Source: Gaiellales bacterium (GTDB lineage Bacteria; Actinomycetota; Thermoleophilia; Gaiellales; JAICJC01). From it: 64,000 nucleotides of DNA. The notes beneath the pieces were generated by a model. The model searched no databases and was not told the origin of the DNA. It saw only the letters and a list, made by a program, of their open reading frames with translations. Location of the stretch: contig DASUHM010000035.1 of the NCBI GenBank assembly GCA_036273515.1, positions 1 through 64,000 on the forward strand. Reading direction: 5' to 3'. Below, piece by piece: positions 1 to 64,000 of the stretch (the first letter of the stretch is position 1; the number at the start of each line of letters is the position of its first letter). Made by a program: the position numbers and the translations under genes.

Positions 1-34
1 GAAGCGGACGCTCTCCCAGCTGAGCTATGCGCCC
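1..34 (-). tRNA. tRNA, 5' part only (cut by window edge), possibly Ala
   Basis: Read on the minus strand, these bases give the 5' half of a tRNA: acceptor strand GGGCGCA, TA, a D-arm GCTC...GAGC, then the first side of the anticodon stem. The sequence ends just after the first anticodon base, which would be C. The D-arm is Ala-like and Ala-CGC would fit, but the identity cannot be fixed without the missing half. Confidence 0.85.
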
Positions 35-259
35 CTGGCACGGCCGCTCTTGCAGCCGTCCTGGTCGAAAGAGTGTACCGGCCGCTGGCGAGCGGCGTGG
101 CTGCGACCAACGGTCGCTCCGCCCCCGTCCGACGACTAGGCGACCGGCGTACGCCGATACCTCGCGCCGTCACGCACGGCCTCGCGATCGCGCTGTACGC
201 GGACCTGACGTTCGCCGAGTGGCGGGCCATGCCGTTCCCGGCGGTGATCGAGCGCTGAG

Positions 260-1246
260 TCAGAACTCGACGTGGGTGCCGATGCCGGCGGCTCGGGCGG
301 CGGCCAGGACGGCGGCGGCGGCCGCCGCGTCCTGCGCGGCGACGCCCACCGACTTGTAGAGCGTGATCTGGTCGGCACGCGTGCGGCCCGTCCGCGTGCC
401 GGTGACGAGCTCGCCCAGCTCCGCGTGCACGTGATCGGCCGTGATCGCCCCGTCGCGTATCGCCCAGCCGATCTCGTTCGAGCCGGCCGGGAACGGCGCC
501 AGTGCCGCCGCCCGCGACTCGACCACGAGCAGCGAGCGGGCCACCGCTTCGGCGTCCAGCTCGCGCCCGGCACCGTTCACGCCCACCGAAGTCACGTGCA
601 TCCCCGGCTCCAGCCAGGCTCCCTCGACCACCGGCTCGGGCGAGTGGCTGCAGGCGCACACGATGTCGGCGCCGGCGATCGCCTCGCGATAGCCGGCCGC
701 CGCCACGGCCGGCACGCCCAGCTCGGCCCCGAGCGCGGCCGCGAGCGCCTCGGCCTTGGCCCGGTCGCGACCGGCCACGCGCACCTCGCTCAACCGTCGT
801 ACCCGTGCCAGCGCGCGTCCGTGCGAGCGGGCCTGGACGCCGGTGCCGAGGATCCCCAGCACCGCCGCATCCTCGCGGGCGAGCAACCGCGCCGAGAGCG
901 CCGAACCCGCGGCAGTGCGAGCGGCGGTGATGACCTCGCCGTCCATGACCGCCTGCGGCACCCCGGTGTCGGGGTCGAACGCGGCGATCAGGGCGACGTG
1001 GCTCGGCAGGCCGCGCGCAGGGTTCTGCGGGAACTGGCCGACCAGCTTGGCGGCGAGCGCGCCGGCCCCCGGGACGTAGGCCGGCATCGCCAGCAGCGCC
1101 CCGCCGACCGGCTCGACCATCGCGGCATTTCGCTGCGGCACCGACGCGACGCCGCTCGAGAGCTCGGCCATGGCGGCCGCGACCGCATCGACGAGAGCGT
1201 CCAGGTCGAGGACGGCCTCCACATCGCGCCGGGACAGGATCAGCAC
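260..1246 (-). CDS. ornithine cyclodeaminase / mu-crystallin family protein
   Basis: NAD(P)-binding enzyme of the family that includes ornithine cyclodeaminase, archaeal-type alanine dehydrogenase and pyrroline-2-carboxylate reductase; which reaction it performs cannot be told from sequence. It has about 328 residues, the normal family length. The N-terminal substrate half contains AAKLVGQFP with the conserved Lys. A Rossmann site GILGTGVQARSH lies near residue 133, and LYKSVGVAAQD is close to the C terminus. I start at the GTG at 1246 because family similarity begins there (VLILSRRDVEAVL). The open frame continues to 1480, but that extension is Arg-rich and would overlap the divergent gene. 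GAGAAT lies 6 bases before the GTG, a weak version of the leaderless promoters seen elsewhere in this window. Confidence 0.88.
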   Translation of the reverse strand: MLILSRRDVEAVLDLDALVDAVAAAMAELSSGVASVPQRNAAMVEPVGGALLAMPAYVPGAGALAAKLVGQFPQNPARGLPSHVALIAAFDPDTGVPQAVMDGEVITAARTAAGSALSARLLAREDAAVLGILGTGVQARSHGRALARVRRLSEVRVAGRDRAKAEALAAALGAELGVPAVAAAGYREAIAGADIVCACSHSPEPVVEGAWLEPGMHVTSVGVNGAGRELDAEAVARSLLVVESRAAALAPFPAGSNEIGWAIRDGAITADHVHAELGELVTGTRTGRTRADQITLYKSVGVAAQDAAAAAAVLAAARAAGIGTHVEF

Positions 1247-1370
1247 CGGCCGATTCTCGACGCCCGCGGGCCGGCGCGTCAACCGGGACCCGGGCAGGCG
1301 GTTCACCCGGAAGGGGTACGGAGAGCGGCCCCCGATCCGACGATGACGAGACCGGCCCCGCCTAGGCCTC

Positions 1371-2717
1371 ATGAACCGGATCATCGCCCTCACCATCCTC
1401 TGCACCGCCTCGCTGGCGGCCGGCGTCGTCGTTGCGTCGCCGTCGCTCGCGACCGCGTTTCGCAGCCACCCGCCGCGCATCCATCAGCCCCGTTGGCTGT
1501 GGAACTACTCCGTGTCCGGGCCCGCACCCGGGAGCTCGAACCCCGAGGCCGAGACCGACCCGCCCACGGCTACGGCCCACGCGAAGAAGCACCACCCCGG
1601 CTACACGTGGCCCGCGACGCCCGCCCCGACCGCCGCGACGACGCCGGCCGCGACCACCGAGCCGACGCCGCCGACCGAGCCGACCCCGACCGAGCCGACG
1701 ACGACGACCACGCAGCCGACGAAATCGCACCGGCCGCCCGAGCTCTCCCGCTTCACGCTCCGCAGCGTCGACGCCCGCTGCTTCACCGCGCCGACCGCGC
1801 CCGGCGGCTGGCCGTTCGCGCCCACGACCGCAGTGCACCCGATCCGCGGCAGCTTCGACGAGCCGCGCGACCCGGTGCACATCGGGGTCGACGTCGAGGC
1901 GCCCAGGGACCAGGCGCCGGTCTACGCGATGCAAGCCGGCACCGTCCGCAACATCGCCGCGGACCACTTCGATGTCCACGCCACCCACGGCGCCAGGGGC
2001 ACCTATCTCCAGTACTGGCACGTCAAGCTCGCCGCCGGGATCAAGGCGGGCGCCGTCGTGCGCCGGCGGGAGCTGCTCGGCACGGTCAAGGCAGGGATGA
2101 AGCATGTGCACATCTCCGAGCACGTGCCCGGCTGCGGCCTCGTCGACCCGGCCAGGCCGAAGGGCCTCCTGGCCGACCCGTACAACACCGAGTGGCCGAC
2201 CATCGGTACGCTCAGCGCCTACGCAGCCGGGACGCACGCGTTCGTGCCCCTCAGCCTGTCGCAGTCGCCCGCCGACCTCACCGATCCCGCGCAGCCGGTC
2301 GACCTCGACCACCTCTCCGGCACCGTCGACCTGCGCGCGAGCGTGACCGACATGCCCAAGGTGCGGATGCAGCACAACCCCCAGCTGCCCCTCGCACCGG
2401 CGGCGATCCGGGCCTACCTGACGCCGTCCGCGAACACCCACCGGCACCTGACGATGCGCCTGATCTTCGACGGCTCGAAGCTCCTGCCCGACGGCGCCGG
2501 ACTGTGGCGCTACTGGGCCTTCGGCACCTACCGCCAGAACGGCTGCTACTTCACCGCCGACGGCAGCTGCGGCATGCAGATGGTCTGGCACGTCGGCGGC
2601 CCGAAGGGCCTCAACACCCGCTCCGTGCCGAACGGCTCGTACAAGTACTGCGTCGAGGCGCTCACGATCGCGGGCGTCGACGCCCGCCGCTGCACCGCGG
2701 TCAAGATCGCGAACTAG
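1371..2717 (+). CDS. secreted M23/LytM-type peptidase-like protein
   Basis: Exported protein of 448 residues. The N terminus is a signal peptide (MNRIIALTILCTASLAAGV...), followed by a long Pro/Thr-rich low-complexity linker (about residues 60-125) of the kind that spans or decorates the cell wall. Residues about 150-250 form an M23 (LytM) fold: HIGVD supplies His170 and Asp174, and KHVHIS supplies His245 and His247, so the metal and catalytic positions of M23 endopeptidases are all present. The C-terminal 170 residues are a separate domain that I do not recognise. A peptidoglycan role is likely from the fold, but the domain is short and some M23-like domains are inactive. No clear ribosome site precedes the ATG. 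Confidence 0.72.
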   Translation: MNRIIALTILCTASLAAGVVVASPSLATAFRSHPPRIHQPRWLWNYSVSGPAPGSSNPEAETDPPTATAHAKKHHPGYTWPATPAPTAATTPAATTEPTPPTEPTPTEPTTTTTQPTKSHRPPELSRFTLRSVDARCFTAPTAPGGWPFAPTTAVHPIRGSFDEPRDPVHIGVDVEAPRDQAPVYAMQAGTVRNIAADHFDVHATHGARGTYLQYWHVKLAAGIKAGAVVRRRELLGTVKAGMKHVHISEHVPGCGLVDPARPKGLLADPYNTEWPTIGTLSAYAAGTHAFVPLSLSQSPADLTDPAQPVDLDHLSGTVDLRASVTDMPKVRMQHNPQLPLAPAAIRAYLTPSANTHRHLTMRLIFDGSKLLPDGAGLWRYWAFGTYRQNGCYFTADGSCGMQMVWHVGGPKGLNTRSVPNGSYKYCVEALTIAGVDARRCTAVKIAN

Positions 2718-2733
2718 ACAAGGCGCGCACCAA

Positions 2734-2776
2734 AGGGGGTCAGACCCCTTCTGGTGCATACCCGGTGCCAGGCACC
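2734..2776. repeat. two REP-like palindromic cores
   Basis: Contains GGGGTC-A-GACCCC (2736-2748) and GGTGCC-A-GGCACC (2764-2776), both 6-base arms around a central A. The same cores recur at 31503, 36414, 40681, 40714, 48488, 50950 and 59694. The rest of the spacer 2718-3032 holds no convincing gene apart from a weak small ORF. Confidence 0.8.
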
Positions 2777-2888
2777 TGGTATTCATCGTCTCCCCGTGCA
2801 TCCCCCTCCCGCAGCAGGCCTTCGCCGCCGAGGTCGACCCGGCGCCCCTACCCGGCGGCCTGGCGCTGGGTCGAGGGGCGCCACGCCG

Positions 2889-3029
2889 ATGACCGACCCG
2901 CGACCGCCGGCCGTGATCGACTTCACGCCCGGATGGCGGCCGGCCGGATACCAGACTGCGGTGGTGGTCGCCGCCCTCCTCCCGGCGGTGGAGCGGGCCA
3001 CCCGCCGGCTCGCCGGGAAGGCCGTCTAG
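2889..3029 (+). CDS. possible small protein (46 aa), unsupported
   Basis: A 46-codon open frame starting MTDPRPPAVIDFTPGWRP, with GAGGGG about 10 bases before the ATG. It resembles no family I know, has one mildly hydrophobic stretch, and ends just before the convergent tRNA-Ser gene. In DNA this GC-rich an open frame of this length can arise by chance, so it is listed only as a candidate. Confidence 0.2.
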   Translation: MTDPRPPAVIDFTPGWRPAGYQTAVVVAALLPAVERATRRLAGKAV

Positions 3030-3032
3030 CAG

Positions 3033-3123
3033 CGGAGAGGGCGGGATTCGAACCCGCGAACGAGGAAACCCCCCGTTACGCGATTTCCAGTCGCGCTCCT
3101 TAAGCCAACTCGGACACCTCTCC
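3033..3123 (-). tRNA. tRNA-Ser (GGA)
   Basis: Class II tRNA of 91 nt with the long variable arm of serine tRNAs. The acceptor stem GGAGAGG (3117-3123) pairs with 3034-3040, the T-stem is 3041-3045/3053-3057 with TTCGAAT in the loop, and the anticodon loop reads CTGGAAA, giving anticodon GGA. The discriminator is G, as expected for Ser. CCA is not encoded. Confidence 0.97.
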
Positions 3124-3175
3124 GGGCCGACGGAGTATGCCACCCGCTTGCCGCACGCGTCTGGATCCGGAATAG

Positions 3176-3181
3176 TAGGCT
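3176..3181 (+). promoter_or_regulatory. -10 element, cyclic-nucleotide-binding gene
   Basis: TAGGCT about 45 bases before the ATG at 3226, leaving a leader of roughly 38 nt that contains a GCGAGG ribosome site. No convincing -35 at the usual spacing. Confidence 0.4.
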
Positions 3182-3225
3182 GGTTAGGGCACGTTCTTCC
3201 CGGAGACGAAGCGAGGTACCCACGG

Positions 3226-3654
3226 ATGGCAGACGACCGCCTTGAGACTCTGCGCAAGGTTTCACTCTTCGAAGGGCTCACCGACCGTGAGCTCGAGGCC
3301 GTTGCGCACGCAGCCAAGGAGCGCCGGTTCGACACCGGAGACACCGTCGTCGTCGAGGGCGAGGGCGGCGTCGGCTTCTTCGTCATCGCCGAGGGCACGG
3401 CCCGGGTCGAGGCCCGCGGCGAGCGCCTTGGGACGATCTCGCGCGGCGGCTCGTTCGGCGAGGTGGCCCTGCTCGACGACTCCGGGAAGCGCAGCGCGAC
3501 GGTGATCGCCGAGTCGCCGCTGCGCGTCTACGGGCTCACCGCCTGGCAGTTCACGCCGCTGCTCGAGCAGCATCCGTCGATCGCGATCAAGATCGCGAAG
3601 ATGCTCGCCCGCCGGCTGCGCGAGGCCGAAGAGCGCGCGGCACCCGTCGGCTGA
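3226..3654 (+). CDS. stand-alone cyclic nucleotide-binding domain protein
   Basis: 142-residue protein that is essentially one cyclic-nucleotide-binding (CRP-type beta-roll) domain plus a C-terminal helix rich in Arg and Glu. The phosphate-binding cassette is intact: FGEVALLDDSGKRSATV has the conserved Glu and Arg that hold the cyclic nucleotide. There is no DNA-binding domain, kinase domain or channel, so it could act as a small sensor subunit for a partner encoded elsewhere. The ATG at 3226 is chosen over the upstream in-frame ATG (3148) because the domain begins right after it and GCGAGG precedes it. It lies just upstream of the SRP RNA gene. Confidence 0.85.
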   Translation: MADDRLETLRKVSLFEGLTDRELEAVAHAAKERRFDTGDTVVVEGEGGVGFFVIAEGTARVEARGERLGTISRGGSFGEVALLDDSGKRSATVIAESPLRVYGLTAWQFTPLLEQHPSIAIKIAKMLARRLREAEERAAPVG

Positions 3655-3669
3655 ACGCCCGCCTGCTGG

Positions 3670-3675
3670 TAGCAT
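3670..3675 (+). promoter_or_regulatory. -10 element of SRP RNA
   Basis: TAGCAT, placed so that transcription would start about base 3681-3682, exactly where the 5' strand of the closing helix of the SRP RNA begins. Confidence 0.55.
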
Positions 3676-3680
3676 CCCGC

Positions 3681-3955
3681 GCGACCGTGCTAGGCGGGGA
3701 GCTAGCGGTTCCCTGTACCGGCAATCCGCTCTAGCCGGGCTGAATTCCCGCCCCAGGGGCGGTCGGATTCGGGAGAGGGCCTGCGCAGTTGGTGCTGAGC
3801 GCCAGGTCCCACGCAACGGAGGCTTGCGAACCGCGTCAGGTCCGGAAGGAAGCAGCGCTAAGCAATGTCACCCGGGTGCCGTGGGCGAGCCTGGCAGGAG
3901 CCGGCGGCGTGAGCACCGCCCGGGGCCGGCGCTTCGAAGGCGGGTGCACGGTCGT
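3681..3955 (+). ncRNA. ffs: signal recognition particle RNA, large bacterial type
   Basis: RNA scaffold of the signal recognition particle, which binds Ffh and targets membrane proteins during translation. The S-domain signature is clear: GTCAGGTCCGG at 3835 followed by AAGGAAGCAGC is the GNAR-type tetraloop and asymmetric loop bound by Ffh. The 5' part, GTGCTAGGCGGGGAGC with CCGCTCTAGC further on, is the Alu-type domain found in long (about 270 nt) SRP RNAs. The ends pair: CGACCGTGC at 3682-3690 with GCACGGTCG at 3946-3954. The exact ends are set by that helix. Its position before dnaX is common in bacteria. Confidence 0.93.
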
Positions 3956-4003
3956 TTCATCCCTCTGCCGTCCGGGGCCCTCAGCCCGGCCCCGCGGCAT
4001 CGG

Positions 4004-4009
4004 TAAGCT
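4004..4009 (+). promoter_or_regulatory. -10 element, dnaX operon (leaderless)
   Basis: TAAGCT with 8 bases to the dnaX ATG, so the mRNA would start at or next to the start codon. Confidence 0.5.
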
Positions 4010-4017
4010 GCAACCGC

Positions 4018-5667
4018 ATGTCCGCCCTCTACCGCAAGCACCGCCCGCGAGACTTCGACGAGTTCTCGCCCGGCCAGCCGCACGTCGTCCAGACGCTGCG
4101 TAACGCGGTCGAGATGGACCGGGTCGCGCATGCCTACCTCTTCGCCGGGCCGCGCGGCACGGGCAAGACGTCGATGGCGAAGATCCTGGCCAAGGCGCTC
4201 AACTGCGAGCGCGGCCCGACGACGACGCCGTGCAAGGAGTGCGAGGCGTGCCGCAGCATCCACGAGGCCACCTCGATCGACGTGATCGAGCTCGACGCGG
4301 CCAGCCACCGCGGCATCGACGACATCCGCGAGATCCGCGACCGGGTGGCGCTCCAGCCGGTGCGCGGGCGGCGCAAGGTCTACATCATCGACGAGGCCCA
4401 CATGCTGACGAAGGAGGCCTCGAACGCCGTCCTGAAGACGCTCGAGGAGCCGCCGCCGCACGCCGTCTTCGTGCTCTGCACGACCGAGATGGCGGCCATG
4501 CTGCCGACGATCCGGAGCCGCTGCCAGCGCTTCGCGTTCGCCCGGCCCGGCCTGCCCGAGATCTCGACGGTGCTGCACCGGATCGCCCGGGCCGAGTCGA
4601 TCGAGATCGAGCCGGCGGCGGTCACGATGATCGCCCGCGCGGCCGGGGGCAGCTTCCGCGACGCCGTCTCGGCGCTCGACCAGCTGGCCACCGCCTGCCC
4701 CGACGCGATCACCGTCGCCGCCGTGCGCGACCTGCTGGGCACGACCGACGCCGAGGTGCTCCTGCGCATCGTCGACCTGGTGGCCGACGGCGACGCCGCC
4801 GGCTGTCTGCGGCTCGTCGACGAACAGGCCGATTCGGGCACCGACCTCGGCATGTTCGTGGCCGACCTGCTCGGCCACCTGCGCTTCGTGTTCCTGAACC
4901 AGCAGCTCGGCGAGCTCCCGGCCGACGCCCCGCTGACCGAGGACGAGCGCGCCCGCATCGGCGCGCAGTCGGGCCGGATCAGCCCCGGCGCCGTCCACCG
5001 GCTGGTGGACATGCTGCGCGACGTGCTCGAGCAGGTGCGCGAGGGCGCCGACCCGCGCCTCCCGCTCGAGCTCGCGCTCGTACGGGTGTGCCGGCCCGCC
5101 GCAGACCTCTCTCTCGACGCGCTCAACCAGCGCATCTCGGCGCTCGAGACCCGGGCCGGCGGAAACGCCCCCGCGCCTCCTCCGCCCGCGCCGACGCCCG
5201 GCCCCGCGGCCGCCGCGACGTCGCCGCCGCCCGCCGGCCCGCCGCCGGAGCCGCCGCCCCCCTCGGACCTGACGGCGGCGGTGAGCACGCCCGACCTGGA
5301 GCAGCTCACGGCCAGCTGGAGCGACGCGATCGTGCCCGAGATCGGCCGCCGCTCGATGCCGCTCCAGTCGCTCATGCAGTACGCCAGTCCGCGCGCGCTC
5401 GGCGACGGCGAGGTCGTGCTCGCCTTCCCCCGCTCGCACCAGTTCGCGCTCACGACCGCCGACACGACGCCCAACCGCGAGCTGCTGGAGGAGGTGCTCG
5501 GCCACGCCGTCGGCAGTCCCGTCAGGGTGCGGCTCGAGGTGGCGCCGGCCGACGCGGAGTCCGAGGCCCCGGCGGCCGAGCAGGAGCCCGAGCCGATCGA
5601 CGAGGACGATCTGCTCATAGAGCTCAAGGAGAAGTTCGACGCCCGCGAGATCGAGGAGCGAAGGTGA
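4018..5667 (+). CDS. dnaX: DNA polymerase III subunit gamma/tau
   Basis: Clamp-loader ATPase of the replicative polymerase, 549 residues. The AAA+ core carries Walker A GPRGTGKT (near residue 45), a zinc site with the C-x-x-C-x-x-C cluster CKECEAC, DEAH (near 124) and the sensor/arginine-finger segment TIRSRCQRF. After about residue 365 there is a Pro/Ala-rich linker and a short C-terminal domain. It heads an operon: its stop overlaps the GTG start of ybaB. No ribosome site is visible before the ATG, consistent with a leaderless message. Confidence 0.96.
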   Translation: MSALYRKHRPRDFDEFSPGQPHVVQTLRNAVEMDRVAHAYLFAGPRGTGKTSMAKILAKALNCERGPTTTPCKECEACRSIHEATSIDVIELDAASHRGIDDIREIRDRVALQPVRGRRKVYIIDEAHMLTKEASNAVLKTLEEPPPHAVFVLCTTEMAAMLPTIRSRCQRFAFARPGLPEISTVLHRIARAESIEIEPAAVTMIARAAGGSFRDAVSALDQLATACPDAITVAAVRDLLGTTDAEVLLRIVDLVADGDAAGCLRLVDEQADSGTDLGMFVADLLGHLRFVFLNQQLGELPADAPLTEDERARIGAQSGRISPGAVHRLVDMLRDVLEQVREGADPRLPLELALVRVCRPAADLSLDALNQRISALETRAGGNAPAPPPPAPTPGPAAAATSPPPAGPPPEPPPPSDLTAAVSTPDLEQLTASWSDAIVPEIGRRSMPLQSLMQYASPRALGDGEVVLAFPRSHQFALTTADTTPNRELLEEVLGHAVGSPVRVRLEVAPADAESEAPAAEQEPEPIDEDDLLIELKEKFDAREIEERR

Positions 5668-5987
5668 CCAAGATCGACCCGCAGAAGATGATGGCCCAGC
5701 TGGGCAAGATGCAGGAGCAGATGGCCCAGGCACAGGAGGAGCTCAAGACCGCGTTCGTCGAGCACAGCGCCGGCGGCGGCGCCGTGACCGTGAAGGCGTC
5801 CGGCTCGCTCGAGATCGTCGACATCCAGATCAAGCCGGAGGCCATCGACCCCGACGACCCGGAGATGCTGCAGGACCTGCTCGTCTCGGCCGTGAACGGC
5901 GCCATCGCCGCAGCCCAGAACCTGCAGCAGCAGAAGATGATGGGCCAGCTCGGCGGCCTGGGCGGGCTCGGCCTCCCCGGCATGTAA
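5664..5987 (+). CDS. ybaB: YbaB/EbfC family nucleoid-associated protein
   Basis: 107-residue DNA-binding protein that accompanies dnaX and recR in most bacteria. It starts with GTG overlapping the dnaX stop (GTGA), giving VTKIDPQKMMAQLGKMQEQ. The N-terminal Gln/Met-rich helix is followed by the family core VKASGSLEIVDIQIKPEA, with a Gly/Leu-rich tail. Family members form dimeric tweezers that bind DNA without strong sequence preference. An ATG eight codons on is an alternative start. Confidence 0.92.
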   Translation: MTKIDPQKMMAQLGKMQEQMAQAQEELKTAFVEHSAGGGAVTVKASGSLEIVDIQIKPEAIDPDDPEMLQDLLVSAVNGAIAAAQNLQQQKMMGQLGGLGGLGLPGM

Positions 5988-5993
5988 GCGCCG

Positions 5994-6584
5994 GTGTACG
6001 CCCCGTCGGTCGACAACCTCATCGTCCAGCTTGCCCGCCTGCCGGGCGTCGGCCGGCGCACCGCCCAGCGGCTCGCGTTCCACCTCCTGAAGGCGTCCGA
6101 GGCGGACGCGCTCGCCCTCGCCGACGCGATCCGCGAGGTGAAGGAGCGGATCGGCTTCTGCACCGAGTGCGGCAACCTGGCCGAGGAGCCGCTCTGCCAG
6201 ATCTGCTCCGACGCGCGGCGCGACCGGTCGCTGATCTGCGTCGTGGAGGACCCGTCCGACCTGGTGGCGCTCGAGCGCACCCACGAGTACCGCGGCCTCT
6301 ACCACGTGCTCGGCGGGGCGCTCTCGCCGATCGACGGCGTCGACCCCGAGGACCTGCGCATCGCCGAGCTCGTCGCCCGCGTCGAGCGTGGCGGCGTGGC
6401 CGAGGTGCTGCTCGCCACCAACCCGACGATGACCGGCGAGGCGACAGCGGCGTACCTGGCCGACCGTTTGCGCGATCGTACCCGGGTCACCCGGCTCGCC
6501 AGCGGGCTGCCGGTGGGCGGGGATCTGGAGTACGCAGACGAGGTGACGCTGGGGCGGGCCCTGGCGGGAAGGAGAGAGATGTGA
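5994..6584 (+). CDS. recR: recombination mediator protein RecR
   Basis: Recombinational repair protein acting with RecF and RecO to load RecA at gapped DNA. The 196 residues are full length: a helix-hairpin-helix [14 protein letters not shown], a four-Cys zinc finger (CTEC...CQIC, about residues 56-71), and a Toprim domain beginning [12 protein letters not shown]. The start is a GTG six bases after the ybaB stop. Its own stop overlaps the GTG of the following decarboxylase, and a strong GGAAGGAGAG lies inside its last codons. Confidence 0.96.
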
Positions 6585-7984
6585 GCGCCGAGCGCGAGCC
6601 ATCCGTCGACCAGGCGATCGCCGATCCGGGGGCGATGCACGCCGTCACGCCCGAGATCGAGCGCGCCGCGGAGGGGGTCTTCGACTACGCCCGCGAGCGG
6701 CTGCACGCCAGGCCACGCAACTTCGCCACGGCGCGCACGCCCGCCGAGATGCAGGCGGCCGCCGGAGACACCGTGACCGAGGACGGCATCGGCGCCGACG
6801 CGGCGCTTCGGCTGTTCGCCGAGACGCTCGCCCCGGCCAGCGTCCCTGTCGAGAACACGCGCTTCCTCGCGTTCATCCCCACCGCGCCGACACCGGCCTC
6901 GAAGCTGTTCGACATGGCCCTCTCGGCCACGCCGATGTACGCGGGCAGCTGGCGCAGCTCGGCCGGATCGGTCTACGCCGAGAACCAGGCGCTGCGCTGG
7001 CTGGCCGATCTGGCCGGTCTGCCGGACACGGCGGGCGGCTGCTTCGTCCAGGGCGGCACCGTCGGGAACCTGTCAGCGCTCGTCTCCGCGCGGCACGCCT
7101 ACCGGGCCGAGCGCGGCCGCGACCGCACGCCGCTGCGCGTGGCCGCGACCGGCCAGGCCCACTCGTCGGTCGCCCAGGCGCTCGACGTGATGGACGCCGG
7201 CCTGCTCGAGGTCGAGCCCGACGCGCGCGGCCGCATGACCGGTGCCGCGCTCGAGGCGGCGCTCACCGCCGACGGCGGCGACGGCGTCTTCGCCGTGGCC
7301 GCGACCGGCGGCACGACCAACCTGGGCGTGATCGACGACCTGGCCGGCATCGCCGACGTCTGCGCCCGACGGGGCCTGTGGTTGCACGTCGACGCGGCGT
7401 ACGGCGGCGCGGGCCTCGCGGCGCCCTCCGTGCGGCCCCGGTTCGACGGCATCGAGCGGTGCGACTCGTTCATCGTCGACCCGCACAAGTGGCTCTTCGC
7501 CCCGTTCGACAGCTGCGCGCTGCTCTACCGCAACCCGGAGCTGGCCCAGGCCGCCCACCGCCAGCACGCCGGCTACCTGGACGCCGCCCGCGTCGGGGCC
7601 GACTGGAACCCGTCCGACTACGCCATCCACCTCACCCGCCGTGCCCGCGGCCTGCCCTTCTGGTTCTCCCTCGCCACCCACGGGACGCGCGCCTACACCG
7701 AGGCCGTCGAGCGGACGCTGCGGGTGGCGCGCGAGGCGCGGGCCGAGATCGAGCGGCGCGGCTACCTGGAGCTCGCGAACGACACCGATCTGACGGTGCT
7801 CTGCATCCGCCGCGTCGGCTGGACGGCCGACGACTACCGCGCCTGGAGCGCCCGGAACCTCGAGGACGGCCTCGCCCTGGTCACGCCCACCGAGCTCGAC
7901 GGCGAGATCATGACGCGGATCTGCATCTTGAACCCGCGCACCACCGTCGAGGACGTCGCCGCGATCCTCGACACGATGGCCTGA
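6581..7984 (+). CDS. pyridoxal-dependent group II decarboxylase (copy 1)
   Basis: PLP enzyme of the glutamate / aromatic-L-amino-acid decarboxylase family, 467 residues. The cofactor Lys is in [11 protein letters not shown] (Lys303); the ring-stacking His is in GQAHSSV (about 194), and HVDAAYGG supplies the Asp that binds the pyridine nitrogen. Substrate is unknown. The GTG start overlaps the recR stop and has a near-perfect ribosome site GGAAGGAGAG. A close paralogue follows after 21 bases, so this is a tandem duplication placed between recR and lysC. Confidence 0.9.
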
Positions 7985-8005
7985 CCCGCCCGCGCGCTTC
8001 CCGCC

Positions 8006-9375
8006 ATGCCCGACCCGACGTCGATGCACCGCTATACGGACGAGACCGAGCGCGTCGCGCAGGCGGCGCTCGCCTACGCCCGCGACCGGCTGCGCCTGCA
8101 CCCTGTGCCGCTCGACGGCCCGCGCACGCCGGACGAGCTGGCGGCCGCGGCGGGCGAGACGATCACGCCGTTCGGCCTGGGCGGCGAGGCGGCGCTACGG
8201 CTCTTCGCCGACGTGCTCGCCGACGCGACCGTCTCGATCGACAATCCCCGCTACCTGGCGTTCATCCCCGGCGCGCCGACTGAGTCGGCGACGCTCTTCG
8301 ACCTCGTCGTCGCCGCGTCGGCGATCTACGGCGGTAGCTGGCTCGAGGGCGCGGGCGCGATCTACGCCGAGAACCAGGCGCTGCGCTGGGTCGCCGATCT
8401 GGCCGGCCTGCCCGACTCGGCGGGCGGCTGCTTCGTCCAGGGCGGCACCGTGGGCAACCTCTCGGCGCTCGTCACCGCCCGCCACGCCTTCCTCGCCGCC
8501 CGCGGCGAGCGGCCGCCGGGGCGGCTGCAGGTGGCCGCCACCGACGAGGTGCACTCCTCGATCGTGACGGCGGCGCAGGTGATGGACGTCGACGTGGTCG
8601 GCGTCCCCACTGACGCCGGCGGGCGGATGCGCGCCGACGCGCTCGAGGCCGCGCTGGCCGACCGGGGCGGTGAGGGCCTCTTCGCGGCCGTCGCGACGGC
8701 CGGCACGACCAACCTGGGCGTCATCGACGACCTGGCCGGGATCGCCGGCGTGTGCGCGCGGCGCGGGATCTGGTTCCACGTCGACGCGGCCTACGGCGGC
8801 GCCGCGCTGGCGGCACCGTCCGTCCGCGACCGCTTCGCCGGCATCGAGCGCTGCGACTCCTTCATCGTCGATCCGCACAAGTGGCTATTCGCCCCGTTCG
8901 ACTGCTGCGCGCTGCTCTACCGGCACCCGGAGCTGGCCCGGGCGGCGCACGCGCAGCACGCCGGCTACCTCGAGCCGCTCCAGGGCGGCGCCGAGTGGAA
9001 CCCGTCCGACTACGCCGTCCATCTCAGCCGCCGGGCCCGCGGCCTGCCCTTCTGGTTCTCGCTCGCCGCCCACGGCACCGAGGCCTACCGGGAGGCGATC
9101 GAGCACACGCTGACGGTCGCCCGCCAGGGCCGGGCCGAGATCGAGGCCCGGCCCTACCTCGAGCTCCTGAACGACCCCGACCTGACGGTGCTCTGCATCC
9201 GCCGCACCGGCTGGGGCGCGGACGACTACCGCGACTGGAGCGCCCGGCTCCTGCGCGAGGGGGCGGCGTTCATCACGCCGACGACGGTCGCGGGCGAGGT
9301 CGTGACCCGGATCGCGATCGTCAACCCGCGCACCACGCGGGAGGACATCGCCGACATCCTGGATACCATGGCGTG

Positions 9376-9376
<1 letters not shown>
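8006..9376 (+). CDS. pyridoxal-dependent group II decarboxylase (copy 2)
   Basis: 456-residue paralogue of the upstream gene. Long blocks are identical, for example [17 protein letters not shown] and [17 protein letters not shown], with cofactor Lys292. The N termini and the substrate-pocket regions differ ([11 protein letters not shown] versus [12 protein letters not shown]), so the two may act on different amino acids. Its TGA overlaps the lysC ATG by one base, so decarboxylase and aspartokinase are translationally coupled. Group II decarboxylases can make aromatic amines, beta-alanine (from aspartate) or GABA; the coupling to the aspartate pathway makes aspartate worth testing, but nothing in the sequence proves it. 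Confidence 0.9.
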
Positions 9377-10621
<1,245 letters not shown>

Positions 10622-10641
<20 letters not shown>

Positions 10642-11668
10642 CCCGCGCGTCGCCGTCGTCGGCGCGACCGGCGCGGTCGGGCCGGTGGTGCTCGAGGTGC
10701 TGGCCGAGCGCGGCTTCCCCGCCTCCGAGGTGGTCGCCTTCGCGTCGGCCCGCTCGGCCGGATCGCGGATCCCGTTCGCGGGCGGCGAGCTCGAGGTGCG
10801 CGAGCTTCACGCCGACTCGTTCGACGGCTTCGACCTGGCCCTCTTCTCGGCGGGAGGCTCGACGTCCAAGCGCTACGCGCCCGAGGCCGTCGCCCGCGGC
10901 TGCGTCGTCGTCGACAAGTCGAGCGCATTCCGCATGGACCCGTCCGTGCCGCTGGTCGTCCCCGAGGTGAACCCGGAGGCGCTCGACGGCCACCGCGGCA
11001 TCGTCTCGAACCCCAACTGCTCGACGATTCAGCTGGTCGCGGCGCTGAAGCCGCTGCACGACGCCGCCGGCCTCACCCACGTCACCGTCGCCACCTACCA
11101 GGCCGTGTCGGGGACGGGAGCCGGGGCGGTCAAGGAGCTGCACGACCAGTCGCGGGCGCTCCTGGCCGGAGAGTCCGCCGAGGCGGCCGTGTACCCGCAC
11201 CAGATCGCGTTCAACGTGCTTCCCCAGTGCGACGCCTTCGAGGGCGACAGCACGACGGAGGAGACGAAGCTCGTGAACGAGACCCACAAGATCCTGGGCG
11301 ACTCGGAGCTCGCGATCAGCTCGACCTGCGTGCGCGTGCCCGTGTGGCGCGGCCACTCCGAGGCGGTCTGGATCGAGACGCGCGAGCCGCTCGGGGCCGA
11401 GCGGGCGCGGGCGCTCCTGCGCGACGCCCCCGGCGTGCGGGTCGTGGACGACCCGGCGGCGGCCTCCTATCCCCTTCCGTCGGCGGCGGCCGGCACGGAT
11501 GATGTCCTCGTGGGACGCATCCGCGACGACGCCTCGCGCCGCAACGGCCTCAGCCTGTTCGTGGTCGCCGACAACCTGCGCAAGGGCGCCGCCACGAACG
11601 GCGTCCAGATCGCCGAGCTCCTGGTGGGGCGAGGCCTCGTCCGTGTCCCCGACCGGGCGGCCGCCTGA
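10622..11668 (+). CDS. asd: aspartate-semialdehyde dehydrogenase
   Basis: Reduces aspartyl phosphate to aspartate semialdehyde with NADPH, the second step after LysC. It has 348 residues, with an N-terminal Rossmann motif VVGATGAVG, the catalytic Cys133 in SNPNCSTIQ and the acid-base His245 in RVPVWRGHS. The ATG at 10622 lies inside lysC; a GTG four codons later (10634) could equally serve. The stop overlaps the ATG of the next gene by one base. Confidence 0.95.
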
Positions 11669-12123
11669 TGGCGGTGGCTGGCCGGGGGCGGTTGTGCCCC
11701 GTGTGTCTGCGACCTGCGCGCGACGGGGCCTGCGTCCAGCACGGCCCCTGGCAGCCGCATCAGCTGGCCACGATCGACGACCGGCGGGCGGCCGGCCGCG
11801 CCGCCTGGCAGCCGTTCGAGCCGCTGCTGCACGCCTGTCCGCGCTGCCTGGGCGAGGTGGCCGAGGGCAGGCGCGGGTACGAGTGCGTCGAGAGCGCCCA
11901 CGGCCGCGACGCGCACGGGCCCTACGAGGTGGACGAGCTGCTCGGGGCCGCCGGCCAGCGCGACGGCGCCGCCTGCCGGGCGCGCTTCGCCCGCCGCGAG
12001 CGGGTGCGCCAGCGCTCCGGCCCGCAGCTGCCGACGCTGCCCGCGATCGACCCGGCCCGCCTGTGGCGGCTGATCGCCGCCGCGACCGTGCTGGCCGCGA
12101 CGGTCGCGTTCCTGTCCCGCTAG
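11668..12123 (+). CDS. zinc-ribbon-like protein with C-terminal membrane segment
   Basis: Unrecognised protein of 151 residues. It has two Cys pairs that look like metal-binding knuckles, CPVC near residue 10 and CPRC near residue 57, each with a further Cys downstream. It ends in one hydrophobic helix (LIAAATVLAATVAFL, about 134-148) that would anchor it in the membrane with a very short tail. The ATG overlaps the asd stop, so it is the last gene of the dnaX-asd operon. It converges on and overlaps the anti-sigma gene by four bases. Confidence 0.7.
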   Translation: MAVAGRGRLCPVCLRPARDGACVQHGPWQPHQLATIDDRRAAGRAAWQPFEPLLHACPRCLGEVAEGRRGYECVESAHGRDAHGPYEVDELLGAAGQRDGAACRARFARRERVRQRSGPQLPTLPAIDPARLWRLIAAATVLAATVAFLSR

Positions 12124-12809
12124 ACCGTGTGCGCTGCGATCGGCGCAGTGGTCGGCGCATTGGTGCCGCCGACCGGCTCGACCGTCACCGCGATCACGTC
12201 GCCCGGCCGCGCGTTCTGGGTCAGCTGCAGGTTCACGGTGCCGCCGCCCTGGAAGACGCCGGCGGGCAGGGCGACCTTGCCCCGGATCACCCACGCCTCG
12301 TAGGTCTTCCCCGGCGGGGCCGGCCGGATGCTGGCGTAGAGCGTGGCGTTGCCGTTGTGCGCAACGATGACGTTGCCGACGCCACGCAGGTTCCCGGCCT
12401 GGCCGTGGTAGAGCTTCGAGTGCAGGCCCGACAGGTCGCTGTGCAGCGACACGTTCCAGACCACGAGGCCGACGACCGCGGCGGCCAGCACGGGCACGGC
12501 GACGGCCGAGATCCGCGGCCACCACGACCGCGACCGCCGGGCCGGCTGCGCCCGGGCCGGAGCCGGCGTGGCGGCGGCGGGCGCCGCCTCGACGACCGGC
12601 TCGACGGACGCGAGCACGCGGTCACGCAGATCCGGCGGCGGCGCGGCGGCGGGCACGGCGTAGGCGAGCGACGCGGCCAGCGCCTCGGCCTCGCGCAGCT
12701 GGCGGCGGCAGCTGTCGCACTCGGCGACGTGCAGCGCGACGCGCTCCTCGTCCTCCGGGGAGAGCGCGTACAGGGCCTGGCCTGCGATCAGCTCGTCGAC
12801 GTGTTCCAC
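12120..12809 (-). CDS. anti-sigma factor, zinc-finger (ZAS) with RskA-like C-terminal domain
   Basis: Membrane protein of 229 residues that should hold the neighbouring ECF sigma factor inactive. The cytoplasmic N terminus has the zinc-anti-sigma motif H-x3-C-x2-C (His27, Cys31, Cys34). An Ala/Pro linker leads to one membrane helix (about residues 100-120). The extracellular part has the RskA-type beta-sandwich sequence (TLYASIRPAPPGKTYEAW). The start overlaps the end of the sigma gene by 22 bases, so the two are co-translated. RskA-type factors are released by regulated proteolysis; the rhomboid and PDZ-Lon genes at 43 kb are possible but unlinked partners. Confidence 0.9.
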   Translation of the reverse strand: MEHVDELIAGQALYALSPEDEERVALHVAECDSCRRQLREAEALAASLAYAVPAAAPPPDLRDRVLASVEPVVEAAPAAATPAPARAQPARRSRSWWPRISAVAVPVLAAAVVGLVVWNVSLHSDLSGLHSKLYHGQAGNLRGVGNVIVAHNGNATLYASIRPAPPGKTYEAWVIRGKVALPAGVFQGGGTVNLQLTQNARPGDVIAVTVEPVGGTNAPTTAPIAAHTV

Positions 12810-13405
12810 TCGTCCTCCGGGTGCATGCCGGCAGCGGCCAGCGAGTCCTTCAGCGCGCGCATGGCGGCGAAGGTGCGGCTCTTCACGGTGCCAATGGGAA
12901 GCGCCAGCCGGGCGGCGAGCTCCGACTGGCTGTAGCCGGCGAAGTACGCCAGCTCGATGACCTCGCGGTGCGGGTCGGGCAGCCGCGCCATGGCGGCGCG
13001 GACGTTGTCGCGGGCGACACCCCGCCAGGCCTGCTCCTCGACGGTCGCCCCGCCGGCGGCCTCCTCGCGGGCGGCGTCGAGCGGCTCGGCCCGGCGCCGC
13101 TCCTCGCGCCGCACCATGTCGACGGATTTGTGGTGCGTCATGGTCATGATCCAGGTCGAGGGCTGACCGCGGGCGGGGTCGAACTGGGTCGCGCCCGTCC
13201 AGACCGCCAGGAAGACGTTCTGGACGACGTCGGCCGCCAGCTCGCGGTCGCGGACGATCCTGACGGCGAGCGCGTATGCGGCGGCACCGTACCGGTCGTA
13301 CAGCCGCGCAAACGCTTCTCGATCGCCGCGCCCGATGAGCGCGAGCAACCCATGATCCGACAGGTGCTCCACCCGTCCTTCCCGTGGTGTGTCGCCGGAA
13401 TGCAT
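12788..13405 (-). CDS. ECF-type RNA polymerase sigma factor
   Basis: 205-residue group 4 sigma factor. Region 2 runs through DREAFARLYDRYGAAAYALA and ADVVQNVFLAVW. Region 4 (about 135-190) has the helix-turn-helix REVIELAYFAGYSQSELAARL with LPIGTVKSRTF. It is SigK-like in sequence and in partner. The start at 13405 (ATG) has GGGGAG about 11 bases upstream; a GTG at 13372 preceded by GGAAGGA is an alternative. A TACGCT box lies upstream; I saw no clear ECF-type promoter that would indicate autoregulation. Confidence 0.93.
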   Translation of the reverse strand: MHSGDTPREGRVEHLSDHGLLALIGRGDREAFARLYDRYGAAAYALAVRIVRDRELAADVVQNVFLAVWTGATQFDPARGQPSTWIMTMTHHKSVDMVRREERRRAEPLDAAREEAAGGATVEEQAWRGVARDNVRAAMARLPDPHREVIELAYFAGYSQSELAARLALPIGTVKSRTFAAMRALKDSLAAAGMHPEDEWNTSTS

Positions 13406-13427
13406 TCGCGTTCGCGCTCCCCGCGGT

Positions 13428-14042
13428 TCAGCGTACCGCGGCAGGCGTGGGGTTGATCACCGGGGCGAGGCGATCGCGCAGGCGGGCCAGGCGGATCCGT
13501 TCCGGCTCGAGCTCGATCGCGCGCAGGTCGAGCCGCATGAGCTCGATCCGGCCCGCCGTGCGCCGGCCGTGGAACCCGAAGTCGGCCAGGAAGTCGGCCG
13601 GGAAGATCGTGCGGTGCCCGAGGAAGCGGGTGGCGAAGTCCTCGCCCGACGGGTACCGGTAGGCGAACGCCTCGAGCGCCGGCTTGCCGTTGTCGCGGCA
13701 CTCGCCGATCGCCGCCAGGAAGAGGCTCTGCAGCACCCACGGGCTCTGGGCGTCGGTCAGGTAGGCGCAGGTGACGAGCACGGCGTCGCGGCTGGGCGGC
13801 CCGGCGGGCATGGTCTGCGCGCGCGGGAACTCCTGGGCGGGGCCGTACTGGATCAGGCCGATCACGCCGGTCTCGTCGCGGTAGACCTTGCCCCACGGTC
13901 CGAACTCGTCCTCGGCCTCGCGGATCCAGTCCTGGCGCTCCTGCGGATCCCGCCCGGGCCGGGTCTGCCACCACATGCAGCCGCGGCACGGATGCGGCGC
14001 CTCGCCGACCGTCGCGCCCGTGAGGTGGTCGACCGACGTCAT
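13428..14042 (-). CDS. GNAT-like acetyltransferase with N-terminal Cys pair
   Basis: 204 residues. The C-terminal two thirds look like a GNAT fold: VIGLIQYGPAQEFPRA for the central strands, then VLVTCAYLTDAQSPWVLQSLFLAAIGEC and a final substrate-side helix. The N terminus carries HPCRGCMWW (Cys19, Cys22), which may bind metal. Substrate is unknown. The open frame extends to 14180, but I start at the ATG at 14042 because upstream residues are Arg-rich noise and the ATG overlaps the previous gene's stop (ATGA). Confidence 0.68.
   Translation of the reverse strand: MTSVDHLTGATVGEAPHPCRGCMWWQTRPGRDPQERQDWIREAEDEFGPWGKVYRDETGVIGLIQYGPAQEFPRAQTMPAGPPSRDAVLVTCAYLTDAQSPWVLQSLFLAAIGECRDNGKPALEAFAYRYPSGEDFATRFLGHRTIFPADFLADFGFHGRRTAGRIELMRLDLRAIELEPERIRLARLRDRLAPVINPTPAAVR
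13430..13435 (-). promoter_or_regulatory. -10-like element, ECF sigma/anti-sigma operon
   Basis: TACGCT on the minus strand about 25 bases before the sigma ATG, inside the last codons of the upstream gene. Confidence 0.35.
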
Positions 14043-14422
14043 CGACCGGCCGGCTCCGGGGCGGCGACGTCGTCGACCACCACGGAAAGCATGCCCACGT
14101 CGAGGTCGACCATCGACGCCAGGTACGTCCGCACCGACCGGTCGACGGTGGCGGCCACCGTCGGGATCGACGCTCCCCACTCGGTCACGACGTGCAGCTC
14201 GAGGTCGACGCCCTCGCCGGCGGTGGCCACCCTCACGCCCAGGCGGTCGGGATCGCCGCGCCGCTCGAGCCGGCCGAGGTAGCCGCCGGTGAGCGCGTGC
14301 ACGCCCGCGACCTCGCGGGCCGCCGCGGCGGCGTACGCCGCGATCACCGCGTGGGAGATGTGGGCCGAGACACCGGCTGAGTGCACCGACTCCGCCGCAC
14401 CGGCCGCCGTCGGGTCGGTCAT
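14039..14422 (-). CDS. Asp23/Gls24 family envelope stress protein
   Basis: 127-residue member of the Asp23/Gls24 (DUF322) family. Recognisable parts are HAVIAAYAAAAAREVAGVHAL, the strand LELHVVTEWGASIPTVA and the helix VRTYLASMVDLDVGMLSVVV. Family members assemble near the membrane and are induced by envelope stress in Gram-positives; the biochemical role is unclear. It overlaps the next gene by four bases (ATGA). Confidence 0.85.
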   Translation of the reverse strand: MTDPTAAGAAESVHSAGVSAHISHAVIAAYAAAAAREVAGVHALTGGYLGRLERRGDPDRLGVRVATAGEGVDLELHVVTEWGASIPTVAATVDRSVRTYLASMVDLDVGMLSVVVDDVAAPEPAGR

Positions 14423-14431
14423 AGCGATCCG

Positions 14432-14437
14432 AGTATA
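14432..14437 (-). promoter_or_regulatory. -10 element (leaderless), Asp23/Gls24 gene
   Basis: TATACT on the minus strand, 9 bases before the ATG. It is the closest match to the TATAAT consensus among the leaderless promoters of this window. Confidence 0.6.
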
Positions 14438-14498
14438 CGGCCGGCCGTCCGCACGGGAACCGTTACCCGCCTGCAGCGGGACCGACGGGTGCCGCTGC

Positions 14499-14504
14499 TA
14501 GGTT
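14499..14504 (+). promoter_or_regulatory. -10 element (leaderless), GH3 gene
   Basis: TAGGTT with 6 bases to the ATG. The GGGGG between them is too close to the ATG to be a normal ribosome site. Confidence 0.55.
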
Positions 14505-14510
14505 GGGGGC

Positions 14511-15590
14511 ATGGGATGGAAGCCCAGGCTCGGCGTCCGGATCGGCGCGGCCGCCGCCGCGGCACTCTGCCTCGGCGCCGCCCCGGCGGCCGCCCGGGCA
14601 GCGGCGCCGACGCTCGCGCAGCTCGTCGGCCAGCGGCTGGTGGTGGCGATGAACGGCACCCGTGCGAACGGGCCGCTGCTCGCCCGGATCCGGGCGGGAC
14701 AGGTGGGCGGCGTGATCCTGTTCTCGAACAACGTGGTCTCGAAGGCGCAGGTCGCGCACCTCACCGCCGCGCTCCAGGCGGCCGCGCACGCGGGCGGCCG
14801 CCCCCCGCTGATCATCGCCACCGACCAGGAGGGCGGGCTCGTCCGCCGCATCCCGTGGGCGCCGCCGAAGCGCTCCGCGGCCGAGCTGGGGACGCTGCCG
14901 TCGTCGGTGTCCCAGACGTCCGGCGCGAACACCGGGGCGGCGCTGCATGCGATCGGGATCAACCTCGACCTCGCGCCGGTCGCCGACGTGCCCGCCGGCC
15001 CGGCCGACTTCATCGAGCAGCAGCGGCGCGCCTTCTCGACCAGCCGCTTCACCGTCGCGAGCGACGCGGCCGCGTTCGCGAAGGGGCTCGAGCAGGGTGG
15101 GACGCTGCCGACGATGAAGCACTTCCCCGGCCTCGGCCTCGCCACCGTCTCGACCGACCAGGCGGTCGTCCGCATCAACCTCGGCCGGTCGCGGCTCATC
15201 CGCGCTCTGCTGCCCTACCAGGTCGCGTTCCGGCAGACGCTCGGGCCGGTCGTGATGCTGTCGACGGCGATCTACCCGGCCCTCGACTCCCACGCCGCCG
15301 CCTGGTCGCGCCCGATCATCCACGGCCTGCTGCGCGGGACGCTCGGCTTCTCGGGCACCACGATCACCGATTCGCTGGACGCCGCGGCCGCCGCCCGCGG
15401 GCTGACCGACCCGGTGGTGGCGCTGCGGAGCGCCGAGGCGGGCGCCGACCTGCTGCTCGTGACCGGCTCGCAGGCGACCAGCAAGGGCGTCTACGCAAGC
15501 CTGCTCGCAGCGGCGCAGGCCGGGACGCTGCCTCGGTCGCGGCTGACCGCCTCGTACAGCCGCATCCTCGGGCTGAAGGCCCGCCTGTAG
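14511..15590 (+). CDS. secreted GH3 glycosidase, NagZ-like, with altered dyad
   Basis: Exported glycoside hydrolase family 3 protein of 359 residues with a signal peptide (about 1-30, ending PAAARAAA). GH3 landmarks: VGGVILFSNN, ATDQEGGLVRR, NLDLAPVADV, KHFPGLG and the nucleophile region TITDSLDAAA. This suggests beta-N-acetylhexosaminidase activity on peptidoglycan fragments. NagZ enzymes usually follow KHFPG-H/L-G with four residues and then D-S/T-H, the Asp-His acid/base dyad; here those three positions read STD. Either another residue does the job or activity differs. It converges on the phosphoesterase gene with only four bases between stops. Confidence 0.85.
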   Translation: MGWKPRLGVRIGAAAAAALCLGAAPAAARAAAPTLAQLVGQRLVVAMNGTRANGPLLARIRAGQVGGVILFSNNVVSKAQVAHLTAALQAAAHAGGRPPLIIATDQEGGLVRRIPWAPPKRSAAELGTLPSSVSQTSGANTGAALHAIGINLDLAPVADVPAGPADFIEQQRRAFSTSRFTVASDAAAFAKGLEQGGTLPTMKHFPGLGLATVSTDQAVVRINLGRSRLIRALLPYQVAFRQTLGPVVMLSTAIYPALDSHAAAWSRPIIHGLLRGTLGFSGTTITDSLDAAAAARGLTDPVVALRSAEAGADLLLVTGSQATSKGVYASLLAAAQAGTLPRSRLTASYSRILGLKARL

Positions 15591-15594
15591 CCGC

Positions 15595-16428
15595 TCAGCG
15601 CGGGCGCAGGCGCAGCAGGCAGACCTCGGGCCGCGCCATCACCCGGAACGGGACGAGCGTCGTGCCGAGGCCTCGCGAGACCACGACCGTCGTCCCCGGG
15701 TCCTCGTAGACGCCCTCGTCGTACCGGTAGGAGCGGTGCGAGAGGCGCAGCTTCCCGCGCGGCGTGGGCAGGCAGATCTGGCCGCCGTGCAGGTGGCCGC
15801 AGAGCGCGAGCGAGCACGTCCCCGGCCGCATCTGCGCCGGCACGTCGGGGAAGTGCGAGAGCAGGATCCGAAACGCCTCCGGTCGCGAGAAGAGCTCCTC
15901 CGGCGGCCGGTTCGTGCCCAGTGCGAAGAGGGCCGGATCGACGCCGGCGATCTCGATTTCGAGGCCACCGGACTCGACCACCACCGCCTCGTCCCGCAGC
16001 ACGGTCACCGCCGCCGAGCCCCAGTCGTCGATGACGATCCCGCGCGAGAACGGGTCGTTCGTGTCGCCCACGTCGTGGTTCCCGAGAACGGCGAAGATCC
16101 CGAGCGGCGGGTGCAGCTCCTCCATCGCGCGCACGACCGCATCGCGGGCGCGTCCGTGGCTCAGGATGTCGCCGGTCAACGCGACCAGATCGGGCTGCCA
16201 GGCGACGCCGAGCGCCGCGGCCTTGCGCAGCGCGCGGACGTTCAGCGACGGCGTCCCGGCATGGAAGTCGGACAGGTGCAGCACGGTCAGCCCGTCGATC
16301 GCCCCGGGCAGTCCGGGCACGCCGATCTCGAGCTCGCGGCCCTGCACCCACTGGGCCTCGAAGAGCCCCCACGCCGCCATCGCGGCGCCAGCCCCCGCGA
16401 GCGCCCCGAGGGCGCGGTTACTCGCCAC
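15595..16428 (-). CDS. membrane-anchored calcineurin-like metallophosphoesterase
   Basis: 277-residue phosphoesterase with a hydrophobic N-terminal anchor (about 5-22). The two-metal site is complete: LSDFH (Asp54, His56), LTGD, GNHD, LLSHFPD and GHLHGGQ. This is the YkuE/YaeI-like subgroup, several of which act on membrane lipids or UDP-sugar lipids at the cell surface; the substrate here is not known. Its start overlaps the upstream 65-codon gene by 11 bases, so they form a two-gene unit. Confidence 0.88.
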   Translation of the reverse strand: MASNRALGALAGAGAAMAAWGLFEAQWVQGRELEIGVPGLPGAIDGLTVLHLSDFHAGTPSLNVRALRKAAALGVAWQPDLVALTGDILSHGRARDAVVRAMEELHPPLGIFAVLGNHDVGDTNDPFSRGIVIDDWGSAAVTVLRDEAVVVESGGLEIEIAGVDPALFALGTNRPPEELFSRPEAFRILLSHFPDVPAQMRPGTCSLALCGHLHGGQICLPTPRGKLRLSHRSYRYDEGVYEDPGTTVVVSRGLGTTLVPFRVMARPEVCLLRLRPR

Positions 16429-16615
16429 GCACAGGGGGCACGTCGCCCTGCATGCGCGTGCGAGCGGCGGCGATGCGGTCGCGGAGGACCGACAGGCGGC
16501 CCTCGTCCGCGGAGTGCCCGTTCCCCGAGGCGGCGACCGGCCGCTGCCGGTTGAGCGCCATCCGGACGCCGCCGGCGACCGCGGCGAGCGCGGCGAGGAG
16601 CAACAGGCGTCGCAT
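16418..16615 (-). CDS. small single-pass membrane protein (65 aa)
   Basis: Unrecognised small protein: an N-terminal membrane helix (RRLLLLAALAAVAGGVRMAL) followed by a charged tail that is probably helical. Support comes from a leaderless-type TACACT box 7 bases upstream of the ATG and an 11-base overlap with the phosphoesterase gene that follows it. Confidence 0.6.
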   Translation of the reverse strand: MRRLLLLAALAAVAGGVRMALNRQRPVAASGNGHSADEGRLSVLRDRIAAARTRMQGDVPPVRGE

Positions 16616-16622
16616 GCCGCCC

Positions 16623-16628
16623 AGTGTA
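16623..16628 (-). promoter_or_regulatory. -10 element (leaderless), small membrane protein/phosphoesterase
   Basis: TACACT on the minus strand, 7 bases before the ATG at 16615. Confidence 0.55.
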
Positions 16629-16636
16629 CTGCGGGC

Positions 16637-17143
16637 CTACTCGCACGCGTGCCAGAGCCCCCTTCCGGAGACGGCCGCCGACCGCTCCAGGGCCGCGAAC
16701 AGCGCGGCGTGCGCGGTGTTGGGCGGAAAGGGGTAGCTGCGCGCGTATCCGCGCCGCACGAGCTCGGCGTTCACGAACAGCGGCCGGGGGCCGGCCAGCC
16801 ACACGTAGGCGAGGAAGCGGCCGTACCTGTCATGCAGCTCACGGTCGTACCGCAGCGTCACGCTCCGGCCGGTGACGAGGTGCTTCGTGAACGCCGACGC
16901 CTGGGGCCCGTAGCAGCCCACGGGCCGGCGGGGGTCGACCGTCTCGGGTGTGTCGATGCCGAGCAGGCGCACGTCCTCGATCCGGCCGCCGCCGCCCTCG
17001 ACGATGATCGTGTCGCCATCGACGGCGCGCACGACGGTGCCGCGCGTGAACGGCTGGGCCGAGCCCCCGGCCACCCGCCACCAGCCCGCGGCCACCACGA
17101 CGACGATGGCGAGGCCGGCCAGGATGAGGTCGCGTCGGATCAC
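16637..17143 (-). CDS. thermonuclease (SNase-like) family protein
   Basis: 168 residues: an N-terminal signal anchor (LILAGLAIVVVVAAGWW) and a staphylococcal-nuclease OB fold. The three nuclease positions can be followed: Arg in DVRLLGIDTPE, Glu in the same segment, and Arg in DRYGRFLAYVW. The calcium-site segment AVDGDTIIV is also present. It is probably an exported nuclease. I start at the GTG at 17143 (VIRRDLILAG), not the frame's first GTG at 17173, because TAGCGT lies 7 bases upstream in the usual leaderless position and the signal anchor begins there. Confidence 0.85.
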   Translation of the reverse strand: MIRRDLILAGLAIVVVVAAGWWRVAGGSAQPFTRGTVVRAVDGDTIIVEGGGGRIEDVRLLGIDTPETVDPRRPVGCYGPQASAFTKHLVTGRSVTLRYDRELHDRYGRFLAYVWLAGPRPLFVNAELVRRGYARSYPFPPNTAHAALFAALERSAAVSGRGLWHACE

Positions 17144-17150
17144 GGGAACG

Positions 17151-17156
17151 ACGCTA
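17151..17156 (-). promoter_or_regulatory. -10 element (leaderless), thermonuclease-like gene
   Basis: TAGCGT on the minus strand, 7 bases before the GTG at 17143. Confidence 0.45.
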
Positions 17157-17245
17157 CGCCCGGCCCCCGTCACGTGTCAGTCACGAGGCGTGCCAGATGT
17201 GTGCCGGATCTGTAAGACGGGGCGGGTTCCAGCCGACCCCGTTCC

Positions 17246-17251
17246 TACACT
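17246..17251 (+). promoter_or_regulatory. -10 element, exonuclease/ATPase operon
   Basis: TACACT with 13 bases to the ATG at 17265, which gives a 5' leader of only about 6-8 nt. Confidence 0.45.
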
Positions 17252-17264
17252 TGAGAGCCCGCCC

Positions 17265-18356
17265 ATGAAGCTCCTGCACATCGCCGACATCCACCTCGAC
17301 CGCGTCTTCCATCGCGCGGAGTCGCGCCCGGCCGCCGTCCGCCGCCGCGGCGAGCTGCGCGACGCGCTCACCCGCGCGCTCGCGCTCGGCAAGGAGCACG
17401 AGGCCGAGGCCGTCTGCATCGCCGGCGACGTCTACGAGCACGAATACGTGAGCGAGGACACGATCTCGTTCCTGCGCGACGCGTTCGCGGCGGCCGGCGT
17501 GCCCGTGCTCGTCACGCCGGGCAACCACGACCCGTACCTGCCGGGCTCGGCCTGGCAGCGCACGGAATGGCCGGCGAACGTCCACCTGTTCGCGCGCGAC
17601 GAGCTCGAGCCGTACCGGCTGGGCAACGGCGTCACCGTGTGGGGCGCCGCGTTCACGGCCCGGAATTGCGACGCATCCGCCGTCGCGCGTTTCCGGGCGC
17701 CCGACGACGGCGGCATGCACGTGCTCCTCGTCCACGCCGCGCTCACCGGCGAGCAGTGGGCCGAGGAGGCCGACTACCGGCCCGTCACCCGCGCCCAGCT
17801 GCAGGCGACCGGCGCCGCCTACGCGATGCTCGGCCACTTCCACGACGGCCGCGGCGACGGCTTCCTGTGCTACCCGGGCAGCCCTGAGCCGCTCGACTGG
17901 GGCGAGCGCACCGGCGCCCACGGCGCGTCGATCGTCGAGGTTGCCGGCGGCACGGTGACCGCCGAGGCGATCCCCATCGCGAGGCGCCGCTACGTCGAGC
18001 GCACGGTGTCGGTCGGCGGCGCCGCCGGCTCCGCCCAGGTCGAGGTGGCCGTCGCAACGGTCGCCGCCGAGGAGCCCGGCGCGTCGCTGCGGGTCGTCCT
18101 CACCGGCGAGATCGAGCCTGGCTGCGAGATCGACGCCCGCAGCATCTCCGAGCGGTGTGGGGCGGGACTGACCGAGCTCGCGGTGGTCGACCGGACGGTG
18201 CCCGCCTACGACCTGGACGCGCTCGCGCGCGAGGGATCCGTGCGGGGCAGGTTCGTGGCGAGGCTCCTGCACTCCGGCGACCCGGACGCCCACGAGGCGA
18301 TCCTGGCCGGCCTGCGCGCCCTCGACGGCCGCGCCGAGGTGATCCATGCGGGTTGA
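17265..18356 (+). CDS. SbcD/YhaO-like DNA repair exonuclease subunit
   Basis: 363-residue metallophosphoesterase of the Mre11/SbcD type. Metal ligands appear in order: HIADIHLD (Asp8, His10), IAGDVYE, TPGNHDP, LVHAAL and GHFHDGR. It should form a nuclease complex with the ATPase encoded next, whose start overlaps this gene by 11 bases. The fold is closer to B. subtilis YhaO than to E. coli SbcD, judged from the partner. The ATG follows TACACT by 13 bases and has no ribosome site. Confidence 0.88.
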   Translation: MKLLHIADIHLDRVFHRAESRPAAVRRRGELRDALTRALALGKEHEAEAVCIAGDVYEHEYVSEDTISFLRDAFAAAGVPVLVTPGNHDPYLPGSAWQRTEWPANVHLFARDELEPYRLGNGVTVWGAAFTARNCDASAVARFRAPDDGGMHVLLVHAALTGEQWAEEADYRPVTRAQLQATGAAYAMLGHFHDGRGDGFLCYPGSPEPLDWGERTGAHGASIVEVAGGTVTAEAIPIARRRYVERTVSVGGAAGSAQVEVAVATVAAEEPGASLRVVLTGEIEPGCEIDARSISERCGAGLTELAVVDRTVPAYDLDALAREGSVRGRFVARLLHSGDPDAHEAILAGLRALDGRAEVIHAG

Positions 18357-20658
18357 GCGCCTCACCGTGAGCGGCTTCGGCAAGCTGGCCGGGCGCGACC
18401 TTCGACCCGGCCCCGGGCTGACCATCGTCCACGGCCCGAACGAGTCGGGCAAGAGCACGACCCACGCCGCGCTTCGGGCGAGCATCTTCGGCCTCGTGGC
18501 CGGCGGCCGCCGCACGCGTGACGAGACCGCGGCGATCGAGCACAACCGCCCGTGGCTCGAGGCGCGCTACGGCTCCGTGCTCGAGCTGGCCGACGCAAGC
18601 GGCCGCCACCTGCGGCTGGAGTGGGACTTCGACCGCTCGCGCTACACGCTTCGCGACGCGGCCACCGGCGCCGACCTGACCGCCGACCACGGCGCCGGCA
18701 CTGACCCTCGCACCCTCGCGCGCACGCTCTATGGCGTCGACCGCGACATCTACCTGCGCCTCGGCTGCGTCCACCAGTCCGAGCTCGCCCGCATCGGCGA
18801 AGCTGGCTCGGTGCGCCACGCCGTCGAGTCGGCGCTGACGCAGGCCCGGGCCGACGCGTCGGCGGCAACGGCCGTCGAGGCGCTCCGCTCCCATCGCTCC
18901 CGGCTCGTCGGCATGAACCGGGCCCGCACGAACCGGCTCCCCGCCGCCGAGGCGGAGGCCGAGGCCTTGCGGGGCGAGCTCCGGTCGGCTGCCGGCGAAC
19001 GGGCCGAGGTCGAGCGGGCCGCCGCCGGCCGCGACGCCGCCCGGGCAGAGGCGGATGCCGCCCGGGAGCGCGTGCACGTGCTCGCTTCGGTCCGCGACCA
19101 CCTGCGCGCCGAGGAGCTGCGCCGCCGCCTCGACGCCGCCGAAGGCCTCGCGGCGACGGTCGCGCTCGCCACCGACCGGCTCGAGACCGAGACCGACGGG
19201 GCGGGCTTCGCCCCGGTCGAGCAGATGGCGGCGATGCGCGACCGCATGCACGACCTGGCCGCCGAGCTCGGCGAGCGCATGCCCGTGGCCGCGGCAGACA
19301 CGGAGCAGGCGGCCATGCTCCGGGCCAGGTGCGGCGAGCTCGATGCGACCATCGCGACGCTCGAGCCCGACCGGGGCGCGGCCGACCGCGCAGCCGCCGT
19401 CGAGAGGGCGGCCGTCGCCGCGAGCACGGCCACGCTCCCGCGGGGGGCGCTCGCCGTGGTCGCCGCCGGCATCGTGGCCGCCGTGGCCGGCGTCGTGGCC
19501 GGCCTGACGCCCCTGATCGGCGTCGGCGCGGCGGTCGTGGCCGCCGGGGCCGGCTGGGCGTTCACGGCCCGACGCGGCGGCGCGGTCAGCGAACTCGACC
19601 GGCTCCTCCCGGGCGGCGGTCCGTGCACCGAGCGGCTCGCCGCGTTCCGTGCCTCGGTCGAGCGCGATCGCGCCCTGGCCGTTGCCGAGCGCGAGCTCGG
19701 AGGCGTGCGGATCGAGCTGGCCGAGCTGCGCACGCGCCTCGCGGGGACGGCGCAGCTCGAGACCGAGCTGCGCGGGCTGCACGAGCGCGTGGCCACGGCG
19801 CTGCGCGGCTGCGGCATCGACCCGGCCGACCTCGACGAGGGCCTGCGGCTCTACGACGGCCGTGAGGCCGCCGCGCACGCGCACAGAGAGGCGACGCTCA
19901 CGCGCACGCGGGCGTCCGAGGAGCTGCGCCGCCTGCTCGGGGCGGACTCGCTCGACGACGCCCGGGCCAGGCTCGAGCAGCTCGAGGAGAGCCTGAACGG
20001 CCATGGCAACCTGGCTGCCGGCCGCAAGCTCGACGACGTCGAGCGCGACCTGGCCGCCGCCCGCGAGGCCGGCGCCCGGGCGGCCGCCGAGAGCGAGCGG
20101 CTGAGCGCGACCGTCGCCGAGCGGCTGCGGCTGCTGCCCGACGTGGCCTCGCTGCGCGAGCGGGTCGACGCCGCCGACGAGCAGGTGGTGAAGCTCCAGC
20201 ACGTCGACCGCGTCCTGCGGCTGGCCGAGGAGGAGCTCGCCGCCGCCGCGGCCGACACCTACCGCGACTTCGCGCCCCAGCTGAACACCTCGCTCGAGAC
20301 GGGCATGGCCCGCCTCACGGACAGCCGCTACACGCACGCCTTCGTCGACGAGGATCTGAGTGTCCGCCTCGAGGCCCCGGAGACCGGCGCGGTCGTCGAC
20401 CTCGACAGGCTCTCGGTGGGCACCCAGAAGCAGGCGTACCTCGTCCAGCGCCTCGAGCTCGTGCGCCTGCTCTGCCCCGGCGACGGGGCGCTGCCGGTGC
20501 TGCTCGACGACCCGTTCGCGCACTTCGACGCCCACCGGCTCGCCCGCACCCTGGAATGGCTGGCCGAGGCGGCGGCCGAGCGCCAGATCATCCTCTTCGC
20601 CACGCAGCGCCGGGTCGCGGAGCTGGCCCCGGCCGGCGCGACCGTGATCGCGCTCTAG
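18346..20658 (+). CDS. SbcC/YhaN-like AAA ATPase with central membrane hairpin
   Basis: 770-residue SMC-like ATPase. The N-terminal half-site has Walker A HGPNESGKST (residues 29-38). The C-terminal half has the signature LSVGTQKQAYLVQRLEL (about 689) and Walker B LPVLLDDPFAHFD (about 716-728). Between them run Ala/Arg/Glu-rich coiled coils. Unlike SbcC, the middle holds two adjacent hydrophobic segments (about residues 366-406, GALAVVAAGIVAAVAGVVAG and the following stretch), as in YhaN-type proteins. There is no visible zinc-hook C-x-x-C. It is the partner of the upstream nuclease and may tether DNA-end processing to the membrane (inference). Confidence 0.85.
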   Translation: MRVERLTVSGFGKLAGRDLRPGPGLTIVHGPNESGKSTTHAALRASIFGLVAGGRRTRDETAAIEHNRPWLEARYGSVLELADASGRHLRLEWDFDRSRYTLRDAATGADLTADHGAGTDPRTLARTLYGVDRDIYLRLGCVHQSELARIGEAGSVRHAVESALTQARADASAATAVEALRSHRSRLVGMNRARTNRLPAAEAEAEALRGELRSAAGERAEVERAAAGRDAARAEADAARERVHVLASVRDHLRAEELRRRLDAAEGLAATVALATDRLETETDGAGFAPVEQMAAMRDRMHDLAAELGERMPVAAADTEQAAMLRARCGELDATIATLEPDRGAADRAAAVERAAVAASTATLPRGALAVVAAGIVAAVAGVVAGLTPLIGVGAAVVAAGAGWAFTARRGGAVSELDRLLPGGGPCTERLAAFRASVERDRALAVAERELGGVRIELAELRTRLAGTAQLETELRGLHERVATALRGCGIDPADLDEGLRLYDGREAAAHAHREATLTRTRASEELRRLLGADSLDDARARLEQLEESLNGHGNLAAGRKLDDVERDLAAAREAGARAAAESERLSATVAERLRLLPDVASLRERVDAADEQVVKLQHVDRVLRLAEEELAAAAADTYRDFAPQLNTSLETGMARLTDSRYTHAFVDEDLSVRLEAPETGAVVDLDRLSVGTQKQAYLVQRLELVRLLCPGDGALPVLLDDPFAHFDAHRLARTLEWLAEAAAERQIILFATQRRVAELAPAGATVIAL

Positions 20659-22244
20659 CGGACGCCCGCGGAGGGGCTGCGGCCGGTCCGCAGGGCGGGC
20701 GGCGTCAGCAGCCGCTCGACGTGCAGCGTCGCCAGGCTCAGGACGGGAACGTCGCGGGTGCGCTCGTAGCAGATGTAGCGCGTCCGCCACTCGGGGTGGA
20801 ACTTGCGGTTGAAGCTGAACAGGCGGTCGAGCTGGAACGCGCGGTCGAGCCCGACGACGAGCTGGCGGGCGGCGCGCATGTGCGCCGGCGAGCCCTCGTC
20901 GGCCCGCAGGAGGTCGGCGAACACCGAGAAGTTGAGAGACAGCTCGTCGGCGCCGTCCGATCGCGCCCAGGCGGTGGCCTCGCAGATCAGGAACTCCATG
21001 AGGCCGTTCGGCGTGTCCACGCCGCGGCGCATGGCCGAGAGCGAGTAGCCGCTGCTCGACGGCACGAGGTGCAGGAAGCCGCGGATGCCGCCGTCGCCGT
21101 CGAGGGCGACGGCGAAGCGGGCCGCATCGTGCGCGTAGAGGTCGTCCATCGCCATCGAGAAGCCGCGCTCGGCCGCGCGGCCGCGCCACTCGGCGCTGAC
21201 CTGCGCGATCTCGGCCCGCCGCGACGCCGGGATCTGCGAGGGCGCCAGCACGCGCACCTCGTACCCGGACTTGCGCAGGCGGGTGACCGACTGGCGCACC
21301 TTGCGCATCGCCCGGCCCTCGAGCGAGAAGGCGTCCGGGCGGATGATCGCCTCGTCGCCGATCGCGACGGCGCGCATACCGCGGCGCCGGTAGAGGTCGA
21401 GCCACTCGGCGGAGGAGTGCAGGACGACCATCCGCCAGCCGCGCTCGCGGCAGAGCGCGCCGAAGTCGTCGACGAGGTCGGGGATCTCGTTCTCGGCGCC
21501 GATCGGGTCGCCGGCGACGAGCGCACAGCCCGCCACGACCCGGTAGGCCAGGAAGGCGTTGCCGGCGCGCGAGAAGGTGTAGCGGCGATCGGCCCGCAGC
21601 GCGAAGAAGGAGAGGCTGTCGCGGCCGTAGCGGGCGACGAGCTCATGTGCCCGGGCGCGGTCGTCGTCCGACGGATGGCCCGGCTCGCGGTGCGCGCGCA
21701 GCCAGTGGTGCAGGGCCCAGAACGCGCCGCCGGCGAGGAGCAGCTCGAGGCCGACGTTCGCCACCCGGTTGGCATGCTCGCCGCCGTAGAGCGCCACGAC
21801 CCCCCACGCCGCCGCGGTCACGGCGATGCCGCCCGCGAGCGGGCGGATGCTGGTGGGGTCGCCGCTCACGTCGAATCTCCGGCGCAGCGCAAGCAGCGCG
21901 AGCAGGAGCGCGGCGCTCCCGAGCGCCTCCTCCAGGTCGAAGCCGCGGGCGAGGTGGGCGACGGCCGCGAACGCAACCAGGCCGATTGCGAGCAGCCAGG
22001 CGCGGTGCTTGCGGCGTGCGAGGCCACCCGCCAGCAGCACCAGCGCCGCGCCGGCCGCGAACGTGATCGAGCCCGCCAGCGTCGTCGTGCCGGTCGGGAG
22101 CATGGCCTGGAACAGGTCGTAGCGGTCGGTCAGGGTCGGCCTGATGGCCGTGACGATGTCCACCATCCCGACGAGAAACGCGCCGAGCGCGATGAGCGCT
22201 TCGGCCCGCAGCCTGCTCTGTGCCCACTCCAACACCATCACCAT
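20655..22244 (-). CDS. MprF-like phosphatidylglycerol lysyltransferase domain protein (DUF2156)
   Basis: 529-residue membrane protein. The N-terminal 210 residues hold about six membrane helices (for example LIALGAFLVGMVDIVTAI). The C-terminal 300 residues are the DUF2156 transferase domain (double GNAT-like fold) of MprF/LysX-type enzymes that move an amino acid from a charged tRNA onto phosphatidylglycerol; recognisable pieces are FFALRADRRYTFS, GDPIGAENEI and LFSFNRKFHPEW. It probably alters surface charge or provides resistance to cationic peptides. I start at the ATG at 22244 because AAGGGA lies 8 bases upstream. It is next after recQ in the same direction. Confidence 0.85.
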   Translation of the reverse strand: MVMVLEWAQSRLRAEALIALGAFLVGMVDIVTAIRPTLTDRYDLFQAMLPTGTTTLAGSITFAAGAALVLLAGGLARRKHRAWLLAIGLVAFAAVAHLARGFDLEEALGSAALLLALLALRRRFDVSGDPTSIRPLAGGIAVTAAAWGVVALYGGEHANRVANVGLELLLAGGAFWALHHWLRAHREPGHPSDDDRARAHELVARYGRDSLSFFALRADRRYTFSRAGNAFLAYRVVAGCALVAGDPIGAENEIPDLVDDFGALCRERGWRMVVLHSSAEWLDLYRRRGMRAVAIGDEAIIRPDAFSLEGRAMRKVRQSVTRLRKSGYEVRVLAPSQIPASRRAEIAQVSAEWRGRAAERGFSMAMDDLYAHDAARFAVALDGDGGIRGFLHLVPSSSGYSLSAMRRGVDTPNGLMEFLICEATAWARSDGADELSLNFSVFADLLRADEGSPAHMRAARQLVVGLDRAFQLDRLFSFNRKFHPEWRTRYICYERTRDVPVLSLATLHVERLLTPPALRTGRSPSAGVR

Positions 22245-22267
22245 ACCGGCAGTCCCTTGGAGGAGCT

Positions 22268-24331
22268 TTAGGTCCGCGGCGCGGGGTCGAGGATCTCGAG
22301 GGCCGCGGCGGCGGCCCCGCGCACCTCGTCGGACGGGTCGGCGAGCGCCGATTCGAGCGCCGGACGGGCGCGCCCGTCGCCGATCTGGCCGAGCGCCACG
22401 GCCGCCAGACGGCGCTGGTCGTCGCGCTCCGCGGCCGCCAGCACGCGGACGAGGAACGGCACGCCCTCGCGGTCGCGGCGGCGGCCCAGATCGGCGATCT
22501 GGGCCTGCAGGGCCGCGTCGCGGGCGGTCGCAGCCGCCCGTCTCGGGCCGGCGGCGGGCCGGCGGACGAGCGGATAGAAGCCGTCGGTCTTCTCGAGCGT
22601 TCCGGCCTCGATCAGGCGGTCGATGCGATCGAGCACGTCCGCGTCGGTCATGCCGGCGAGCGCGCCGTACGACCCGAGCGCGTCGTGCCCGGCGGCGCGC
22701 AGCGCCTTGCCCGCCGATCCGCGCAGGATCTGGGACAGCCGGGTCCGCCCGACGGCGCCGGCGGTCTCGTCGACGGCCTGGAGGACGGCCGCATCGACGT
22801 CGACGGCGACCCGCGGTCGCGTCCGTGCGATCGGCAGCGCCGCCGGCGAGATGTCCTCGCCCGCGACCGGCGTCCAGCCGTGGTGGTCGCAGCAGGGCTC
22901 CGGCAACGGCTGGGCCGGCCGGTCGCCGAAGTAGCCCAGGAGCGCCTCGCGCCGGCAGCGGTCGGACGTCGCATAGCCGTCGATCGCCTTCAGCCGGTCC
23001 CAGCGCTGACGCTCGACCCGCTTGCCCGCGACCAGCGCCGCCGCCAGGTGGGCGCGCGACAGCTTCGCGTCGGCGATGCGGCCCGCGAAGGTGCCCATCG
23101 GGGCAGGGAAGAGCTCCAGCGCCCCGGCCCGCTCGAGCGCGGCCACGGCGGCGCGCGGCTCCTCGGCCGGCACGTCGCGCTCCGCCATGCGGAACACGCC
23201 GCCCGGATCGGCGCGCTCGGCCAGGCCCCGGTGCACCCCGGAGAGGTCGCCGGCGTCGAGCTTCGCCCGGTTGATGAAGAAGACGATCAGGCCCTTGTCG
23301 CGCGGGCTGTAGAGCAGGGTGCACCGGGCCGGCTCGCCGTCGCGACCCGCTCTGCCCGCCTGCTGGTAGTACTCCTCCGGCGAGGCCGGCAGCGCCCAGT
23401 GGACGACCGAACGCACGTCGGGCTTGTCGATCCCCATCCCGAACGCGGTGGTCGCGGCCACGGCCTCGAGCTCGCCCGCGAGGAACGCATCGAGCGTCGC
23501 CGAGCGGCGCTCGCCGGTCAGGCCGGCGTGGTAGGCGGCGGCCCGGATCCCGCCCGCGACCAGCGTCTCGGTCACCTCCTCGCAGGTGCGGCGGCGGCCG
23601 CAGTAGACGACGGCCGGGAGCGCCCCCGGCGCCTGCAGAAGGCGCATCAGCGTCGCCGGCTTGCCGTGGTCGCCCGCCACGGGCACGACGGCGAACGCCA
23701 GGTTGCGCCGGTCGAAGCCGGTGCGCAGCATCACCGGGTCGCGCAGCCGAAGGGCGGAGACGATGTCCTTGCTGACGCGGCTCGTGGCGGTGGCCGTGAG
23801 CGCGATCGTCGGCGGCGATCCCAGCCGCTCGCGCACGTCAGCGAGGCGCAGGTAGTCGGGCCGGAAGTCGTGCCCCCACTCCGACAGGCAGTGGGCCTCG
23901 TCGACCGCCAACCGGGCGACGCCGGCGGCGCCGATCGCGTCGAGGAAGCGCCGGCTCGAGAACCGCTCCGGGGCGACGTAGACGAGCCGGGCCTCGCCGT
24001 CGCCGATACGCCGAAGCGCGGCGTCGACGGCGCCCGGGGCCATGCTCGAGGAGAGCATCTCGACGCCCTGCAGGCCGCGGTTTCGCAGGGCCGCATACTG
24101 ATCCTCCATGAGCGCGATCAGGGGCGAGACGACGAGCGTGACGCCGTCCGAGATCAGCGCGGGCAGCTGGTAGCAGAGCGACTTTCCCGAGCCCGTGGGC
24201 ATGACCGCCAGGACGTCGCGCCGGGCCAGGACGGCGTCGATCGCGTCCCGCTGCCCCGGACGGAACTCCGAGTAGCCGAACAGCCGCTGCAGGCCCGCCG
24301 AGGCGTCGGCGGCCGGGGCCGCCGGGCTCAT
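22268..24331 (-). CDS. recQ: RecQ family ATP-dependent DNA helicase with C-terminal HEAT repeats
   Basis: 687-residue superfamily 2 helicase that unwinds DNA 3' to 5' during repair. Motifs: MPTGSGKS (Walker A, about 44-51), DEAHCLSEWGHDFRP (motif II with the RecQ aromatic loop), TATATSRV and QQAGRAGRDG (motif VI). The RecQ zinc region is unusual: CRREALLGYFGD is followed by CCDHH instead of C-x-x-C-x-x-C. After the winged-helix domain there is no HRDC domain but about 80 residues of HEAT/PBS-lyase-like repeats (LAAVALGQIGDGRARPALES). The ATG at 24331 overlaps the MFS stop (ATGA); upstream frame is out-of-frame translation of the MFS gene. Confidence 0.92.
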   Translation of the reverse strand: MSPAAPAADASAGLQRLFGYSEFRPGQRDAIDAVLARRDVLAVMPTGSGKSLCYQLPALISDGVTLVVSPLIALMEDQYAALRNRGLQGVEMLSSSMAPGAVDAALRRIGDGEARLVYVAPERFSSRRFLDAIGAAGVARLAVDEAHCLSEWGHDFRPDYLRLADVRERLGSPPTIALTATATSRVSKDIVSALRLRDPVMLRTGFDRRNLAFAVVPVAGDHGKPATLMRLLQAPGALPAVVYCGRRRTCEEVTETLVAGGIRAAAYHAGLTGERRSATLDAFLAGELEAVAATTAFGMGIDKPDVRSVVHWALPASPEEYYQQAGRAGRDGEPARCTLLYSPRDKGLIVFFINRAKLDAGDLSGVHRGLAERADPGGVFRMAERDVPAEEPRAAVAALERAGALELFPAPMGTFAGRIADAKLSRAHLAAALVAGKRVERQRWDRLKAIDGYATSDRCRREALLGYFGDRPAQPLPEPCCDHHGWTPVAGEDISPAALPIARTRPRVAVDVDAAVLQAVDETAGAVGRTRLSQILRGSAGKALRAAGHDALGSYGALAGMTDADVLDRIDRLIEAGTLEKTDGFYPLVRRPAAGPRRAAATARDAALQAQIADLGRRRDREGVPFLVRVLAAAERDDQRRLAAVALGQIGDGRARPALESALADPSDEVRGAAAAALEILDPAPRT

Positions 24332-25824
24332 CCGGTCCCGCGCACGGCCGGCTCGGAGCCGGCGTCGGCGGTCGGGAACTCGGCCACCTCGGGCAGGGGC
24401 CGCTCGGCGCGGCCGGGAGCCGCCAGGTCGCGGCGCAGCCAGAAGCAGGCGATGAACCCGATCGCGCTCACCGCCGTGACCGCCAGGTAGGTCAGGCGGG
24501 CGGCGTGGACGACCGCGGGGACGTGGGCGCCGGCGTGCTCGGCCGCGCGGATCTGGGCGGCGCTGAGCGTCGCGGCGAAGACGATGCCGGCGATCGCCGC
24601 TCCGGTGCCCGAGCCGACCTGGCGCGTGAGCGGGATGCTCGACGTCGCCCGGCCCTCGCGGCCCTCGCCGCCGTCGGCGAGGACGGCCGCGAAGAGCGCC
24701 GGGCTCGCGATCCCCATCCCCAGGCCCGAGACGGCGTAGCCGAGGACGGGGACGGACGCGCCGCCGTCGGGGATCGCCATCACCGCGGTCGCGGCGAAGG
24801 TCAGCGCCGTTCCGAGCATGATCTGGTTGCGCGGGCGCGAGTTCACCCGGGCCGCACCCATCGAGCCCGCCGTCCAGCCGAGCGTGCACAGGAGCAGCGC
24901 GATCCCGACGAGGCGCACGCCGGACAGCGTGTAGCCCGGCAGGTCGATGCCGTGGACGAAGCCGACCTGCAGCTGCAGTGGCAGGTAGGTCTCGGCGCCG
25001 AGGAACGCGACTCCGGCGCCGAACGCCGCGACGTTGGCGGCGATCGAGTTGGCGGTGTGAGTGAAGACCGGCGCCGCCGCCCGCCGCTCGTACCAGACGA
25101 AGAGGGCGGCGGGCACGATCGCGAGCGGGACGAGGAAGGCGGCCGGCAGCCAATGCCGCGTTACCGCGAGCAGCACGGCCACGATGGCGCCGAGCAGGAT
25201 CGGCCCGAGCAGGTTGAGCGGCTGGCCGGCGTCGGCAGGCGCGGGACGGGCCCGGCCGCGCAGCGACATCGCGCCGGCCCATGCGACGGTCGCGATCATC
25301 GGCAGGTTGACCCAGAAGACCCAGCGCCAGCCCACCGTCGCGGTGAGGACGGCCCCGAGCAGCGGGCCGACCAGCGCCGAGACGCCCCACATCGCGGCGT
25401 TGATGCCGAACGCGCGCGGCCGCAGCGCCTCGGGGATCGACACGGCGAAGAGGCCCAGCGGGACGGCGAACATGAAGCCGGCCCCGGCGCCCAGGATCAG
25501 CCGCGAGAGCGCGACCACGGGCATCGACGGCGCCAGGCCGCCGATCACGTTCGCGACCGCGAAGAGCGAGCAGGCGAGCGCGAAGCTCCAGGCGACGCCC
25601 TCGCGGTCGATCACCGCGCCGGCCACCGGGAACGTCATCGCCACGGCGACCGTGTAGGCCCCCACCGTGACGGCGATCAGGCCGACGCCGCCGATGTCCT
25701 GCGCCGCGGTCGGCAGCGCCGTCGTCACCATCAGCGCGTCGAGCGAGCCGAGAAAGGTCGCACCGAGCGCCGCAACCATCAGCGCTCCGTGGTTGCGGAA
25801 GAGCGCCGCGTAGCTCGGCGTCAC
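24328..25824 (-). CDS. MFS transporter, DHA2 (14-helix) drug exporter type
   Basis: 498 residues with about 14 hydrophobic segments. The N-terminal half has LGSLDALMVTTALPTAAQDIGG and PVAGAVIDREG with the A-motif-like loop, and motif C-like GPLLGAVLTATVGWRWVFWVNLP, which marks drug:H+ antiporters. Substrate is unknown. The start is a GTG at 25824, two bases downstream of the sdhE stop, and it overlaps recQ by four bases, so it sits in a run sdhE-MFS-recQ-mprF-like of one direction. Confidence 0.88.
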   Translation of the reverse strand: MTPSYAALFRNHGALMVAALGATFLGSLDALMVTTALPTAAQDIGGVGLIAVTVGAYTVAVAMTFPVAGAVIDREGVAWSFALACSLFAVANVIGGLAPSMPVVALSRLILGAGAGFMFAVPLGLFAVSIPEALRPRAFGINAAMWGVSALVGPLLGAVLTATVGWRWVFWVNLPMIATVAWAGAMSLRGRARPAPADAGQPLNLLGPILLGAIVAVLLAVTRHWLPAAFLVPLAIVPAALFVWYERRAAAPVFTHTANSIAANVAAFGAGVAFLGAETYLPLQLQVGFVHGIDLPGYTLSGVRLVGIALLLCTLGWTAGSMGAARVNSRPRNQIMLGTALTFAATAVMAIPDGGASVPVLGYAVSGLGMGIASPALFAAVLADGGEGREGRATSSIPLTRQVGSGTGAAIAGIVFAATLSAAQIRAAEHAGAHVPAVVHAARLTYLAVTAVSAIGFIACFWLRRDLAAPGRAERPLPEVAEFPTADAGSEPAVRGTG

Positions 25825-25825
25825 G

Positions 25826-26722
25826 CTACCCCTGCTGGGCGTAGATCTTGTCGGTCGCGGGGTGGGTCTTGGTGACGTGCCGCTTGAACAGCAGCTCGTC
25901 GTAGGTGAGCCCGGCCGCCGCGCCGACCAGCTGCGCGAGGTGGAAGATGGGCATGCCGAAGTCCATGTCGGCCTCGCGGGCCGCCTTTCCCTGCCACGCG
26001 TCGAGCGAGAGGTGGCACAGCGGGCACGGCGTCACCATCGCGTCGGCGCCCGCGTCGCGCGCCTCCGCCAGTGGCTGGATCAGCTCGCCGAGGGCGACCT
26101 CCTCACGGGCGAGGACGATCGGGAACCCGCAGCACTTGATCTTCGACGGGTAGTCGACGGCCTCTGCCCCGCAGGCCTCGATGATGCGCTCGAGCGACTC
26201 GGGCCGGTCGGGATCCTCGAACCCGAGCAGCTTCGACGGGCGCAGGATCTGGCAGCCGTAGAACGGCGCGATCCTGACGCCCGTGAGCGGCTTCTCGGCG
26301 ATCTGCTTCAGCTTCTCGTAGCCCTCGCCCTCGGCGATCTCCCACAGGAGGTGGCGCACCTCGACGCCGCCCGCGTACGGGGCCGCGCCGACGTCGCGCA
26401 GGTTGGCGTTCACGCGCTCGAGCAGCTCCGGGTCGGACTTCAGCTTGATGTCGGCCTGGCGCAGGTTGAGCGTGCACACGTTGCAGATCGTGAGCAGCGT
26501 GTCCTGCTCCAGCTGCTCGGCCTGACCGAGGATGCGCGCGTTCAGGTGCAGGTAGTACTCGGGCCGGGCCTCGTGCACGTCGCCGGCGCCGCAGCAGGTG
26601 AAGCCGGGGATGTCGATCAGCTCCATGCCGAGCTTGGCGGCGATCGCCCGGGTGGACACGTCGAGCTCCTTCTGCGACAGGCTGGCCAGGCAGCCCGGGT
26701 AGTACGCGTAGCTCTGCTTCAC
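25826..26722 (-). CDS. sdhE: succinate dehydrogenase subunit E-type, CCG-domain (HdrB-like) protein
   Basis: 298-residue protein with two CCG (cysteine-rich) domains as in heterodisulfide reductase HdrB and the E subunit of E-type succinate:quinone reductases: GFTCCGAGD and ICNVCTLNL in the first, FYGCQIL, KCCGFPIV and TPCPLCHLSL in the second. In this enzyme class the CCG protein replaces the haem-containing membrane anchors SdhC and SdhD and links the iron-sulfur subunit to quinone. No SdhC/D gene is nearby. The start overlaps the sdhB stop by four bases, showing one operon sdhA-sdhB-sdhE. This is distinct from the FAD-assembly factor also called SdhE. Confidence 0.9.
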   Translation of the reverse strand: MKQSYAYYPGCLASLSQKELDVSTRAIAAKLGMELIDIPGFTCCGAGDVHEARPEYYLHLNARILGQAEQLEQDTLLTICNVCTLNLRQADIKLKSDPELLERVNANLRDVGAAPYAGGVEVRHLLWEIAEGEGYEKLKQIAEKPLTGVRIAPFYGCQILRPSKLLGFEDPDRPESLERIIEACGAEAVDYPSKIKCCGFPIVLAREEVALGELIQPLAEARDAGADAMVTPCPLCHLSLDAWQGKAAREADMDFGMPIFHLAQLVGAAAGLTYDELLFKRHVTKTHPATDKIYAQQG

Positions 26723-27714
26723 GAGCCGGCCTCCTCACGGTCGACGGAGACCCCGGCCCGCTTCTGGGCGCGCGCGTCCTTCTCCTGGGTCTTCAGGACC
26801 TTGTGCAGTTTGCGCACCTCGTCGAGCTTCTTGGCCCGGTGCGGCTTGAGCGGGTTCGGCACCTTGCCCGCGCGCGCCATCTGCATGGCGAACTTGACGT
26901 CCATCGCCTTCAGGGGGTCGGTGTAGGGGACGAGCGCGGTCTCGAGCAGGTAGCCGGTCGCCCGGGTGGACACGTCGAACACCTGCGCGTGGCGGGCGCC
27001 CTTGTCCGAGAGCATGCCCTCGGAGTAGATCTCCGCCCCGATCTTGGCGATCGCGTCGCGCGGGTCGACGCCCTTCGGGCAGCGCTCGTTGCAGAAGTAG
27101 CACCGGGTGCAGTCCCAGACGCCGTGGGGGCCGTTGTAGAGCTCGAGCCGGCCCTTGCGGTCGCGGTCGCGGACGTCGCCGACGAACTTCGCGCCCTTGG
27201 CGAGCGCCGCCGGGCCCAGGAACTCGGGATCGGCCTCCATCGAGTTGCACTCCGAGACGCAGCACCCGCACTGGATGCAGAGCGCCTCCTTCATGATCCG
27301 GTCGAGCTCCTCCTGCTGCACCCGCCACTCCTTGACCGGCGGATGGTCGTCCTCCTCGAGCCACGGCTTCACCGCGCGGAACTTGTCCCAGAACGGCTCC
27401 ATGTCGACGACCAGGTCCTTGACCACCGGCAGGTTGCCCATCGGCGAGATCACCGGGACGCGGCCCTCGCGGGCGAGTGGGGCCATCGGCGTCTTGCAGG
27501 CCAGCACCGCGCCCCCGTCCATGCGCATGCCGCACGAGCCGCACACGGCCATGCGGCAGCTCTTGCGGTAGGTCAGCGACCCGTCGACCTCGTCCTTGAC
27601 GACATCCAGGACGTCGAGCAGCGTGGCCGTCTCGGGCGCGTCCACGGTGAACTCCTGCAGGCCGCCCTGCTCGGTCTCCGGGTTCCAGCGCTCGATCTTG
27701 AGGGTGAACTGCAT
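26719..27714 (-). CDS. sdhB: succinate dehydrogenase / fumarate reductase iron-sulfur subunit
   Basis: 331 residues carrying electrons from the flavoprotein. The [2Fe-2S] site is Cys53, 58, 61 and 73 (SCRMAVCGSCGMRM...LACKT). The first ferredoxin-type motif is Cys146-x2-Cys149-x2-Cys152-x3-Cys156. The second reads CTRCYFCNERCP (Cys202, 205, 208, 212). Ordinary SdhB proteins lack the second of these four and bind a [3Fe-4S] cluster; the extra Cys predicts a [4Fe-4S] cluster, a mark of E-type enzymes. The protein is longer than usual at the C terminus (charged tail to residue 331). It precedes sdhE with a four-base overlap. Confidence 0.94.
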   Translation of the reverse strand: MQFTLKIERWNPETEQGGLQEFTVDAPETATLLDVLDVVKDEVDGSLTYRKSCRMAVCGSCGMRMDGGAVLACKTPMAPLAREGRVPVISPMGNLPVVKDLVVDMEPFWDKFRAVKPWLEEDDHPPVKEWRVQQEELDRIMKEALCIQCGCCVSECNSMEADPEFLGPAALAKGAKFVGDVRDRDRKGRLELYNGPHGVWDCTRCYFCNERCPKGVDPRDAIAKIGAEIYSEGMLSDKGARHAQVFDVSTRATGYLLETALVPYTDPLKAMDVKFAMQMARAGKVPNPLKPHRAKKLDEVRKLHKVLKTQEKDARAQKRAGVSVDREEAGS

Positions 27715-27738
27715 GCGGCCCCTTTGGGTCTGGTTCTT

Positions 27739-29427
27739 CTAGTAGGTGCGCACCGCGGGCTGGTGCTCGGTGATCGTGACCGGCTTGTAGTCGAGCGCGA
27801 CCCCGCCGTCGTCATAGCTCGTGAGCGTGTGCCGGAGCCAGTTCTCGTCGTCGCGCTCCGGGTAGTCGAGGCGGCTGTGCGCGCCGCGGCTCTCCGTCCG
27901 GGCGATCGCGCCGGTGACGAGGCAGTCGGCCATCTCGAGCATCGAGCCGAGCTCGAGCGCCTGGATCAGGTCGGAGTTGAACGTGCGCGACTTGTCCTGG
28001 ATGACGACGCCCAGGCCGTCGCGGTAGCGGTCGCGCAGCTCGGTCACGTCGGCCTTGCACTGGTCGAGCTTCTCGGCGCTTCGGAAGATGCCCGCGTTCT
28101 CGTACATCGTGTCGGCCAGCTGCTCGCGCAGCACGTGCGGGCGGACGCCGTCGAAGTTGTAGAGCAGGTGGCGGATCCGGCGCTCGGCGACACGCACCGC
28201 CGATGGCGAGAAGATCGCCTTCGACCCGTTCGCGCGCACGTCCTGGGCGGCGGCCGCGCCGGAGCGGCGGCCGAAGACCACCGTCTCGAGCAGCGAGTTG
28301 CCCCCGAGCCGGTTCGCGCCGTGCACCGAGACGCATGCGCACTCGCCGGCCGCGTAGAGGCCGGGCATGACCGTGCGGCCCCACATGTCGGCGTCGATGC
28401 CGCCCATGTGGTAGTGGCTGCCCGGCCGCACCGGGATCGGCTCCTCGATCGGATCGACGCCGGCGTAGTCCATCGCCAGCTCCCGCGAGCCGTGCAGCAC
28501 GGTCATGATCTTGCGCGCGCCCAGGTGGGTCAGGTCGAGCAGGACACAGCCGTCGACGCCGCGGCCCTCGTCGATCTCGGTCTGCTCCGACCGGGAGACG
28601 ACGTCGCGGCTGGCCAGCTCGCCGGCGTTCGGCGCGTAGTTGAACATGAACCGGTCGCCCTCGGCGTTTCGCAGGTAGCCGCCCTCGCCGCGGCAGCCCT
28701 CTGTGATGAGGACGCCGTTCGCCTTGAGCGTCGTCGGGTGGAACTGCATGAACTCCATGTCCTTCAGCGGGACGCCCGCCCGCCAGGCCATCGACATGCC
28801 GTCGCCCGTGCAGGCGTAGGCGTTCGTGGTGCCGCGGTAGATGCGGCCGAGGCCGCCGGTGGCCATGATGACGGCCCCCGCCTCGACGCCCTGCACGCCG
28901 CCGTGGAGCAGATCCCAGGCGGTCAGGCCGACGCAGCGGTCGCCGTCGGTGACCAGGTCGAGCGCGAACCACTCCTCGTAGACCTTGACGCCGCTCTTCA
29001 CGAGCTGCTCGTAGAGGACGTGCAGCAGCACATGGCCGGTGATGTCGGCCGCGTAGGCGGTGCGCGGCGCGCCGCCGGCGCCGAAGGGGCGCTGGGCGAT
29101 GCGGCCGTCGTCCATGCGCGAGAAGACCGCGCCCATGTGCTCGAGCTCGTAGATGTCGCCCGGCCCCTCCTCGCACATGACGGCGATCGCGTCCTGGTCG
29201 CCCAGGTAGTCCGAACCCTTGACGGTGAAGAAGGTGTGCTTCTCGGGGCTGTCCTCGCCGGCGTTGCCCAGCGCGGCGTTGATCCCGCCCTCGGCCGCGC
29301 CCGAGTGGCTGCGCGTCGGATGCAGCTTGGAGACGACGCCGACGTCAGCGCCGTAGCGGGACGCCTCGATGGCGGCGCGCATCCCCGCCAGCCCGGCTCC
29401 CACCACCACCACGTCGTGTCTGACCAT
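27739..29427 (-). CDS. sdhA: succinate dehydrogenase / fumarate reductase flavoprotein subunit
   Basis: 562-residue FAD subunit that oxidises succinate to fumarate. It has [13 protein letters not shown] (FAD dinucleotide fold), [16 protein letters not shown] with the His expected to bind FAD covalently, the active-site segment [21 protein letters not shown], and the C-terminal [22 protein letters not shown] start at the ATG at 29427, which has GGAGG just upstream and a TAGGCT promoter about 40 bases away; the frame's first GTG (29454) has no ribosome site. First gene of sdhABE. Confidence 0.95.
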
Positions 29428-29469
29428 CAGGCCTCCGGAGTCCAGCTCGTGCACATTTCTCGAACCTGC

Positions 29470-29475
29470 AGCCTA
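29470..29475 (-). promoter_or_regulatory. -10 element, sdhABE operon
   Basis: TAGGCT on the minus strand; transcription would start near 29463, leaving a leader of about 36 nt with GGAGG before the sdhA ATG. Confidence 0.45.
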
Positions 29476-29570
29476 CCAATCGCCCTGGCGGGTGGTCGCA
29501 CGCTCGAGTCTCGCCCTGGTAAGGACTTTGTGACACCTGGCGTTCGTGTTCCAATGTGGAGAAATTGCAG

Positions 29571-29576
29571 TAAACT
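29571..29576 (+). promoter_or_regulatory. -10 element, pckA
   Basis: TAAACT in an AT-richer patch. Transcription would start near 29583, about 44 nt before the chosen GTG at 29627. TTCCAA about 16 bases upstream may be a weak -35. Confidence 0.45.
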
Positions 29577-29626
29577 TGGGCGTGGCCATGGAGCGACCGT
29601 GGCCTTTTGTGACTTCTGGAGGAGAC

Positions 29627-31174
29627 GTGGCGAAAACGGCCTTTCCGATGCCGGCGGCGCGCCGGGTCCTGCGCGATGTTCCGCAGCAGGAGCTGCACGA
29701 GCTGGCCAAGGGGATGGCCACGGCGCGTACCACGAGCTACGGCGCCGTCAACGTCACGACGACCGTGCTCTCGCGCTCGACGCGAAGCACCTTCATCGTC
29801 GCCGACGACCCCGATTCCTACCCGCACCAGGCCATCGACCGCGACGAGTGGGAGCGCATCTCGGCCCTGCAGGACTCCTACATCGCCGACCAGGAGATGA
29901 TCCAGGTCGACGGCTTCATCGGCAACGACCCCGACCACCGCGTGGCCGCCCGCCTCTTCATCGAGGCGGCGAACGCGAACATCGCGGGCATGCAGGACGT
30001 CCTCTACTTCCAGCCGCCCGACGCCGGGCCGATCGAGCCCGAGCTGATCGTCATCTACACGCCCAACCTGGCCGTGCCGGGCTACCCGGACGACCGCCTG
30101 ATCGCCGTCGACGTCGACCGGCTCGTCACCCGCGTCTTCAACTCCGACTACTTCGGCGAATCGAAGAAGGGGGGCTTGAGGATGTGGAACAAGCTCGTCT
30201 TCGAGCGCGGCGGCCTCGCCCTCCACGCCGGCTGCAAGGTGATCCCGACCGCGAGCGGCGACCGGGTCGGCCTCACCGTCGGCCTATCGGGCACCGGCAA
30301 GACGACCACGACGTTCACCCGCCAGAACGGCTCGCTGCCCGTCCAGGACGATTTCGTCGCCTGGTGGCCGGACGGCACCGTCTCGGCGACCGAGGCCGGT
30401 TGCTTCGCCAAGACCTACGCCCTGAACACGACGGACGAGCCCGTCATCCACGGCGCCGTCACCCGTCCCGGCGCGTATCTCGAGAACGTCAGCATGTCGG
30501 ACGCCGGCGAGGTCGACTTCTACGACCAGAACTACACGAAGAACGGCCGCGCCGTCTTCTCGTTCTCCGACATCGAGGCGGCCGACGCGGCCGACCTCAC
30601 CCGGGCCGACTTCCTGCTCGTCCTGAACCGCAACGAGAACGTGATCCCCGGAGTCGCGAAGCTGGAGGGCCCGCAGGCCGCGGCGTTCTTCATGCTCGGC
30701 GAGACGACCGGCACGTCGGCCGGCGGCAAGGACGAGGAGGGCAAGTTCTTGCGCGTGCCCGGCACGAACCCGTTCTTCCCGATGAGCCACGACCTGCAGG
30801 GCAACCGCTTCCTCGAGCTGCTCGCGACGAACCCGATCGAGGTGTACCTGCTGAACACCGGCCGCGTGGGCGGCCCGGAGGCGGACGAGCGCTCGCTGAA
30901 GGTGCGCATCCCGCACTCCTCCGCGATCGTGAAGGGCATCGCCGAGGGGACCATCGAGTGGGAACCCGACCCGGATTTCGGCTACAGGGTCGCCTCCCAC
31001 GTGCCCGGCATCGACGAGGCGGACAAGATGATCCTCCAGCCGCGGCTGCTCTACGCCGAGCAGGGCCGGGCCGAGGAGTACGCCCGCTGGGTCGAGCGGC
31101 TCAAGGGCGAGCGCACCGAGTTCCTCTCGAAGTACCCGAGCCTTAGCCGCGCAATCGTGGAGTCGGTCGGCTAG
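29627..31174 (+). CDS. pckA: phosphoenolpyruvate carboxykinase (ATP)
   Basis: Converts oxaloacetate and ATP to phosphoenolpyruvate, the entry to gluconeogenesis. It has 515 residues. ATP-type kinase motifs are GLSGTGKTTTTF (P-loop), the metal site VQDDFVAWW, and EVDFYDQNYTKNGRAVFSF; MLGETTGTSAGG lies further on. The GTP enzyme common in Actinobacteria has a different sequence. I choose the GTG at 29627 (VAKTAFPMPAARR), which follows GGAGGAG closely and starts where the protein looks real; the frame is open back to 29546. It diverges from sdhA. Confidence 0.93.
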   Translation: MAKTAFPMPAARRVLRDVPQQELHELAKGMATARTTSYGAVNVTTTVLSRSTRSTFIVADDPDSYPHQAIDRDEWERISALQDSYIADQEMIQVDGFIGNDPDHRVAARLFIEAANANIAGMQDVLYFQPPDAGPIEPELIVIYTPNLAVPGYPDDRLIAVDVDRLVTRVFNSDYFGESKKGGLRMWNKLVFERGGLALHAGCKVIPTASGDRVGLTVGLSGTGKTTTTFTRQNGSLPVQDDFVAWWPDGTVSATEAGCFAKTYALNTTDEPVIHGAVTRPGAYLENVSMSDAGEVDFYDQNYTKNGRAVFSFSDIEAADAADLTRADFLLVLNRNENVIPGVAKLEGPQAAAFFMLGETTGTSAGGKDEEGKFLRVPGTNPFFPMSHDLQGNRFLELLATNPIEVYLLNTGRVGGPEADERSLKVRIPHSSAIVKGIAEGTIEWEPDPDFGYRVASHVPGIDEADKMILQPRLLYAEQGRAEEYARWVERLKGERTEFLSKYPSLSRAIVESVG

Positions 31175-31185
31175 AACCCCCGCTG

Positions 31186-31500
31186 ATGGCCGACGATGTT
31201 CCCGTGAAGCTGGCGGTGCAGCGGACCGCCCGTGGGCTCGAGGCCGCGGTGAACGCAAACGATGCCGAGGCCGCTGCCGGCCGCCTCTCGCCGGACTTCG
31301 CCGAGCGCGACAACGAGCTGCGCCCGCTGTTCGCCCGCACCGATCGCGCCGAGCTGATCGGCACGGTCGCGAACCGCACCCTCTTCCACCTGCACCTGGC
31401 AGACGGCGACACCCGCGTGGTCGAGCTCCTGTGGCGCGACCACGACGGTGCCTGGCTGATCGAGGACGCGCGCGTGTTCTCGCTGATCGCCGGCGAGTAA
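31186..31500 (+). CDS. hypothetical protein (104 aa), possibly NTF2/SnoaL-like
   Basis: Not recognised with confidence. The 104 residues have the pattern of a small alpha+beta cone fold: an N-terminal helix (VQRTARGLEAAVNANDAEAA), a loop with FAERDNELRPLF, then strands ending in VVELLWRDHDGAWLIEDARVF, which is typical of the last strands of NTF2-like proteins. It starts 11 bases after the pckA stop and is probably co-transcribed. A REPIN-like repeat begins at its stop codon. Confidence 0.62.
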   Translation: MADDVPVKLAVQRTARGLEAAVNANDAEAAAGRLSPDFAERDNELRPLFARTDRAELIGTVANRTLFHLHLADGDTRVVELLWRDHDGAWLIEDARVFSLIAGE

Positions 31501-31569
31501 CCGGGGTCAGACCCCGAACGTCGGCCGTGACAGTTCCGTTGCAGTTCCGTTCGGGGTCTGACCCCGGTT
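31499..31569. repeat. REPIN-like composite element, copy 1
   Basis: Two GGGGTC-A/T-GACCCC cores (31503-31515 and 31553-31565) in opposite orientation, with flanks that also pair: AACC...CGAACG against CGTTCG...GGTT. The middle (GTGACAGTTCCGTTGCA) matches, as its reverse complement, the middle of the copy at 40711. The transcript would fold into one long hairpin. It lies between two genes reading the same way and may act as a terminator. Confidence 0.85.
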
Positions 31570-31627
31570 GCGCCGATGATTTTTGCGTGTGGTCCCGGTC
31601 TTAGAAGGGAAATCCCCGCTATCGAGG

Positions 31628-31633
31628 TATCTT
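31628..31633 (+). promoter_or_regulatory. -10 element (leaderless), ku
   Basis: TATCTT with 8 bases to the ATG at 31642. Confidence 0.5.
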
Positions 31634-31641
31634 TACTGACC

Positions 31642-32523
31642 ATGCCAGCCTCCAATCGACCCCGAGCAGTCTGGACCGGCGCCATCTCCTTCGGACTGGT
31701 GAACGCGCCGGTTCGCATGTACAGCGCGATCGCCGAGAAGGACCTGCGCTTCAACCAGCTGCACGAGCCCGACGGCGGCCGCATCGGCTACGTCAAGGTC
31801 TGCAAGGTGGACAACGAGCCCGTGCCCGCCGACGAGATCGTCAAGGGCTACGAGGTCTCGAAGGGCGAGTACGTCCGCATGACCGACGAGGACTTCGAGG
31901 CCGCGCGCGGCGAGCAGCACCGCGGCATCACGATCCACGACTTCGTGCCCGCCGACCAGATCGACCCGGTCTACTTCGAGCGCACGTACTACCTCGGCCC
32001 CGAGGAGGGCGCCGGCGAGGCGATCTACGCGCTGCTCGTCGAGGCGATGGAGCGCTCCGGCCTCTCCGCGATCGCGACCTACGTGCATCACGACCGCGAG
32101 AACCTCGCCTGCCTGCGCGTGCGCGACGGCGTGATCACGCTCGAGAAGATGTTCTTCGAGGACGAGATCCGCTCGATCGACGGCATCGTCCCGAGCAGCA
32201 CCAAGGTCGACTCCAAGCAGCTCAAGATGGCCGAAGACCTGATCGGCGCGTACACGTCGGACTTCGAGCCCGAGCGCTACAAGGACACCTACCGCGAGCG
32301 CCTGCTCGCGATCGTCGACCAGAAGCGCCAGGGCAAGACGACGAAGGTGCCCGAGCCCGAGGCCGGCCCGAGCGCGCCCGACCTGCTCACCGCGCTCACG
32401 GCATCGCTGGACGCCGCCCGCGCGGACCGGCAGAAGTCGCAGAAGCCGGCCAAGAAGGCGACGGCGTCGAAGTCCCGGGCCAAGGCCGGGGCCGGCGGAT
32501 CGTCCCGGCGCAAGACCGCGTAG
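31642..32523 (+). CDS. ku: non-homologous end joining protein Ku
   Basis: 293-residue bacterial Ku, which forms a homodimeric ring on double-strand DNA ends and recruits LigD. It begins AVWTGAISFGLVNAPVRMYSA, a family hallmark, and contains CKVDNEPV, KGYEVSKGEYV, and YYLGPEEG. The C-terminal 50 residues are a Lys/Ala/Arg-rich tail like those that bind DNA in other bacterial Ku proteins. No ligD is in the window. I start at 31642 rather than the frame's upstream ATG (31576) because the family starts there and TATCTT precedes it in leaderless position. Confidence 0.95.
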   Translation: MPASNRPRAVWTGAISFGLVNAPVRMYSAIAEKDLRFNQLHEPDGGRIGYVKVCKVDNEPVPADEIVKGYEVSKGEYVRMTDEDFEAARGEQHRGITIHDFVPADQIDPVYFERTYYLGPEEGAGEAIYALLVEAMERSGLSAIATYVHHDRENLACLRVRDGVITLEKMFFEDEIRSIDGIVPSSTKVDSKQLKMAEDLIGAYTSDFEPERYKDTYRERLLAIVDQKRQGKTTKVPEPEAGPSAPDLLTALTASLDAARADRQKSQKPAKKATASKSRAKAGAGGSSRRKTA

Positions 32524-32542
32524 CCGCTTCCCGACCGGCGGG

Positions 32543-32548
32543 TATCCT
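32543..32548 (+). promoter_or_regulatory. -10 element (leaderless), GNAT gene
   Basis: TATCCT with 6 bases to the ATG at 32555, lying 20 bases after the ku stop. Confidence 0.5.
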
Positions 32549-32554
32549 CGCCGC

Positions 32555-33097
32555 ATGACCATCGGCGAGCGGATCCGAGGGGCGCTCGTCGCGCTGGCTC
32601 CGCTCGATCCTGCGGATGCTCCGGCGTGGGAGCGTTGGCTGAACGACCCGGTGACGACCCGCTACCTGTACGGGCGGCGAGGGCCGCCGGACAGCGTCGC
32701 GACCCTCCTCGAGCTGCGCTCGTGGGGTCGCCAGGCCCTGGCCGACCCGCACCTGGTCGCCTTCGGGATCGAGGAGGTCGGCGGCGGCACGGTCATCGGG
32801 AACGCCCGCCTGCAGCTGTGGGCGTGGAGCCGGGCCCGGTTCTCGATCCTGATCGGCGAGGCCGCCCATCGCGGCTCGGGCCAGGGCACCGAGGCGACGG
32901 CGCTCGTGTGCGAGTACGCCTTCGAGCGGCTCGGCCTGCGCGAGATCGTGCTCGACGTCGACCAGCGCAACGCCGCCGCCGTGCGGGCATACCTGAAGGT
33001 CGGGTTCATCCCCGGCCGGGGCGACTCGATGCGGCTGCGGCCCGAGAACTTGCGCTATACGACGGCGGGCGCCTCGCGGCGCTCGATCGGCTCGTAG
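32555..33097 (+). CDS. GNAT N-acetyltransferase, RimJ/RimL type
   Basis: 180-residue acetyltransferase of the ribosomal-protein/aminoglycoside type. Core motifs are VIGNARLQLWAWSRARFSILIGE, the acetyl-CoA loop HRGSGQGTEATALVCEYAFERLGL, and LDVDQRNAAAVRAYLKVGF. Target unknown. The last 43 bases overlap the 3' end of the convergent citrate synthase gene. Confidence 0.88.
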   Translation: MTIGERIRGALVALAPLDPADAPAWERWLNDPVTTRYLYGRRGPPDSVATLLELRSWGRQALADPHLVAFGIEEVGGGTVIGNARLQLWAWSRARFSILIGEAAHRGSGQGTEATALVCEYAFERLGLREIVLDVDQRNAAAVRAYLKVGFIPGRGDSMRLRPENLRYTTAGASRRSIGS

Positions 33098-34191
33098 TCG
33101 CGCACCGCCGGCCCGACGTACTCGGAGCTCGGGCGGATGAGGCGGTTGTCCGCGTGCTGCTCGATCACGTGCGCCGCCCAGCCGACGACGCGGCTCATCG
33201 CGAAGATCGGCGTGAAGAGGCCCGTGTCGATGCCCAGGTAGTGATATGTGGACGCCGAGTAGAAGTCGACGTTCGGGTAGAGCCCCTTCTCGGAGACGAC
33301 CGTCTGCTCGATGCTCTCGGACATGTCGTACCAGCGCGGGTCGCCCGACTCGTCGGCCAGCTGCTTCGAGAACCGCTTCAGGATCACGGCGCGCGGATCC
33401 CACGTCTTGTAGACGCGGTGGCCGAAGCCCATGATGCGCTCCTTGCGCTCGAGCCGGGCGTGGATCTCGTCCTCGACGGACGCGCCCTCGGGGATCGACT
33501 GCAGGAGCTTCATCACCTGCTCGTTGGCGCCGCCGTGCAGCGGCCCCTTGAGCGCGCCGATCGCGCCGGTGATGGCCGAGTGCATGTCGGAGAGGGTCGA
33601 GGCGATCACGCGGGCCGTGAACGTCGAGGCGTTCATCTCGTGGTCGGCGTGCAGGATCAGGGCGACGTCGAACGTCTTGGCCGCCGCCTCGCTGACCGGC
33701 TCGCCGTTCAGCATGTGCAGGAAGTTGGCCGCGTGGCCGAGCGACGGGTCGGACGCGATCGGGTCGAGGCCGTTGCGGCGGCGGTGGTAGCGCGCCACCA
33801 TCGTCGGCATCTTGGCGATCAGGCGCATCGCCTTGCGCACGTTGGCGTCGTCGGCGTTCGAGTCCTTGTCGGGGTCGTCGAAGCTGTCCGACGAGACCGC
33901 TGTGCGCAGCATCTCCATCGGCGCCGCGTGCGTCGCCAGCATGTCCACGACGCTCTCCGTCTCCTCGGAGAGGTCGCGATGGTTCGTCAGCTCCGTCGTG
34001 AATTCGTCCATCTCGGCGCGCGTCGGCAGCCGTCCGCGCAGCGTCAGGAAGCACACCTCTTCGTAGCTGGAGTGCTCTGCCAGGTCGCCGACGTCGTAGC
34101 CGCTGTAGACCAGGACGCCGTTGATGCCGTCGATGGAGCAAAGACGACTGCGAGCGACGACCACACCCTCGAGTCCGCCCTTGTCAGCCAT
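33055..34191 (-). CDS. gltA: citrate synthase
   Basis: 378-residue citrate synthase of the short (type I, Gram-positive/archaeal size) class, joining acetyl-CoA and oxaloacetate. Catalytic residues are in [20 protein letters not shown] and [15 protein letters not shown], with the base Asp in YPNVDFYSA. The N terminus [25 protein letters not shown] is typical. It diverges from the isocitrate dehydrogenase gene, and its C-terminal codons overlap the GNAT gene. TAGGAT lies 7 bases before the ATG. Confidence 0.95.
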
Positions 34192-34198
34192 GCCCCGA

Positions 34199-34204
34199 AT
34201 CCTA
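34199..34204 (-). promoter_or_regulatory. -10 element (leaderless), gltA
   Basis: TAGGAT on the minus strand, 7 bases before the ATG at 34191. It lies about 50 bases from the divergent idh promoter. Confidence 0.5.
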
Positions 34205-34252
34205 CCCCCGAACCCGCGCGGTCAACCCCACCGCCGCGCGGCGGGTGCGCGG

Positions 34253-34258
34253 TACGCT
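34253..34258 (+). promoter_or_regulatory. -10 element, idh-mdh operon
   Basis: TACGCT; transcription would start near 34265 and leave a leader of about 25 nt with GGAAGGA before the GTG at 34290. Confidence 0.4.
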
Positions 34259-34289
34259 TTCGCGAAACATCCGGAAGGACGAAACCCGC

Positions 34290-35387
34290 GTGAGTCATCG
34301 TGTCACACTCATTCCCGGCGACGGCACCGGCCCCGAGATCGCGGATGCGACCAGGCGGGTCCTGGAGGCCTCCGGGGCAAGCTTCGACTGGGACGTGCAG
34401 GACGCCGGCGCCGACGTCATGGATCGCAACGGCGGCAACCCGCTGCCCGACAACGTGGTCGAGTCGATCCGCCGCAACGGCACCGCCATCAAGGGCCCGA
34501 TCACGACCCCGGTCGGCGGTGGCTTCCGCTCGGTCAACGTCGGCCTGCGAAAGGCGCTCGACCTGTACGCGCAGGTGCGCCCCTGCAAGTACTACCCGGG
34601 CGTCCGCACCCGCTACGCCGACGCCGGCGTCGACCTCGTGATCGTGCGGGAGAACACCGAGGATCTCTACGCGGGCATCGAGTTCGAGCGCGGCTCGGAA
34701 GGCGAGCGCGAGATCGCCGAGACGATCGAGCGCGTGTCGGGCACGAAGATCCGCGAGGGCTCCGGCATCTCGATCAAGCCGATCTCCGAGGCGGGCACCC
34801 GCCGGGTGGTGCAGTTTGCGTTCGACTACGCGCGCGCCAACGGCCGCCGCAGGGTGACCTCGGTGCACAAGGCCAACATCATGAAGCACACCGACGGCCT
34901 CTGGCTCGACGTGTCGCGGCAGGTCGCGGCCGAGAACTCGGACATCGAGTTCGACGACCGGATCGTGGACAACATGTGCATGCAGCTCGTGCAGAAGCCC
35001 GAGCTCTACGACGTCCTCGTGCTTCCGAACCTCTACGGCGACATCGTGTCCGACCTGGGCGCGGGCCTGGTGGGCGGCCTGGGCGTCGCCCCCGGCGGCA
35101 ACTTCGGCACGGCCGGGGCAGTCTTCGAGCCGACCCACGGCTCGGCGCCGAAATACACCGGGCAGAACAAGGTCAACCCGACCGCGATGATGCTCTCCGG
35201 CGTGATGATGCTGCGGCACCTGGAGGAGCGGGAGGCGGCCGACCGGCTGGAGGGGGCGATCGCCGCCGTGATCGCCGAGGGCAGGTCGGTGACCTACGAT
35301 ATGAAGCCCACGCCTGACGATCCCGGCGCGGTCGGCACCTCGCACGTCGCCGACGCGATCATCGAGCAGATGGGGGTGCGTGCATGA
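34290..35387 (+). CDS. isocitrate dehydrogenase, isopropylmalate-dehydrogenase-like
   Basis: 365-residue beta-decarboxylating dehydrogenase: [11 protein letters not shown], the substrate loop [47 protein letters not shown] and the cofactor loop [19 protein letters not shown]. The Ser and Asn of the substrate loop (RSVN) fit isocitrate rather than isopropylmalate, as does its pairing with malate dehydrogenase. This is the NAD-type short enzyme, not the monomeric NADP enzyme common in Actinobacteria; cofactor use is inferred. The GTG at 34290 follows GGAAGGA; the stop overlaps the mdh ATG by four bases. Confidence 0.88.
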
Positions 35388-36313
35388 GCCGTCCCAAGAT
35401 CACCGTCGTCGGGGCCGGCAACGTCGGCGCCACAACCGCCCAGCGGCTGGCCGAGCGCGACTACGCGGACGTCGTCCTCGTCGACATCGTCGAGGGGCTG
35501 CCGCAGGGCAAGGCGCTCGACCTGAACGAGGGCGGGCCGGTCGCCGGCTACGAGCCGAACGTCGTCGGCACGAACGGCTACGACGAGACCGCCGGGTCGT
35601 CCGTCTGCGTCATCACGTCGGGCCGCGCCCGCACGCCGGGCATGAGCCGCGACGACCTGCTGAAGACGAACCAGGCGATCGTCGCCGATGTGACCAGGAA
35701 CCTGGTCGAGCGCTCGCCGGAGACGATCCTGATCGTCGTCACGAACCCGCTCGACGCGATGTGCCAGGTCGCCTTCCACCAGGCGAGCTTCCCCCGGGAG
35801 CGGGTGGTCGGCATGGCGGGCGTGCTCGACACGGCCCGCTTCCGCACGTTCCTGGCGTGGGAGCTCGGCGTCTCGGCCCGTGACGTGACCGGCTTCGTGC
35901 TCGGCGGCCACGGCGACCAGATGGTGCCGGTGACCTCGTACACGAACGTGGCCGGCATCCCGATCACGGAGCTGATCGCAGAGGACCGCCTGGCGGAGAT
36001 CGTCCAGCGCACGCGCGACGGCGGCGCCGAGGTCGTGAAGCTGCTCAAGTCCGGCTCGGCCTACTACGCGCCGTCCGCGGCCGTGACCGAGATGGTCGAC
36101 TCCATCATCCACGATCAGAAGCGGGTGCTCCCGTGCGCGGCCCTCCTGCAGGGCGAGTACGGGCTCGACGGCCTCTACATGGGCGTGCCCTGCCGGCTCG
36201 GCGCGGGCGGCCTCGAGGAGGTGCTCGAGATCACGCTGAACGACGACGAACGCGCCCAGCTCAACCGCTCGGCCGACGCCGTCCGCGAGCTGATCGGCGT
36301 CATGGGTCTTTGA
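35384..36313 (+). CDS. mdh: malate dehydrogenase
   Basis: 309-residue LDH-like malate dehydrogenase, oxidising malate to oxaloacetate. It has the NAD fold [17 protein letters not shown] and VDIVEG with the Asp that selects NAD. The substrate loop [14 protein letters not shown] carries the Arg that distinguishes malate from lactate. [12 protein letters not shown] and the catalytic His in [11 protein letters not shown] follow. It overlaps the isocitrate dehydrogenase gene by four bases and is followed directly by a strong hairpin. Confidence 0.95.
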
Positions 36314-36340
36314 CGTGGGGGAACCCATGGTTCCCCCACG
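36314..36340 (+). terminator. perfect 12-bp hairpin after mdh
   Basis: CGTGGGGGAACC (36314-36325), loop CAT, then its exact complement (36329-36340). It starts one base after the mdh stop. No T-run follows, so it may end transcription with Rho help or protect the 3' end. Confidence 0.65.
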
Positions 36341-36379
36341 GGCCCCCTCCTTCGGTGCGGCACACTGCGGGCGGCGCTC

Positions 36380-36426
36380 GGCGAGACGCGGTCTCGCCTC
36401 CGCCACGGTAACCGGGGCCAGGCCCC
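36380..36426. repeat. 8-bp hairpin and REP-like core
   Basis: GGCGAGAC (36380-36387) pairs across a GCG loop with GTCTCGCC. It is followed by GGGGCC-A-GGCCCC (36414-36426), a third sequence version of the REP-like core. No gene is visible between 36314 and 36461. Confidence 0.7.
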
Positions 36427-36461
36427 GCTCCCGAGGCGCGTGACCGATCCGTGAGCCCCCG

Positions 36462-38048
36462 GTGACAGGAGCGGCGTCGGCCAGCGGTGGGCAGGCCGAG
36501 CACTCCGGCATGGGCGCGCGACTGCGGCAGCTGGCCGGCCAGTCGTTCGTCTACGGCCTCGGCGGGATCGTGTCCAAGCTGGTCGGCATCTTCCTGCTGC
36601 CGATCTACACCAGGCCCGAGTATGTGAGCCAGGCCGGCTTCGGCCAGGTCGAGACCGTGATGGCGGCGAGCTCGCTGGCGTCGATCGTGTGCCAGTTCGG
36701 GCTGACGACGGCCATGTTCCGGTTCTGCTGGGACCACCGCGAGCCGGACTCGCGCCGGCGCACGATCCGCACCGCCTTCACGGCGGTGATGATCCTCTCG
36801 ACCATCGCGACCCTGGCCGGCGTCGTCGCCATCGACCCGATCTCCTCGGGCCTCGAGGTCACCCGCGAGCTGGCGCTGATCGGCCTCGCGGGCCTGTGGG
36901 TGACGATCCAGTACACGATCGTCACCGGCATCTACCGGATCGAGCAGCGGCCGACGGCGTTCATCGTCTACTCGTTCATCAACATCGCGATCACGATCGT
37001 GCTCTCGATCGTGCTCGTGATCCCGCTGCGGATGGGCGCCGCCGGGATCATGCTCGGCAACTTCTCGGGCACCTACCTGACGTACTTCCTGCTCCTGTGG
37101 GCGCGACGCGACATGGTCGGGTTCGCGATCAACTGGGGGCTGCTGCGCCAGATGCTTGTGTTCTCGCTGCCGCTCATGCCCTCCGGCGTGGCTCTTTGGG
37201 CGCTCAACCTGGCCGACCGCGTCCAGGTGCAGCGGCTGACGCCGGGCACGCAGCTCGAGCGCAGCGCCCAGCTCGGCACCTACTCCGCGGCGAACAAGAT
37301 CGCGCTCGGGATCATGCTCATCATCTCGGCGTTCCAGACCGCCTGGATCCCGTTCGCGAACCTGATCATCGACGACGGCGACGCCAAGCGCACGTACCGG
37401 GCGGTGCTGACCTACTGGTCGATGGTGATGGCGTGGGGCGTGGTCACGATCACCGCGCTCTCGACGCCGTACATCCACCTGACCATGAACCCGGACTGGT
37501 TCGGCGCGGTCCCGGTGGTGCCGCTGCTCATGTCCGGCTCCGTGCTCTACGGGGCGTACTACATCCTGAACATCGGGGTGAACCGGTCGAAGCGGACGAA
37601 GATGACGCCGCTCGTGACCGGGTCGGCCGCCGCGGTCAACATCGGCCTGAACTTCTGGATGATCCCGAAGTGGGGCATCCTCGGCGCCGGATGGTCGACC
37701 GTCGCCGGCTTCTCTGTGCTGGTCGTGCTGGGGTGGCGCAACGCCCAGGCCAGCTATCCGGTGTCCTACGACTTCAAGCGGGTGCTGCGCATCGTCGCCC
37801 TGGCGGCCCTCTTCATGGTGGTGCTGGTCGAGCTGGTCCCGCCGGTCGGGATCGCCGGGATCGGGCTGCGCGTCGTGCTCGTGCTCATCTTCCCGCTGGC
37901 GCTGGTCGGCGCCGGCGTCGTCACGCCCGGCGAGCGGACGCGCATCATCGCGCTCGCGAAGCGGATCCGCTCGCCGCGCAAGGGCAAGCGGGCCGACCTC
38001 GAGGAGGAGCTCGAGGTCGAGCGCGAGTCCGAGGAGGCGCCGCTGTGA
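36462..38048 (+). CDS. polysaccharide flippase, MOP superfamily (Wzx/RfbX type)
   Basis: 528-residue membrane protein with about 14 hydrophobic segments. It starts with SFVYGLGGIVSKLVGIFLLPIYTR, a typical Wzx N terminus, and has the repeated family pattern YSAANKIALGIMLIISAFQTAWIPF. It should flip a lipid-linked saccharide or peptidoglycan-like precursor. The C-terminal tail is highly charged (about residues 500-528, Glu-rich). The GTG at 36462 has no clear ribosome site; an ATG at 36510 (MGARLRQLAGQSF) is a likely alternative. Confidence 0.87.
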   Translation: MTGAASASGGQAEHSGMGARLRQLAGQSFVYGLGGIVSKLVGIFLLPIYTRPEYVSQAGFGQVETVMAASSLASIVCQFGLTTAMFRFCWDHREPDSRRRTIRTAFTAVMILSTIATLAGVVAIDPISSGLEVTRELALIGLAGLWVTIQYTIVTGIYRIEQRPTAFIVYSFINIAITIVLSIVLVIPLRMGAAGIMLGNFSGTYLTYFLLLWARRDMVGFAINWGLLRQMLVFSLPLMPSGVALWALNLADRVQVQRLTPGTQLERSAQLGTYSAANKIALGIMLIISAFQTAWIPFANLIIDDGDAKRTYRAVLTYWSMVMAWGVVTITALSTPYIHLTMNPDWFGAVPVVPLLMSGSVLYGAYYILNIGVNRSKRTKMTPLVTGSAAAVNIGLNFWMIPKWGILGAGWSTVAGFSVLVVLGWRNAQASYPVSYDFKRVLRIVALAALFMVVLVELVPPVGIAGIGLRVVLVLIFPLALVGAGVVTPGERTRIIALAKRIRSPRKGKRADLEEELEVERESEEAPL

Positions 38049-38096
38049 CCGGGCCGGAGCGGGCCGCGGACAGCCTCACCGTCCGCCGCGGCTAGG

Positions 38097-39170
38097 TCAG
38101 CCCGAGCGGCGCTTCTGGCGCGCCCGCTCGCGCCCCTCCTTGCTGGTCGCCTGCCAGCGCTTGCGCTCCTCCGATCGGGCGCGGGCGTCGTGGCGGATCT
38201 CGAGGTAGCGCAGCTCGCGCTGGAGGTGGCGGAAGCTCTCCAGGCGGGCCGGGTCGAGCGCGCCCGTCCCGATCGCCTCGCGGACGGCGCAGCCGGGCTC
38301 GGTGCGGTGCTCGCAGTCGCGGAACTTGCACTGCTGGGCCAGCTCGTCGAGGTCCTCGAAGGCGCGGTCGAGCCCCTCCTCGGCGTCCCACAGGACGAGC
38401 TCGCGCATCCCCGGGGTGTCGATCAGGCAGCCGCCGCCGGCGAGCGCCACGAGCTCGCGGTGCGTGGTCGTGTGGCGGCCGCGGCCGTCGGAGCGGACGG
38501 CTGCCGTGGCCAGCCGCTCGGCGCCGCACAGGCGGTTCACGAGCGTCGACTTGCCGACGCCGGAGGAGCCGACGAGGGTGGCGGTGCGCCCGCCGGCGAC
38601 GTGCGCCGAGACCTCCTCGACGCCCTCGCCCGTCACGGCCGAGACGACGTGCATGGGGACGCCGAAGGTGACGCCGGAGATGTGCGCCACGGCGGCGTCG
38701 ACGTTCGAGCACAGGTCGGCCTTGGTGAGGACGACGACGGGCTCGGCGCCGCTCTCCCAGGCCAGCGTCAGGTACCGCTCGAGGCGGCGGGCGTTCAGGT
38801 CGTCGACGAGCGACGTGACGCAGAAGACGACGTCGACGTTGGCGGCGACGACCTGCTCGACCGACTCGAAGCCGGCCGTCTTTCGCACGAACGCCGTACG
38901 CCGGGGCAGGACGGCCTCGATGACGGCGCGGTCGTCCGGCCCGCCGCGGCGATAGGCGACCCAGTCGCCGACCGCGGGCAGGTCGACCGGCGAGGCAGCG
39001 CGATGGCGCAGGCGGCCGGGGACGCCGGCCCAGACTTCGCCCTCCCCGGTCAGGAGGACGAGGGCGCCGCGGTGCTCGACCGCGACGCGGCCCGGCGCGA
39101 GGCCGGTCTCTTCGTACGGCTCGAACTCGGCGGCGAGGGCCGGCCCGAAGCCGAGGTGTGCAAGGCTCAC
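38097..39170 (-). CDS. rsgA: ribosome small subunit-dependent GTPase A
   Basis: 357-residue circularly permuted GTPase that assists late 30S maturation. An OB domain (AVGDWVAYRRGG) comes first. GTPase motifs follow in permuted order: VVLTKADL (G4), VSAVTG (G5), GSSGVGKSTLVNRL (G1), then IDTPGMREL (G3). A zinc site CKFRDCEH...EPGC follows, and the C-terminal tail is basic. The GTG at 39170 has GAGGAG about 9 bases upstream. A promoter and a 13-codon upstream ORF lie at 39261-39368. Confidence 0.95.
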   Translation of the reverse strand: MSLAHLGFGPALAAEFEPYEETGLAPGRVAVEHRGALVLLTGEGEVWAGVPGRLRHRAASPVDLPAVGDWVAYRRGGPDDRAVIEAVLPRRTAFVRKTAGFESVEQVVAANVDVVFCVTSLVDDLNARRLERYLTLAWESGAEPVVVLTKADLCSNVDAAVAHISGVTFGVPMHVVSAVTGEGVEEVSAHVAGGRTATLVGSSGVGKSTLVNRLCGAERLATAAVRSDGRGRHTTTHRELVALAGGGCLIDTPGMRELVLWDAEEGLDRAFEDLDELAQQCKFRDCEHRTEPGCAVREAIGTGALDPARLESFRHLQRELRYLEIRHDARARSEERKRWQATSKEGRERARQKRRSG

Positions 39171-39260
39171 TGGAGGGTTCTCCTCGGGTACGGATGGACG
39201 GACGCGTGTGCGCCGTCGTCGACTCCGAAGGTCAGCCCTGCGGTCTCGCCGGGCGGTCGG

Positions 39261-39302
39261 TCAGACGCGGCGCATGGAGGCGGATCGGGCGGTCGTGCTC
39301 AT
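39261..39302 (-). CDS. 13-codon upstream ORF in the rsgA leader
   Basis: ATG at 39302 gives MSTTARSASMRRV and stops at 39261, 90 bases before rsgA. It has one of the best ribosome sites in the window (GGAAGGAGG, about 7 bases before the ATG), and lies about 30 nt after a promoter with consensus spacing. A ribosome site this good on so short a frame suggests a regulatory upstream ORF rather than chance. Ser/Thr and Arg codons make up most of it; I see no clear terminator between it and rsgA. Confidence 0.5.
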   Translation of the reverse strand: MSTTARSASMRRV

Positions 39303-39339
39303 TTGTCTGCCTCCTTCCGTCGCGGACTCGTACCGGCTC

Positions 39340-39368
39340 AGGGTAGCCAGCGTCCGTCAAGGCGTCAA
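39340..39368 (-). promoter_or_regulatory. sigma70-type promoter for rsgA and its upstream ORF
   Basis: On the minus strand TTGACG (39363-39368), a 17-base spacer and TACCCT (39340-39345). A second TTGACG lies within the spacer. The start would fall near 39333. The -35 lies at the 3' end of the spacer next to the sulfatase-fold gene's stop. Confidence 0.6.
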
Positions 39369-39369
39369 G

Positions 39370-40653
39370 CTAGAGGTAGCCGAGCTCGCGGAGCCGCTCG
39401 GCGATCTCCTCGTCGTCGTCGGCGGCCATCTCGACGGTCTCGGCCCGGTCGGCGACGAGTCCGCGCAGCGTCTCGCGCAGGTCGTCGGCGAGGCCCGGCT
39501 CCGTCGGCGCCAGGTTGTGAAGCTCGCCCGGGTCGGACTCCACGTCGTACAGGGCGTCGGCGACGCGGTCGTCGTCGAACGACGTGATCAGCTTGTGCCG
39601 GCCGAGCCGGATCGCCTGCTGGCGGATGGCCGGGATCGACGGTGCGACCGCGATCTCCATCGCGACCGGATGCGAGGGCGGCTCGGTGCCGTCGCGCAGC
39701 GCCCCGGCCAGGCTCGTGCCCTGCCAGCCCGCGTCGGGATGGGCGGCGCCGGTCAGGTCGACCAGCGTCGGTGCGAGGTCGACGTGGCTCACCGGCGTGC
39801 GCCGCGCGCCCGGCACGATGCCGGGGCCGGAGACGACGAGCGGCACGCGCACGAGCGACTCGAGCAGGGTCTGGCCGTGGTTCCAGAAGTAGCGCGGCGC
39901 CCAGCGCAGCGCGCGCTTCGAGCCGCTGCGCACGCCATGGTCGACGGTCTTCTGCGCCCACTCGGCGATCGGCAGGCGCTGATTGATGCGCCGCCAGGCC
40001 GCCTGCTCGCGCAGGTTGTGCGGCTCGAGGACCGTGTTCTCGCCGTGGTCGCCGGTGAGCACGACGATCGTGTCCGGCCCGGCCGCGTCGATCGCCTCGC
40101 CGATCCACGCGTCCATGCCGGCGATCGCGCGCTCGTACGCGTTTCGGCCGTGGGCGCGCGACTCGAACCGTGGCGGATAGGTGCGCGGCGTGTGCGCGTC
40201 CCACAGGTGGACGAGGGCGAAGAACGGGCGGGCGCCACCGGCGAGGCGGGCGATCTGGGCGATCCCCTCGCGGCCCCAGTCGGAGTGCACGGAGCGCTGC
40301 GGCACGTCGCGGTACTGGGCGTCGGCGAAGCCGCGGAAAGAGCCGACGGTGTCGAGCAGCGGCCCGGTGGCCGAGCACCAGGTGGCGAGGCCGCCGCGGC
40401 CGAGCTGCTCGGCGGCGGTCGGGATCGACTCGCTGAGCTGCGTGCCGCGCAGGCCCTGGACGCCGTGCGCGCTGGGATAGCGGCCGGTCAGGAGCGCGGT
40501 CACCGCAGGGGTGGTCGTGGGGCAGGTCGAGTAGCAGGCGCCGAAGCGCGCCCCGCCGGCCGCAAGCTCGCTGATCCGCGGCCACGACCGGCGGCCGCGG
40601 GCGACCATGTCGGCCCGCAGGCAGTCGACCACGATGAGGAGCAGGTTCGCCAC
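39370..40653 (-). CDS. sulfatase-fold hydrolase with Thr at the nucleophile position
   Basis: 427-residue alkaline-phosphatase-superfamily protein (sulfatase domain). Metal-site segments are VVDCLRAD at the N terminus and TGDHGEN (about residue 200). The nucleophile motif, C/S-x-P-x-R-x3-L-TG in sulfatases, reads TTPAVTALLTGR: Thr at the catalytic position and no Arg two residues after Pro, so formylglycine cannot form. Thr is the nucleophile in the phosphoglycerol and phosphoethanolamine transferase branch and in some phosphatases. No membrane helix or signal peptide is visible. The GTG at 40653 is chosen because the fold begins there and TACACT lies 8 bases upstream. Confidence 0.82.
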   Translation of the reverse strand: MANLLLIVVDCLRADMVARGRRSWPRISELAAGGARFGACYSTCPTTTPAVTALLTGRYPSAHGVQGLRGTQLSESIPTAAEQLGRGGLATWCSATGPLLDTVGSFRGFADAQYRDVPQRSVHSDWGREGIAQIARLAGGARPFFALVHLWDAHTPRTYPPRFESRAHGRNAYERAIAGMDAWIGEAIDAAGPDTIVVLTGDHGENTVLEPHNLREQAAWRRINQRLPIAEWAQKTVDHGVRSGSKRALRWAPRYFWNHGQTLLESLVRVPLVVSGPGIVPGARRTPVSHVDLAPTLVDLTGAAHPDAGWQGTSLAGALRDGTEPPSHPVAMEIAVAPSIPAIRQQAIRLGRHKLITSFDDDRVADALYDVESDPGELHNLAPTEPGLADDLRETLRGLVADRAETVEMAADDDEEIAERLRELGYL

Positions 40654-40661
40654 GGCAGCGG

Positions 40662-40667
40662 AGTGTA
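40662..40667 (-). promoter_or_regulatory. -10 element (leaderless), sulfatase-fold gene
   Basis: TACACT on the minus strand, 8 bases before the GTG at 40653. The matching -35 position falls inside the perfect palindrome at 40673-40701. Confidence 0.5.
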
Positions 40668-40672
40668 TGCAT

Positions 40673-40701
40673 GAACAACCGGTGCCAGGCACCGGTTGTT
40701 C
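40673..40701. repeat. 29-bp perfect palindrome with REP-like core
   Basis: GAACAACCGGTGCC, a central A, then the exact reverse complement: 14-base arms. The inner 13 bases are the GGTGCC-A-GGCACC core seen at 2764 and 59694. It sits upstream of the sulfatase-fold gene. Confidence 0.85.
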
Positions 40702-40710
40702 GGCGGAGGC

Positions 40711-40779
40711 GGCGGGGTCAGACCCCGAACGAAAGTGCAACGGAACTGTCACGGCCACCGTTCGGGGTCTGACCCCGCC
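40711..40779. repeat. REPIN-like composite element, copy 2
   Basis: Cores GGGGTC-A-GACCCC (40714-40726) and the inverted GGGGTC-T-GACCCC (40764-40776), with flanks GGC/GCC and CGAACG/CGTTCG paired. The middle TGCAACGGAACTGTCACGG is the reverse complement of the middle of copy 1. It lies just after the stop of the VOC gene. Confidence 0.85.
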
Positions 40780-40784
40780 TCCGG

Positions 40785-41165
40785 CTACTCGTACGAGATC
40801 AGCTCGAGCAGCGTCCCGTCGGGGTCGCGGAAGTAGACGCTCTGGCCGTCGCCGCGGGCGCCGCCGCGCGCGGTCGGGCCGATCTCGACCTCGATGCCGC
40901 GCGCCGCCAGGTGCTCGACGGCGCCGGCGATTGGGCCGTCCCACACGAAGCAGAGGTCGCTGTTCCCCGGGCGGACGGGATCGCGCGCGACCGGCGAGGC
41001 GTTCACCCCGGGTCCGTGCACGTTCAGCTGCTGGCCGCCGAAGCGGTACGCGTACCCGGCGCCGCGCTGCACGAGCTCCGCGCCGAGGACGTCGCGGTAG
41101 AACGCGTTCGCGCGCTCCCAGTCGCTCACGGCGATCACGCAGTGGTCGAAGCGGATCTCAGCCAT
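40785..41165 (-). CDS. VOC superfamily (glyoxalase-like) protein
   Basis: 126-residue vicinal-oxygen-chelate domain: FDHCVIAVSDWERANAFYRDVLGAE, then QLNVHGPG, and FRDPDGTLLELISYE. Metal-ligand positions His7, His (VHGPG) and Glu (LLELI) are present. It could be a dioxygenase, lyase or resistance protein; the substrate is unknown. The ATG overlaps the 3' end of the upstream ureohydrolase gene by eight bases, so the two are co-transcribed. Confidence 0.86.
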   Translation of the reverse strand: MAEIRFDHCVIAVSDWERANAFYRDVLGAELVQRGAGYAYRFGGQQLNVHGPGVNASPVARDPVRPGNSDLCFVWDGPIAGAVEHLAARGIEVEIGPTARGGARGDGQSVYFRDPDGTLLELISYE

Positions 41166-42102
41166 CGCGGCGGCGGATGGCGAGCAGCGAGAGCATCTCG
41201 TGGCACACCGTCGCCGCCAGCCACGAGGTGATCCCGGCCGGGTCGTACGGCGGCGCCACCTCGACGCAGTCGAACGCCCGGAAGTCGATCCCCGTGAGCG
41301 CGCGCACGTACGCGAGCGCCTGCGCGCTCGTCGGGCCGCCGACCTCGGGCGTCCCGGTGCCCGGCGCGAAGGCCGGGTCGACGAAGTCGATGTCGAACGA
41401 GAAGAACGTAGGCCGCCCGCCGACGCGCTCACGCACCCGGTCGCCGTACTCCTGCGGCGTCATCTCGGCCAGCTGCGGCCACGGGATGGCCTCGTAGCCG
41501 AGCCGGCCCGGCTCGGCCTCGTCCGACGCGCCGTAGAGCGTGCCGCGCATGCCGGCCTGGACGGACGCCGCGGGATCGACCAGCCCCTCCTCGGCCGCCC
41601 GCTTGAAGATCGTGCCGTGGAAGTAGCGGGCGCCGTAGTAGGCCTCCCACACGTCGGCGTGCGCGTCCAGGTGCACGAGCGCCAGCCTCCCGTGCACGGC
41701 CGCGGCGGCGCGCAGCTCGGCCAGCACCATCGAGTGGTCGCCGCCGATGCAGATCGGCGTCACGCCCGCCCGGTGCACCGGTTCGAGGAACGCGCCGATC
41801 CGGGAGAGCGTCTCCTCGTGGTAGCCGGGCACGGTCGGCGAGTCGCCGAAGTCGATCATCGACAGGTGCTCGGTGACGTCGACGCCGAGCACGGGGTTGT
41901 ACGGACGCAGCAGCACCGAGGCGGAGCGGATCCCCTCGGGCCCGAAGCGGGCGCCCGAGCGGAACGAGACCGCGTCGTCCGTGGGGATGCCGATGATCGC
42001 CGCGTCGACGTCGTCGAGCGAGTCCCGCAGCGGCAGCCGCATGAACGTGCGCGGGCCGCTGAAGCGGGGAGTCTGGCTCGAATCGGCGGGGCCGTACCGC
42101 AC
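41158..42102 (-). CDS. ureohydrolase (agmatinase/arginase family)
   Basis: 314-residue binuclear-manganese amidinohydrolase. Metal motifs GGDHS, LVHLDAHADV and SFDIDFVDPAFAPGTGTPE are complete. The agmatinase-type N terminus FRSGARFGPEGIRSAS suggests agmatine or a guanidino acid as substrate, but guanidinobutyrase or formimidoylglutamase cannot be excluded. The start is a GTG with TAGCAT 6 bases upstream; the -10 box abuts that of the divergent SDR gene. Confidence 0.9.
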   Translation of the reverse strand: MRYGPADSSQTPRFSGPRTFMRLPLRDSLDDVDAAIIGIPTDDAVSFRSGARFGPEGIRSASVLLRPYNPVLGVDVTEHLSMIDFGDSPTVPGYHEETLSRIGAFLEPVHRAGVTPICIGGDHSMVLAELRAAAAVHGRLALVHLDAHADVWEAYYGARYFHGTIFKRAAEEGLVDPAASVQAGMRGTLYGASDEAEPGRLGYEAIPWPQLAEMTPQEYGDRVRERVGGRPTFFSFDIDFVDPAFAPGTGTPEVGGPTSAQALAYVRALTGIDFRAFDCVEVAPPYDPAGITSWLAATVCHEMLSLLAIRRRDG

Positions 42103-42108
42103 GGGCGG

Positions 42109-42120
42109 ATGCTATAGGTT
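42109..42120. promoter_or_regulatory. back-to-back divergent leaderless -10 elements
   Basis: Minus-strand TAGCAT (42109-42114) is 6 bases before the ureohydrolase GTG; plus-strand TAGGTT (42115-42120) is 6 bases before the SDR ATG. The two hexamers touch, so each -35 lies inside the other gene and the two polymerases should exclude each other. Confidence 0.6.
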
Positions 42121-42126
42121 CGCCCC

Positions 42127-42891
42127 ATGGATCTGGGCCTGTCGGGCACCGCAGCGATCGTCGGGGGCGCGTCGTCGGGGATCGGGCTCGGCATCGCGAA
42201 GGCGCTCGCGGCCGAGGGCTGCGCCGTCACCGCGGTCGCCCGCGGGCAGGAGCGGCTCGAGCGGGCCGCCGCCGAGATCGGCGAAGGCACGATCGCGGCC
42301 GCCGGCGACGTGCGCGACCCGGACTTCCAGCGCCGCGTCGTCCACGACACCGTCGCCGCCCGCGGCCGGGTCGACATCCTCGTGAACAACGCCGGCGGAC
42401 CGCCGCCCGGCACCTTCGACGAGACGCCCGACGAGGCGTGGGCGGCGGCCTTCGAGCTGTCCATGAACGCGGGCGTGCGGATGACCCGGCTGGCGCTGCC
42501 GCACCTGCGCGCGAGCGGCCGCGGCCGGATCGTCAACATCACCTCGTCGTCGGTGCGTGAGCCGATCCCCCACCTGATCCTCTCGAACGCGATCCGACCC
42601 GGCGTCGTCGGCTGGGCCAAGACGCTCGCCCAGGAGCTCGGACCGGAGGGCATCACGGTGAACACGATCGCGCCCGGCAAGATCGACACGGACCGCGTCC
42701 GTGAGCTGTGGGGGCACTACCCCGACCCGGCGGCCGCCGAGCGCGCCGACATCGAGCGGGTGCCGGTCCGGCGGCTGGGACAGCCCGACGAGATCGGCGC
42801 CGCCGTCGCCTTCCTGTGCTCGACCCGGGCCGCCTACATCTCGGGCACGGTGCTGCCCGTCGACGGCGGCCTCCTGCGCGGGCTCTGGTAG
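42127..42891 (+). CDS. short-chain dehydrogenase/reductase, atypical active site
   Basis: 254-residue Rossmann protein of the FabG-like SDR group: VGGASSGIGLGIAKAL, DVRDPD, NNAGGPPPG, and C-terminal PVDGGLLRGLW. The catalytic Ser region is ITSSSV, but the Tyr-x3-Lys pair that normally follows is replaced: aligning the flanking helix gives SNAIR, i.e. Ser for Tyr and Arg for Lys. A subgroup of SDRs annotated as oxoacyl reductases shares this change. It may be a non-classical reductase or not catalytic. Start supported by the leaderless promoter. Confidence 0.88.
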   Translation: MDLGLSGTAAIVGGASSGIGLGIAKALAAEGCAVTAVARGQERLERAAAEIGEGTIAAAGDVRDPDFQRRVVHDTVAARGRVDILVNNAGGPPPGTFDETPDEAWAAAFELSMNAGVRMTRLALPHLRASGRGRIVNITSSSVREPIPHLILSNAIRPGVVGWAKTLAQELGPEGITVNTIAPGKIDTDRVRELWGHYPDPAAAERADIERVPVRRLGQPDEIGAAVAFLCSTRAAYISGTVLPVDGGLLRGLW

Positions 42892-42936
42892 CCGCTCCGG
42901 CCCGTCGGATCACACCTTCCGCTTAGGTCACCCGCC

Positions 42937-42942
42937 TACAAT
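42937..42942 (+). promoter_or_regulatory. -10 element (leaderless), rhomboid operon
   Basis: TACAAT with 6 bases to the GTG at 42949. One mismatch to the TATAAT consensus. Confidence 0.6.
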
Positions 42943-42948
42943 TTCCGA

Positions 42949-43782
42949 GTGGACACCTGCTATCGCCACCCCGACCGCGAGACGGCGCTGCACTGCTCGA
43001 ACTGCGGGCGGCCGATCTGCGCGGAGTGCATGACCCACGCCGCCGTCGGCATCCGCTGCCCGGTGTGCGCGGGCAAGGCCACGCCCCTGCAGCGGGCCGG
43101 GTTCACGATGCCGCACGCGCCGCTCGTGACCTATTCGCTCATCATGATCAACGTCGCGGTGTTCGCCCTGACGAACCAGGTCGGCGGCGGAGGCGGGGCG
43201 TTCGGCTTCGGGTCGGCCGACCTGAACTCGCTGGGCCAGCGGCTGGTGCTGTTCGGCCCGGCCGTCGCGCACGGCCAGGACTACCGCCTCCTGACCGCGG
43301 CCTTCATCCACTACGGCGTCCTCCACATCGCCTTCAACATGTACGCGCTCTTCATCCTGGGGACGGCCTTCGAGCGCTACGCCGGCCACATGCGGTTCGC
43401 CGTCGTCTACTTCACCGCGGCGCTCGCCGGCAGCTTCGGTGCGCTGATCCTGACGCCGCATTCGGCGACGGCGGGTGCGTCCGGCGCGATCTTCGGCATC
43501 ATGGGCGCGCTGCTCGTCTTCGAGCGCCAGCGCGGGATCGCGCTCCTGCAGAGCCCGATCGTCGGCTGGATCGTCATCAACCTGATCATCACCTTCAGCA
43601 TCCCCGGGATCTCGATCGGCGGCCACGTCGGCGGTCTCATCGGTGGCGCCCTGGCCGGGTTCGCCCTCTCCGACTACGGCCGGAGCCACATGGCCTACGG
43701 CCGGCTCGGCGTGCTCCCGGTGCTCGGCGTCGCCGCGATCGTGATCGCGTCGGTGGCCGGCTCGCTCGCGGTCGCCGGATGA
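42949..43782 (+). CDS. rhomboid family intramembrane serine protease with N-terminal zinc finger
   Basis: 277 residues. The N-terminal 45 residues form a B-box-like zinc module (CYRHPDRETALHCSNC...ICAEC...RCPVC). Six membrane helices follow. The catalytic Ser178 is in GASGAIFG and the catalytic His226 in GGHVGG; the loop HIAFNMYALFILG corresponds to the HxxxN helix. The zinc finger is a known architecture in actinobacterial rhomboids. The start is GTG, with TACAAT 6 bases upstream. The stop overlaps the start of the PDZ-Lon protease gene. Confidence 0.93.
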   Translation: MDTCYRHPDRETALHCSNCGRPICAECMTHAAVGIRCPVCAGKATPLQRAGFTMPHAPLVTYSLIMINVAVFALTNQVGGGGGAFGFGSADLNSLGQRLVLFGPAVAHGQDYRLLTAAFIHYGVLHIAFNMYALFILGTAFERYAGHMRFAVVYFTAALAGSFGALILTPHSATAGASGAIFGIMGALLVFERQRGIALLQSPIVGWIVINLIITFSIPGISIGGHVGGLIGGALAGFALSDYGRSHMAYGRLGVLPVLGVAAIVIASVAGSLAVAG

Positions 43783-44813
43783 CGGTGGTGCGCCGGCTGC
43801 GCCGGGCCTGGCCGGCGCTCCTCGGCATCGTCGCGCTGGTCATCGCCGTGGGCCTGATCTGGGCCTGGCGGACGCCGTCGGGCTACTTCGTGCTCTGGCC
43901 GGACAAGGCCCACGCCGCGGCCGACTACCTGCACATCCCCGGCGGGAAGCCGCCCGCGCCCGGCACGGGCTTCTACTTCGTCGACGTCCACGAGCTCGAG
44001 GCGAACAAGCTCGAGGAGTTCTGGGGCCGCCACATCGTGAGCGGCGCGACCCTGATCCCCGCCCGCGAGATCATCGTGCCCGGCGAGTCCGAGAACCAGC
44101 GCGTCAAGGAGGACTTCCAGGCGATGGACACGTCGCAGGTCGTCGCCGAGGCGGTCGCCGAGAAGGCGCTCGGCCGCAACGTCGTGATCCGCCACCTGGG
44201 GGCCCTGGTCGAGCAGGTCTCGCCGGGCCTGCCGGCGGCACAGGCGGGCGTCGAGGCGGGCGACGTGATCACGGCGGTGGACGGGCACCGCGTGCGGGCT
44301 GCGGCCGACCTGATCCGGCTCACGCGCGGCCTGCACCCGGGCGACGCGGTCGCCTACACGTTCGGACGCCACGGCACCAAGCGGCTGCGTACCGTCGCGA
44401 GCACCGACGGCAAGCACCGGGCGATCATCGGCGTCGCGATCGGCGACGACGTCCGCATCGGCCGCATCCCGGTCAAGGTGCACTACACGATCAGCGGGAT
44501 CGGCGGCCCGTCGGCCGGGCTGGCCTTCGCGCTCGAGATCTACGACAGCCTGAGCGGCCGCCACCTGCTGCGCGGCCACCGTATCGCCGCGACCGGCGAG
44601 CTCGACCCGCTCGGCGACGTGATCGAGATCGGCGGCGCGAAGCAGAAGGCGCTGGGCGCGATCGAGGCCGGCGCCGACACCTTCCTCGTCCCGAAGGCGA
44701 ACGTCGCCGAGGCCCGCAAGGCGGCCGCCGGCAAGCTCCGCGTCATCGGCGTGGACACCTTCGCACAGGCCCTCAAGGCCATCCGCAGCCTGGCTGCGAA
44801 GTCGTCAAGCTGA
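43779..44813 (+). CDS. membrane-anchored PDZ and Lon-type protease (YlbL-like)
   Basis: 344 residues: a membrane helix (about 11-29), an extracytoplasmic region, a PDZ domain (about 125-205, HLGALVEQVSPGLPAAQAGVEAGDVITAVDG) and a Lon (S16) proteolytic domain. The Ser-Lys dyad is Ser245 in GGPSAGLAFAL and Lys288 in GGAKQKALGA, 43 residues apart as in Lon. It is the S16 protease YlbL/SdrC-like family found throughout Gram-positives. The ATG overlaps the rhomboid stop (ATGA), so two membrane proteases are made together. Confidence 0.9.
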   Translation: MTVVRRLRRAWPALLGIVALVIAVGLIWAWRTPSGYFVLWPDKAHAAADYLHIPGGKPPAPGTGFYFVDVHELEANKLEEFWGRHIVSGATLIPAREIIVPGESENQRVKEDFQAMDTSQVVAEAVAEKALGRNVVIRHLGALVEQVSPGLPAAQAGVEAGDVITAVDGHRVRAAADLIRLTRGLHPGDAVAYTFGRHGTKRLRTVASTDGKHRAIIGVAIGDDVRIGRIPVKVHYTISGIGGPSAGLAFALEIYDSLSGRHLLRGHRIAATGELDPLGDVIEIGGAKQKALGAIEAGADTFLVPKANVAEARKAAAGKLRVIGVDTFAQALKAIRSLAAKSSS

Positions 44814-44876
44814 GAGTTCGCCGCTCTTTGCGGAATCGCGCTCCCGATGGTGGTGGAGCCGCGGCCCCGGGTTCCG

Positions 44877-44882
44877 TAGACT
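44877..44882 (+). promoter_or_regulatory. -10 element, 57-aa Cys-rich protein
   Basis: TAGACT, giving a leader of about 30 nt that contains GAGGAG just before the GTG at 44919. Confidence 0.4.
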
Positions 44883-44918
44883 GCCCGACTCGACCCGCCG
44901 AACCCGACGAGGAGACCC

Positions 44919-45092
44919 GTGGCACAACCCCCCCGCCGTGCGACCTGCGACGACTGCTACTTCCGCAAGACCGAGCTCTGCGCGCTGCGCCTGAGCCGGC
45001 CTTGCCCGACGTTCCGGCCGATGCAGCGGGGGAGGATGGTGCCGCCGCGCCAGCCGCGCCTCGTCGAGACGGCGGCGACCGCCGTGGCCTGA
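44919..45092 (+). CDS. small Cys-rich protein (57 aa)
   Basis: 57-codon gene starting GTG: (M)AQPPRRATCDDCYFRKT, with GAGGAG 5 bases upstream and TAGACT 37 bases upstream. Four Cys are spaced C-x2-C-x7-C-x7-C (CDDC, LC, PC) and flanked by Arg, which suggests metal or iron-sulfur binding. The pattern is not that of WhiB proteins. The tail is basic and probably disordered. I do not recognise a family. Downstream bases 45093-45280 hold no gene. Confidence 0.6.
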   Translation: MAQPPRRATCDDCYFRKTELCALRLSRPCPTFRPMQRGRMVPPRQPRLVETAATAVA

Positions 45093-45230
45093 CCTCAGCG
45101 GACCCAGGCGGGCGCGATCGTCCCGGCGGTCGTCTGCGCGACGCCGCCGCACCGGACAATGCCCGGAGTGCGACCCGAGATCGCGCCCTGCCTGTGGCTA
45201 CCGTCCGCTCCTCCTCCGAGTTGGAAGAGT

Positions 45231-45256
45231 TTGACGGACTCCCAGGAAAATGTCAA
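45231..45256. repeat. TTGAC-N16-GTCAA inverted repeat in an AT-rich patch
   Basis: TTGAC (45231-45235) and GTCAA (45252-45256) flank an AT-rich centre (AGGAAAATG) in an otherwise GC-rich spacer after the aminotransferase stop. It could be an operator or a promoter -35 on either strand; no gene start follows it at a suitable distance. Confidence 0.35.
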
Positions 45257-45280
45257 CTACGCCGCCCGGCCGGGCAGCCT

Positions 45281-46384
45281 TCAGGCAACCGCCGCCGGGT
45301 GCGACGTGAGCACGCCAGCCAGCCGGGCGATGCCCTCGTCGATGCGCTCGCCCGGGCAGGCGCTGTAGGCGAGCCGCACGGCGTCGCGGCCGCCCTCGCC
45401 CGCGAAGAAGTCGGCGCCCTTCACGTAGGGCACGCCCTGCTCGACGGCAGCCGGGAGCGCGTCCGTCGTGTCGATCCCGCCGGGGAGCTCGACCCAGAAG
45501 AAGTAGCCGCCCAGCGGGGTCGTCCAGCGTGCGCCCTCGGGGAAGTGCGCCCGAAGCGCCGCCTCCATGGCGTCGCGGCGCGTGCGCAGGCCCGCGGTCG
45601 CGCGCGCCACGTTCGGCTCGAAGCGGCCGGCGTCGCAGTAGGCGGCGAGCACGGCCTCGGCCAGGGTGTTCGGGCCGATGTGCGTGTTCTCGGAGAGCAC
45701 GGCGAGCGGCTTCACCAGCCGCTCAGGAACGATGAGGTAGCCGGTGCGGACGCCGGGCGCCACCGTCTTCGTGAACGACGAGCAGTAGATGACGTGCTCG
45801 CCGCCGTCGAGCTCGTGCAGCGTCGGCACGGGATCGCCCTCGAAGCGGAGCAGGCCGTAGGGGTCGTCCTCGACCAGCACCAGGTCGTAGCGCTGGGCGA
45901 GCTCGACCAGGGCCTTGCGCCTCTCGACCGAGGCACACGCGCCCGACGGGTTCTGGTAGGTCGGGATCAGGTAGACGAGCCGCGGCCGCAGACCGCCGGC
46001 CAGGAGCGCGGCGAAGCGGTCGACGTCGACGCCGTCGGGATCGAGCGGCACGGCGTGCAGGTCGGCGCCCGCCTCGCGCAGGATCTTCAGCGTGCGGTCG
46101 TAGGTGGGCGCCTCGACCACCGCGGCGCCGTCGCCGTCGGCGAAGAAGTGCTTGCCCAGGAAGCCGATCGCCTGCAGCGACCCGTTCGTGATCAGGACAC
46201 GCCCGGCATCGACGCCGTGGCGGGCGCCGATCCACTCGCGCAGCGGCCGGTAGCCGCCGGGGGCGTAGGAGAGCGCCGCGACCGGGTCGGCGTCGAGGGC
46301 GCGCATCGTCGCCTCGCGCATGTCGTCGACCGGAATCAGGTCTGCGGCGGGAACGCCGCGCGTGAACGGGATCGCATCGGGCAC
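45281..46384 (-). CDS. PLP-dependent aminotransferase, class I/II (LysN/ARO8-like)
   Basis: 367-residue fold-type I aminotransferase: YAPGGYRPLREWIGARHGV, TNGSLQAIGFLGKHF, PTYQNPSGACASVERR, EDDPYGLLRFEG, and the cofactor Lys in SSFTKTVAPGVRTGY. This sequence type covers 2-aminoadipate, aromatic and branched-chain aminotransferases and the effector domain of MocR regulators; no DNA-binding domain is attached here. Substrate unresolved. The GTG at 46384 has TAGGCT 6 bases upstream. Confidence 0.88.
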   Translation of the reverse strand: MPDAIPFTRGVPAADLIPVDDMREATMRALDADPVAALSYAPGGYRPLREWIGARHGVDAGRVLITNGSLQAIGFLGKHFFADGDGAAVVEAPTYDRTLKILREAGADLHAVPLDPDGVDVDRFAALLAGGLRPRLVYLIPTYQNPSGACASVERRKALVELAQRYDLVLVEDDPYGLLRFEGDPVPTLHELDGGEHVIYCSSFTKTVAPGVRTGYLIVPERLVKPLAVLSENTHIGPNTLAEAVLAAYCDAGRFEPNVARATAGLRTRRDAMEAALRAHFPEGARWTTPLGGYFFWVELPGGIDTTDALPAAVEQGVPYVKGADFFAGEGGRDAVRLAYSACPGERIDEGIARLAGVLTSHPAAVA

Positions 46385-46390
46385 GGATCC

Positions 46391-46396
46391 AGCCTA
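46391..46396 (-). promoter_or_regulatory. -10 element (leaderless), aminotransferase
   Basis: TAGGCT on the minus strand, 6 bases before the GTG at 46384. Confidence 0.5.
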
Positions 46397-46429
46397 CCGG
46401 ATGGCCAGGCCGGTGCCGTGCGGTATCCG

Positions 46430-47308
46430 CTACCCCAGCTTGGCGTACGCCTCGACGGCGAGCTGGGCGGCCTCGGTGGGGCTGCGGCCGACGCGGACGC
46501 CGTGGCCCTCGAGGGCCTCCTTCTTGGCCTGCGCCGTGCCCGCCGAGCCGGAGATGATCGCCCCGGCGTGGCCCATGGTCTTGCCCGGGGGCGCCTGGAA
46601 TCCGGCGATGTAGGCGACCACCGGCGTCGACATGTGCGCGCCGATGAACTCGGCGGCCTTCTCCTCCTCGTTGCCGCCGATCTCGCCCACCATGACGACC
46701 AGCTCGGTGCCGGAGTCGGCCTCGAACCGCTCGAGGACGTCGATGAAGCCCAGGCCGACGATCGGGTCGCCGCCGATGCCGACGATGGTGGAGTTGCCGA
46801 GCTTCGCGTCGGCCAGCTCCTTGCCGATCTGGTAGGTGAGCGTGCCGGAGCGGGACACGAGGCCGATGCGGCCCTGGCCGAACACCTGCGCCGGGATGAT
46901 GCCGACGTTGGCGACGCCCGGCGAGAGCGCGCCGGGGCAGTTCGGCCCGAGCAGCGTCGCGCCGCGGGCGCGCACGTACGGGTAGAGCTGGAGCATGTCG
47001 TGGGCGGGGATGCCCTCGGTGATGCAGATGACCGTCTCGATCCCCGCGTCGACCGCCTCGTAGATCGCGTCGGCGGCGAACCGGGGCGGCACGAACACCA
47101 TCGCGGTGTTCGCCTGCCGCTCGGCGACCGCGTCGGCAACGGTGTTGAAGACCGGGATGCCGTTCACGTCCTGCCCGGCCTTGCCGGGCGTGACGCCGGC
47201 GACGACGTTCGTGCCGTAGTCGCGGTTGCGGGTGGCGTGGAAGCTGCCCTCGCGGCCGGTGATGCCCTGGACGACGAGGCGCGTCTCGGCGCCGACGAGG
47301 ATCGCCAT
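46430..47308 (-). CDS. sucD: succinate-CoA ligase subunit alpha
   Basis: 292-residue CoA-binding subunit. It has [21 protein letters not shown], the CoA loop, [29 protein letters not shown], and the phosphorylated His in [12 protein letters not shown]. With SucC it makes ATP or GTP from succinyl-CoA. The start is an ATG one base inside the sucC stop (TGATG). Confidence 0.96.
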
Positions 47309-48453
47309 CAGGACGCCCCCGCCAGCTTGACGACCTGTTCGGCGGCCCCGAGCATCGTCTCGGCGACGTGCAGGTTGGGCGGCGCGGCCTCGGCCAGGAT
47401 CGCCCGGCCCTCGACGTCGTTCGTCCCGTCGAGCCGCACGACCATCGGCACCTTGACGTCGAGTCGCTCGAGCGCGGTCAGCACGCCGCGCGCGACCTCG
47501 TCGCAGCGGGTGATCCCGCCGAAGACGTTGAAGAGGACGGCGCGCACCTTCTCGTCGGAGAGCAGCACCTCCATGGCCGTCACGATCTCGTCCGCCTGGG
47601 CGCCGCCGCCGACGTCGAGGAAGTTGGCCGGCGTCCCGCCCGCGCCCGCGACGACGTCGAGCGTCGACATGACGAGGCCGGCGCCGTTGCCGATGATGCC
47701 CACCGTGCCGTCGAGCTTGACGTAGGTGACGCCGCGCTCGCGCGCCATCCGCTCCTGGGCGTCGAGCGCCTCGAGGTCGCGCATCGCGGCGATGTCGGGA
47801 TGCTTGTAGAGCGCGTTGTCGTCGACCGTGTACTTCGAGTCGAGCGCGCGCAGCTCGCCGTCGGGGGTGACGATGAGCGGGTTGACCTCGACCAGCATCG
47901 CGTCGGTCTCGACGTAGGCCCGGTAGGCGCGCGACAGGATGTCCGCGGCCTGGCGCATCTCCTCGGCCGGGATGTCGGCGGCGAAGCAGAGCCGGCGCGC
48001 GTGGAAGGGTTGGAAGCCCGTCAGCGGGTCGACGTGCAGGCTGGCGATGCGCTCGGGCGTGTCGTGGGCGACCTGCTCGATCTCGATCCCGCCGGCGGTC
48101 GTCAGCATGATCAGCGTCTGCTTCGCGCCGCGGTCGAAGGTGATCGAGCAGTAGTACTCGCGTTCGATGTCGGAGGCCCGCTCGATCCAGACGCGGCGGG
48201 CGACGTGGCCGTTGATGTCCATCCCCAGGATCGCGCGCGCGTGCGCTTCGGCCTCGTCGGGGCTCGCCGGGCCCTTGATGCCGCCGGCCTTGCCGCGCCC
48301 GCCGGTCAGGACCTGCGCCTTCACCATCACCGGGGCGCCGAGCCGCTCGGCCGCCTCGCGCGCCTCCTCGGGGGTGTCGACGACCTGGCCGTCCGACACG
48401 GGGATCCCGAACCGGCTGAAGAGTTGCTTGCCCTGGTACTCGTACAGATCCAC
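47308..48453 (-). CDS. sucC: succinate-CoA ligase subunit beta (ADP-forming)
   Basis: 381-residue ATP-grasp subunit. It begins VDLYEYQGKQLFSRFGIPV, the family N terminus, and has VLTGGRGKAGGIKG, the metal site VEVNPLIVTPDGELRALDSK and GGAQADEIVTAMEVLL. The GTG at 48453 is chosen over the upstream frame (to 48582), because homology starts there and TACACT lies 9 bases before it. Partner of sucD. Confidence 0.95.
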   Translation of the reverse strand: MDLYEYQGKQLFSRFGIPVSDGQVVDTPEEAREAAERLGAPVMVKAQVLTGGRGKAGGIKGPASPDEAEAHARAILGMDINGHVARRVWIERASDIEREYYCSITFDRGAKQTLIMLTTAGGIEIEQVAHDTPERIASLHVDPLTGFQPFHARRLCFAADIPAEEMRQAADILSRAYRAYVETDAMLVEVNPLIVTPDGELRALDSKYTVDDNALYKHPDIAAMRDLEALDAQERMARERGVTYVKLDGTVGIIGNGAGLVMSTLDVVAGAGGTPANFLDVGGGAQADEIVTAMEVLLSDEKVRAVLFNVFGGITRCDEVARGVLTALERLDVKVPMVVRLDGTNDVEGRAILAEAAPPNLHVAETMLGAAEQVVKLAGAS

Positions 48454-48462
48454 GGGGGCGAG

Positions 48463-48468
48463 AGTGTA
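48463..48468 (-). promoter_or_regulatory. -10 element (leaderless), sucCD
   Basis: TACACT on the minus strand, 9 bases before the GTG at 48453. Confidence 0.5.
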
Positions 48469-48487
48469 GATGGCCCCACCGCCACCC

Positions 48488-48500
48488 GGGGTCAGACCCC
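48488..48500. repeat. single REP-like core
   Basis: GGGGTC-A-GACCCC, without an inverted partner nearby. It lies in the -35 region or just upstream of the sucCD promoter. Confidence 0.7.
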
Positions 48501-48561
48501 ACCCAGGTTGGTCGTCCGCCATCTGAACCACCGTCGCGGACGCAGAGGTTGTGCCCCGAGG

Positions 48562-48567
48562 TACGCT
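48562..48567 (+). promoter_or_regulatory. -10 element, leader ORF and methyltransferase
   Basis: TACGCT, 9 bases before the ATG of a 19-codon ORF, the same spacing as at the leaderless genes of this window. Confidence 0.4.
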
Positions 48568-48576
48568 CAACCCGCC

Positions 48577-48636
48577 ATGCAAAGCGCTTTACCGGTTCTC
48601 GTCTCTCTTGCATGTTTACAGATAGCTAACACATAG
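48577..48636 (+). CDS. possible 19-codon leader peptide
   Basis: ATG at 48577 gives MQSALPVLVSLACLQIANT and stops at 48636. It has four Leu, two Val and one Ile, and uses codons that are rare here: TTA twice, ATA, TGT, ACA. Its start codon would be leaderless (TACGCT 9 bases upstream). A hairpin GCTGCGA/TCGCAGC (48680-48710) and then a terminator (48723-48753) follow before the methyltransferase gene. This is the layout of a transcription-attenuation leader. The region could instead be a small RNA gene whose frame is accidental. Confidence 0.4.
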   Translation: MQSALPVLVSLACLQIANT

Positions 48637-48722
48637 CCAACGGTTCCCGAACAATTGCGGTCAAGAATCGTCATCGGACGCTGCGACCGAACGTGCCCAC
48701 ACTTCGCAGCTACCTGCCTCCT

Positions 48723-48753
48723 CCGACGACCCGTCCGCGGGTCGTCGGGCTTT
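48723..48753 (+). terminator. intrinsic terminator or attenuator before methyltransferase gene
   Basis: CCGACGACCCG, loop TCCG, CGGGTCGTCGG, then GCTTT: an 11-bp GC-rich stem with a short T-run, directed along the plus strand. It lies 13 bases before the GTG of the methyltransferase gene. The preceding bases CCTCCTCC are complementary to a ribosome site. Confidence 0.65.
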
Positions 48754-48765
48754 AAGGGCCCAGTC

Positions 48766-49524
48766 GTGACCGGGGCACGGCTCTACGATCGCATCGGCAC
48801 CGGCTATCCGGCCACCCGGCGGACGGAGCCGCGGATCGCCGCGCGCATCGACGCGGCCCTGGGAACGGCCGAGACGGTCGTGAACGTCGGCGCCGGCACC
48901 GGCTGCTACGAACCGGCGGGACGGAGAGTGACCGCCGTCGAGCCCTCGGCGGTCATGATCGGTCAGCGCCCGCCGGGCGCCGCGCCGGCCGTGCAGGCAG
49001 CGGCCGAATCGCTCCCCTTCGCCGACGCGGGCTTCGACGCGGCGATGGCCGTCTGGACGCTGCATCACTGGGCCGATCCGGCGGCCGGCCTGGCCGAGCT
49101 CCGCCGGGTCGCCCGCGACCGGGTGGTCGTCGCCACGTGGGATCCGGGGTTCCACGGCGAGTTCTGGATCACGGACCGGTACCTGCCGCAGATCCGCGAG
49201 GCCGATGCGTCCGTATTCCCCTCGATCGAGGCCATCGCCGCCACCCTCGGCGGCCGCGCCGAGGTTACGCCGTTGCCGATCCCGCGCGACTGCGCCGACG
49301 GCTTTCTGGGCGCGTTCTGGGCGCGGCCCGAGGCCTACCTCGACCCGGCGGTGCACGCCGGAATGTCCAGTCTCGCCACCGCGGAACCCGAAGCCCTCGC
49401 GGCTGCGCTCGCCCGGCTCGAGGCAGATCTCGGCTCCGGCGAGTGGGAAGCACGCTACGGCCGCCTGCGCGCCCTGGACGAGCTCGACCTCGGCTACCGG
49501 CTGGTGACCGCTACGCGGGAGTGA
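48766..49524 (+). CDS. class I SAM-dependent methyltransferase (UbiE/type 11)
   Basis: 252 residues. SAM-binding motifs are TVVNVGAGTGCYE (motif I), TAVEPSAVMIGQR (motif II), ADAGFDAAMAVWTLHHWADP (post-II) and LRRVARDRVVVATWDP. Substrate unknown. The GTG at 48766 follows TAAGGG by 7 bases; the frame is open further upstream but would run through the terminator. The last 14 bases overlap the convergent copper-chaperone-like gene. Confidence 0.86.
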   Translation: MTGARLYDRIGTGYPATRRTEPRIAARIDAALGTAETVVNVGAGTGCYEPAGRRVTAVEPSAVMIGQRPPGAAPAVQAAAESLPFADAGFDAAMAVWTLHHWADPAAGLAELRRVARDRVVVATWDPGFHGEFWITDRYLPQIREADASVFPSIEAIAATLGGRAEVTPLPIPRDCADGFLGAFWARPEAYLDPAVHAGMSSLATAEPEALAAALARLEADLGSGEWEARYGRLRALDELDLGYRLVTATRE

Positions 49525-49726
49525 AGCCGGCGTCGCGGACGGCCGCGCGGATCGCGTCCAGATCGGTCTTTCCGGGGTCGAAGGTGACCTCGACCTCCTC
49601 CGCCACGAAGTCGGCCCGGGCGCGGCCGACGCCGGGGACACCCGCGACGGCGTCGCTGACCGTGCGCTCGCAGCCGCCGCAGTGCATGCCGCGCACCGGG
49701 ACGATCTCCGTCTGGGCGGCGGTCAT
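49511..49726 (-). CDS. heavy-metal-associated domain protein (CopZ-like)
   Basis: 71-residue HMA domain with the metal motif GMHCGGC in the first loop and the family ending VRDAGFTPA. Small free HMA proteins carry Cu(I) to P-type ATPases. No copper ATPase is in the window. The ATG overlaps the cytochrome c stop by four bases, so the two are one operon. Confidence 0.88.
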   Translation of the reverse strand: MTAAQTEIVPVRGMHCGGCERTVSDAVAGVPGVGRARADFVAEEVEVTFDPGKTDLDAIRAAVRDAGFTPA

Positions 49727-50139
49727 GGCGGCGAGGAGCCGGGGTTGTACTGCTGCGCCAGCTTCACGCCCGCGACGCTGGCCACATAGGCGGCGACGTC
49801 GTTGGCGTCCTGGCCCTTCAGCAGATGGCGCGGCATCGGCGGGTCGGCCAGGTCGATCTGCTCGCGCACCATCGCCTCGAACGACGAGTCCTGCATCCCG
49901 ACGATGCGGTCGGCGGCGTAGGCCGAGTCGAGGTCCGGGCCGATCTTCCCTGGCGTGCCCGCATCCTGCAACATGTGACATTGGCCGCACGTGGCGACGA
50001 AGAGCTGCTTGCCCTTGGCGAGGTCGACCGACGAGGAGGCGGGGACGCCCGTGCCGCCGCAGCCGCTCAGCGCGGCCGCGCCGAGCACGGTCACCATCAC
50101 GCTGCACAGGGCTGCCCGGCGGCTCATCTGGGCAGACAT
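49723..50139 (-). CDS. c-type cytochrome lipoprotein
   Basis: 138-residue exported cytochrome. A lipobox ALSGC near residue 27 follows a signal sequence, so it is probably lipid-anchored outside the membrane. One haem site, CGQCH, is followed by a class I cytochrome fold with the axial Met in PPMPRHLLKGQDANDVAAYVA. It may donate electrons to a terminal oxidase. The frame's first codon (TTG, 50145) is less likely than the ATG at 50139. Its operon partner is a copper-binding domain, consistent with a cytochrome oxidase context elsewhere. Confidence 0.88.
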   Translation of the reverse strand: MSAQMSRRAALCSVMVTVLGAAALSGCGGTGVPASSSVDLAKGKQLFVATCGQCHMLQDAGTPGKIGPDLDSAYAADRIVGMQDSSFEAMVREQIDLADPPMPRHLLKGQDANDVAAYVASVAGVKLAQQYNPGSSPP

Positions 50140-50152
50140 TAGCAAGCGCGGA

Positions 50153-50935
50153 TTACGGCGGCGGGGGCAACGCGCCGCGCCACGTGAGCGCCTCGGCGGC
50201 CCGGATAGCGGCGTGGGAGAGGGTGCGGTCGAGCGCCCATCCGGACGCGAGACCGAAGAGCACGCCGGCGACGAACGTGTCGCCCGCCCCGTAGGTGTCG
50301 ACGACGGGGCCGGGCACGGGCGCAGCCTGGTAGCCGGTGCCTCCCCGAGCGCCGTTGGTGACGATCACGTGGTCGGGCTGTCGTGCAAGGCGGCCGAGGT
50401 CGAACTGCTCGCCTCGATCCTTGCCGCTTCCGACCAGCGCGTCGGCGCGGACGCCGCTCGCGACGAGTACGTCGAACCGGCGCGCCGTCACGACCAGCAC
50501 GCGCGCCCGCCGACCCAGCCGCAGCGTCTCCGGGTCGTAGCCCGTGAAGAAGCAGCCGTCCATGTCGTCGAGCGCGTCCCAGTCGAGCGGATCGTCCGCA
50601 CGGGCGGCGTCGTTCTCGCCGACCACGTAGAGCGTCCGCTCGCCGCGCGGGTCGACGAGCGCGAGCACCTCGGTCTGCGGGTCGGGCCGCTGCGCCGCCT
50701 CCAGCCGCAGGCCCTGGCGCTCGAGCGGCGCGCGGGCCCTGCCGTCGCTGCCGAGCGAGGTGTAGAAGGTGACCTCGGCGCCCATCCGCCGAAGCGCGGC
50801 CGCCGTGACGGCGCCGCCACCGCCGGGCTGGGGCAGCGGGTCGGTCAGGTGGACGATCTCCCCCGGCTTCGGCACGAAGGGCGCATGGGCGAACGTGACC
50901 CACTCGATGTGCCCGATCACCGCCAGCCGCAGCAT
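50153..50935 (-). CDS. PfkB family carbohydrate kinase
   Basis: 260-residue ribokinase-like kinase, short for the family. It has the N-terminal sugar-site GGGGAVTAAALRRMGAEV, TGYDPE, and the anion-hole and catalytic base motif DTYGAGDTFVAGVLFGLA near the C terminus. The sugar or nucleoside is unknown. I start at the ATG at 50935 (MLRLAVIGHIEW), because TAGGAT lies 7 bases upstream and overlaps the frame's first ATG (50944). Confidence 0.86.
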   Translation of the reverse strand: MLRLAVIGHIEWVTFAHAPFVPKPGEIVHLTDPLPQPGGGGAVTAAALRRMGAEVTFYTSLGSDGRARAPLERQGLRLEAAQRPDPQTEVLALVDPRGERTLYVVGENDAARADDPLDWDALDDMDGCFFTGYDPETLRLGRRARVLVVTARRFDVLVASGVRADALVGSGKDRGEQFDLGRLARQPDHVIVTNGARGGTGYQAAPVPGPVVDTYGAGDTFVAGVLFGLASGWALDRTLSHAAIRAAEALTWRGALPPPP

Positions 50936-50942
50936 GGGCCGC

Positions 50943-50948
50943 ATCCTA
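50943..50948 (-). promoter_or_regulatory. -10 element (leaderless), pfkB-family gene
   Basis: TAGGAT on the minus strand, 7 bases before the ATG at 50935. It touches the REPIN-like element, so the -35 region lies within that repeat. Confidence 0.5.
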
Positions 50949-50949
50949 C

Positions 50950-51012
50950 GGGGTCAGACCCCGAACGGAAGCGTCACGAAAGTGCACCGGCCGCCGTTCG
51001 GGGTCTGACCCC
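50950..51012. repeat. REPIN-like composite element, copy 3
   Basis: Cores GGGGTC-A-GACCCC (50950-50962) and GGGGTC-T-GACCCC (51000-51012) with inner flanks CGAACG/CGTTCG. The middle (GCGTCACGAAAGTGCACCGG) is diverged from copies 1 and 2 but keeps AAAGTGCA and GTCACG. It separates the zinc-type dehydrogenase stop from the kinase promoter. Confidence 0.85.
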
Positions 51013-51021
51013 GGTTCTCGC

Positions 51022-52080
51022 TCAGGGCACGTACACGAGCTTGCCCTGCACCTTCAGATCCTCCATCAGCCGCTGGGCCTTGGGGACGTCGCGCAGGGGG
51101 AACACGTGGTCGATCACGGGCTTGATGTGGCCGGCCTCGACGGCGCGCAGCGCCGCGGCCAGCTCGGCCTTGCTGGCCAGATGCGAGCCGAGCAGGTTCT
51201 GCTGCTTGTTCCAGAGGAAGCGCAGGTCGGTCACCGCCTCGAACCCCGTCGACGCGCCGCAGACGACCAGCCGGCCGCCCCAGCGCAGCGCCGCGACCGA
51301 GGTCGGCCAGGTGTCCTGGCCGGAGTGTTCGAACACGATGTCGGCGCCGACCTTGCGGGTGATCTCGCGCACCCGCGCGGGGACGTCCTCCGACGTGCGG
51401 TCGATGACGTCGGAGGCGCCGAGCTCCTGCGCCTTGGCAACCTTGGCCTTGCCGCCGACGACCGGGATCGGGTTGGCCCCGAACATCCGGCAGATCTGGA
51501 TCGCCATCACGCCCAGGCCGCCGACTCCACCCCAGATGAGCACGTTCTCGCCGGCCTGCACCTTCGCCCGGGTGACCAGCATCCGCCACGCCGTCTCGAG
51601 CACGAGCGGCATCGACGCGGCCTCCTCGAAGGTGAGGTTGGACGGCTTGGGCAGGACGTTCACGGCGGGCATGGTGACGAGCTCGGAGTGCCCGCCGTCG
51701 TTCGGCCCGGTCTGGAAGCCCCAGATCAGGAACTGGCGGCAGAAGAACTCCTGGCCCGACGTGCACATGTCGCACGTGCGGCAGGAGATGCCGGGGTGGA
51801 CGACGACCTCGTCGCCGACGCGGACGGGCGACGACCCGAAGCCGGTGCCGCCGACCTCGGAGCCGATCGCCCGCACCACGCCGGCCACGTCCGACCCGGC
51901 CACGTGCGGGAAGATGACCTTCATCCCGGGCATGCCCCGCCGCGCCCAGATGTCGTTGAAGTTGGCGCCCGCGGCCTTGACCTCGATCAGGACCTCGAAC
52001 GGCTTCGGCTCCGGGTCGGGGATGTCCGTGTAGTTCAGGACGTCCGGCCCGCCGTGCTCCTCGAAGACGACGGCCTTCAT
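51022..52080 (-). CDS. zinc-binding-type medium-chain dehydrogenase/reductase
   Basis: 352 residues of the MDR superfamily. A structural zinc site CRTCDMC...FFC is present near residue 100. The catalytic-zinc Cys is missing (AGANFNDIWARRG), as in quinone and crotonyl-CoA reductase-like members. The NAD(P) site is WGGVGGLGVMAIQICRMFG. It is the last gene of the PucR-linked operon and overlaps the aminotransferase gene by four bases. It could reduce an enoyl or quinone-type intermediate or oxidise a hydroxy acid; not decided. Confidence 0.87.
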   Translation of the reverse strand: MKAVVFEEHGGPDVLNYTDIPDPEPKPFEVLIEVKAAGANFNDIWARRGMPGMKVIFPHVAGSDVAGVVRAIGSEVGGTGFGSSPVRVGDEVVVHPGISCRTCDMCTSGQEFFCRQFLIWGFQTGPNDGGHSELVTMPAVNVLPKPSNLTFEEAASMPLVLETAWRMLVTRAKVQAGENVLIWGGVGGLGVMAIQICRMFGANPIPVVGGKAKVAKAQELGASDVIDRTSEDVPARVREITRKVGADIVFEHSGQDTWPTSVAALRWGGRLVVCGASTGFEAVTDLRFLWNKQQNLLGSHLASKAELAAALRAVEAGHIKPVIDHVFPLRDVPKAQRLMEDLKVQGKLVYVP

Positions 52081-53447
52081 ACGATCGCGTCGGCCATCTG
52101 CTGGAAGTTGTCCACGTAGCGGCGGACGTCCGCCTCGGAGTGCTGCACCGAGAGCGTCCAGTTCTCGGACTTGCCCCACGGCGCCATGAACACGCCGCGG
52201 TTCAGCTGCACGAGCCAGTTGATGTAGCCGAGCTCCTCGGACACCTCGAGGTAGTCGCGGTAGTTGCGCACCCGCTCGGCCCGGTAGGTGACCGCGCCGC
52301 GAGCCGCGCTGACCGTGGTGTACCCGGCGATCCCGGAGCCCTCCATCACGCCGTCGCAGCCCGACCGCAGGATCTCGCCCAGGCGCTCGAACTCGGTGTA
52401 GGCGTCGTGCGTGAGGATGTCGATCAGCGTCGTCCGCATCGCGGCCATCGTGAGCGGGTTGCCGTTGAACGTCCCCACCTGGTCGATCTTGCCGGAGGCG
52501 ATCCAGTCCATGACCTCGTCCGATCCGCCGATGGCGCCGCAGGGCAGGCCGCCGCCGACCGACTTGGCCAGGCAGAGCAGGTCGGGGGTGACGCCGAAGC
52601 GCTCGACGGCGCCGCCGTAGGCGATCGTCGCGCCCGTCTTCACCTCGTCGAAGGTGAGCAGCGCGCCCTCGGCGTGCAGCCGCTCCTTGACGCCCGCCAG
52701 GTAGCCGTCCTCGGGGAGGACGAAGCCCGCGTTCATCATCGCCGGCTCGACGATCATGCCGGCCACCTTGCCCTTGTGCTTGGCGAGGGTGCGCTCGAGC
52801 GCGTCGAGGTCGTTGAACGGCACCACCCGGGTCAGCTCGGTGACCTGCTTGGGGATGCCGAGCGTCTGCGGCACCGACACGGGGTCGTCGTAGGGGCCGA
52901 TCTTGTCCGCCGCCGGGGCGACCGACACCATCACCGGGTCGCCGTGGCCGTGGTAGGAGCCCTCGATCTTGAAGATGACGTCGCGGCCGGTGATCGCGCG
53001 CATGAGGCGGACCGCCTCCATCGTCGCCTCGGTGCCGGAGTTGCAGTAGCGCCACAGCGGCAGGCCGAAGCGCTCCCGCAGGTGCTCGCCGACGACGACC
53101 GCATCCTCGGTCGGCTGGGCGAAGTGCGAGCCGCGCCCGATCCGGTCGGAGATGGTCTCGGCGATCTTGGGGTGGGCGTGGCCGACGGCGACCGCGCCGT
53201 AGCCGTTGTGGAAGTCGACGTACTCGTTGCCGTCGAGGTCCACGACCTTCGAGCCGTGGCCGTCGGCCAGCCAGATCGGGTGCGGGTCGGTCGCCTGCCA
53301 GCTCGAGGCGACGCCGCCCGCGAGCGACGTCCGCGCCCGCTCGGTCATGTCGCGGGAACCGTGATGCCGCGCGTTGAACTCGGCCTCCTCGGTCTCGATC
53401 AGCTTCGCGAGCTTGGTCGGGTCGATGGTCTTCTGCGCAACGCTCAT
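52077..53447 (-). CDS. class III aminotransferase (glutamate-1-semialdehyde aminomutase-like)
   Basis: 456-residue PLP enzyme: SLAGGVASSWQATDPHPIWLADGHGSKV (split family N terminus), YCNSGTEATMEAVRLMRAITGR, EPAMMNAGFVLP, FDEVKTGATIAYGG and cofactor Lys in LAKSVGGGLPCGAIGG. It resembles glutamate-1-semialdehyde aminomutase but is in a catabolic operon with acyl-CoA enzymes and a semialdehyde dehydrogenase, so a beta- or omega-amino acid aminotransferase role is likelier than haem synthesis (inference). The ATG at 53447 has GGAGGAG 7 bases upstream; the stop and start overlap neighbours by four bases. Confidence 0.86.
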   Translation of the reverse strand: MSVAQKTIDPTKLAKLIETEEAEFNARHHGSRDMTERARTSLAGGVASSWQATDPHPIWLADGHGSKVVDLDGNEYVDFHNGYGAVAVGHAHPKIAETISDRIGRGSHFAQPTEDAVVVGEHLRERFGLPLWRYCNSGTEATMEAVRLMRAITGRDVIFKIEGSYHGHGDPVMVSVAPAADKIGPYDDPVSVPQTLGIPKQVTELTRVVPFNDLDALERTLAKHKGKVAGMIVEPAMMNAGFVLPEDGYLAGVKERLHAEGALLTFDEVKTGATIAYGGAVERFGVTPDLLCLAKSVGGGLPCGAIGGSDEVMDWIASGKIDQVGTFNGNPLTMAAMRTTLIDILTHDAYTEFERLGEILRSGCDGVMEGSGIAGYTTVSAARGAVTYRAERVRNYRDYLEVSEELGYINWLVQLNRGVFMAPWGKSENWTLSVQHSEADVRRYVDNFQQMADAIV

Positions 53448-54271
53448 GCCTTCACTCCTCCCAGTACCTCGCCGTAGCGGCTGTCCCGCCAGGCGAGGGC
53501 GGCCTTGAGGCCGGATGACTTGACGATCTCCATGAACTCCTTCTGCTCCGGCGTGTCCGCCGCGTTCAGCATGGCGGACAGGTCGAGGTTCGTGCCGACG
53601 GCGGTGCGCAGGCCCATGGCCTCGTATGCGCGGAGCAGCGCGAGCTTGGTCAGGCGCAGCACCGGCAGCGGCGTCGGCGCGATCTTGCGCACCAGGCCGT
53701 CGACCTCGGCCTCGATCTCCTCGTCCGGGACGACGCGGTTCACGAGGCCCGCGTCGAGCGCGGTCTCGGCGTCGATCACGTCCCCGGTGAAGAGGAGCTC
53801 GTTGGTCTTCTTCTGGCCGAGCACGAAGGGCATCAACAGGGTCACAGGGCCGGAACCGTACCGGATCTCCGGCTCCCCGAAGCTCGCGCCGGCGCCCGCC
53901 ACGATCATGTCGCAGGCCATCGCGACCTCGCACCCGCCGGCCAGGCAGTAGCCCCGCACGGCGCAGATCGTGGGCTTCGGCAGCGCCCACAGCTTCATGG
54001 TTGCGTCGACGTCGATGCCGAGCACGTGGTGCCAGTCGTGCGCCGCTCCGTACTCGCCCGCGGCCTCGTCGGCGAGGTCGTATCCGGCCGAGAAGGCGCG
54101 CCCCGCCCCCGTGACGACGACCACCTTCACCTCGTCATCGGCCGTGGCCCGCTCGATCGCCTCGTGCAGGCCTGCCAGCACCGCCTTGTTGATGGCGTTC
54201 AGCTTCTCCGGCCGGTTGAGGGTGATCCACGCGGCCGGGCCGCGCGTCTCGTAGAGGACGGCGTCGCTCAT
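53444..54271 (-). CDS. enoyl-CoA hydratase/isomerase family protein
   Basis: 275-residue crotonase: AWITLNRPEKLNAINKAVLAGL, the oxyanion segment GAGRAFSAGYDLADEAAG, and the second oxyanion loop VRGYCLAGGCEVAMACDMIV. One catalytic Glu may be that of GEPEIRYGSG; the second usual Glu is not clear, so hydratase versus another crotonase reaction is open. AAGGAG precedes the ATG. The start overlaps the acyl-CoA ligase stop by four bases. Confidence 0.88.
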   Translation of the reverse strand: MSDAVLYETRGPAAWITLNRPEKLNAINKAVLAGLHEAIERATADDEVKVVVVTGAGRAFSAGYDLADEAAGEYGAAHDWHHVLGIDVDATMKLWALPKPTICAVRGYCLAGGCEVAMACDMIVAGAGASFGEPEIRYGSGPVTLLMPFVLGQKKTNELLFTGDVIDAETALDAGLVNRVVPDEEIEAEVDGLVRKIAPTPLPVLRLTKLALLRAYEAMGLRTAVGTNLDLSAMLNAADTPEQKEFMEIVKSSGLKAALAWRDSRYGEVLGGVKA

Positions 54272-56322
54272 GCGCTCTCCTTCAGGACGATCAGGCAGTC
54301 GAGGGCCACGGCCCGCTCCGGCGAGACGAGCAGCGGGTTGACGTCGACCTCGACGATCTCGGGATGCTCGGCCACGAGGCGCGAGACGGCGACCACGGCG
54401 TCGATCAGGCCGGCGGGCGGCTCGCCCCCCAGCATGCGGCCGAGTGCGGGCAGCGACGCGACCAGGCGGCGGGCGCCGTCGGCGTCGAGCGGGGCCAGGC
54501 TGACGGCCACCAGGTCGAGCTGCTCGGCCAGCGCCCCGCCGGCGCCGACGACCACGGTCGGCCCGTAGTCGGCGTCGCGCACGGCGCCGACCAGCACCTC
54601 GACGCCGCCGGTGACGTGCTCGGCGACGAGGACGCGCCCGCCCATCCGCTCGGCGGCCGAGCGGACGGCGTCGGCGTCGGCCAAGTGCAGGGCCACACCG
54701 CCGACGCGGGCCTTGTGGGCGACGCCGTCGACCTTGCACACGACCGGGTAGCCCATGTCCGCAGCGGCGGAGACCGCCGCGTCGGCGTCGCCGCAGCGGA
54801 CGCTGCGCACGTAGTCGATACCGTAACCGCGGGCGATCTCGGCCGAGTCGAGCTCCGCCAGGGCGCCGGATCCCTGAAGCGGCGCGGCGGGGGACACCGC
54901 CCTCGACGCCGGCGCCGTGGCCTCGTGGTGGAGCCGCGCGGCCAGCGCCCGCAGGCCCGGCAGGGTGCCCTTCAGCATGGGGATGTCGTGCTCGCGCGCC
55001 CAGCGCAGGTCTTCCAGTGGCGGGTCGGCGGTGGTCACCGTGATCACCGCCGGGAAGAGGTCGGTGCCGGCGACGGCGGCCTGGAGATCCGCGCCGATGT
55101 TCGTCGCCAGCTGGCGCTCGGTGCCGTGCAGCCAGTGGCTGTGGTCGATCGCCGAGACGAGCACGTCGAACTCGCCCGACTCCGCCATCAGCTGGAACAC
55201 GCGCGGGAAGACGACCCGGTCGTCGTCAATCGCCCAGCAGTCGGCCGGGTTGCCGACGTGGGTGAAGTTCGGGAACTCGGCGGCGATCCGCGACCGCAGC
55301 TCCTCCGAGAAGAGCTGGAGCGGGATGCCGGCCTGCTCGGCCTTGTCGGCGAAGTACTCGCCCTCCCCGCCGGAGTTGGTGACCGCGCCGATCCGGCGCC
55401 CGCGCGGCGGCCGCTCGCGCGAGAACACCTCGAGGTGCTCGAGCCAGCCGCCGAAGTCGTCGACCCGGATCGCGTCGTAGTGGCGCAACATCGCCGAGAG
55501 CCCGCGGTCGGATCCGACCATCGCGCCGGTGTGGGCCAGGGCGGCCGCGGCGCCCATCGTGGAGGTGCCGACCTTGAGCACGATGGCCACCTTGCCGGCC
55601 TCGGCCAGCCGCTGCAGGGCCGCCTCGAACGCCGCCGGCCGCCGCACCGCCTCGAGGAACAGGCCGACCACCCGTGTGCCGGGGTCGTCGGCGAACCAGC
55701 CGACGAAGTCGGCGGCGTCGACCACCGTCTCGTTGCCGGCCGAGATCACCGTCCGGAAGCCGATCCGGGGGCCGAGCGAGACGAGGATCTCGCCGATCGA
55801 GCCGGAGTGCGCCAGCGTCGCCACCGGCCCGCCGACGAACGTCGAGTGCAGGCTGCCGATCCAGGGCGACGGGGCGCCGGGCGTGGCGACGCCCATGCAG
55901 TTGGGGCCGACCATGGCGATGCCGGCCGCCCGCAGCCGGTCGCTGATGCGCCCCGCGATCGTCGGCCCGTCGGCCCCGGCCTCGTTGCCGAGACCGGGCG
56001 TGATCACGGCCCGCACGCCCTCGACGGAGAGGACGTCGTCCACAGCCGCCTCGATGCGTCCGTGGCCGACGCCCATCACGACCATCTCGGGCACCGTCGG
56101 GCAGGCGGCCATGCCGGGGTAGCAGCGCACCCCGCAGGCCTCCTGCTTCGTCGGGTTGACCCCGTAGAACGGGACCCCGGGGACGGTCATGTTCTCGGCG
56201 ATCCGGGCCGACGTGCGCTCGGAGATACCGTAGATCGCCACCGACGCCGGGTTGAAGACCGCCTCGAGGTTCGGGTGAAGCTCCGCCGCGTCGCGCGGCG
56301 TCGTCACGTCGGCTGCGGACAA
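54268..56322 (-). CDS. acyl-CoA synthetase, NDP-forming (acetate-CoA ligase ADP-forming type)
   Basis: 684-residue fused enzyme. An N-terminal CoA-binding domain (NPASVAIYGISERTS) comes first. A succinyl-CoA-ligase-like domain with the phosphohistidine segment ALAHTGAMVGSDRG (about residue 264) follows, and a C-terminal ATP-grasp domain (GYGIDYVRSVRCGDADAAV to VDVNPLLVSPERAVALD) completes the protein. Such enzymes convert an acyl-CoA, ADP and phosphate to acid and ATP, or the reverse. The start is TTG at 56322, directly after the mmsA stop, with no strong ribosome site; GTG at 56307 is an alternative. Confidence 0.88.
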   Translation of the reverse strand: MSAADVTTPRDAAELHPNLEAVFNPASVAIYGISERTSARIAENMTVPGVPFYGVNPTKQEACGVRCYPGMAACPTVPEMVVMGVGHGRIEAAVDDVLSVEGVRAVITPGLGNEAGADGPTIAGRISDRLRAAGIAMVGPNCMGVATPGAPSPWIGSLHSTFVGGPVATLAHSGSIGEILVSLGPRIGFRTVISAGNETVVDAADFVGWFADDPGTRVVGLFLEAVRRPAAFEAALQRLAEAGKVAIVLKVGTSTMGAAAALAHTGAMVGSDRGLSAMLRHYDAIRVDDFGGWLEHLEVFSRERPPRGRRIGAVTNSGGEGEYFADKAEQAGIPLQLFSEELRSRIAAEFPNFTHVGNPADCWAIDDDRVVFPRVFQLMAESGEFDVLVSAIDHSHWLHGTERQLATNIGADLQAAVAGTDLFPAVITVTTADPPLEDLRWAREHDIPMLKGTLPGLRALAARLHHEATAPASRAVSPAAPLQGSGALAELDSAEIARGYGIDYVRSVRCGDADAAVSAAADMGYPVVCKVDGVAHKARVGGVALHLADADAVRSAAERMGGRVLVAEHVTGGVEVLVGAVRDADYGPTVVVGAGGALAEQLDLVAVSLAPLDADGARRLVASLPALGRMLGGEPPAGLIDAVVAVSRLVAEHPEIVEVDVNPLLVSPERAVALDCLIVLKESA

Positions 56323-56323
56323 G

Positions 56324-57832
56324 CTACTCGTCCGCCTGCTCGACGAAGAAGCGCCCGGTCTCGCCTCCCGAGAAGAATCGCGAGGTGACCGTCTTCTTGC
56401 GCGTGTAGAACTCGACCGCGTCCGGGCCGTGCGCGTGCAGGTCGCCGAAGAACGACCCCTTCCAGCCCGAGAACGGGAAGAACGCGACCGGCGCCGCGAC
56501 GCCGATGTTGATCCCGACCATGCCGACCTGGACGTCGTGCCGGTAGCGACGCGCGGCCGCGCCGGACTCGGTGAAGAGCGACGTGCCGTTGCCGTAGCGG
56601 CTGCCGTTCACGATCTGGATCGCCTCGTCGAGCGAGTCGGCATGGATGACCGAGAGGACGGGCCCGAAGACCTCCTCCTGAGCGATGTCCATGTCGGCCG
56701 TCACGCCGTCGAGCACGGTCGGCCCGACGTACGAACCACCCTCGGGCGCCGAAGCGCCGCGGCCGTCGACCACGGCGGTCGCGCCGCCGTCGATCCCACG
56801 CTCGATCCACTCGGTGATGCGGTCGCGGGCGGGCGTCGAGACGACCGGGCCCACGTCGATCCCCTGCTCGAGGCCGTCGCCGACCGAGAGCGCCTTCGTG
56901 CGCGCGACCAGCTCGTCCATGAGCGGCTTCTTCGCGTCGCCGACGGTGACGACGACCGAGCCCGCCATGCAGCGCTGGCCGGCCGCGCCGAAGGCGGAGC
57001 CGAGGATGTTGCCCACGGTCTTCGGCATGACCGCGTCGGGCATGACGACCATGAAGTTCTTCGCGCCGCCGAGCGCCTGGACGCGCTTGCCGTTCGCCGC
57101 GGCGCGCTCGTAGACGTACTTCGCGACCTTGGCGGAGCCGACGAACGAGATCGCGTCGACGTCCTGGTGGTCGAGCAGGGCGTTCACGACGTCGACGGAG
57201 CCGTTCACGAGGTTGATGGCGCCGTCGGGCAGGCCGCCGTGGTCGTCGATCAGGTTGAAGACGAGCTCCTGCGTCAGGGGCACCTGCTCGGAGGGCTTCA
57301 GGACGAACGTGTTCCCGCAGGCGATCGCGAAGGGCAGGAACCAGAATGGGACCATCGCCGGGAAGTTGAACGGCACGATCGCGGCACAGACGCCCACCGG
57401 CTGGCGGATCGTCTCGCAGTCGACGTTGCGGGCGACGTCCTCGAGGATGCGGCCCTGCATCGTCTGGGGGACGGCGGTCGCGGCCTCGATCATCTCGACG
57501 GCGCGGCCGACCTCGGCGCGCGCGTCGGGCAGGGTCTTCCCCATCTCGCGCGTGACCGAGCGGGCGAGCTCGTCGGCGTGCTCCTCGATCACCTGGCGCA
57601 GCCCGAACAGCCAGCGGGCGCGCTCGATCACGGGGCGGGCGCGCCACTCGGGCAGTGCGGCCTTCGCGGCCTGGACGGCGGCGTCGACGTCCGCGGCGCC
57701 CGAGAGGGGCACGCGGGCAAGGGTCTCTCCGGTGGCGGGATTGATGACGTCCTGCTGCTGGCCGGCGGTCGCGGCCACCCAGCGGCCTCCGACGTAGTTT
57801 CCGAGCAGGCGTGTGTCAGCGGTGGTAGCCAT
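56324..57832 (-). CDS. mmsA: CoA-acylating methylmalonate-semialdehyde dehydrogenase
   Basis: 502-residue aldehyde dehydrogenase. It has the MmsA-type NAD-site IVPFNFPAMVPFWFLPFAIA, the catalytic Cys in FGAAGQRCMAGS, and the specific VGINIGVAAPVAFFPFSGWKGSFFGD. It converts methylmalonate semialdehyde to propionyl-CoA, and malonate semialdehyde to acetyl-CoA, in valine, thymine and beta-alanine breakdown. I start at the ATG at 57832; the frame's first GTG (57868) overlaps the promoter region. First gene of a five-gene operon and divergent from the PucR regulator. Confidence 0.92.
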   Translation of the reverse strand: MATTADTRLLGNYVGGRWVAATAGQQQDVINPATGETLARVPLSGAADVDAAVQAAKAALPEWRARPVIERARWLFGLRQVIEEHADELARSVTREMGKTLPDARAEVGRAVEMIEAATAVPQTMQGRILEDVARNVDCETIRQPVGVCAAIVPFNFPAMVPFWFLPFAIACGNTFVLKPSEQVPLTQELVFNLIDDHGGLPDGAINLVNGSVDVVNALLDHQDVDAISFVGSAKVAKYVYERAAANGKRVQALGGAKNFMVVMPDAVMPKTVGNILGSAFGAAGQRCMAGSVVVTVGDAKKPLMDELVARTKALSVGDGLEQGIDVGPVVSTPARDRITEWIERGIDGGATAVVDGRGASAPEGGSYVGPTVLDGVTADMDIAQEEVFGPVLSVIHADSLDEAIQIVNGSRYGNGTSLFTESGAAARRYRHDVQVGMVGINIGVAAPVAFFPFSGWKGSFFGDLHAHGPDAVEFYTRKKTVTSRFFSGGETGRFFVEQADE

Positions 57833-57866
57833 CCCGGCATTGAATCCGAGGTCGTGCCGCGCCGCC

Positions 57867-57876
57867 ACCTTACACT
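57867..57876. promoter_or_regulatory. overlapping divergent -10 elements, mmsA operon and pucR-type gene
   Basis: Minus-strand TAAGGT (57867-57872) would start mmsA mRNA about 28 nt before its ATG. Plus-strand TACACT (57871-57876) is 6 bases before the GTG at 57883. The two boxes share a TA, so the two promoters cannot be used at once. Confidence 0.5.
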
Positions 57877-57882
57877 GTGTCC

Positions 57883-59325
57883 GTGAACGCGCCTGATACC
57901 GGACAGTCTGTCTTGACGGTGGCCGACCTGCTCGCCCTGGAGGAGTTCCGGTCGGGCGAGGTCACCGTGGCCGCAGGCGGCCACCGGCTGGGCAACCGGG
58001 TCGAGTGGGTGCACGTCTTCGAGACCCCGGCCGTCAGCGAGGTGCTGCGCGGCGGCGAGTTCCTGCTCACGACCGGGATCGGCCTGGCCGGGATGTCGCC
58101 GGCGGGGATCGAGGCGCTGGTCGCGGCCGTCGCCCGCTCGGGCGCGGCCGGGATCGGCTTCGAGCCCACCCACGCCGCCGCCGACGTGCTCGTCCCCGCC
58201 TGCCGCGCCCACGAGCTGCCGCTGATCGTGTTCGGGCGCGACGTGCGCTTCGTCGACATCACCCACGTCGTCCACGAGCGGCTCGTCTCCGGCGAGCTCC
58301 AGACGCTGCGCCGGGCGGTCGCCCTGCAAGCCCAGCTGCGCGGCGCCGCCCGCGAGGGGCTCGGGCCGGGAGGCCTGGTCGCGGCGCTCGGCGGCGTGCT
58401 CGGCGCGCAGGTGCTCTTCGAGCGGATCGACCGCACGCGCATCGCAACCTCGCCCGAGGACGGCCTCGACGTCGCCTTCCTGGACGCGCTCGACCGCCAG
58501 CGCCAGCGCCTGCCGACGGCGCTCCAGTCGCGGCCGGTCAACCCCGGCTGCTGGCTGCACGTGCTCTCCCGCCACGGTGACGAGCTGGACGAGCTCGCGC
58601 TCGACGAGGCGGCCTTCCTGCTCAGCGTCGCCCTGGCGGCGCAGCCGCCGCCGGACGAGGTGCCCGCCGCCGAGCGGGCGCGCCTGCTGCAGCGGCTGGC
58701 CGAGGGCCGGGCCGGCGACGCGGCCGACGTCGTGCGGCGGGCGCGCTCGGTGGGCGTCGACCTCTCGCGGGCGACGCTGTGGGCCCTCCACGGGCGCGGG
58801 TCGCTCGAACGGCTCGAGCGGATGGGTATGGACGCGCTCGTCGACGGGCACCGCGCGATCGTGGCCGTCCGCGGCGCCGTCGACATGCCTGCCGTCGCCC
58901 GCGATCTCGTCCGCCGCGGCGCCGTCACGGCCGTCGGCCTGGACGCCCGCGGCGGCGAGCCGGGCCAGCTCCGCGCTGCCCTGACCGGCGCCGAGCGCGC
59001 CTGCCTGGTCGCGGCCGCCGCCGGGCCGCCCGTGCGCCCGGCCGCCGGCCTCGGCGCCCTGGGGGCGGTGGCCGGGTCGGTGCTCGCCGGCGAGCGGGTC
59101 GAGGCACGGTTCGGCGAGGCCGACCAGGAGCTGCTCGAGGCGCTCGCCGCGACGGGCTGGTCGAAAGCCGCCGCCGCCCGCCGCCTGCGCGTCTCCCGCC
59201 AGCGCCTCTACGAGCGCCTGGCGGCGCTGAACGAGCGCCACGGCATCGACGTCGACCTGCCCCAGACCCGGATCGAGCTCGCGCTCGAGGTGTGGGCGGT
59301 GCGGATGGCGGAGCTGGTGGACTAG
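57883..59325 (+). CDS. PucR family transcriptional regulator
   Basis: 480-residue regulator. The N-terminal PucR ligand domain (VADLLALEEFRSGEVTVAAG through EFLLTTGIGL) is followed by a middle GGDEF-like region and a C-terminal helix-turn-helix (ATGWSKAAAARRLRVSRQRLYERL, spanning about 425-450). Members often control purine, amino-acid or GABA catabolism and usually act on adjacent genes, here the divergent mmsA operon. I prefer the GTG at 57883 over the one at 57877 because TACACT ends 6 bases before it. The last bases overlap the convergent carboxylase stop. Confidence 0.9.
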   Translation: MNAPDTGQSVLTVADLLALEEFRSGEVTVAAGGHRLGNRVEWVHVFETPAVSEVLRGGEFLLTTGIGLAGMSPAGIEALVAAVARSGAAGIGFEPTHAAADVLVPACRAHELPLIVFGRDVRFVDITHVVHERLVSGELQTLRRAVALQAQLRGAAREGLGPGGLVAALGGVLGAQVLFERIDRTRIATSPEDGLDVAFLDALDRQRQRLPTALQSRPVNPGCWLHVLSRHGDELDELALDEAAFLLSVALAAQPPPDEVPAAERARLLQRLAEGRAGDAADVVRRARSVGVDLSRATLWALHGRGSLERLERMGMDALVDGHRAIVAVRGAVDMPAVARDLVRRGAVTAVGLDARGGEPGQLRAALTGAERACLVAAAAGPPVRPAAGLGALGAVAGSVLAGERVEARFGEADQELLEALAATGWSKAAAARRLRVSRQRLYERLAALNERHGIDVDLPQTRIELALEVWAVRMAELVD

Positions 59326-61082
59326 ACGAGTCGCACGAGCGCCTGGCCGCTCGATACCTGGTCGCCCTCGCCCACCTCGACGGCCTCGACCTCGCCGGGG
59401 TGGCTGGCGACGATCTCGTTCTCCATCTTCATCGCCTCGACGACGACCAGCACCTGCCCTGCGGTCACCTCGTCCCCGGCGGCGACGCCGACACGCAGCA
59501 CCGTCCCCTGCATCGGGCTGCGGACGATGTCGACCTCGCCGTGGGCCGCCGCCTCGCGCTCGGCCAGCGCCGCCCGCCGCGACCGCAGCCGCGTCCGCCC
59601 GGGATGCTCCGGCATCTGCACCGTCACCTCGAAGCGCTTGCCGTCGACCTCGGCGACGTGGCGGTGCACCTCGTTCTCGACGATGCCTGGACCGGTGCCT
59701 GGCACCGAATCGATGCCAGGCACCTGTGCTTCCTGGGACCTCGCGAAGCCGCCGCCCTCGACGAACTCGCGCAGCGTGCCGCCCTCGGCGAATTCGGGGT
59801 GGCGCATGATCGCCTGGTGGAGCGGGATCAGCGTCTTCACGCCGCCCACCTCGAACTCGCCCAGCGCCCGCAGCATCCGCCGCCGGGCCAGGTCGCGGTC
59901 CTCGTCCCACACGATCAGCTTCGCCACCATCGGGTCGTAGAGGTCGGAGATGACCGTGCCCTCGACGACCCCGGAGTCGACGCGAATGCCCGGGCCGGAC
60001 GGCTCCCGGTAGCGGGTGACCCGGCCCGGCGCCGGCACGAAGCCGGCGGTCGCGTCCTCGGCGTTGATGCGGCACTGGATCGAGTGGCCGTACGAGCGCA
60101 CCTCGTCCTGCGCCCAGCCCAGCGGCCGGCCGGACGCGACCCAGATCTGCTCGCGCACGAGGTCGAGGCCGGTGACCATCTCGGTCACCGTGTGCTCGAC
60201 CTGGAGCCGCGTGTTCATCTCGAGGAAGTACCACGACCCGTCGCCGGCCAGCAGGCCTTCGACCGTGCCCGCCCCGGTGTACGAGACGGCCTTCGCGGCG
60301 TCGACGGCGATCGCGCCGATGCGCGCGCGCAGCTCCGGCGAGACGGCGGGCGAGGGCGTCTCCTCGACGATCTTCTGGTGGCGGCGCTGGATGCTGCAGT
60401 CGCGCTCGCCCAGGTGGATGACATTGCCGTGGTTGTCGGCGAGCACCTGCACCTCGATGTGGCGGGGATCGTCGAGGTAGCCCTCGAGGTAGACGGTGTC
60501 GTCGCCGAAGTACGCCGCCCCCTCGCGCCGGGACGAGGCGTACGCGGGGTCGAGGTCGGCCGGGTCGCGCACCACCCGGATGCCCTTGCCGCCGCCGCCG
60601 GCCGCCGCCTTGATCGCGACCGGGTAGCCGATCTCTGCGGCGATCGCGCGCGCGTCCTCGACCGACGTCACCGGATCGGTGCCGCCGGGCACGATCGGCA
60701 CGCCGGCCGCGGCCATCGCCTCGCGCGCCGCCGTCTTCGAGGCCATCACCTCCATCGCCTCGGGCGGCGGGCCGACGAAGACGAGGCCGGCGGTCGCGCA
60801 GGCGCGGGCGAAGTCGGGGTTCTCCGCCAGGAAGCCGAAGCCGGGGTGCACGGCCTCCGCGCCGCAGCGTTTCGCGACGTCGACGATCACGTCGCCGCGC
60901 AGGTAGCTCTCGGTCGAGGGCCCCGGCCCGATCAGATAGGCCTCGTCGGCGTACGCGAGGAACGGCGCCTCGCGGTCGGCCTCGGAGTAGACGGCGACCG
61001 AGGCGATCTCCATCTCGCGCAGCGTCCGGCAGACGCGGATCGCGATCTCGCCCCGGTTGGCCACGAGCACCTTGGTGAACAC
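59322..61082 (-). CDS. acetyl/propionyl-CoA carboxylase alpha subunit (biotin carboxylase + BCCP)
   Basis: 586-residue fusion. The biotin carboxylase domain (about 1-445) starts KVLVANRGEIAIRVCRTLRE and has the ATP-grasp loop KAAAGGGGKGIRVV and the active site FLEMNTRLQVEHTVTE. The biotinyl domain at the C terminus ends with EAMKMENEI, whose Lys carries biotin. Between them, about residues 450-463, a stretch rich in Pro, Gly, Ile and Val (VPGIDSVPGTGPGI) is encoded by a REP-like repeat. The GTG start has TAGAAT 7 bases upstream. Confidence 0.94.
   Translation of the reverse strand: MFTKVLVANRGEIAIRVCRTLREMEIASVAVYSEADREAPFLAYADEAYLIGPGPSTESYLRGDVIVDVAKRCGAEAVHPGFGFLAENPDFARACATAGLVFVGPPPEAMEVMASKTAAREAMAAAGVPIVPGGTDPVTSVEDARAIAAEIGYPVAIKAAAGGGGKGIRVVRDPADLDPAYASSRREGAAYFGDDTVYLEGYLDDPRHIEVQVLADNHGNVIHLGERDCSIQRRHQKIVEETPSPAVSPELRARIGAIAVDAAKAVSYTGAGTVEGLLAGDGSWYFLEMNTRLQVEHTVTEMVTGLDLVREQIWVASGRPLGWAQDEVRSYGHSIQCRINAEDATAGFVPAPGRVTRYREPSGPGIRVDSGVVEGTVISDLYDPMVAKLIVWDEDRDLARRRMLRALGEFEVGGVKTLIPLHQAIMRHPEFAEGGTLREFVEGGGFARSQEAQVPGIDSVPGTGPGIVENEVHRHVAEVDGKRFEVTVQMPEHPGRTRLRSRRAALAEREAAAHGEVDIVRSPMQGTVLRVGVAAGDEVTAGQVLVVVEAMKMENEIVASHPGEVEAVEVGEGDQVSSGQALVRLV
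59694..59724. repeat. REP-like pair inside the carboxylase coding sequence
   Basis: GGTGCC-T-GGCACC (59694-59706) and GATGCC-A-GGCACC (59712-59724), separated by five bases. On the minus strand it is read in frame as part of the linker between the biotin carboxylase and biotinyl domains. Intergenic copies of the same core lie at 2764 and 40681. Confidence 0.8.
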
Positions 61083-61089
61083 GGGCGCG

Positions 61090-61095
61090 ATTCTA
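61090..61095 (-). promoter_or_regulatory. -10 element (leaderless), carboxylase alpha subunit
   Basis: TAGAAT on the minus strand, 7 bases before the GTG at 61082. Its first three bases are the stop codon of the epsilon-like frame. Confidence 0.5.
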
Positions 61096-61239
61096 CGGGG
61101 CGGGTTCGGACTCGCCGGCCGGCTGCGGCTCGGCGTCCGGCCCTTCGATCAGCCCGAGCGCGGCCAGCGCCTGGCGCACGGCCTCGGCCTCCTCCGGCGT
61201 CGGCTCCGGGTCGAGGCGGATGTCAGGCCGGCGGGCGAT
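61093..61239 (-). CDS. acyl-CoA carboxylase epsilon-like peptide, no standard start codon
   Basis: An open frame ending at 61093 encodes [20 protein letters not shown] and a Pro/Glu-rich tail. This matches the short actinobacterial carboxylase epsilon subunit, whose core is I-R-x-x-x-G-x-P-T-P-E-E-x-A-A-x-x-x-x-L, and it lies between the beta and alpha subunit genes, as expected. No ATG, GTG or TTG occurs in frame near the core. An ATC at 61239 has GGAG 7 bases upstream and could be a rare start; a frameshift from the overlapping VOC gene or a base error are alternatives. The 5' limit given is that ATC. Confidence 0.5.
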   Translation of the reverse strand: MARRPDIRLDPEPTPEEAEAVRQALAALGLIEGPDAEPQPAGESEPAP

Positions 61240-61621
61240 GGTAGATCTCCAGCAGGTTGCCGCTCGGGTCGGCGAAGAAGACGGCGTAGTAGCCGGGCGA
61301 GTAGGGCATCGGCTTCGGCCCGCTGACGTCGCGGGCGCCGGCCTCGGTCGCGATCGCCGCCAGGCGGTCGACCTCCTCCGCGCTCGCGGTCCAGAACGCG
61401 ATCCGGCTCTCGCCCGGCCGGTGGCTCGCCGACTCGGTGATCGCGAGGTAGGCCGCGGCCGGCAGCTCGAGCTCCGCCGCCCACGCCTTCCACACCGGCC
61501 CGTGGAACCGCTGCGTGAACCCGAGCTCGGGCAGCAGCGCCTCGTAGAACTCAAGGGCCGCGTTCATCGACGTGACGCGCAGGTCGATGTGGCCGAAGGG
61601 GTTCCGCGCCGCCCCGCTCAC
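61223..61621 (-). CDS. VOC superfamily protein in the carboxylase operon
   Basis: 132-residue glyoxalase-like protein: [48 protein letters not shown] and [16 protein letters not shown]. Metal-ligand positions His and Glu are visible. The GTG start overlaps the carboxylase beta stop (GTGA). VOC genes in propionyl-CoA loci are often methylmalonyl-CoA epimerases, but this sequence looks more like the generic lyase/dioxygenase group, so that role is only a possibility. Confidence 0.85.
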
Positions 61622-63177
61622 AGCGGGATGTTGCCGTGCTTCCGGTCGGGCCGGTCGACGCGCTTTCGCCGCGACGCCTCGAGCGCGGTGATCAGCGCGG
61701 GCCGCGTCCGCGACGGCGCGATCACGTCGTCGACATAGCCGCGCTCGGCCGCCGTGAACGGATTCGCGAACCGCTCCCGGTACTCCTCGACGAGCTCGGC
61801 CCGGCGCGTGTCGGGGTCGTCGGCCCCGTCGAGCTCCTTGCGGAAGACGATGTTGACGGCGCCGTCCGGCCCCATCACAGCCACCTCGGCGGTCGGCCAG
61901 GCGAAGTTGAAGTCGGCGCCGACGTGCTTGGAGCTCATGACGTCGTAGGCGCCGCCGTAGGCCTTGCGCGTGATCACGGCCAGCTTGGGAACGGTCGCCT
62001 CGCAGTAGGCGTAGAGCAGCTTCGCGCCGTGGCGGATGATGCCGCCCCACTCCTGGTCGGTGCCGGGCAGGAACCCGGGCACGTCGACGAAGGTGACGAC
62101 CGGCAGGCCGAACGCGTCGCAGGTGCGGACGAAGCGGGCGCCCTTGACGGAGCTGCCGATGTCGAGCACGCCGGCGAGCGCCCGCGGCTGGTTGGCGACG
62201 ACGCCGACCGGGTGCCCGCCCAGCCGGGCGAAGCCGCAGAGGATGTTCTCGGCGAAGTGCGGCTGCACCTCCATGAACTCGCCGTCGTCCACGACCCGGC
62301 GGATCACGTCGTGCATGTCGTACGGCTTCGTCGCCTCGTCGGGGATGAGCGTGTCGAGCTCGGGATCCATCCGGTCGGGCGGGTCGGACGGCGGCTCCCA
62401 CGGCGGCGGATCGCCGCTCGACTGGGGCAGGAACGAGAGCAGGTAGCGGCAGTCGCCGAAGAGCGCCTTCTCGTCTGGCGCGGTGAAGTGGGCGACCCCG
62501 GAGCGGGTGGCGTGCGCCGTCGCGCCGCCGAGCTCTTCGAAGCTCACCTCCTCGCCGGTCACCGTCTTCACCACCTCGGGCCCGGTGATGAACATGTGCG
62601 CCGTGCCCTCGGCCATCATCACGAAGTCGGTGATCGCGGGCGAGTAGACGGCGCCGCCCGCGCACGGACCGACGATCAGGGAGATCTGGGGTATGACGCC
62701 GGAGGCATGGACGTTGCGGACGAAGATGTCGGCGTAGCCGGCCAGCGAGACGACGCCCTCCTGGATGCGGGCGCCGCCGGAGTCGTTGATCCCGATGATG
62801 GGGCAGCGGTAGCGCAGCGCCATGTCCATCACCTTCACGATCTTCTCGGCGAACGCCTCGCCCAGAGACCCGCCGAACACGGTGAAATCCTGGGAGAAGA
62901 CGAACACCCGCCGGCCCTCGATGGTGCCGTGCCCGGTGACCACGCCGTCGCCGTACGGGCGATTCTCCATCATGCTGAAGTTGGGGCTGCGGTGCTGGAC
63001 GAACGCATCCAGCTCGGTGAAGCTGCCGGGGTCGAGCAGGAGCTCGATCCGCTCGCGCGCGAGGAGCTTGCCCCGAGCATGCTGGCGTTCGACCGCCCGC
63101 GGGCTGCCAGCGTTGACGGCCTCGGCCCGCAGCCGCTCGACCGCCTCGAGGCGCTCCCGCGTCGTGTGCTCGGCCAT
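61618..63177 (-). CDS. acyl-CoA (propionyl-CoA) carboxylase beta subunit
   Basis: 519-residue carboxyltransferase. Recognisable parts are [55 protein letters not shown], the oxyanion loop [36 protein letters not shown], and AYGGAYDVM. The Asp in [16 protein letters not shown] is at the position that favours propionyl-CoA over acetyl-CoA in PccB/AccB5-type enzymes; this is suggestive only. The ATG at 63177 has TAGGCT 8 bases upstream. Confidence 0.94.
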
Positions 63178-63185
63178 CCCGCAAG

Positions 63186-63191
63186 AGCCTA
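63186..63191 (-). promoter_or_regulatory. -10 element (leaderless), carboxylase beta subunit
   Basis: TAGGCT on the minus strand, 8 bases before the ATG at 63177. Confidence 0.5.
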
Positions 63192-63313
63192 CCCGAGTCG
63201 CCGGGTGGAGAATCCCCCTGCAGAACCCGACAACCCGACACCCGCTCGGACGGGTATCATCGGGCCCGCGACCGAGGTAAGGGTCAATTGAAAAGGTTTG
63301 GTGAAGATTCACC

Positions 63314-63342
63314 TTGACGGGACCAGTTAGGCGCGGTACGTT
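63314..63342 (+). promoter_or_regulatory. sigma70-type promoter, glycosylphosphotransferase gene
   Basis: TTGACG (63314-63319), a 17-base spacer and TACGTT (63337-63342). Transcription would start near 63349, about 34 nt before the GTG at 63383. It lies in an AT-richer patch (63285-63315). Confidence 0.65.
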
Positions 63343-63382
63343 CGACCATGCGAGGCACAACTCCGAGGAGGGTGGGCACCCT

Positions 63383-64000
63383 GTGGGCGAGCATGCGAGA
63401 GCAGATCGTTCTTCTTCCGCGCTACGCGTGGAACGAGGACGCCGTGGCCTGAGTACGGTCGTGACTGCGCCGGGCAGGGCGCATCGAGCCGTCATCAGGC
63501 GTCCCCGGCCGGCCGGCCGGACACGTCGATCAACCGTCCGCTGGGCGCTGGTCATGGCCGACCTGCTCGGCCTGACGACCGCGGCGGCGATCGCCTACCT
63601 GCTCACACACGGGGGCATCGGGTACGACCCGCTGCTGCTCGCGCTGCCCGCCTGGGGCGTGCTGGCCGGCTTCTACGGCCTCTACAAGCGCGACCGCGTC
63701 GGGGCGGACAACGCCACCCTCGACGAGGTGTGGCCGATCTTCAACTGCATCACCGTTGCGTCGTTCGTCGTGTTCGCGGTGGTGCAGGCCGCCTCGCCCG
63801 CGAGCCTCCACGGCGGCCGCGTCGTCGCCTTCTGGGCGCTCGCCGCGGTGGCGATCCCCGCATACCGCAGCATCGCCCGCACCCTGCTGCGCCGCCAGCT
63901 CGCGCTGAAGCAGCGCGCGGTCGTGGTCGGCGCCGGCCTGGTCGGGCAGGAGATCGCGCGCAAGGTCCTGCGGCAGCCGAGCTACGGGCTCGACCTGGTC
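63383..64000 (+). CDS. polyprenyl glycosylphosphotransferase (sugar transferase), 5' part
   Basis: 206 codons are visible and the frame runs off the window. A basic N terminus (about 60 residues) is followed by membrane helices ([76 protein letters not shown]). The CoA-binding-like nucleotide fold then begins ([19 protein letters not shown]). This order is that of WbaP/EpsL-type initiating sugar transferases, which put the first sugar phosphate on undecaprenyl phosphate. The catalytic domain lies beyond the edge. I start at the GTG at 63383 because AGGAGGG precedes it by 10 bases; GTG at 63428 or 63461 is possible. Confidence 0.83.

Follow-up and report, generated by a model that had tools for sequence, protein, structure and literature searches.

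A candidate leader-ORF translational attenuator upstream of a divergent rsgA gene in a Gaiellales bacterium

RsgA is a GTPase that tests 30S ribosomal subunits ahead of their entry into translation. In the 64,000-nucleotide stretch of Gaiellales DNA analysed here (the window), the rsgA gene follows a 13-codon upstream ORF (uORF) with a strong ribosome site of its own, and the two are joined by an RNA leader whose predicted alternative structures are backed by covariation among relatives. We propose that this leader may act as a leader-ORF translational attenuator resembling those of ermC and toiL, in which ribosomes held at the start of the uORF would be the ON signal in leaders of the window type, a reading that we regard as moderately probable. 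The structural parts of the proposal are supported by the sequence, while transcription, translation and regulation are what we infer from them.

Results

The leader upstream of rsgA

All elements of the rsgA leader are located on the minus strand, at the positions given in the original prediction, and the leader is flanked by a sulfatase-like gene (39370-40944) and rsgA (38097-39170). The -35 element TTGACG (39363-39368) and the -10 element TACCCT (39340-39345), with a 17-nt spacer between them, were read directly from the sequence, as were the uORF ribosome site SD1 (GGAAGGAGG, 39310-39318), whose box CGACGAAAGGAGG is common in relatives, and the rsgA ribosome site SD2 (GAGGAG, 39180-39185). 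TTGACG is doubled here (TTGACGCCTTGACG, 39355-39368, minus strand), and only its first copy lies 17 nt from TACCCT. The uORF (39261-39302) runs from an ATG at 39302 to a TGA stop at 39263-39261 and encodes the peptide MSTTARSASMRRV; exactly 90 nt separate its stop from the GTG start of rsgA at 39170. The promoter, site, 13-codon ORF and 90-nt gap that had been claimed are thus all present as described. Given the promoter, the uORF and rsgA would be carried on one transcript, with the uORF served by its own ribosome site. Reading of the uORF into rsgA was ruled out by intervening stop codons. The uORF site had also been called better than that of rsgA, and folding agrees, since just after transcription the predicted opening cost of SD1 in the window is 2.9 kcal/mol vs 8.1 kcal/mol for SD2; an equal or higher cost than that of SD2 was found at 12% of 51 SD-bearing gene starts of the genome.

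The product of rsgA scores 163 bits with TIGR00157, which passes the cut-off of 100 of this curated model, and it is the sole RsgA copy found in the window genome. The RsgA proteins of the nearest named relatives are 87% and 68% identical to it.

Conservation of the uORF and its ribosome site

In a scan of 464 kb of the same genome (the window and a further 400 kb, with 385 genes from a crude prediction), no intergenic ATG ORF of 10-24 codons other than the window uORF combines an AGGAGG site with a following gene, and the pattern GACGRAAGGAGGN{3,10}ATG (box GACGRAAGGAGG-ATG) occurs a single time in the 4.07 Mb genome. A protein search of 101 genomes gave an RsgA match in 86, and from a subset of these matches 70 upstream stretches were taken (30 loci plus 40 hand-chosen ones), covering order-level relatives in the class Thermoleophilia. 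A site-led ORF of 10-24 codons is present in 53 of the 70 upstreams, this range having been fixed after a first look at data of the same relatives. Among ATGs picked by an AGGAGG or AGGGAGG site alone, 53/54 open ORFs of this length vs 33/111 of the other ATGs. As for the 17 upstreams without a scan match, two (L084 and L111) have an ORF with a weaker site that was recognized by eye; the remaining 15 include several second copies, five whose RsgA is of the distant type seen in two other families, and one truncated by a contig end. The uORF has apparently been lost in a few relatives, such as L025, L093 and L102. In L093 (genome G073) a uORF-like site box is kept close before the rsgA TTG and the uORF ATG is gone, which amounts to a natural loss.

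Loss of the ATG or the site in close relatives had been set as the observation that would count against the uORF, and it did not occur: the uORF with its ATG and strong site is conserved in both congeners (G001 and G002), in G003 and G004 of the same family, and across most of the order. The leader element of G002 (MRTTARSASMRRL) is near-identical to that of the window and that of G001 (MMTTDRAASRRRTA) is more changed. The conservation check that had been suggested came out positive for ORF length and ribosome site, but not for the peptide, which varies in sequence.

A strict match to a TTGAC-17-TANNNT promoter precedes 23 of the 53 uORFs, vs a mean of 0.06/53 after shuffling, and in the promoter-bearing leaders the -10 element lies 30-47 nt 5′ of the uORF ATG. 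The gap between uORF stop and rsgA start ranges from 39 to 242 nt, and the 53 leader-bearing rsgA genes start with TTG (45), GTG (7) or ATG (1). The uORFs of the Thermoleophilia (L007-L117) mostly stop with TAG (40/53, in the context CTAGC in 28/53), vs 13/29 for the rsgA genes, and those of other clades stop with TAA or TGA, unlike this TAG bias. Across the class, the pattern RAAGGAGG...ATGA...CCTCC was found in 74 of 299 genomes, counted outside the order as a pattern match alone. When 40 genomes from the class's remaining families were searched and 18 upstreams read, site-led ORFs of 22-33 codons were seen to end 5′ of rsgA in L149, L150, L155 and L157, and no leader ORF was evident in most of the other upstreams.

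Alternative pairings of the leader RNA

Three pairings are predicted in the leader. In P1, GGAGGC (39309-39314), which overlaps SD1, pairs with GCCTCC (39281-39276) within the uORF. In P2, ATGCGCCGCGTC at the uORF end (39264-39275, core TGCGCCG at 39274-39268) pairs with GACGACGGCGCA between the uORF and rsgA (39209-39220, core CGGCGCA at 39215-39209). In P3, CTTCGG (39225-39230), the anti-SD of rsgA, pairs with CCGAGG (39182-39187), which overlaps the rsgA ribosome site; its complementarity has p = 0.17 in the window leader alone. P2 can form inside the P3 loop. Across leaders, the partner in P1 is a CCTCC-like sequence inside the uORF, in most cases 14-24 nt past the A of its ATG, and the anti-SD of P3 lies near or 3′ of the uORF end.

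Covariation was assessed by an alignment-free test, in which each leader's own arms were compared with arms swapped between leaders in 2000 permutations; eight near-copies were dropped, which left 45 non-redundant Thermoleophilia leaders of the 53. The observed mean was reached by 7/2000 permutations for P1, 8/2000 for P2 and 0/2000 for P3, and by 1384/2000, 772/2000 and 331/2000 for the control pairs (anti-SD region with rsgA +20 to +46, uORF with SD2, and SD1 with the inter-ORF region, respectively). Compared with shuffles, complementarity at p ≤ 0.05 was found for the P1 type in 10/53 leaders and for the P3 type in 17/53. SD1 is predicted to close as the uORF is transcribed, with a median opening cost of 3.1 kcal/mol early and 8.6 kcal/mol with the full uORF, vs 6.6 kcal/mol in shuffled sequences (19/53 at p ≤ 0.05); in the window the cost rises from 3.6 to 12.5 kcal/mol once the whole uORF is transcribed. 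A strong sequestration of SD2 beyond that of shuffled sequences was considered and set aside, the signal being weak (mean z 0.41; 11/53 at p ≤ 0.1; window p 0.22). A search with Rfam gave nothing at gathering score in window positions 38000-40000, with one match far below it, and among 18 plus 12 related loci it gave only two tRNAs and no known RNA family.

A modelled ribosome on the uORF

Placing a modelled ribosome on uORF codon 1 or 2 abolishes P1, makes P2 cheaper and lowers the barrier at SD2 in the window (G000), both congeners and G088. The cost of P2 falls from 2.4 to 0.6 (G000), 4.7 to 1.9 (G002), 0.8 to 0.1 (G001) and 3.6 to 0.0 (G088), and the opening cost of SD2 from 8.1 to 6.5, 9.6 to 7.7, 6.5 to 3.8 and 7.1 to 3.5 kcal/mol in the same order. 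These effects on SD2 are modest, at 1.6-2.7 kcal/mol for the window leader and those of the two congeners. The exchange of P1 for P2 was obtained by folding in four of the five leaders tried; the exception, G072 of group A, takes the P2 state without a ribosome. In the window leader, SD2 is not released by a modelled ribosome that sits at the stop or anywhere from codon 3 to codon 8. In group C (L101 and L108), a ribosome at the uORF stop drops the opening cost of SD2 from 9.5 to 4.2 and from 9.2 to 3.8 kcal/mol.

A footprint model applied to all 53 leaders lowered the opening cost of SD2 by at least 2 kcal/mol in 2 leaders with the ribosome on codon 1, 4 with it in the middle, 10 with the stop in the A site and 9 with the stop in the P site, and raised it by at least 2 kcal/mol in 2, 4 and 3 leaders for codon 1, the middle and the stop in the A site, respectively. 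A uniform release of SD2 at the uORF stop was rejected, as it is not general over the 53 leaders.

The uORF peptide

The uORF peptide is variable, and the synonymous values are 0.23 observed vs 0.30 expected in the Thermoleophilia and 0.17 observed vs 0.28 expected in Streptomyces; a small synonymous excess (0.33 vs 0.23 expected) was observed in the Halobacillus-type family. A function at the level of the peptide was set aside for the Thermoleophilia and Streptomyces, where no synonymous excess is seen, and the RLR arrest motif is absent from the window peptide MSTTARSASMRRV. Because the peptide varies and lacks such an excess, the act of translation or the position of the ribosome is more likely to be the signal, with the identity of the peptide probably of lesser weight than where the ribosome stands.

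Leaders in other lineages and the RsgA subfamily

Leader ORFs were also found upstream of RsgA-family genes in Perspicuibacillus, Halobacillus, Streptomyces, and metagenome-assembled genomes of Sericytochromatia, Cyanobacteria and Chloroflexi, some of them by eye. Several leader ORFs of other phyla show similar pairings, and their peptides are unrelated. In the Halobacillus-type family (44 genomes, 43 with an RsgA match, 30 loci fetched), a leader ORF of 18-26 codons is present in 30/30 loci, many of the peptides ending like GGHHS or GGHSNS. After eight near-copies of these 30 leaders were dropped, P1 covaries (0/2000; for example GTGATG/CATCAC, GTGGTG/CACCAC and GCTGATG/CATCAGC), P2 is suggestive (143/2000), and the value for P3 (1748/2000) is uninformative as to covariation because its arms are near-invariant. 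For Streptomyces, RsgA was matched in 121/121 genomes, and 30 loci were scanned, with a complete reading of 15 upstreams; 27/30 loci hold a leader ORF of 22-24 codons behind a ribosome site, and 21/30 pass the motif filter. The Streptomyces leaders (L244-L273) end in TGA and have in common a peptide pattern resembling MAVxxxGAARIQKFIxSTSVASG, and their codon positions 1 and 2 are more variable than position 3.

In a tree of 51 RsgA proteins, the window RsgA is placed outside the canonical lineage, in a divergent clade (split support 100/99), and all 23 leader-bearing rows fall on this divergent side, which indicates that the leaders go with the divergent RsgA subfamily; the divergent side also includes rows without a leader. 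Canonical RsgA copies had a site-led small ORF in 0/5 and 1/7 cases in two sets, as counted by a scan that can miss weak sites (it missed the leader of L182).

RsgA matches were found in 184 plasmid records, some of them low-identity or chromosome-sized. Among the five plasmid upstreams read, a leader is present in L235 and L239 by scan and in L236 by eye, and no leader was found in L237 and L238. On two plasmids, a divergent rsgA is located directly 5′ of a fosfomycin thiol transferase gene (fosM/fosB) and a HAD hydrolase gene (L238, 1474-2996 of NZ_CP130332.1; L240, 1180-2695 of CP031730.1). CP031730.1 is labelled Stenotrophomonas rhizophila, which reflects either transfer or a misnamed record.

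Discussion

In the mechanism that we propose, the mRNA would start about 35 nt 5′ of the uORF. In a leader free of ribosomes, P1 and P3 would stand and rsgA would be poorly translated, while a ribosome that binds or is held up at the first uORF codons would disrupt P1, allowing P2 to form, SD2 to open and RsgA to be synthesized. In this way the uORF would report ribosomes that initiate but stay put, which is a fitting signal for a GTPase of 30S maturation. Other clades of the order may differ, with the uORF stop codon as the release point in group C and an intrinsic terminator, recognized by eye, added to the output in group A. The original prediction had suggested that a translated uORF could tie the level of RsgA to translation. 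The conserved uORF, ATG and site, together with the covarying alternative pairings, partly support that interpretation, since such pairings could make the translation of rsgA depend on uORF-bound ribosomes; against it, the release of SD2 in silico is not uniform and several relatives have no uORF.

Simple translational coupling is one rival reading: as a constitutive leader, the uORF would feed ribosomes to rsgA or clear them through the inter-ORF hairpin, and rsgA would follow general initiation capacity with no stall being sensed. The weak rsgA start codons, 45 of 53 being TTG, next to a stronger site on the uORF fit this explanation, as does the lowered opening cost of SD2 with a ribosome at the uORF stop in group C. 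However, gaps of 39-242 nt are long for reinitiation, a ribosome at the uORF stop fails to open SD2 in the window model, and the covariation of P2 would be superfluous under coupling. We consider coupling unlikely. Transcription attenuation, in which translation of the uORF would decide whether an intrinsic or Rho-dependent terminator acts before rsgA, seems improbable to us. Terminator-like hairpins with T runs lie, as judged by eye, between the uORF and rsgA in L027, L029 and L031 and in the Firmicutes relatives L040 and L224, and group A has an alternative GAGCCTC/GAGGCTC pairing, but a T-run hairpin is absent from the window leader and, by eye, from most others.

It is more improbable still that the uORF is nonfunctional as an ORF, with the promoter, the site box and the RNA fold alone being conserved. 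The variability of the peptide and its lack of synonymous excess would be expected in that case, yet site-led ATGs open short ORFs far more consistently than the control ATGs (53/54 vs 33/111), and leaders with unrelated peptides recur in other phyla.

Beyond the window, we speculate that the divergent RsgA subfamily, which spans at least four phyla and is sometimes plasmid-borne, might be a ribosome-stress-inducible GTPase, turned on when ribosomes are held up at the uORF start (for example by faulty 30S subunits or initiation-blocking drugs) and forming a 30S counterpart of HflXr, and that this inducible form is now the only RsgA in the Thermoleophilia; we put this forward tentatively and with some doubt. 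If the attenuation reading is true, a conserved leader that senses ribosome behaviour would feed the state of translation directly back to 30S quality control. Halobacillus-type bacteria, which can be cultured, and Streptomyces carry comparable leaders that are open to experiment.

A literature search that covered few subscription papers yielded no publication on control of rsgA by a uORF, and in the portion available of a review of RsgA and other assembly GTPases, leader peptides appear only in a reference title (PMC6912228). What would be new in the present case is a putative leader-ORF attenuator on a 30S-assembly GTPase, with the leader's own ribosome site predicted to be closed by its own coding region.

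The rsgA leader can be compared with three known systems. In ermC-type attenuators, 1:2 plus 3:4 pairing vs 2:3 pairing hides or frees the second ribosome site, and the rsgA leader is predicted to share this pairing plan. Unlike in ermC, the 1:2 stem of the rsgA leader includes SD1 itself, whose predicted closure follows transcription of the uORF, and the gene that would be regulated encodes no methyltransferase. In the toiL uORF of the Escherichia coli topAI-yjhQ transcript, ribosome position alters pairing around the downstream site, and one of the inducing states is a stall on the uORF start codon (PMC12121999). The rsgA leader would share with toiL this dependence of pairing around the downstream ribosome site on the position of the uORF ribosome, which is predicted here, whereas toiL controls a toxin-antitoxin operon and this was shown experimentally (PMC12121999). 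Listeria monocytogenes hflXr (lmo0762) is preceded by the 14-aa leader ORF of rli80, and the study of this system, which also names ermC-type translational attenuators, describes transcription attenuation, an RLR motif and demonstrated induction by lincomycin (PMC6310831). Unlike hflXr as presented there, rsgA belongs to another GTPase family, its window leader would act at translation, the window peptide has no RLR and only one RsgA copy was found in the window genome. In both systems, a short leader ORF and alternative RNA folds come ahead of a ribosome-associated GTPase gene whose product is homologous to a housekeeping factor.
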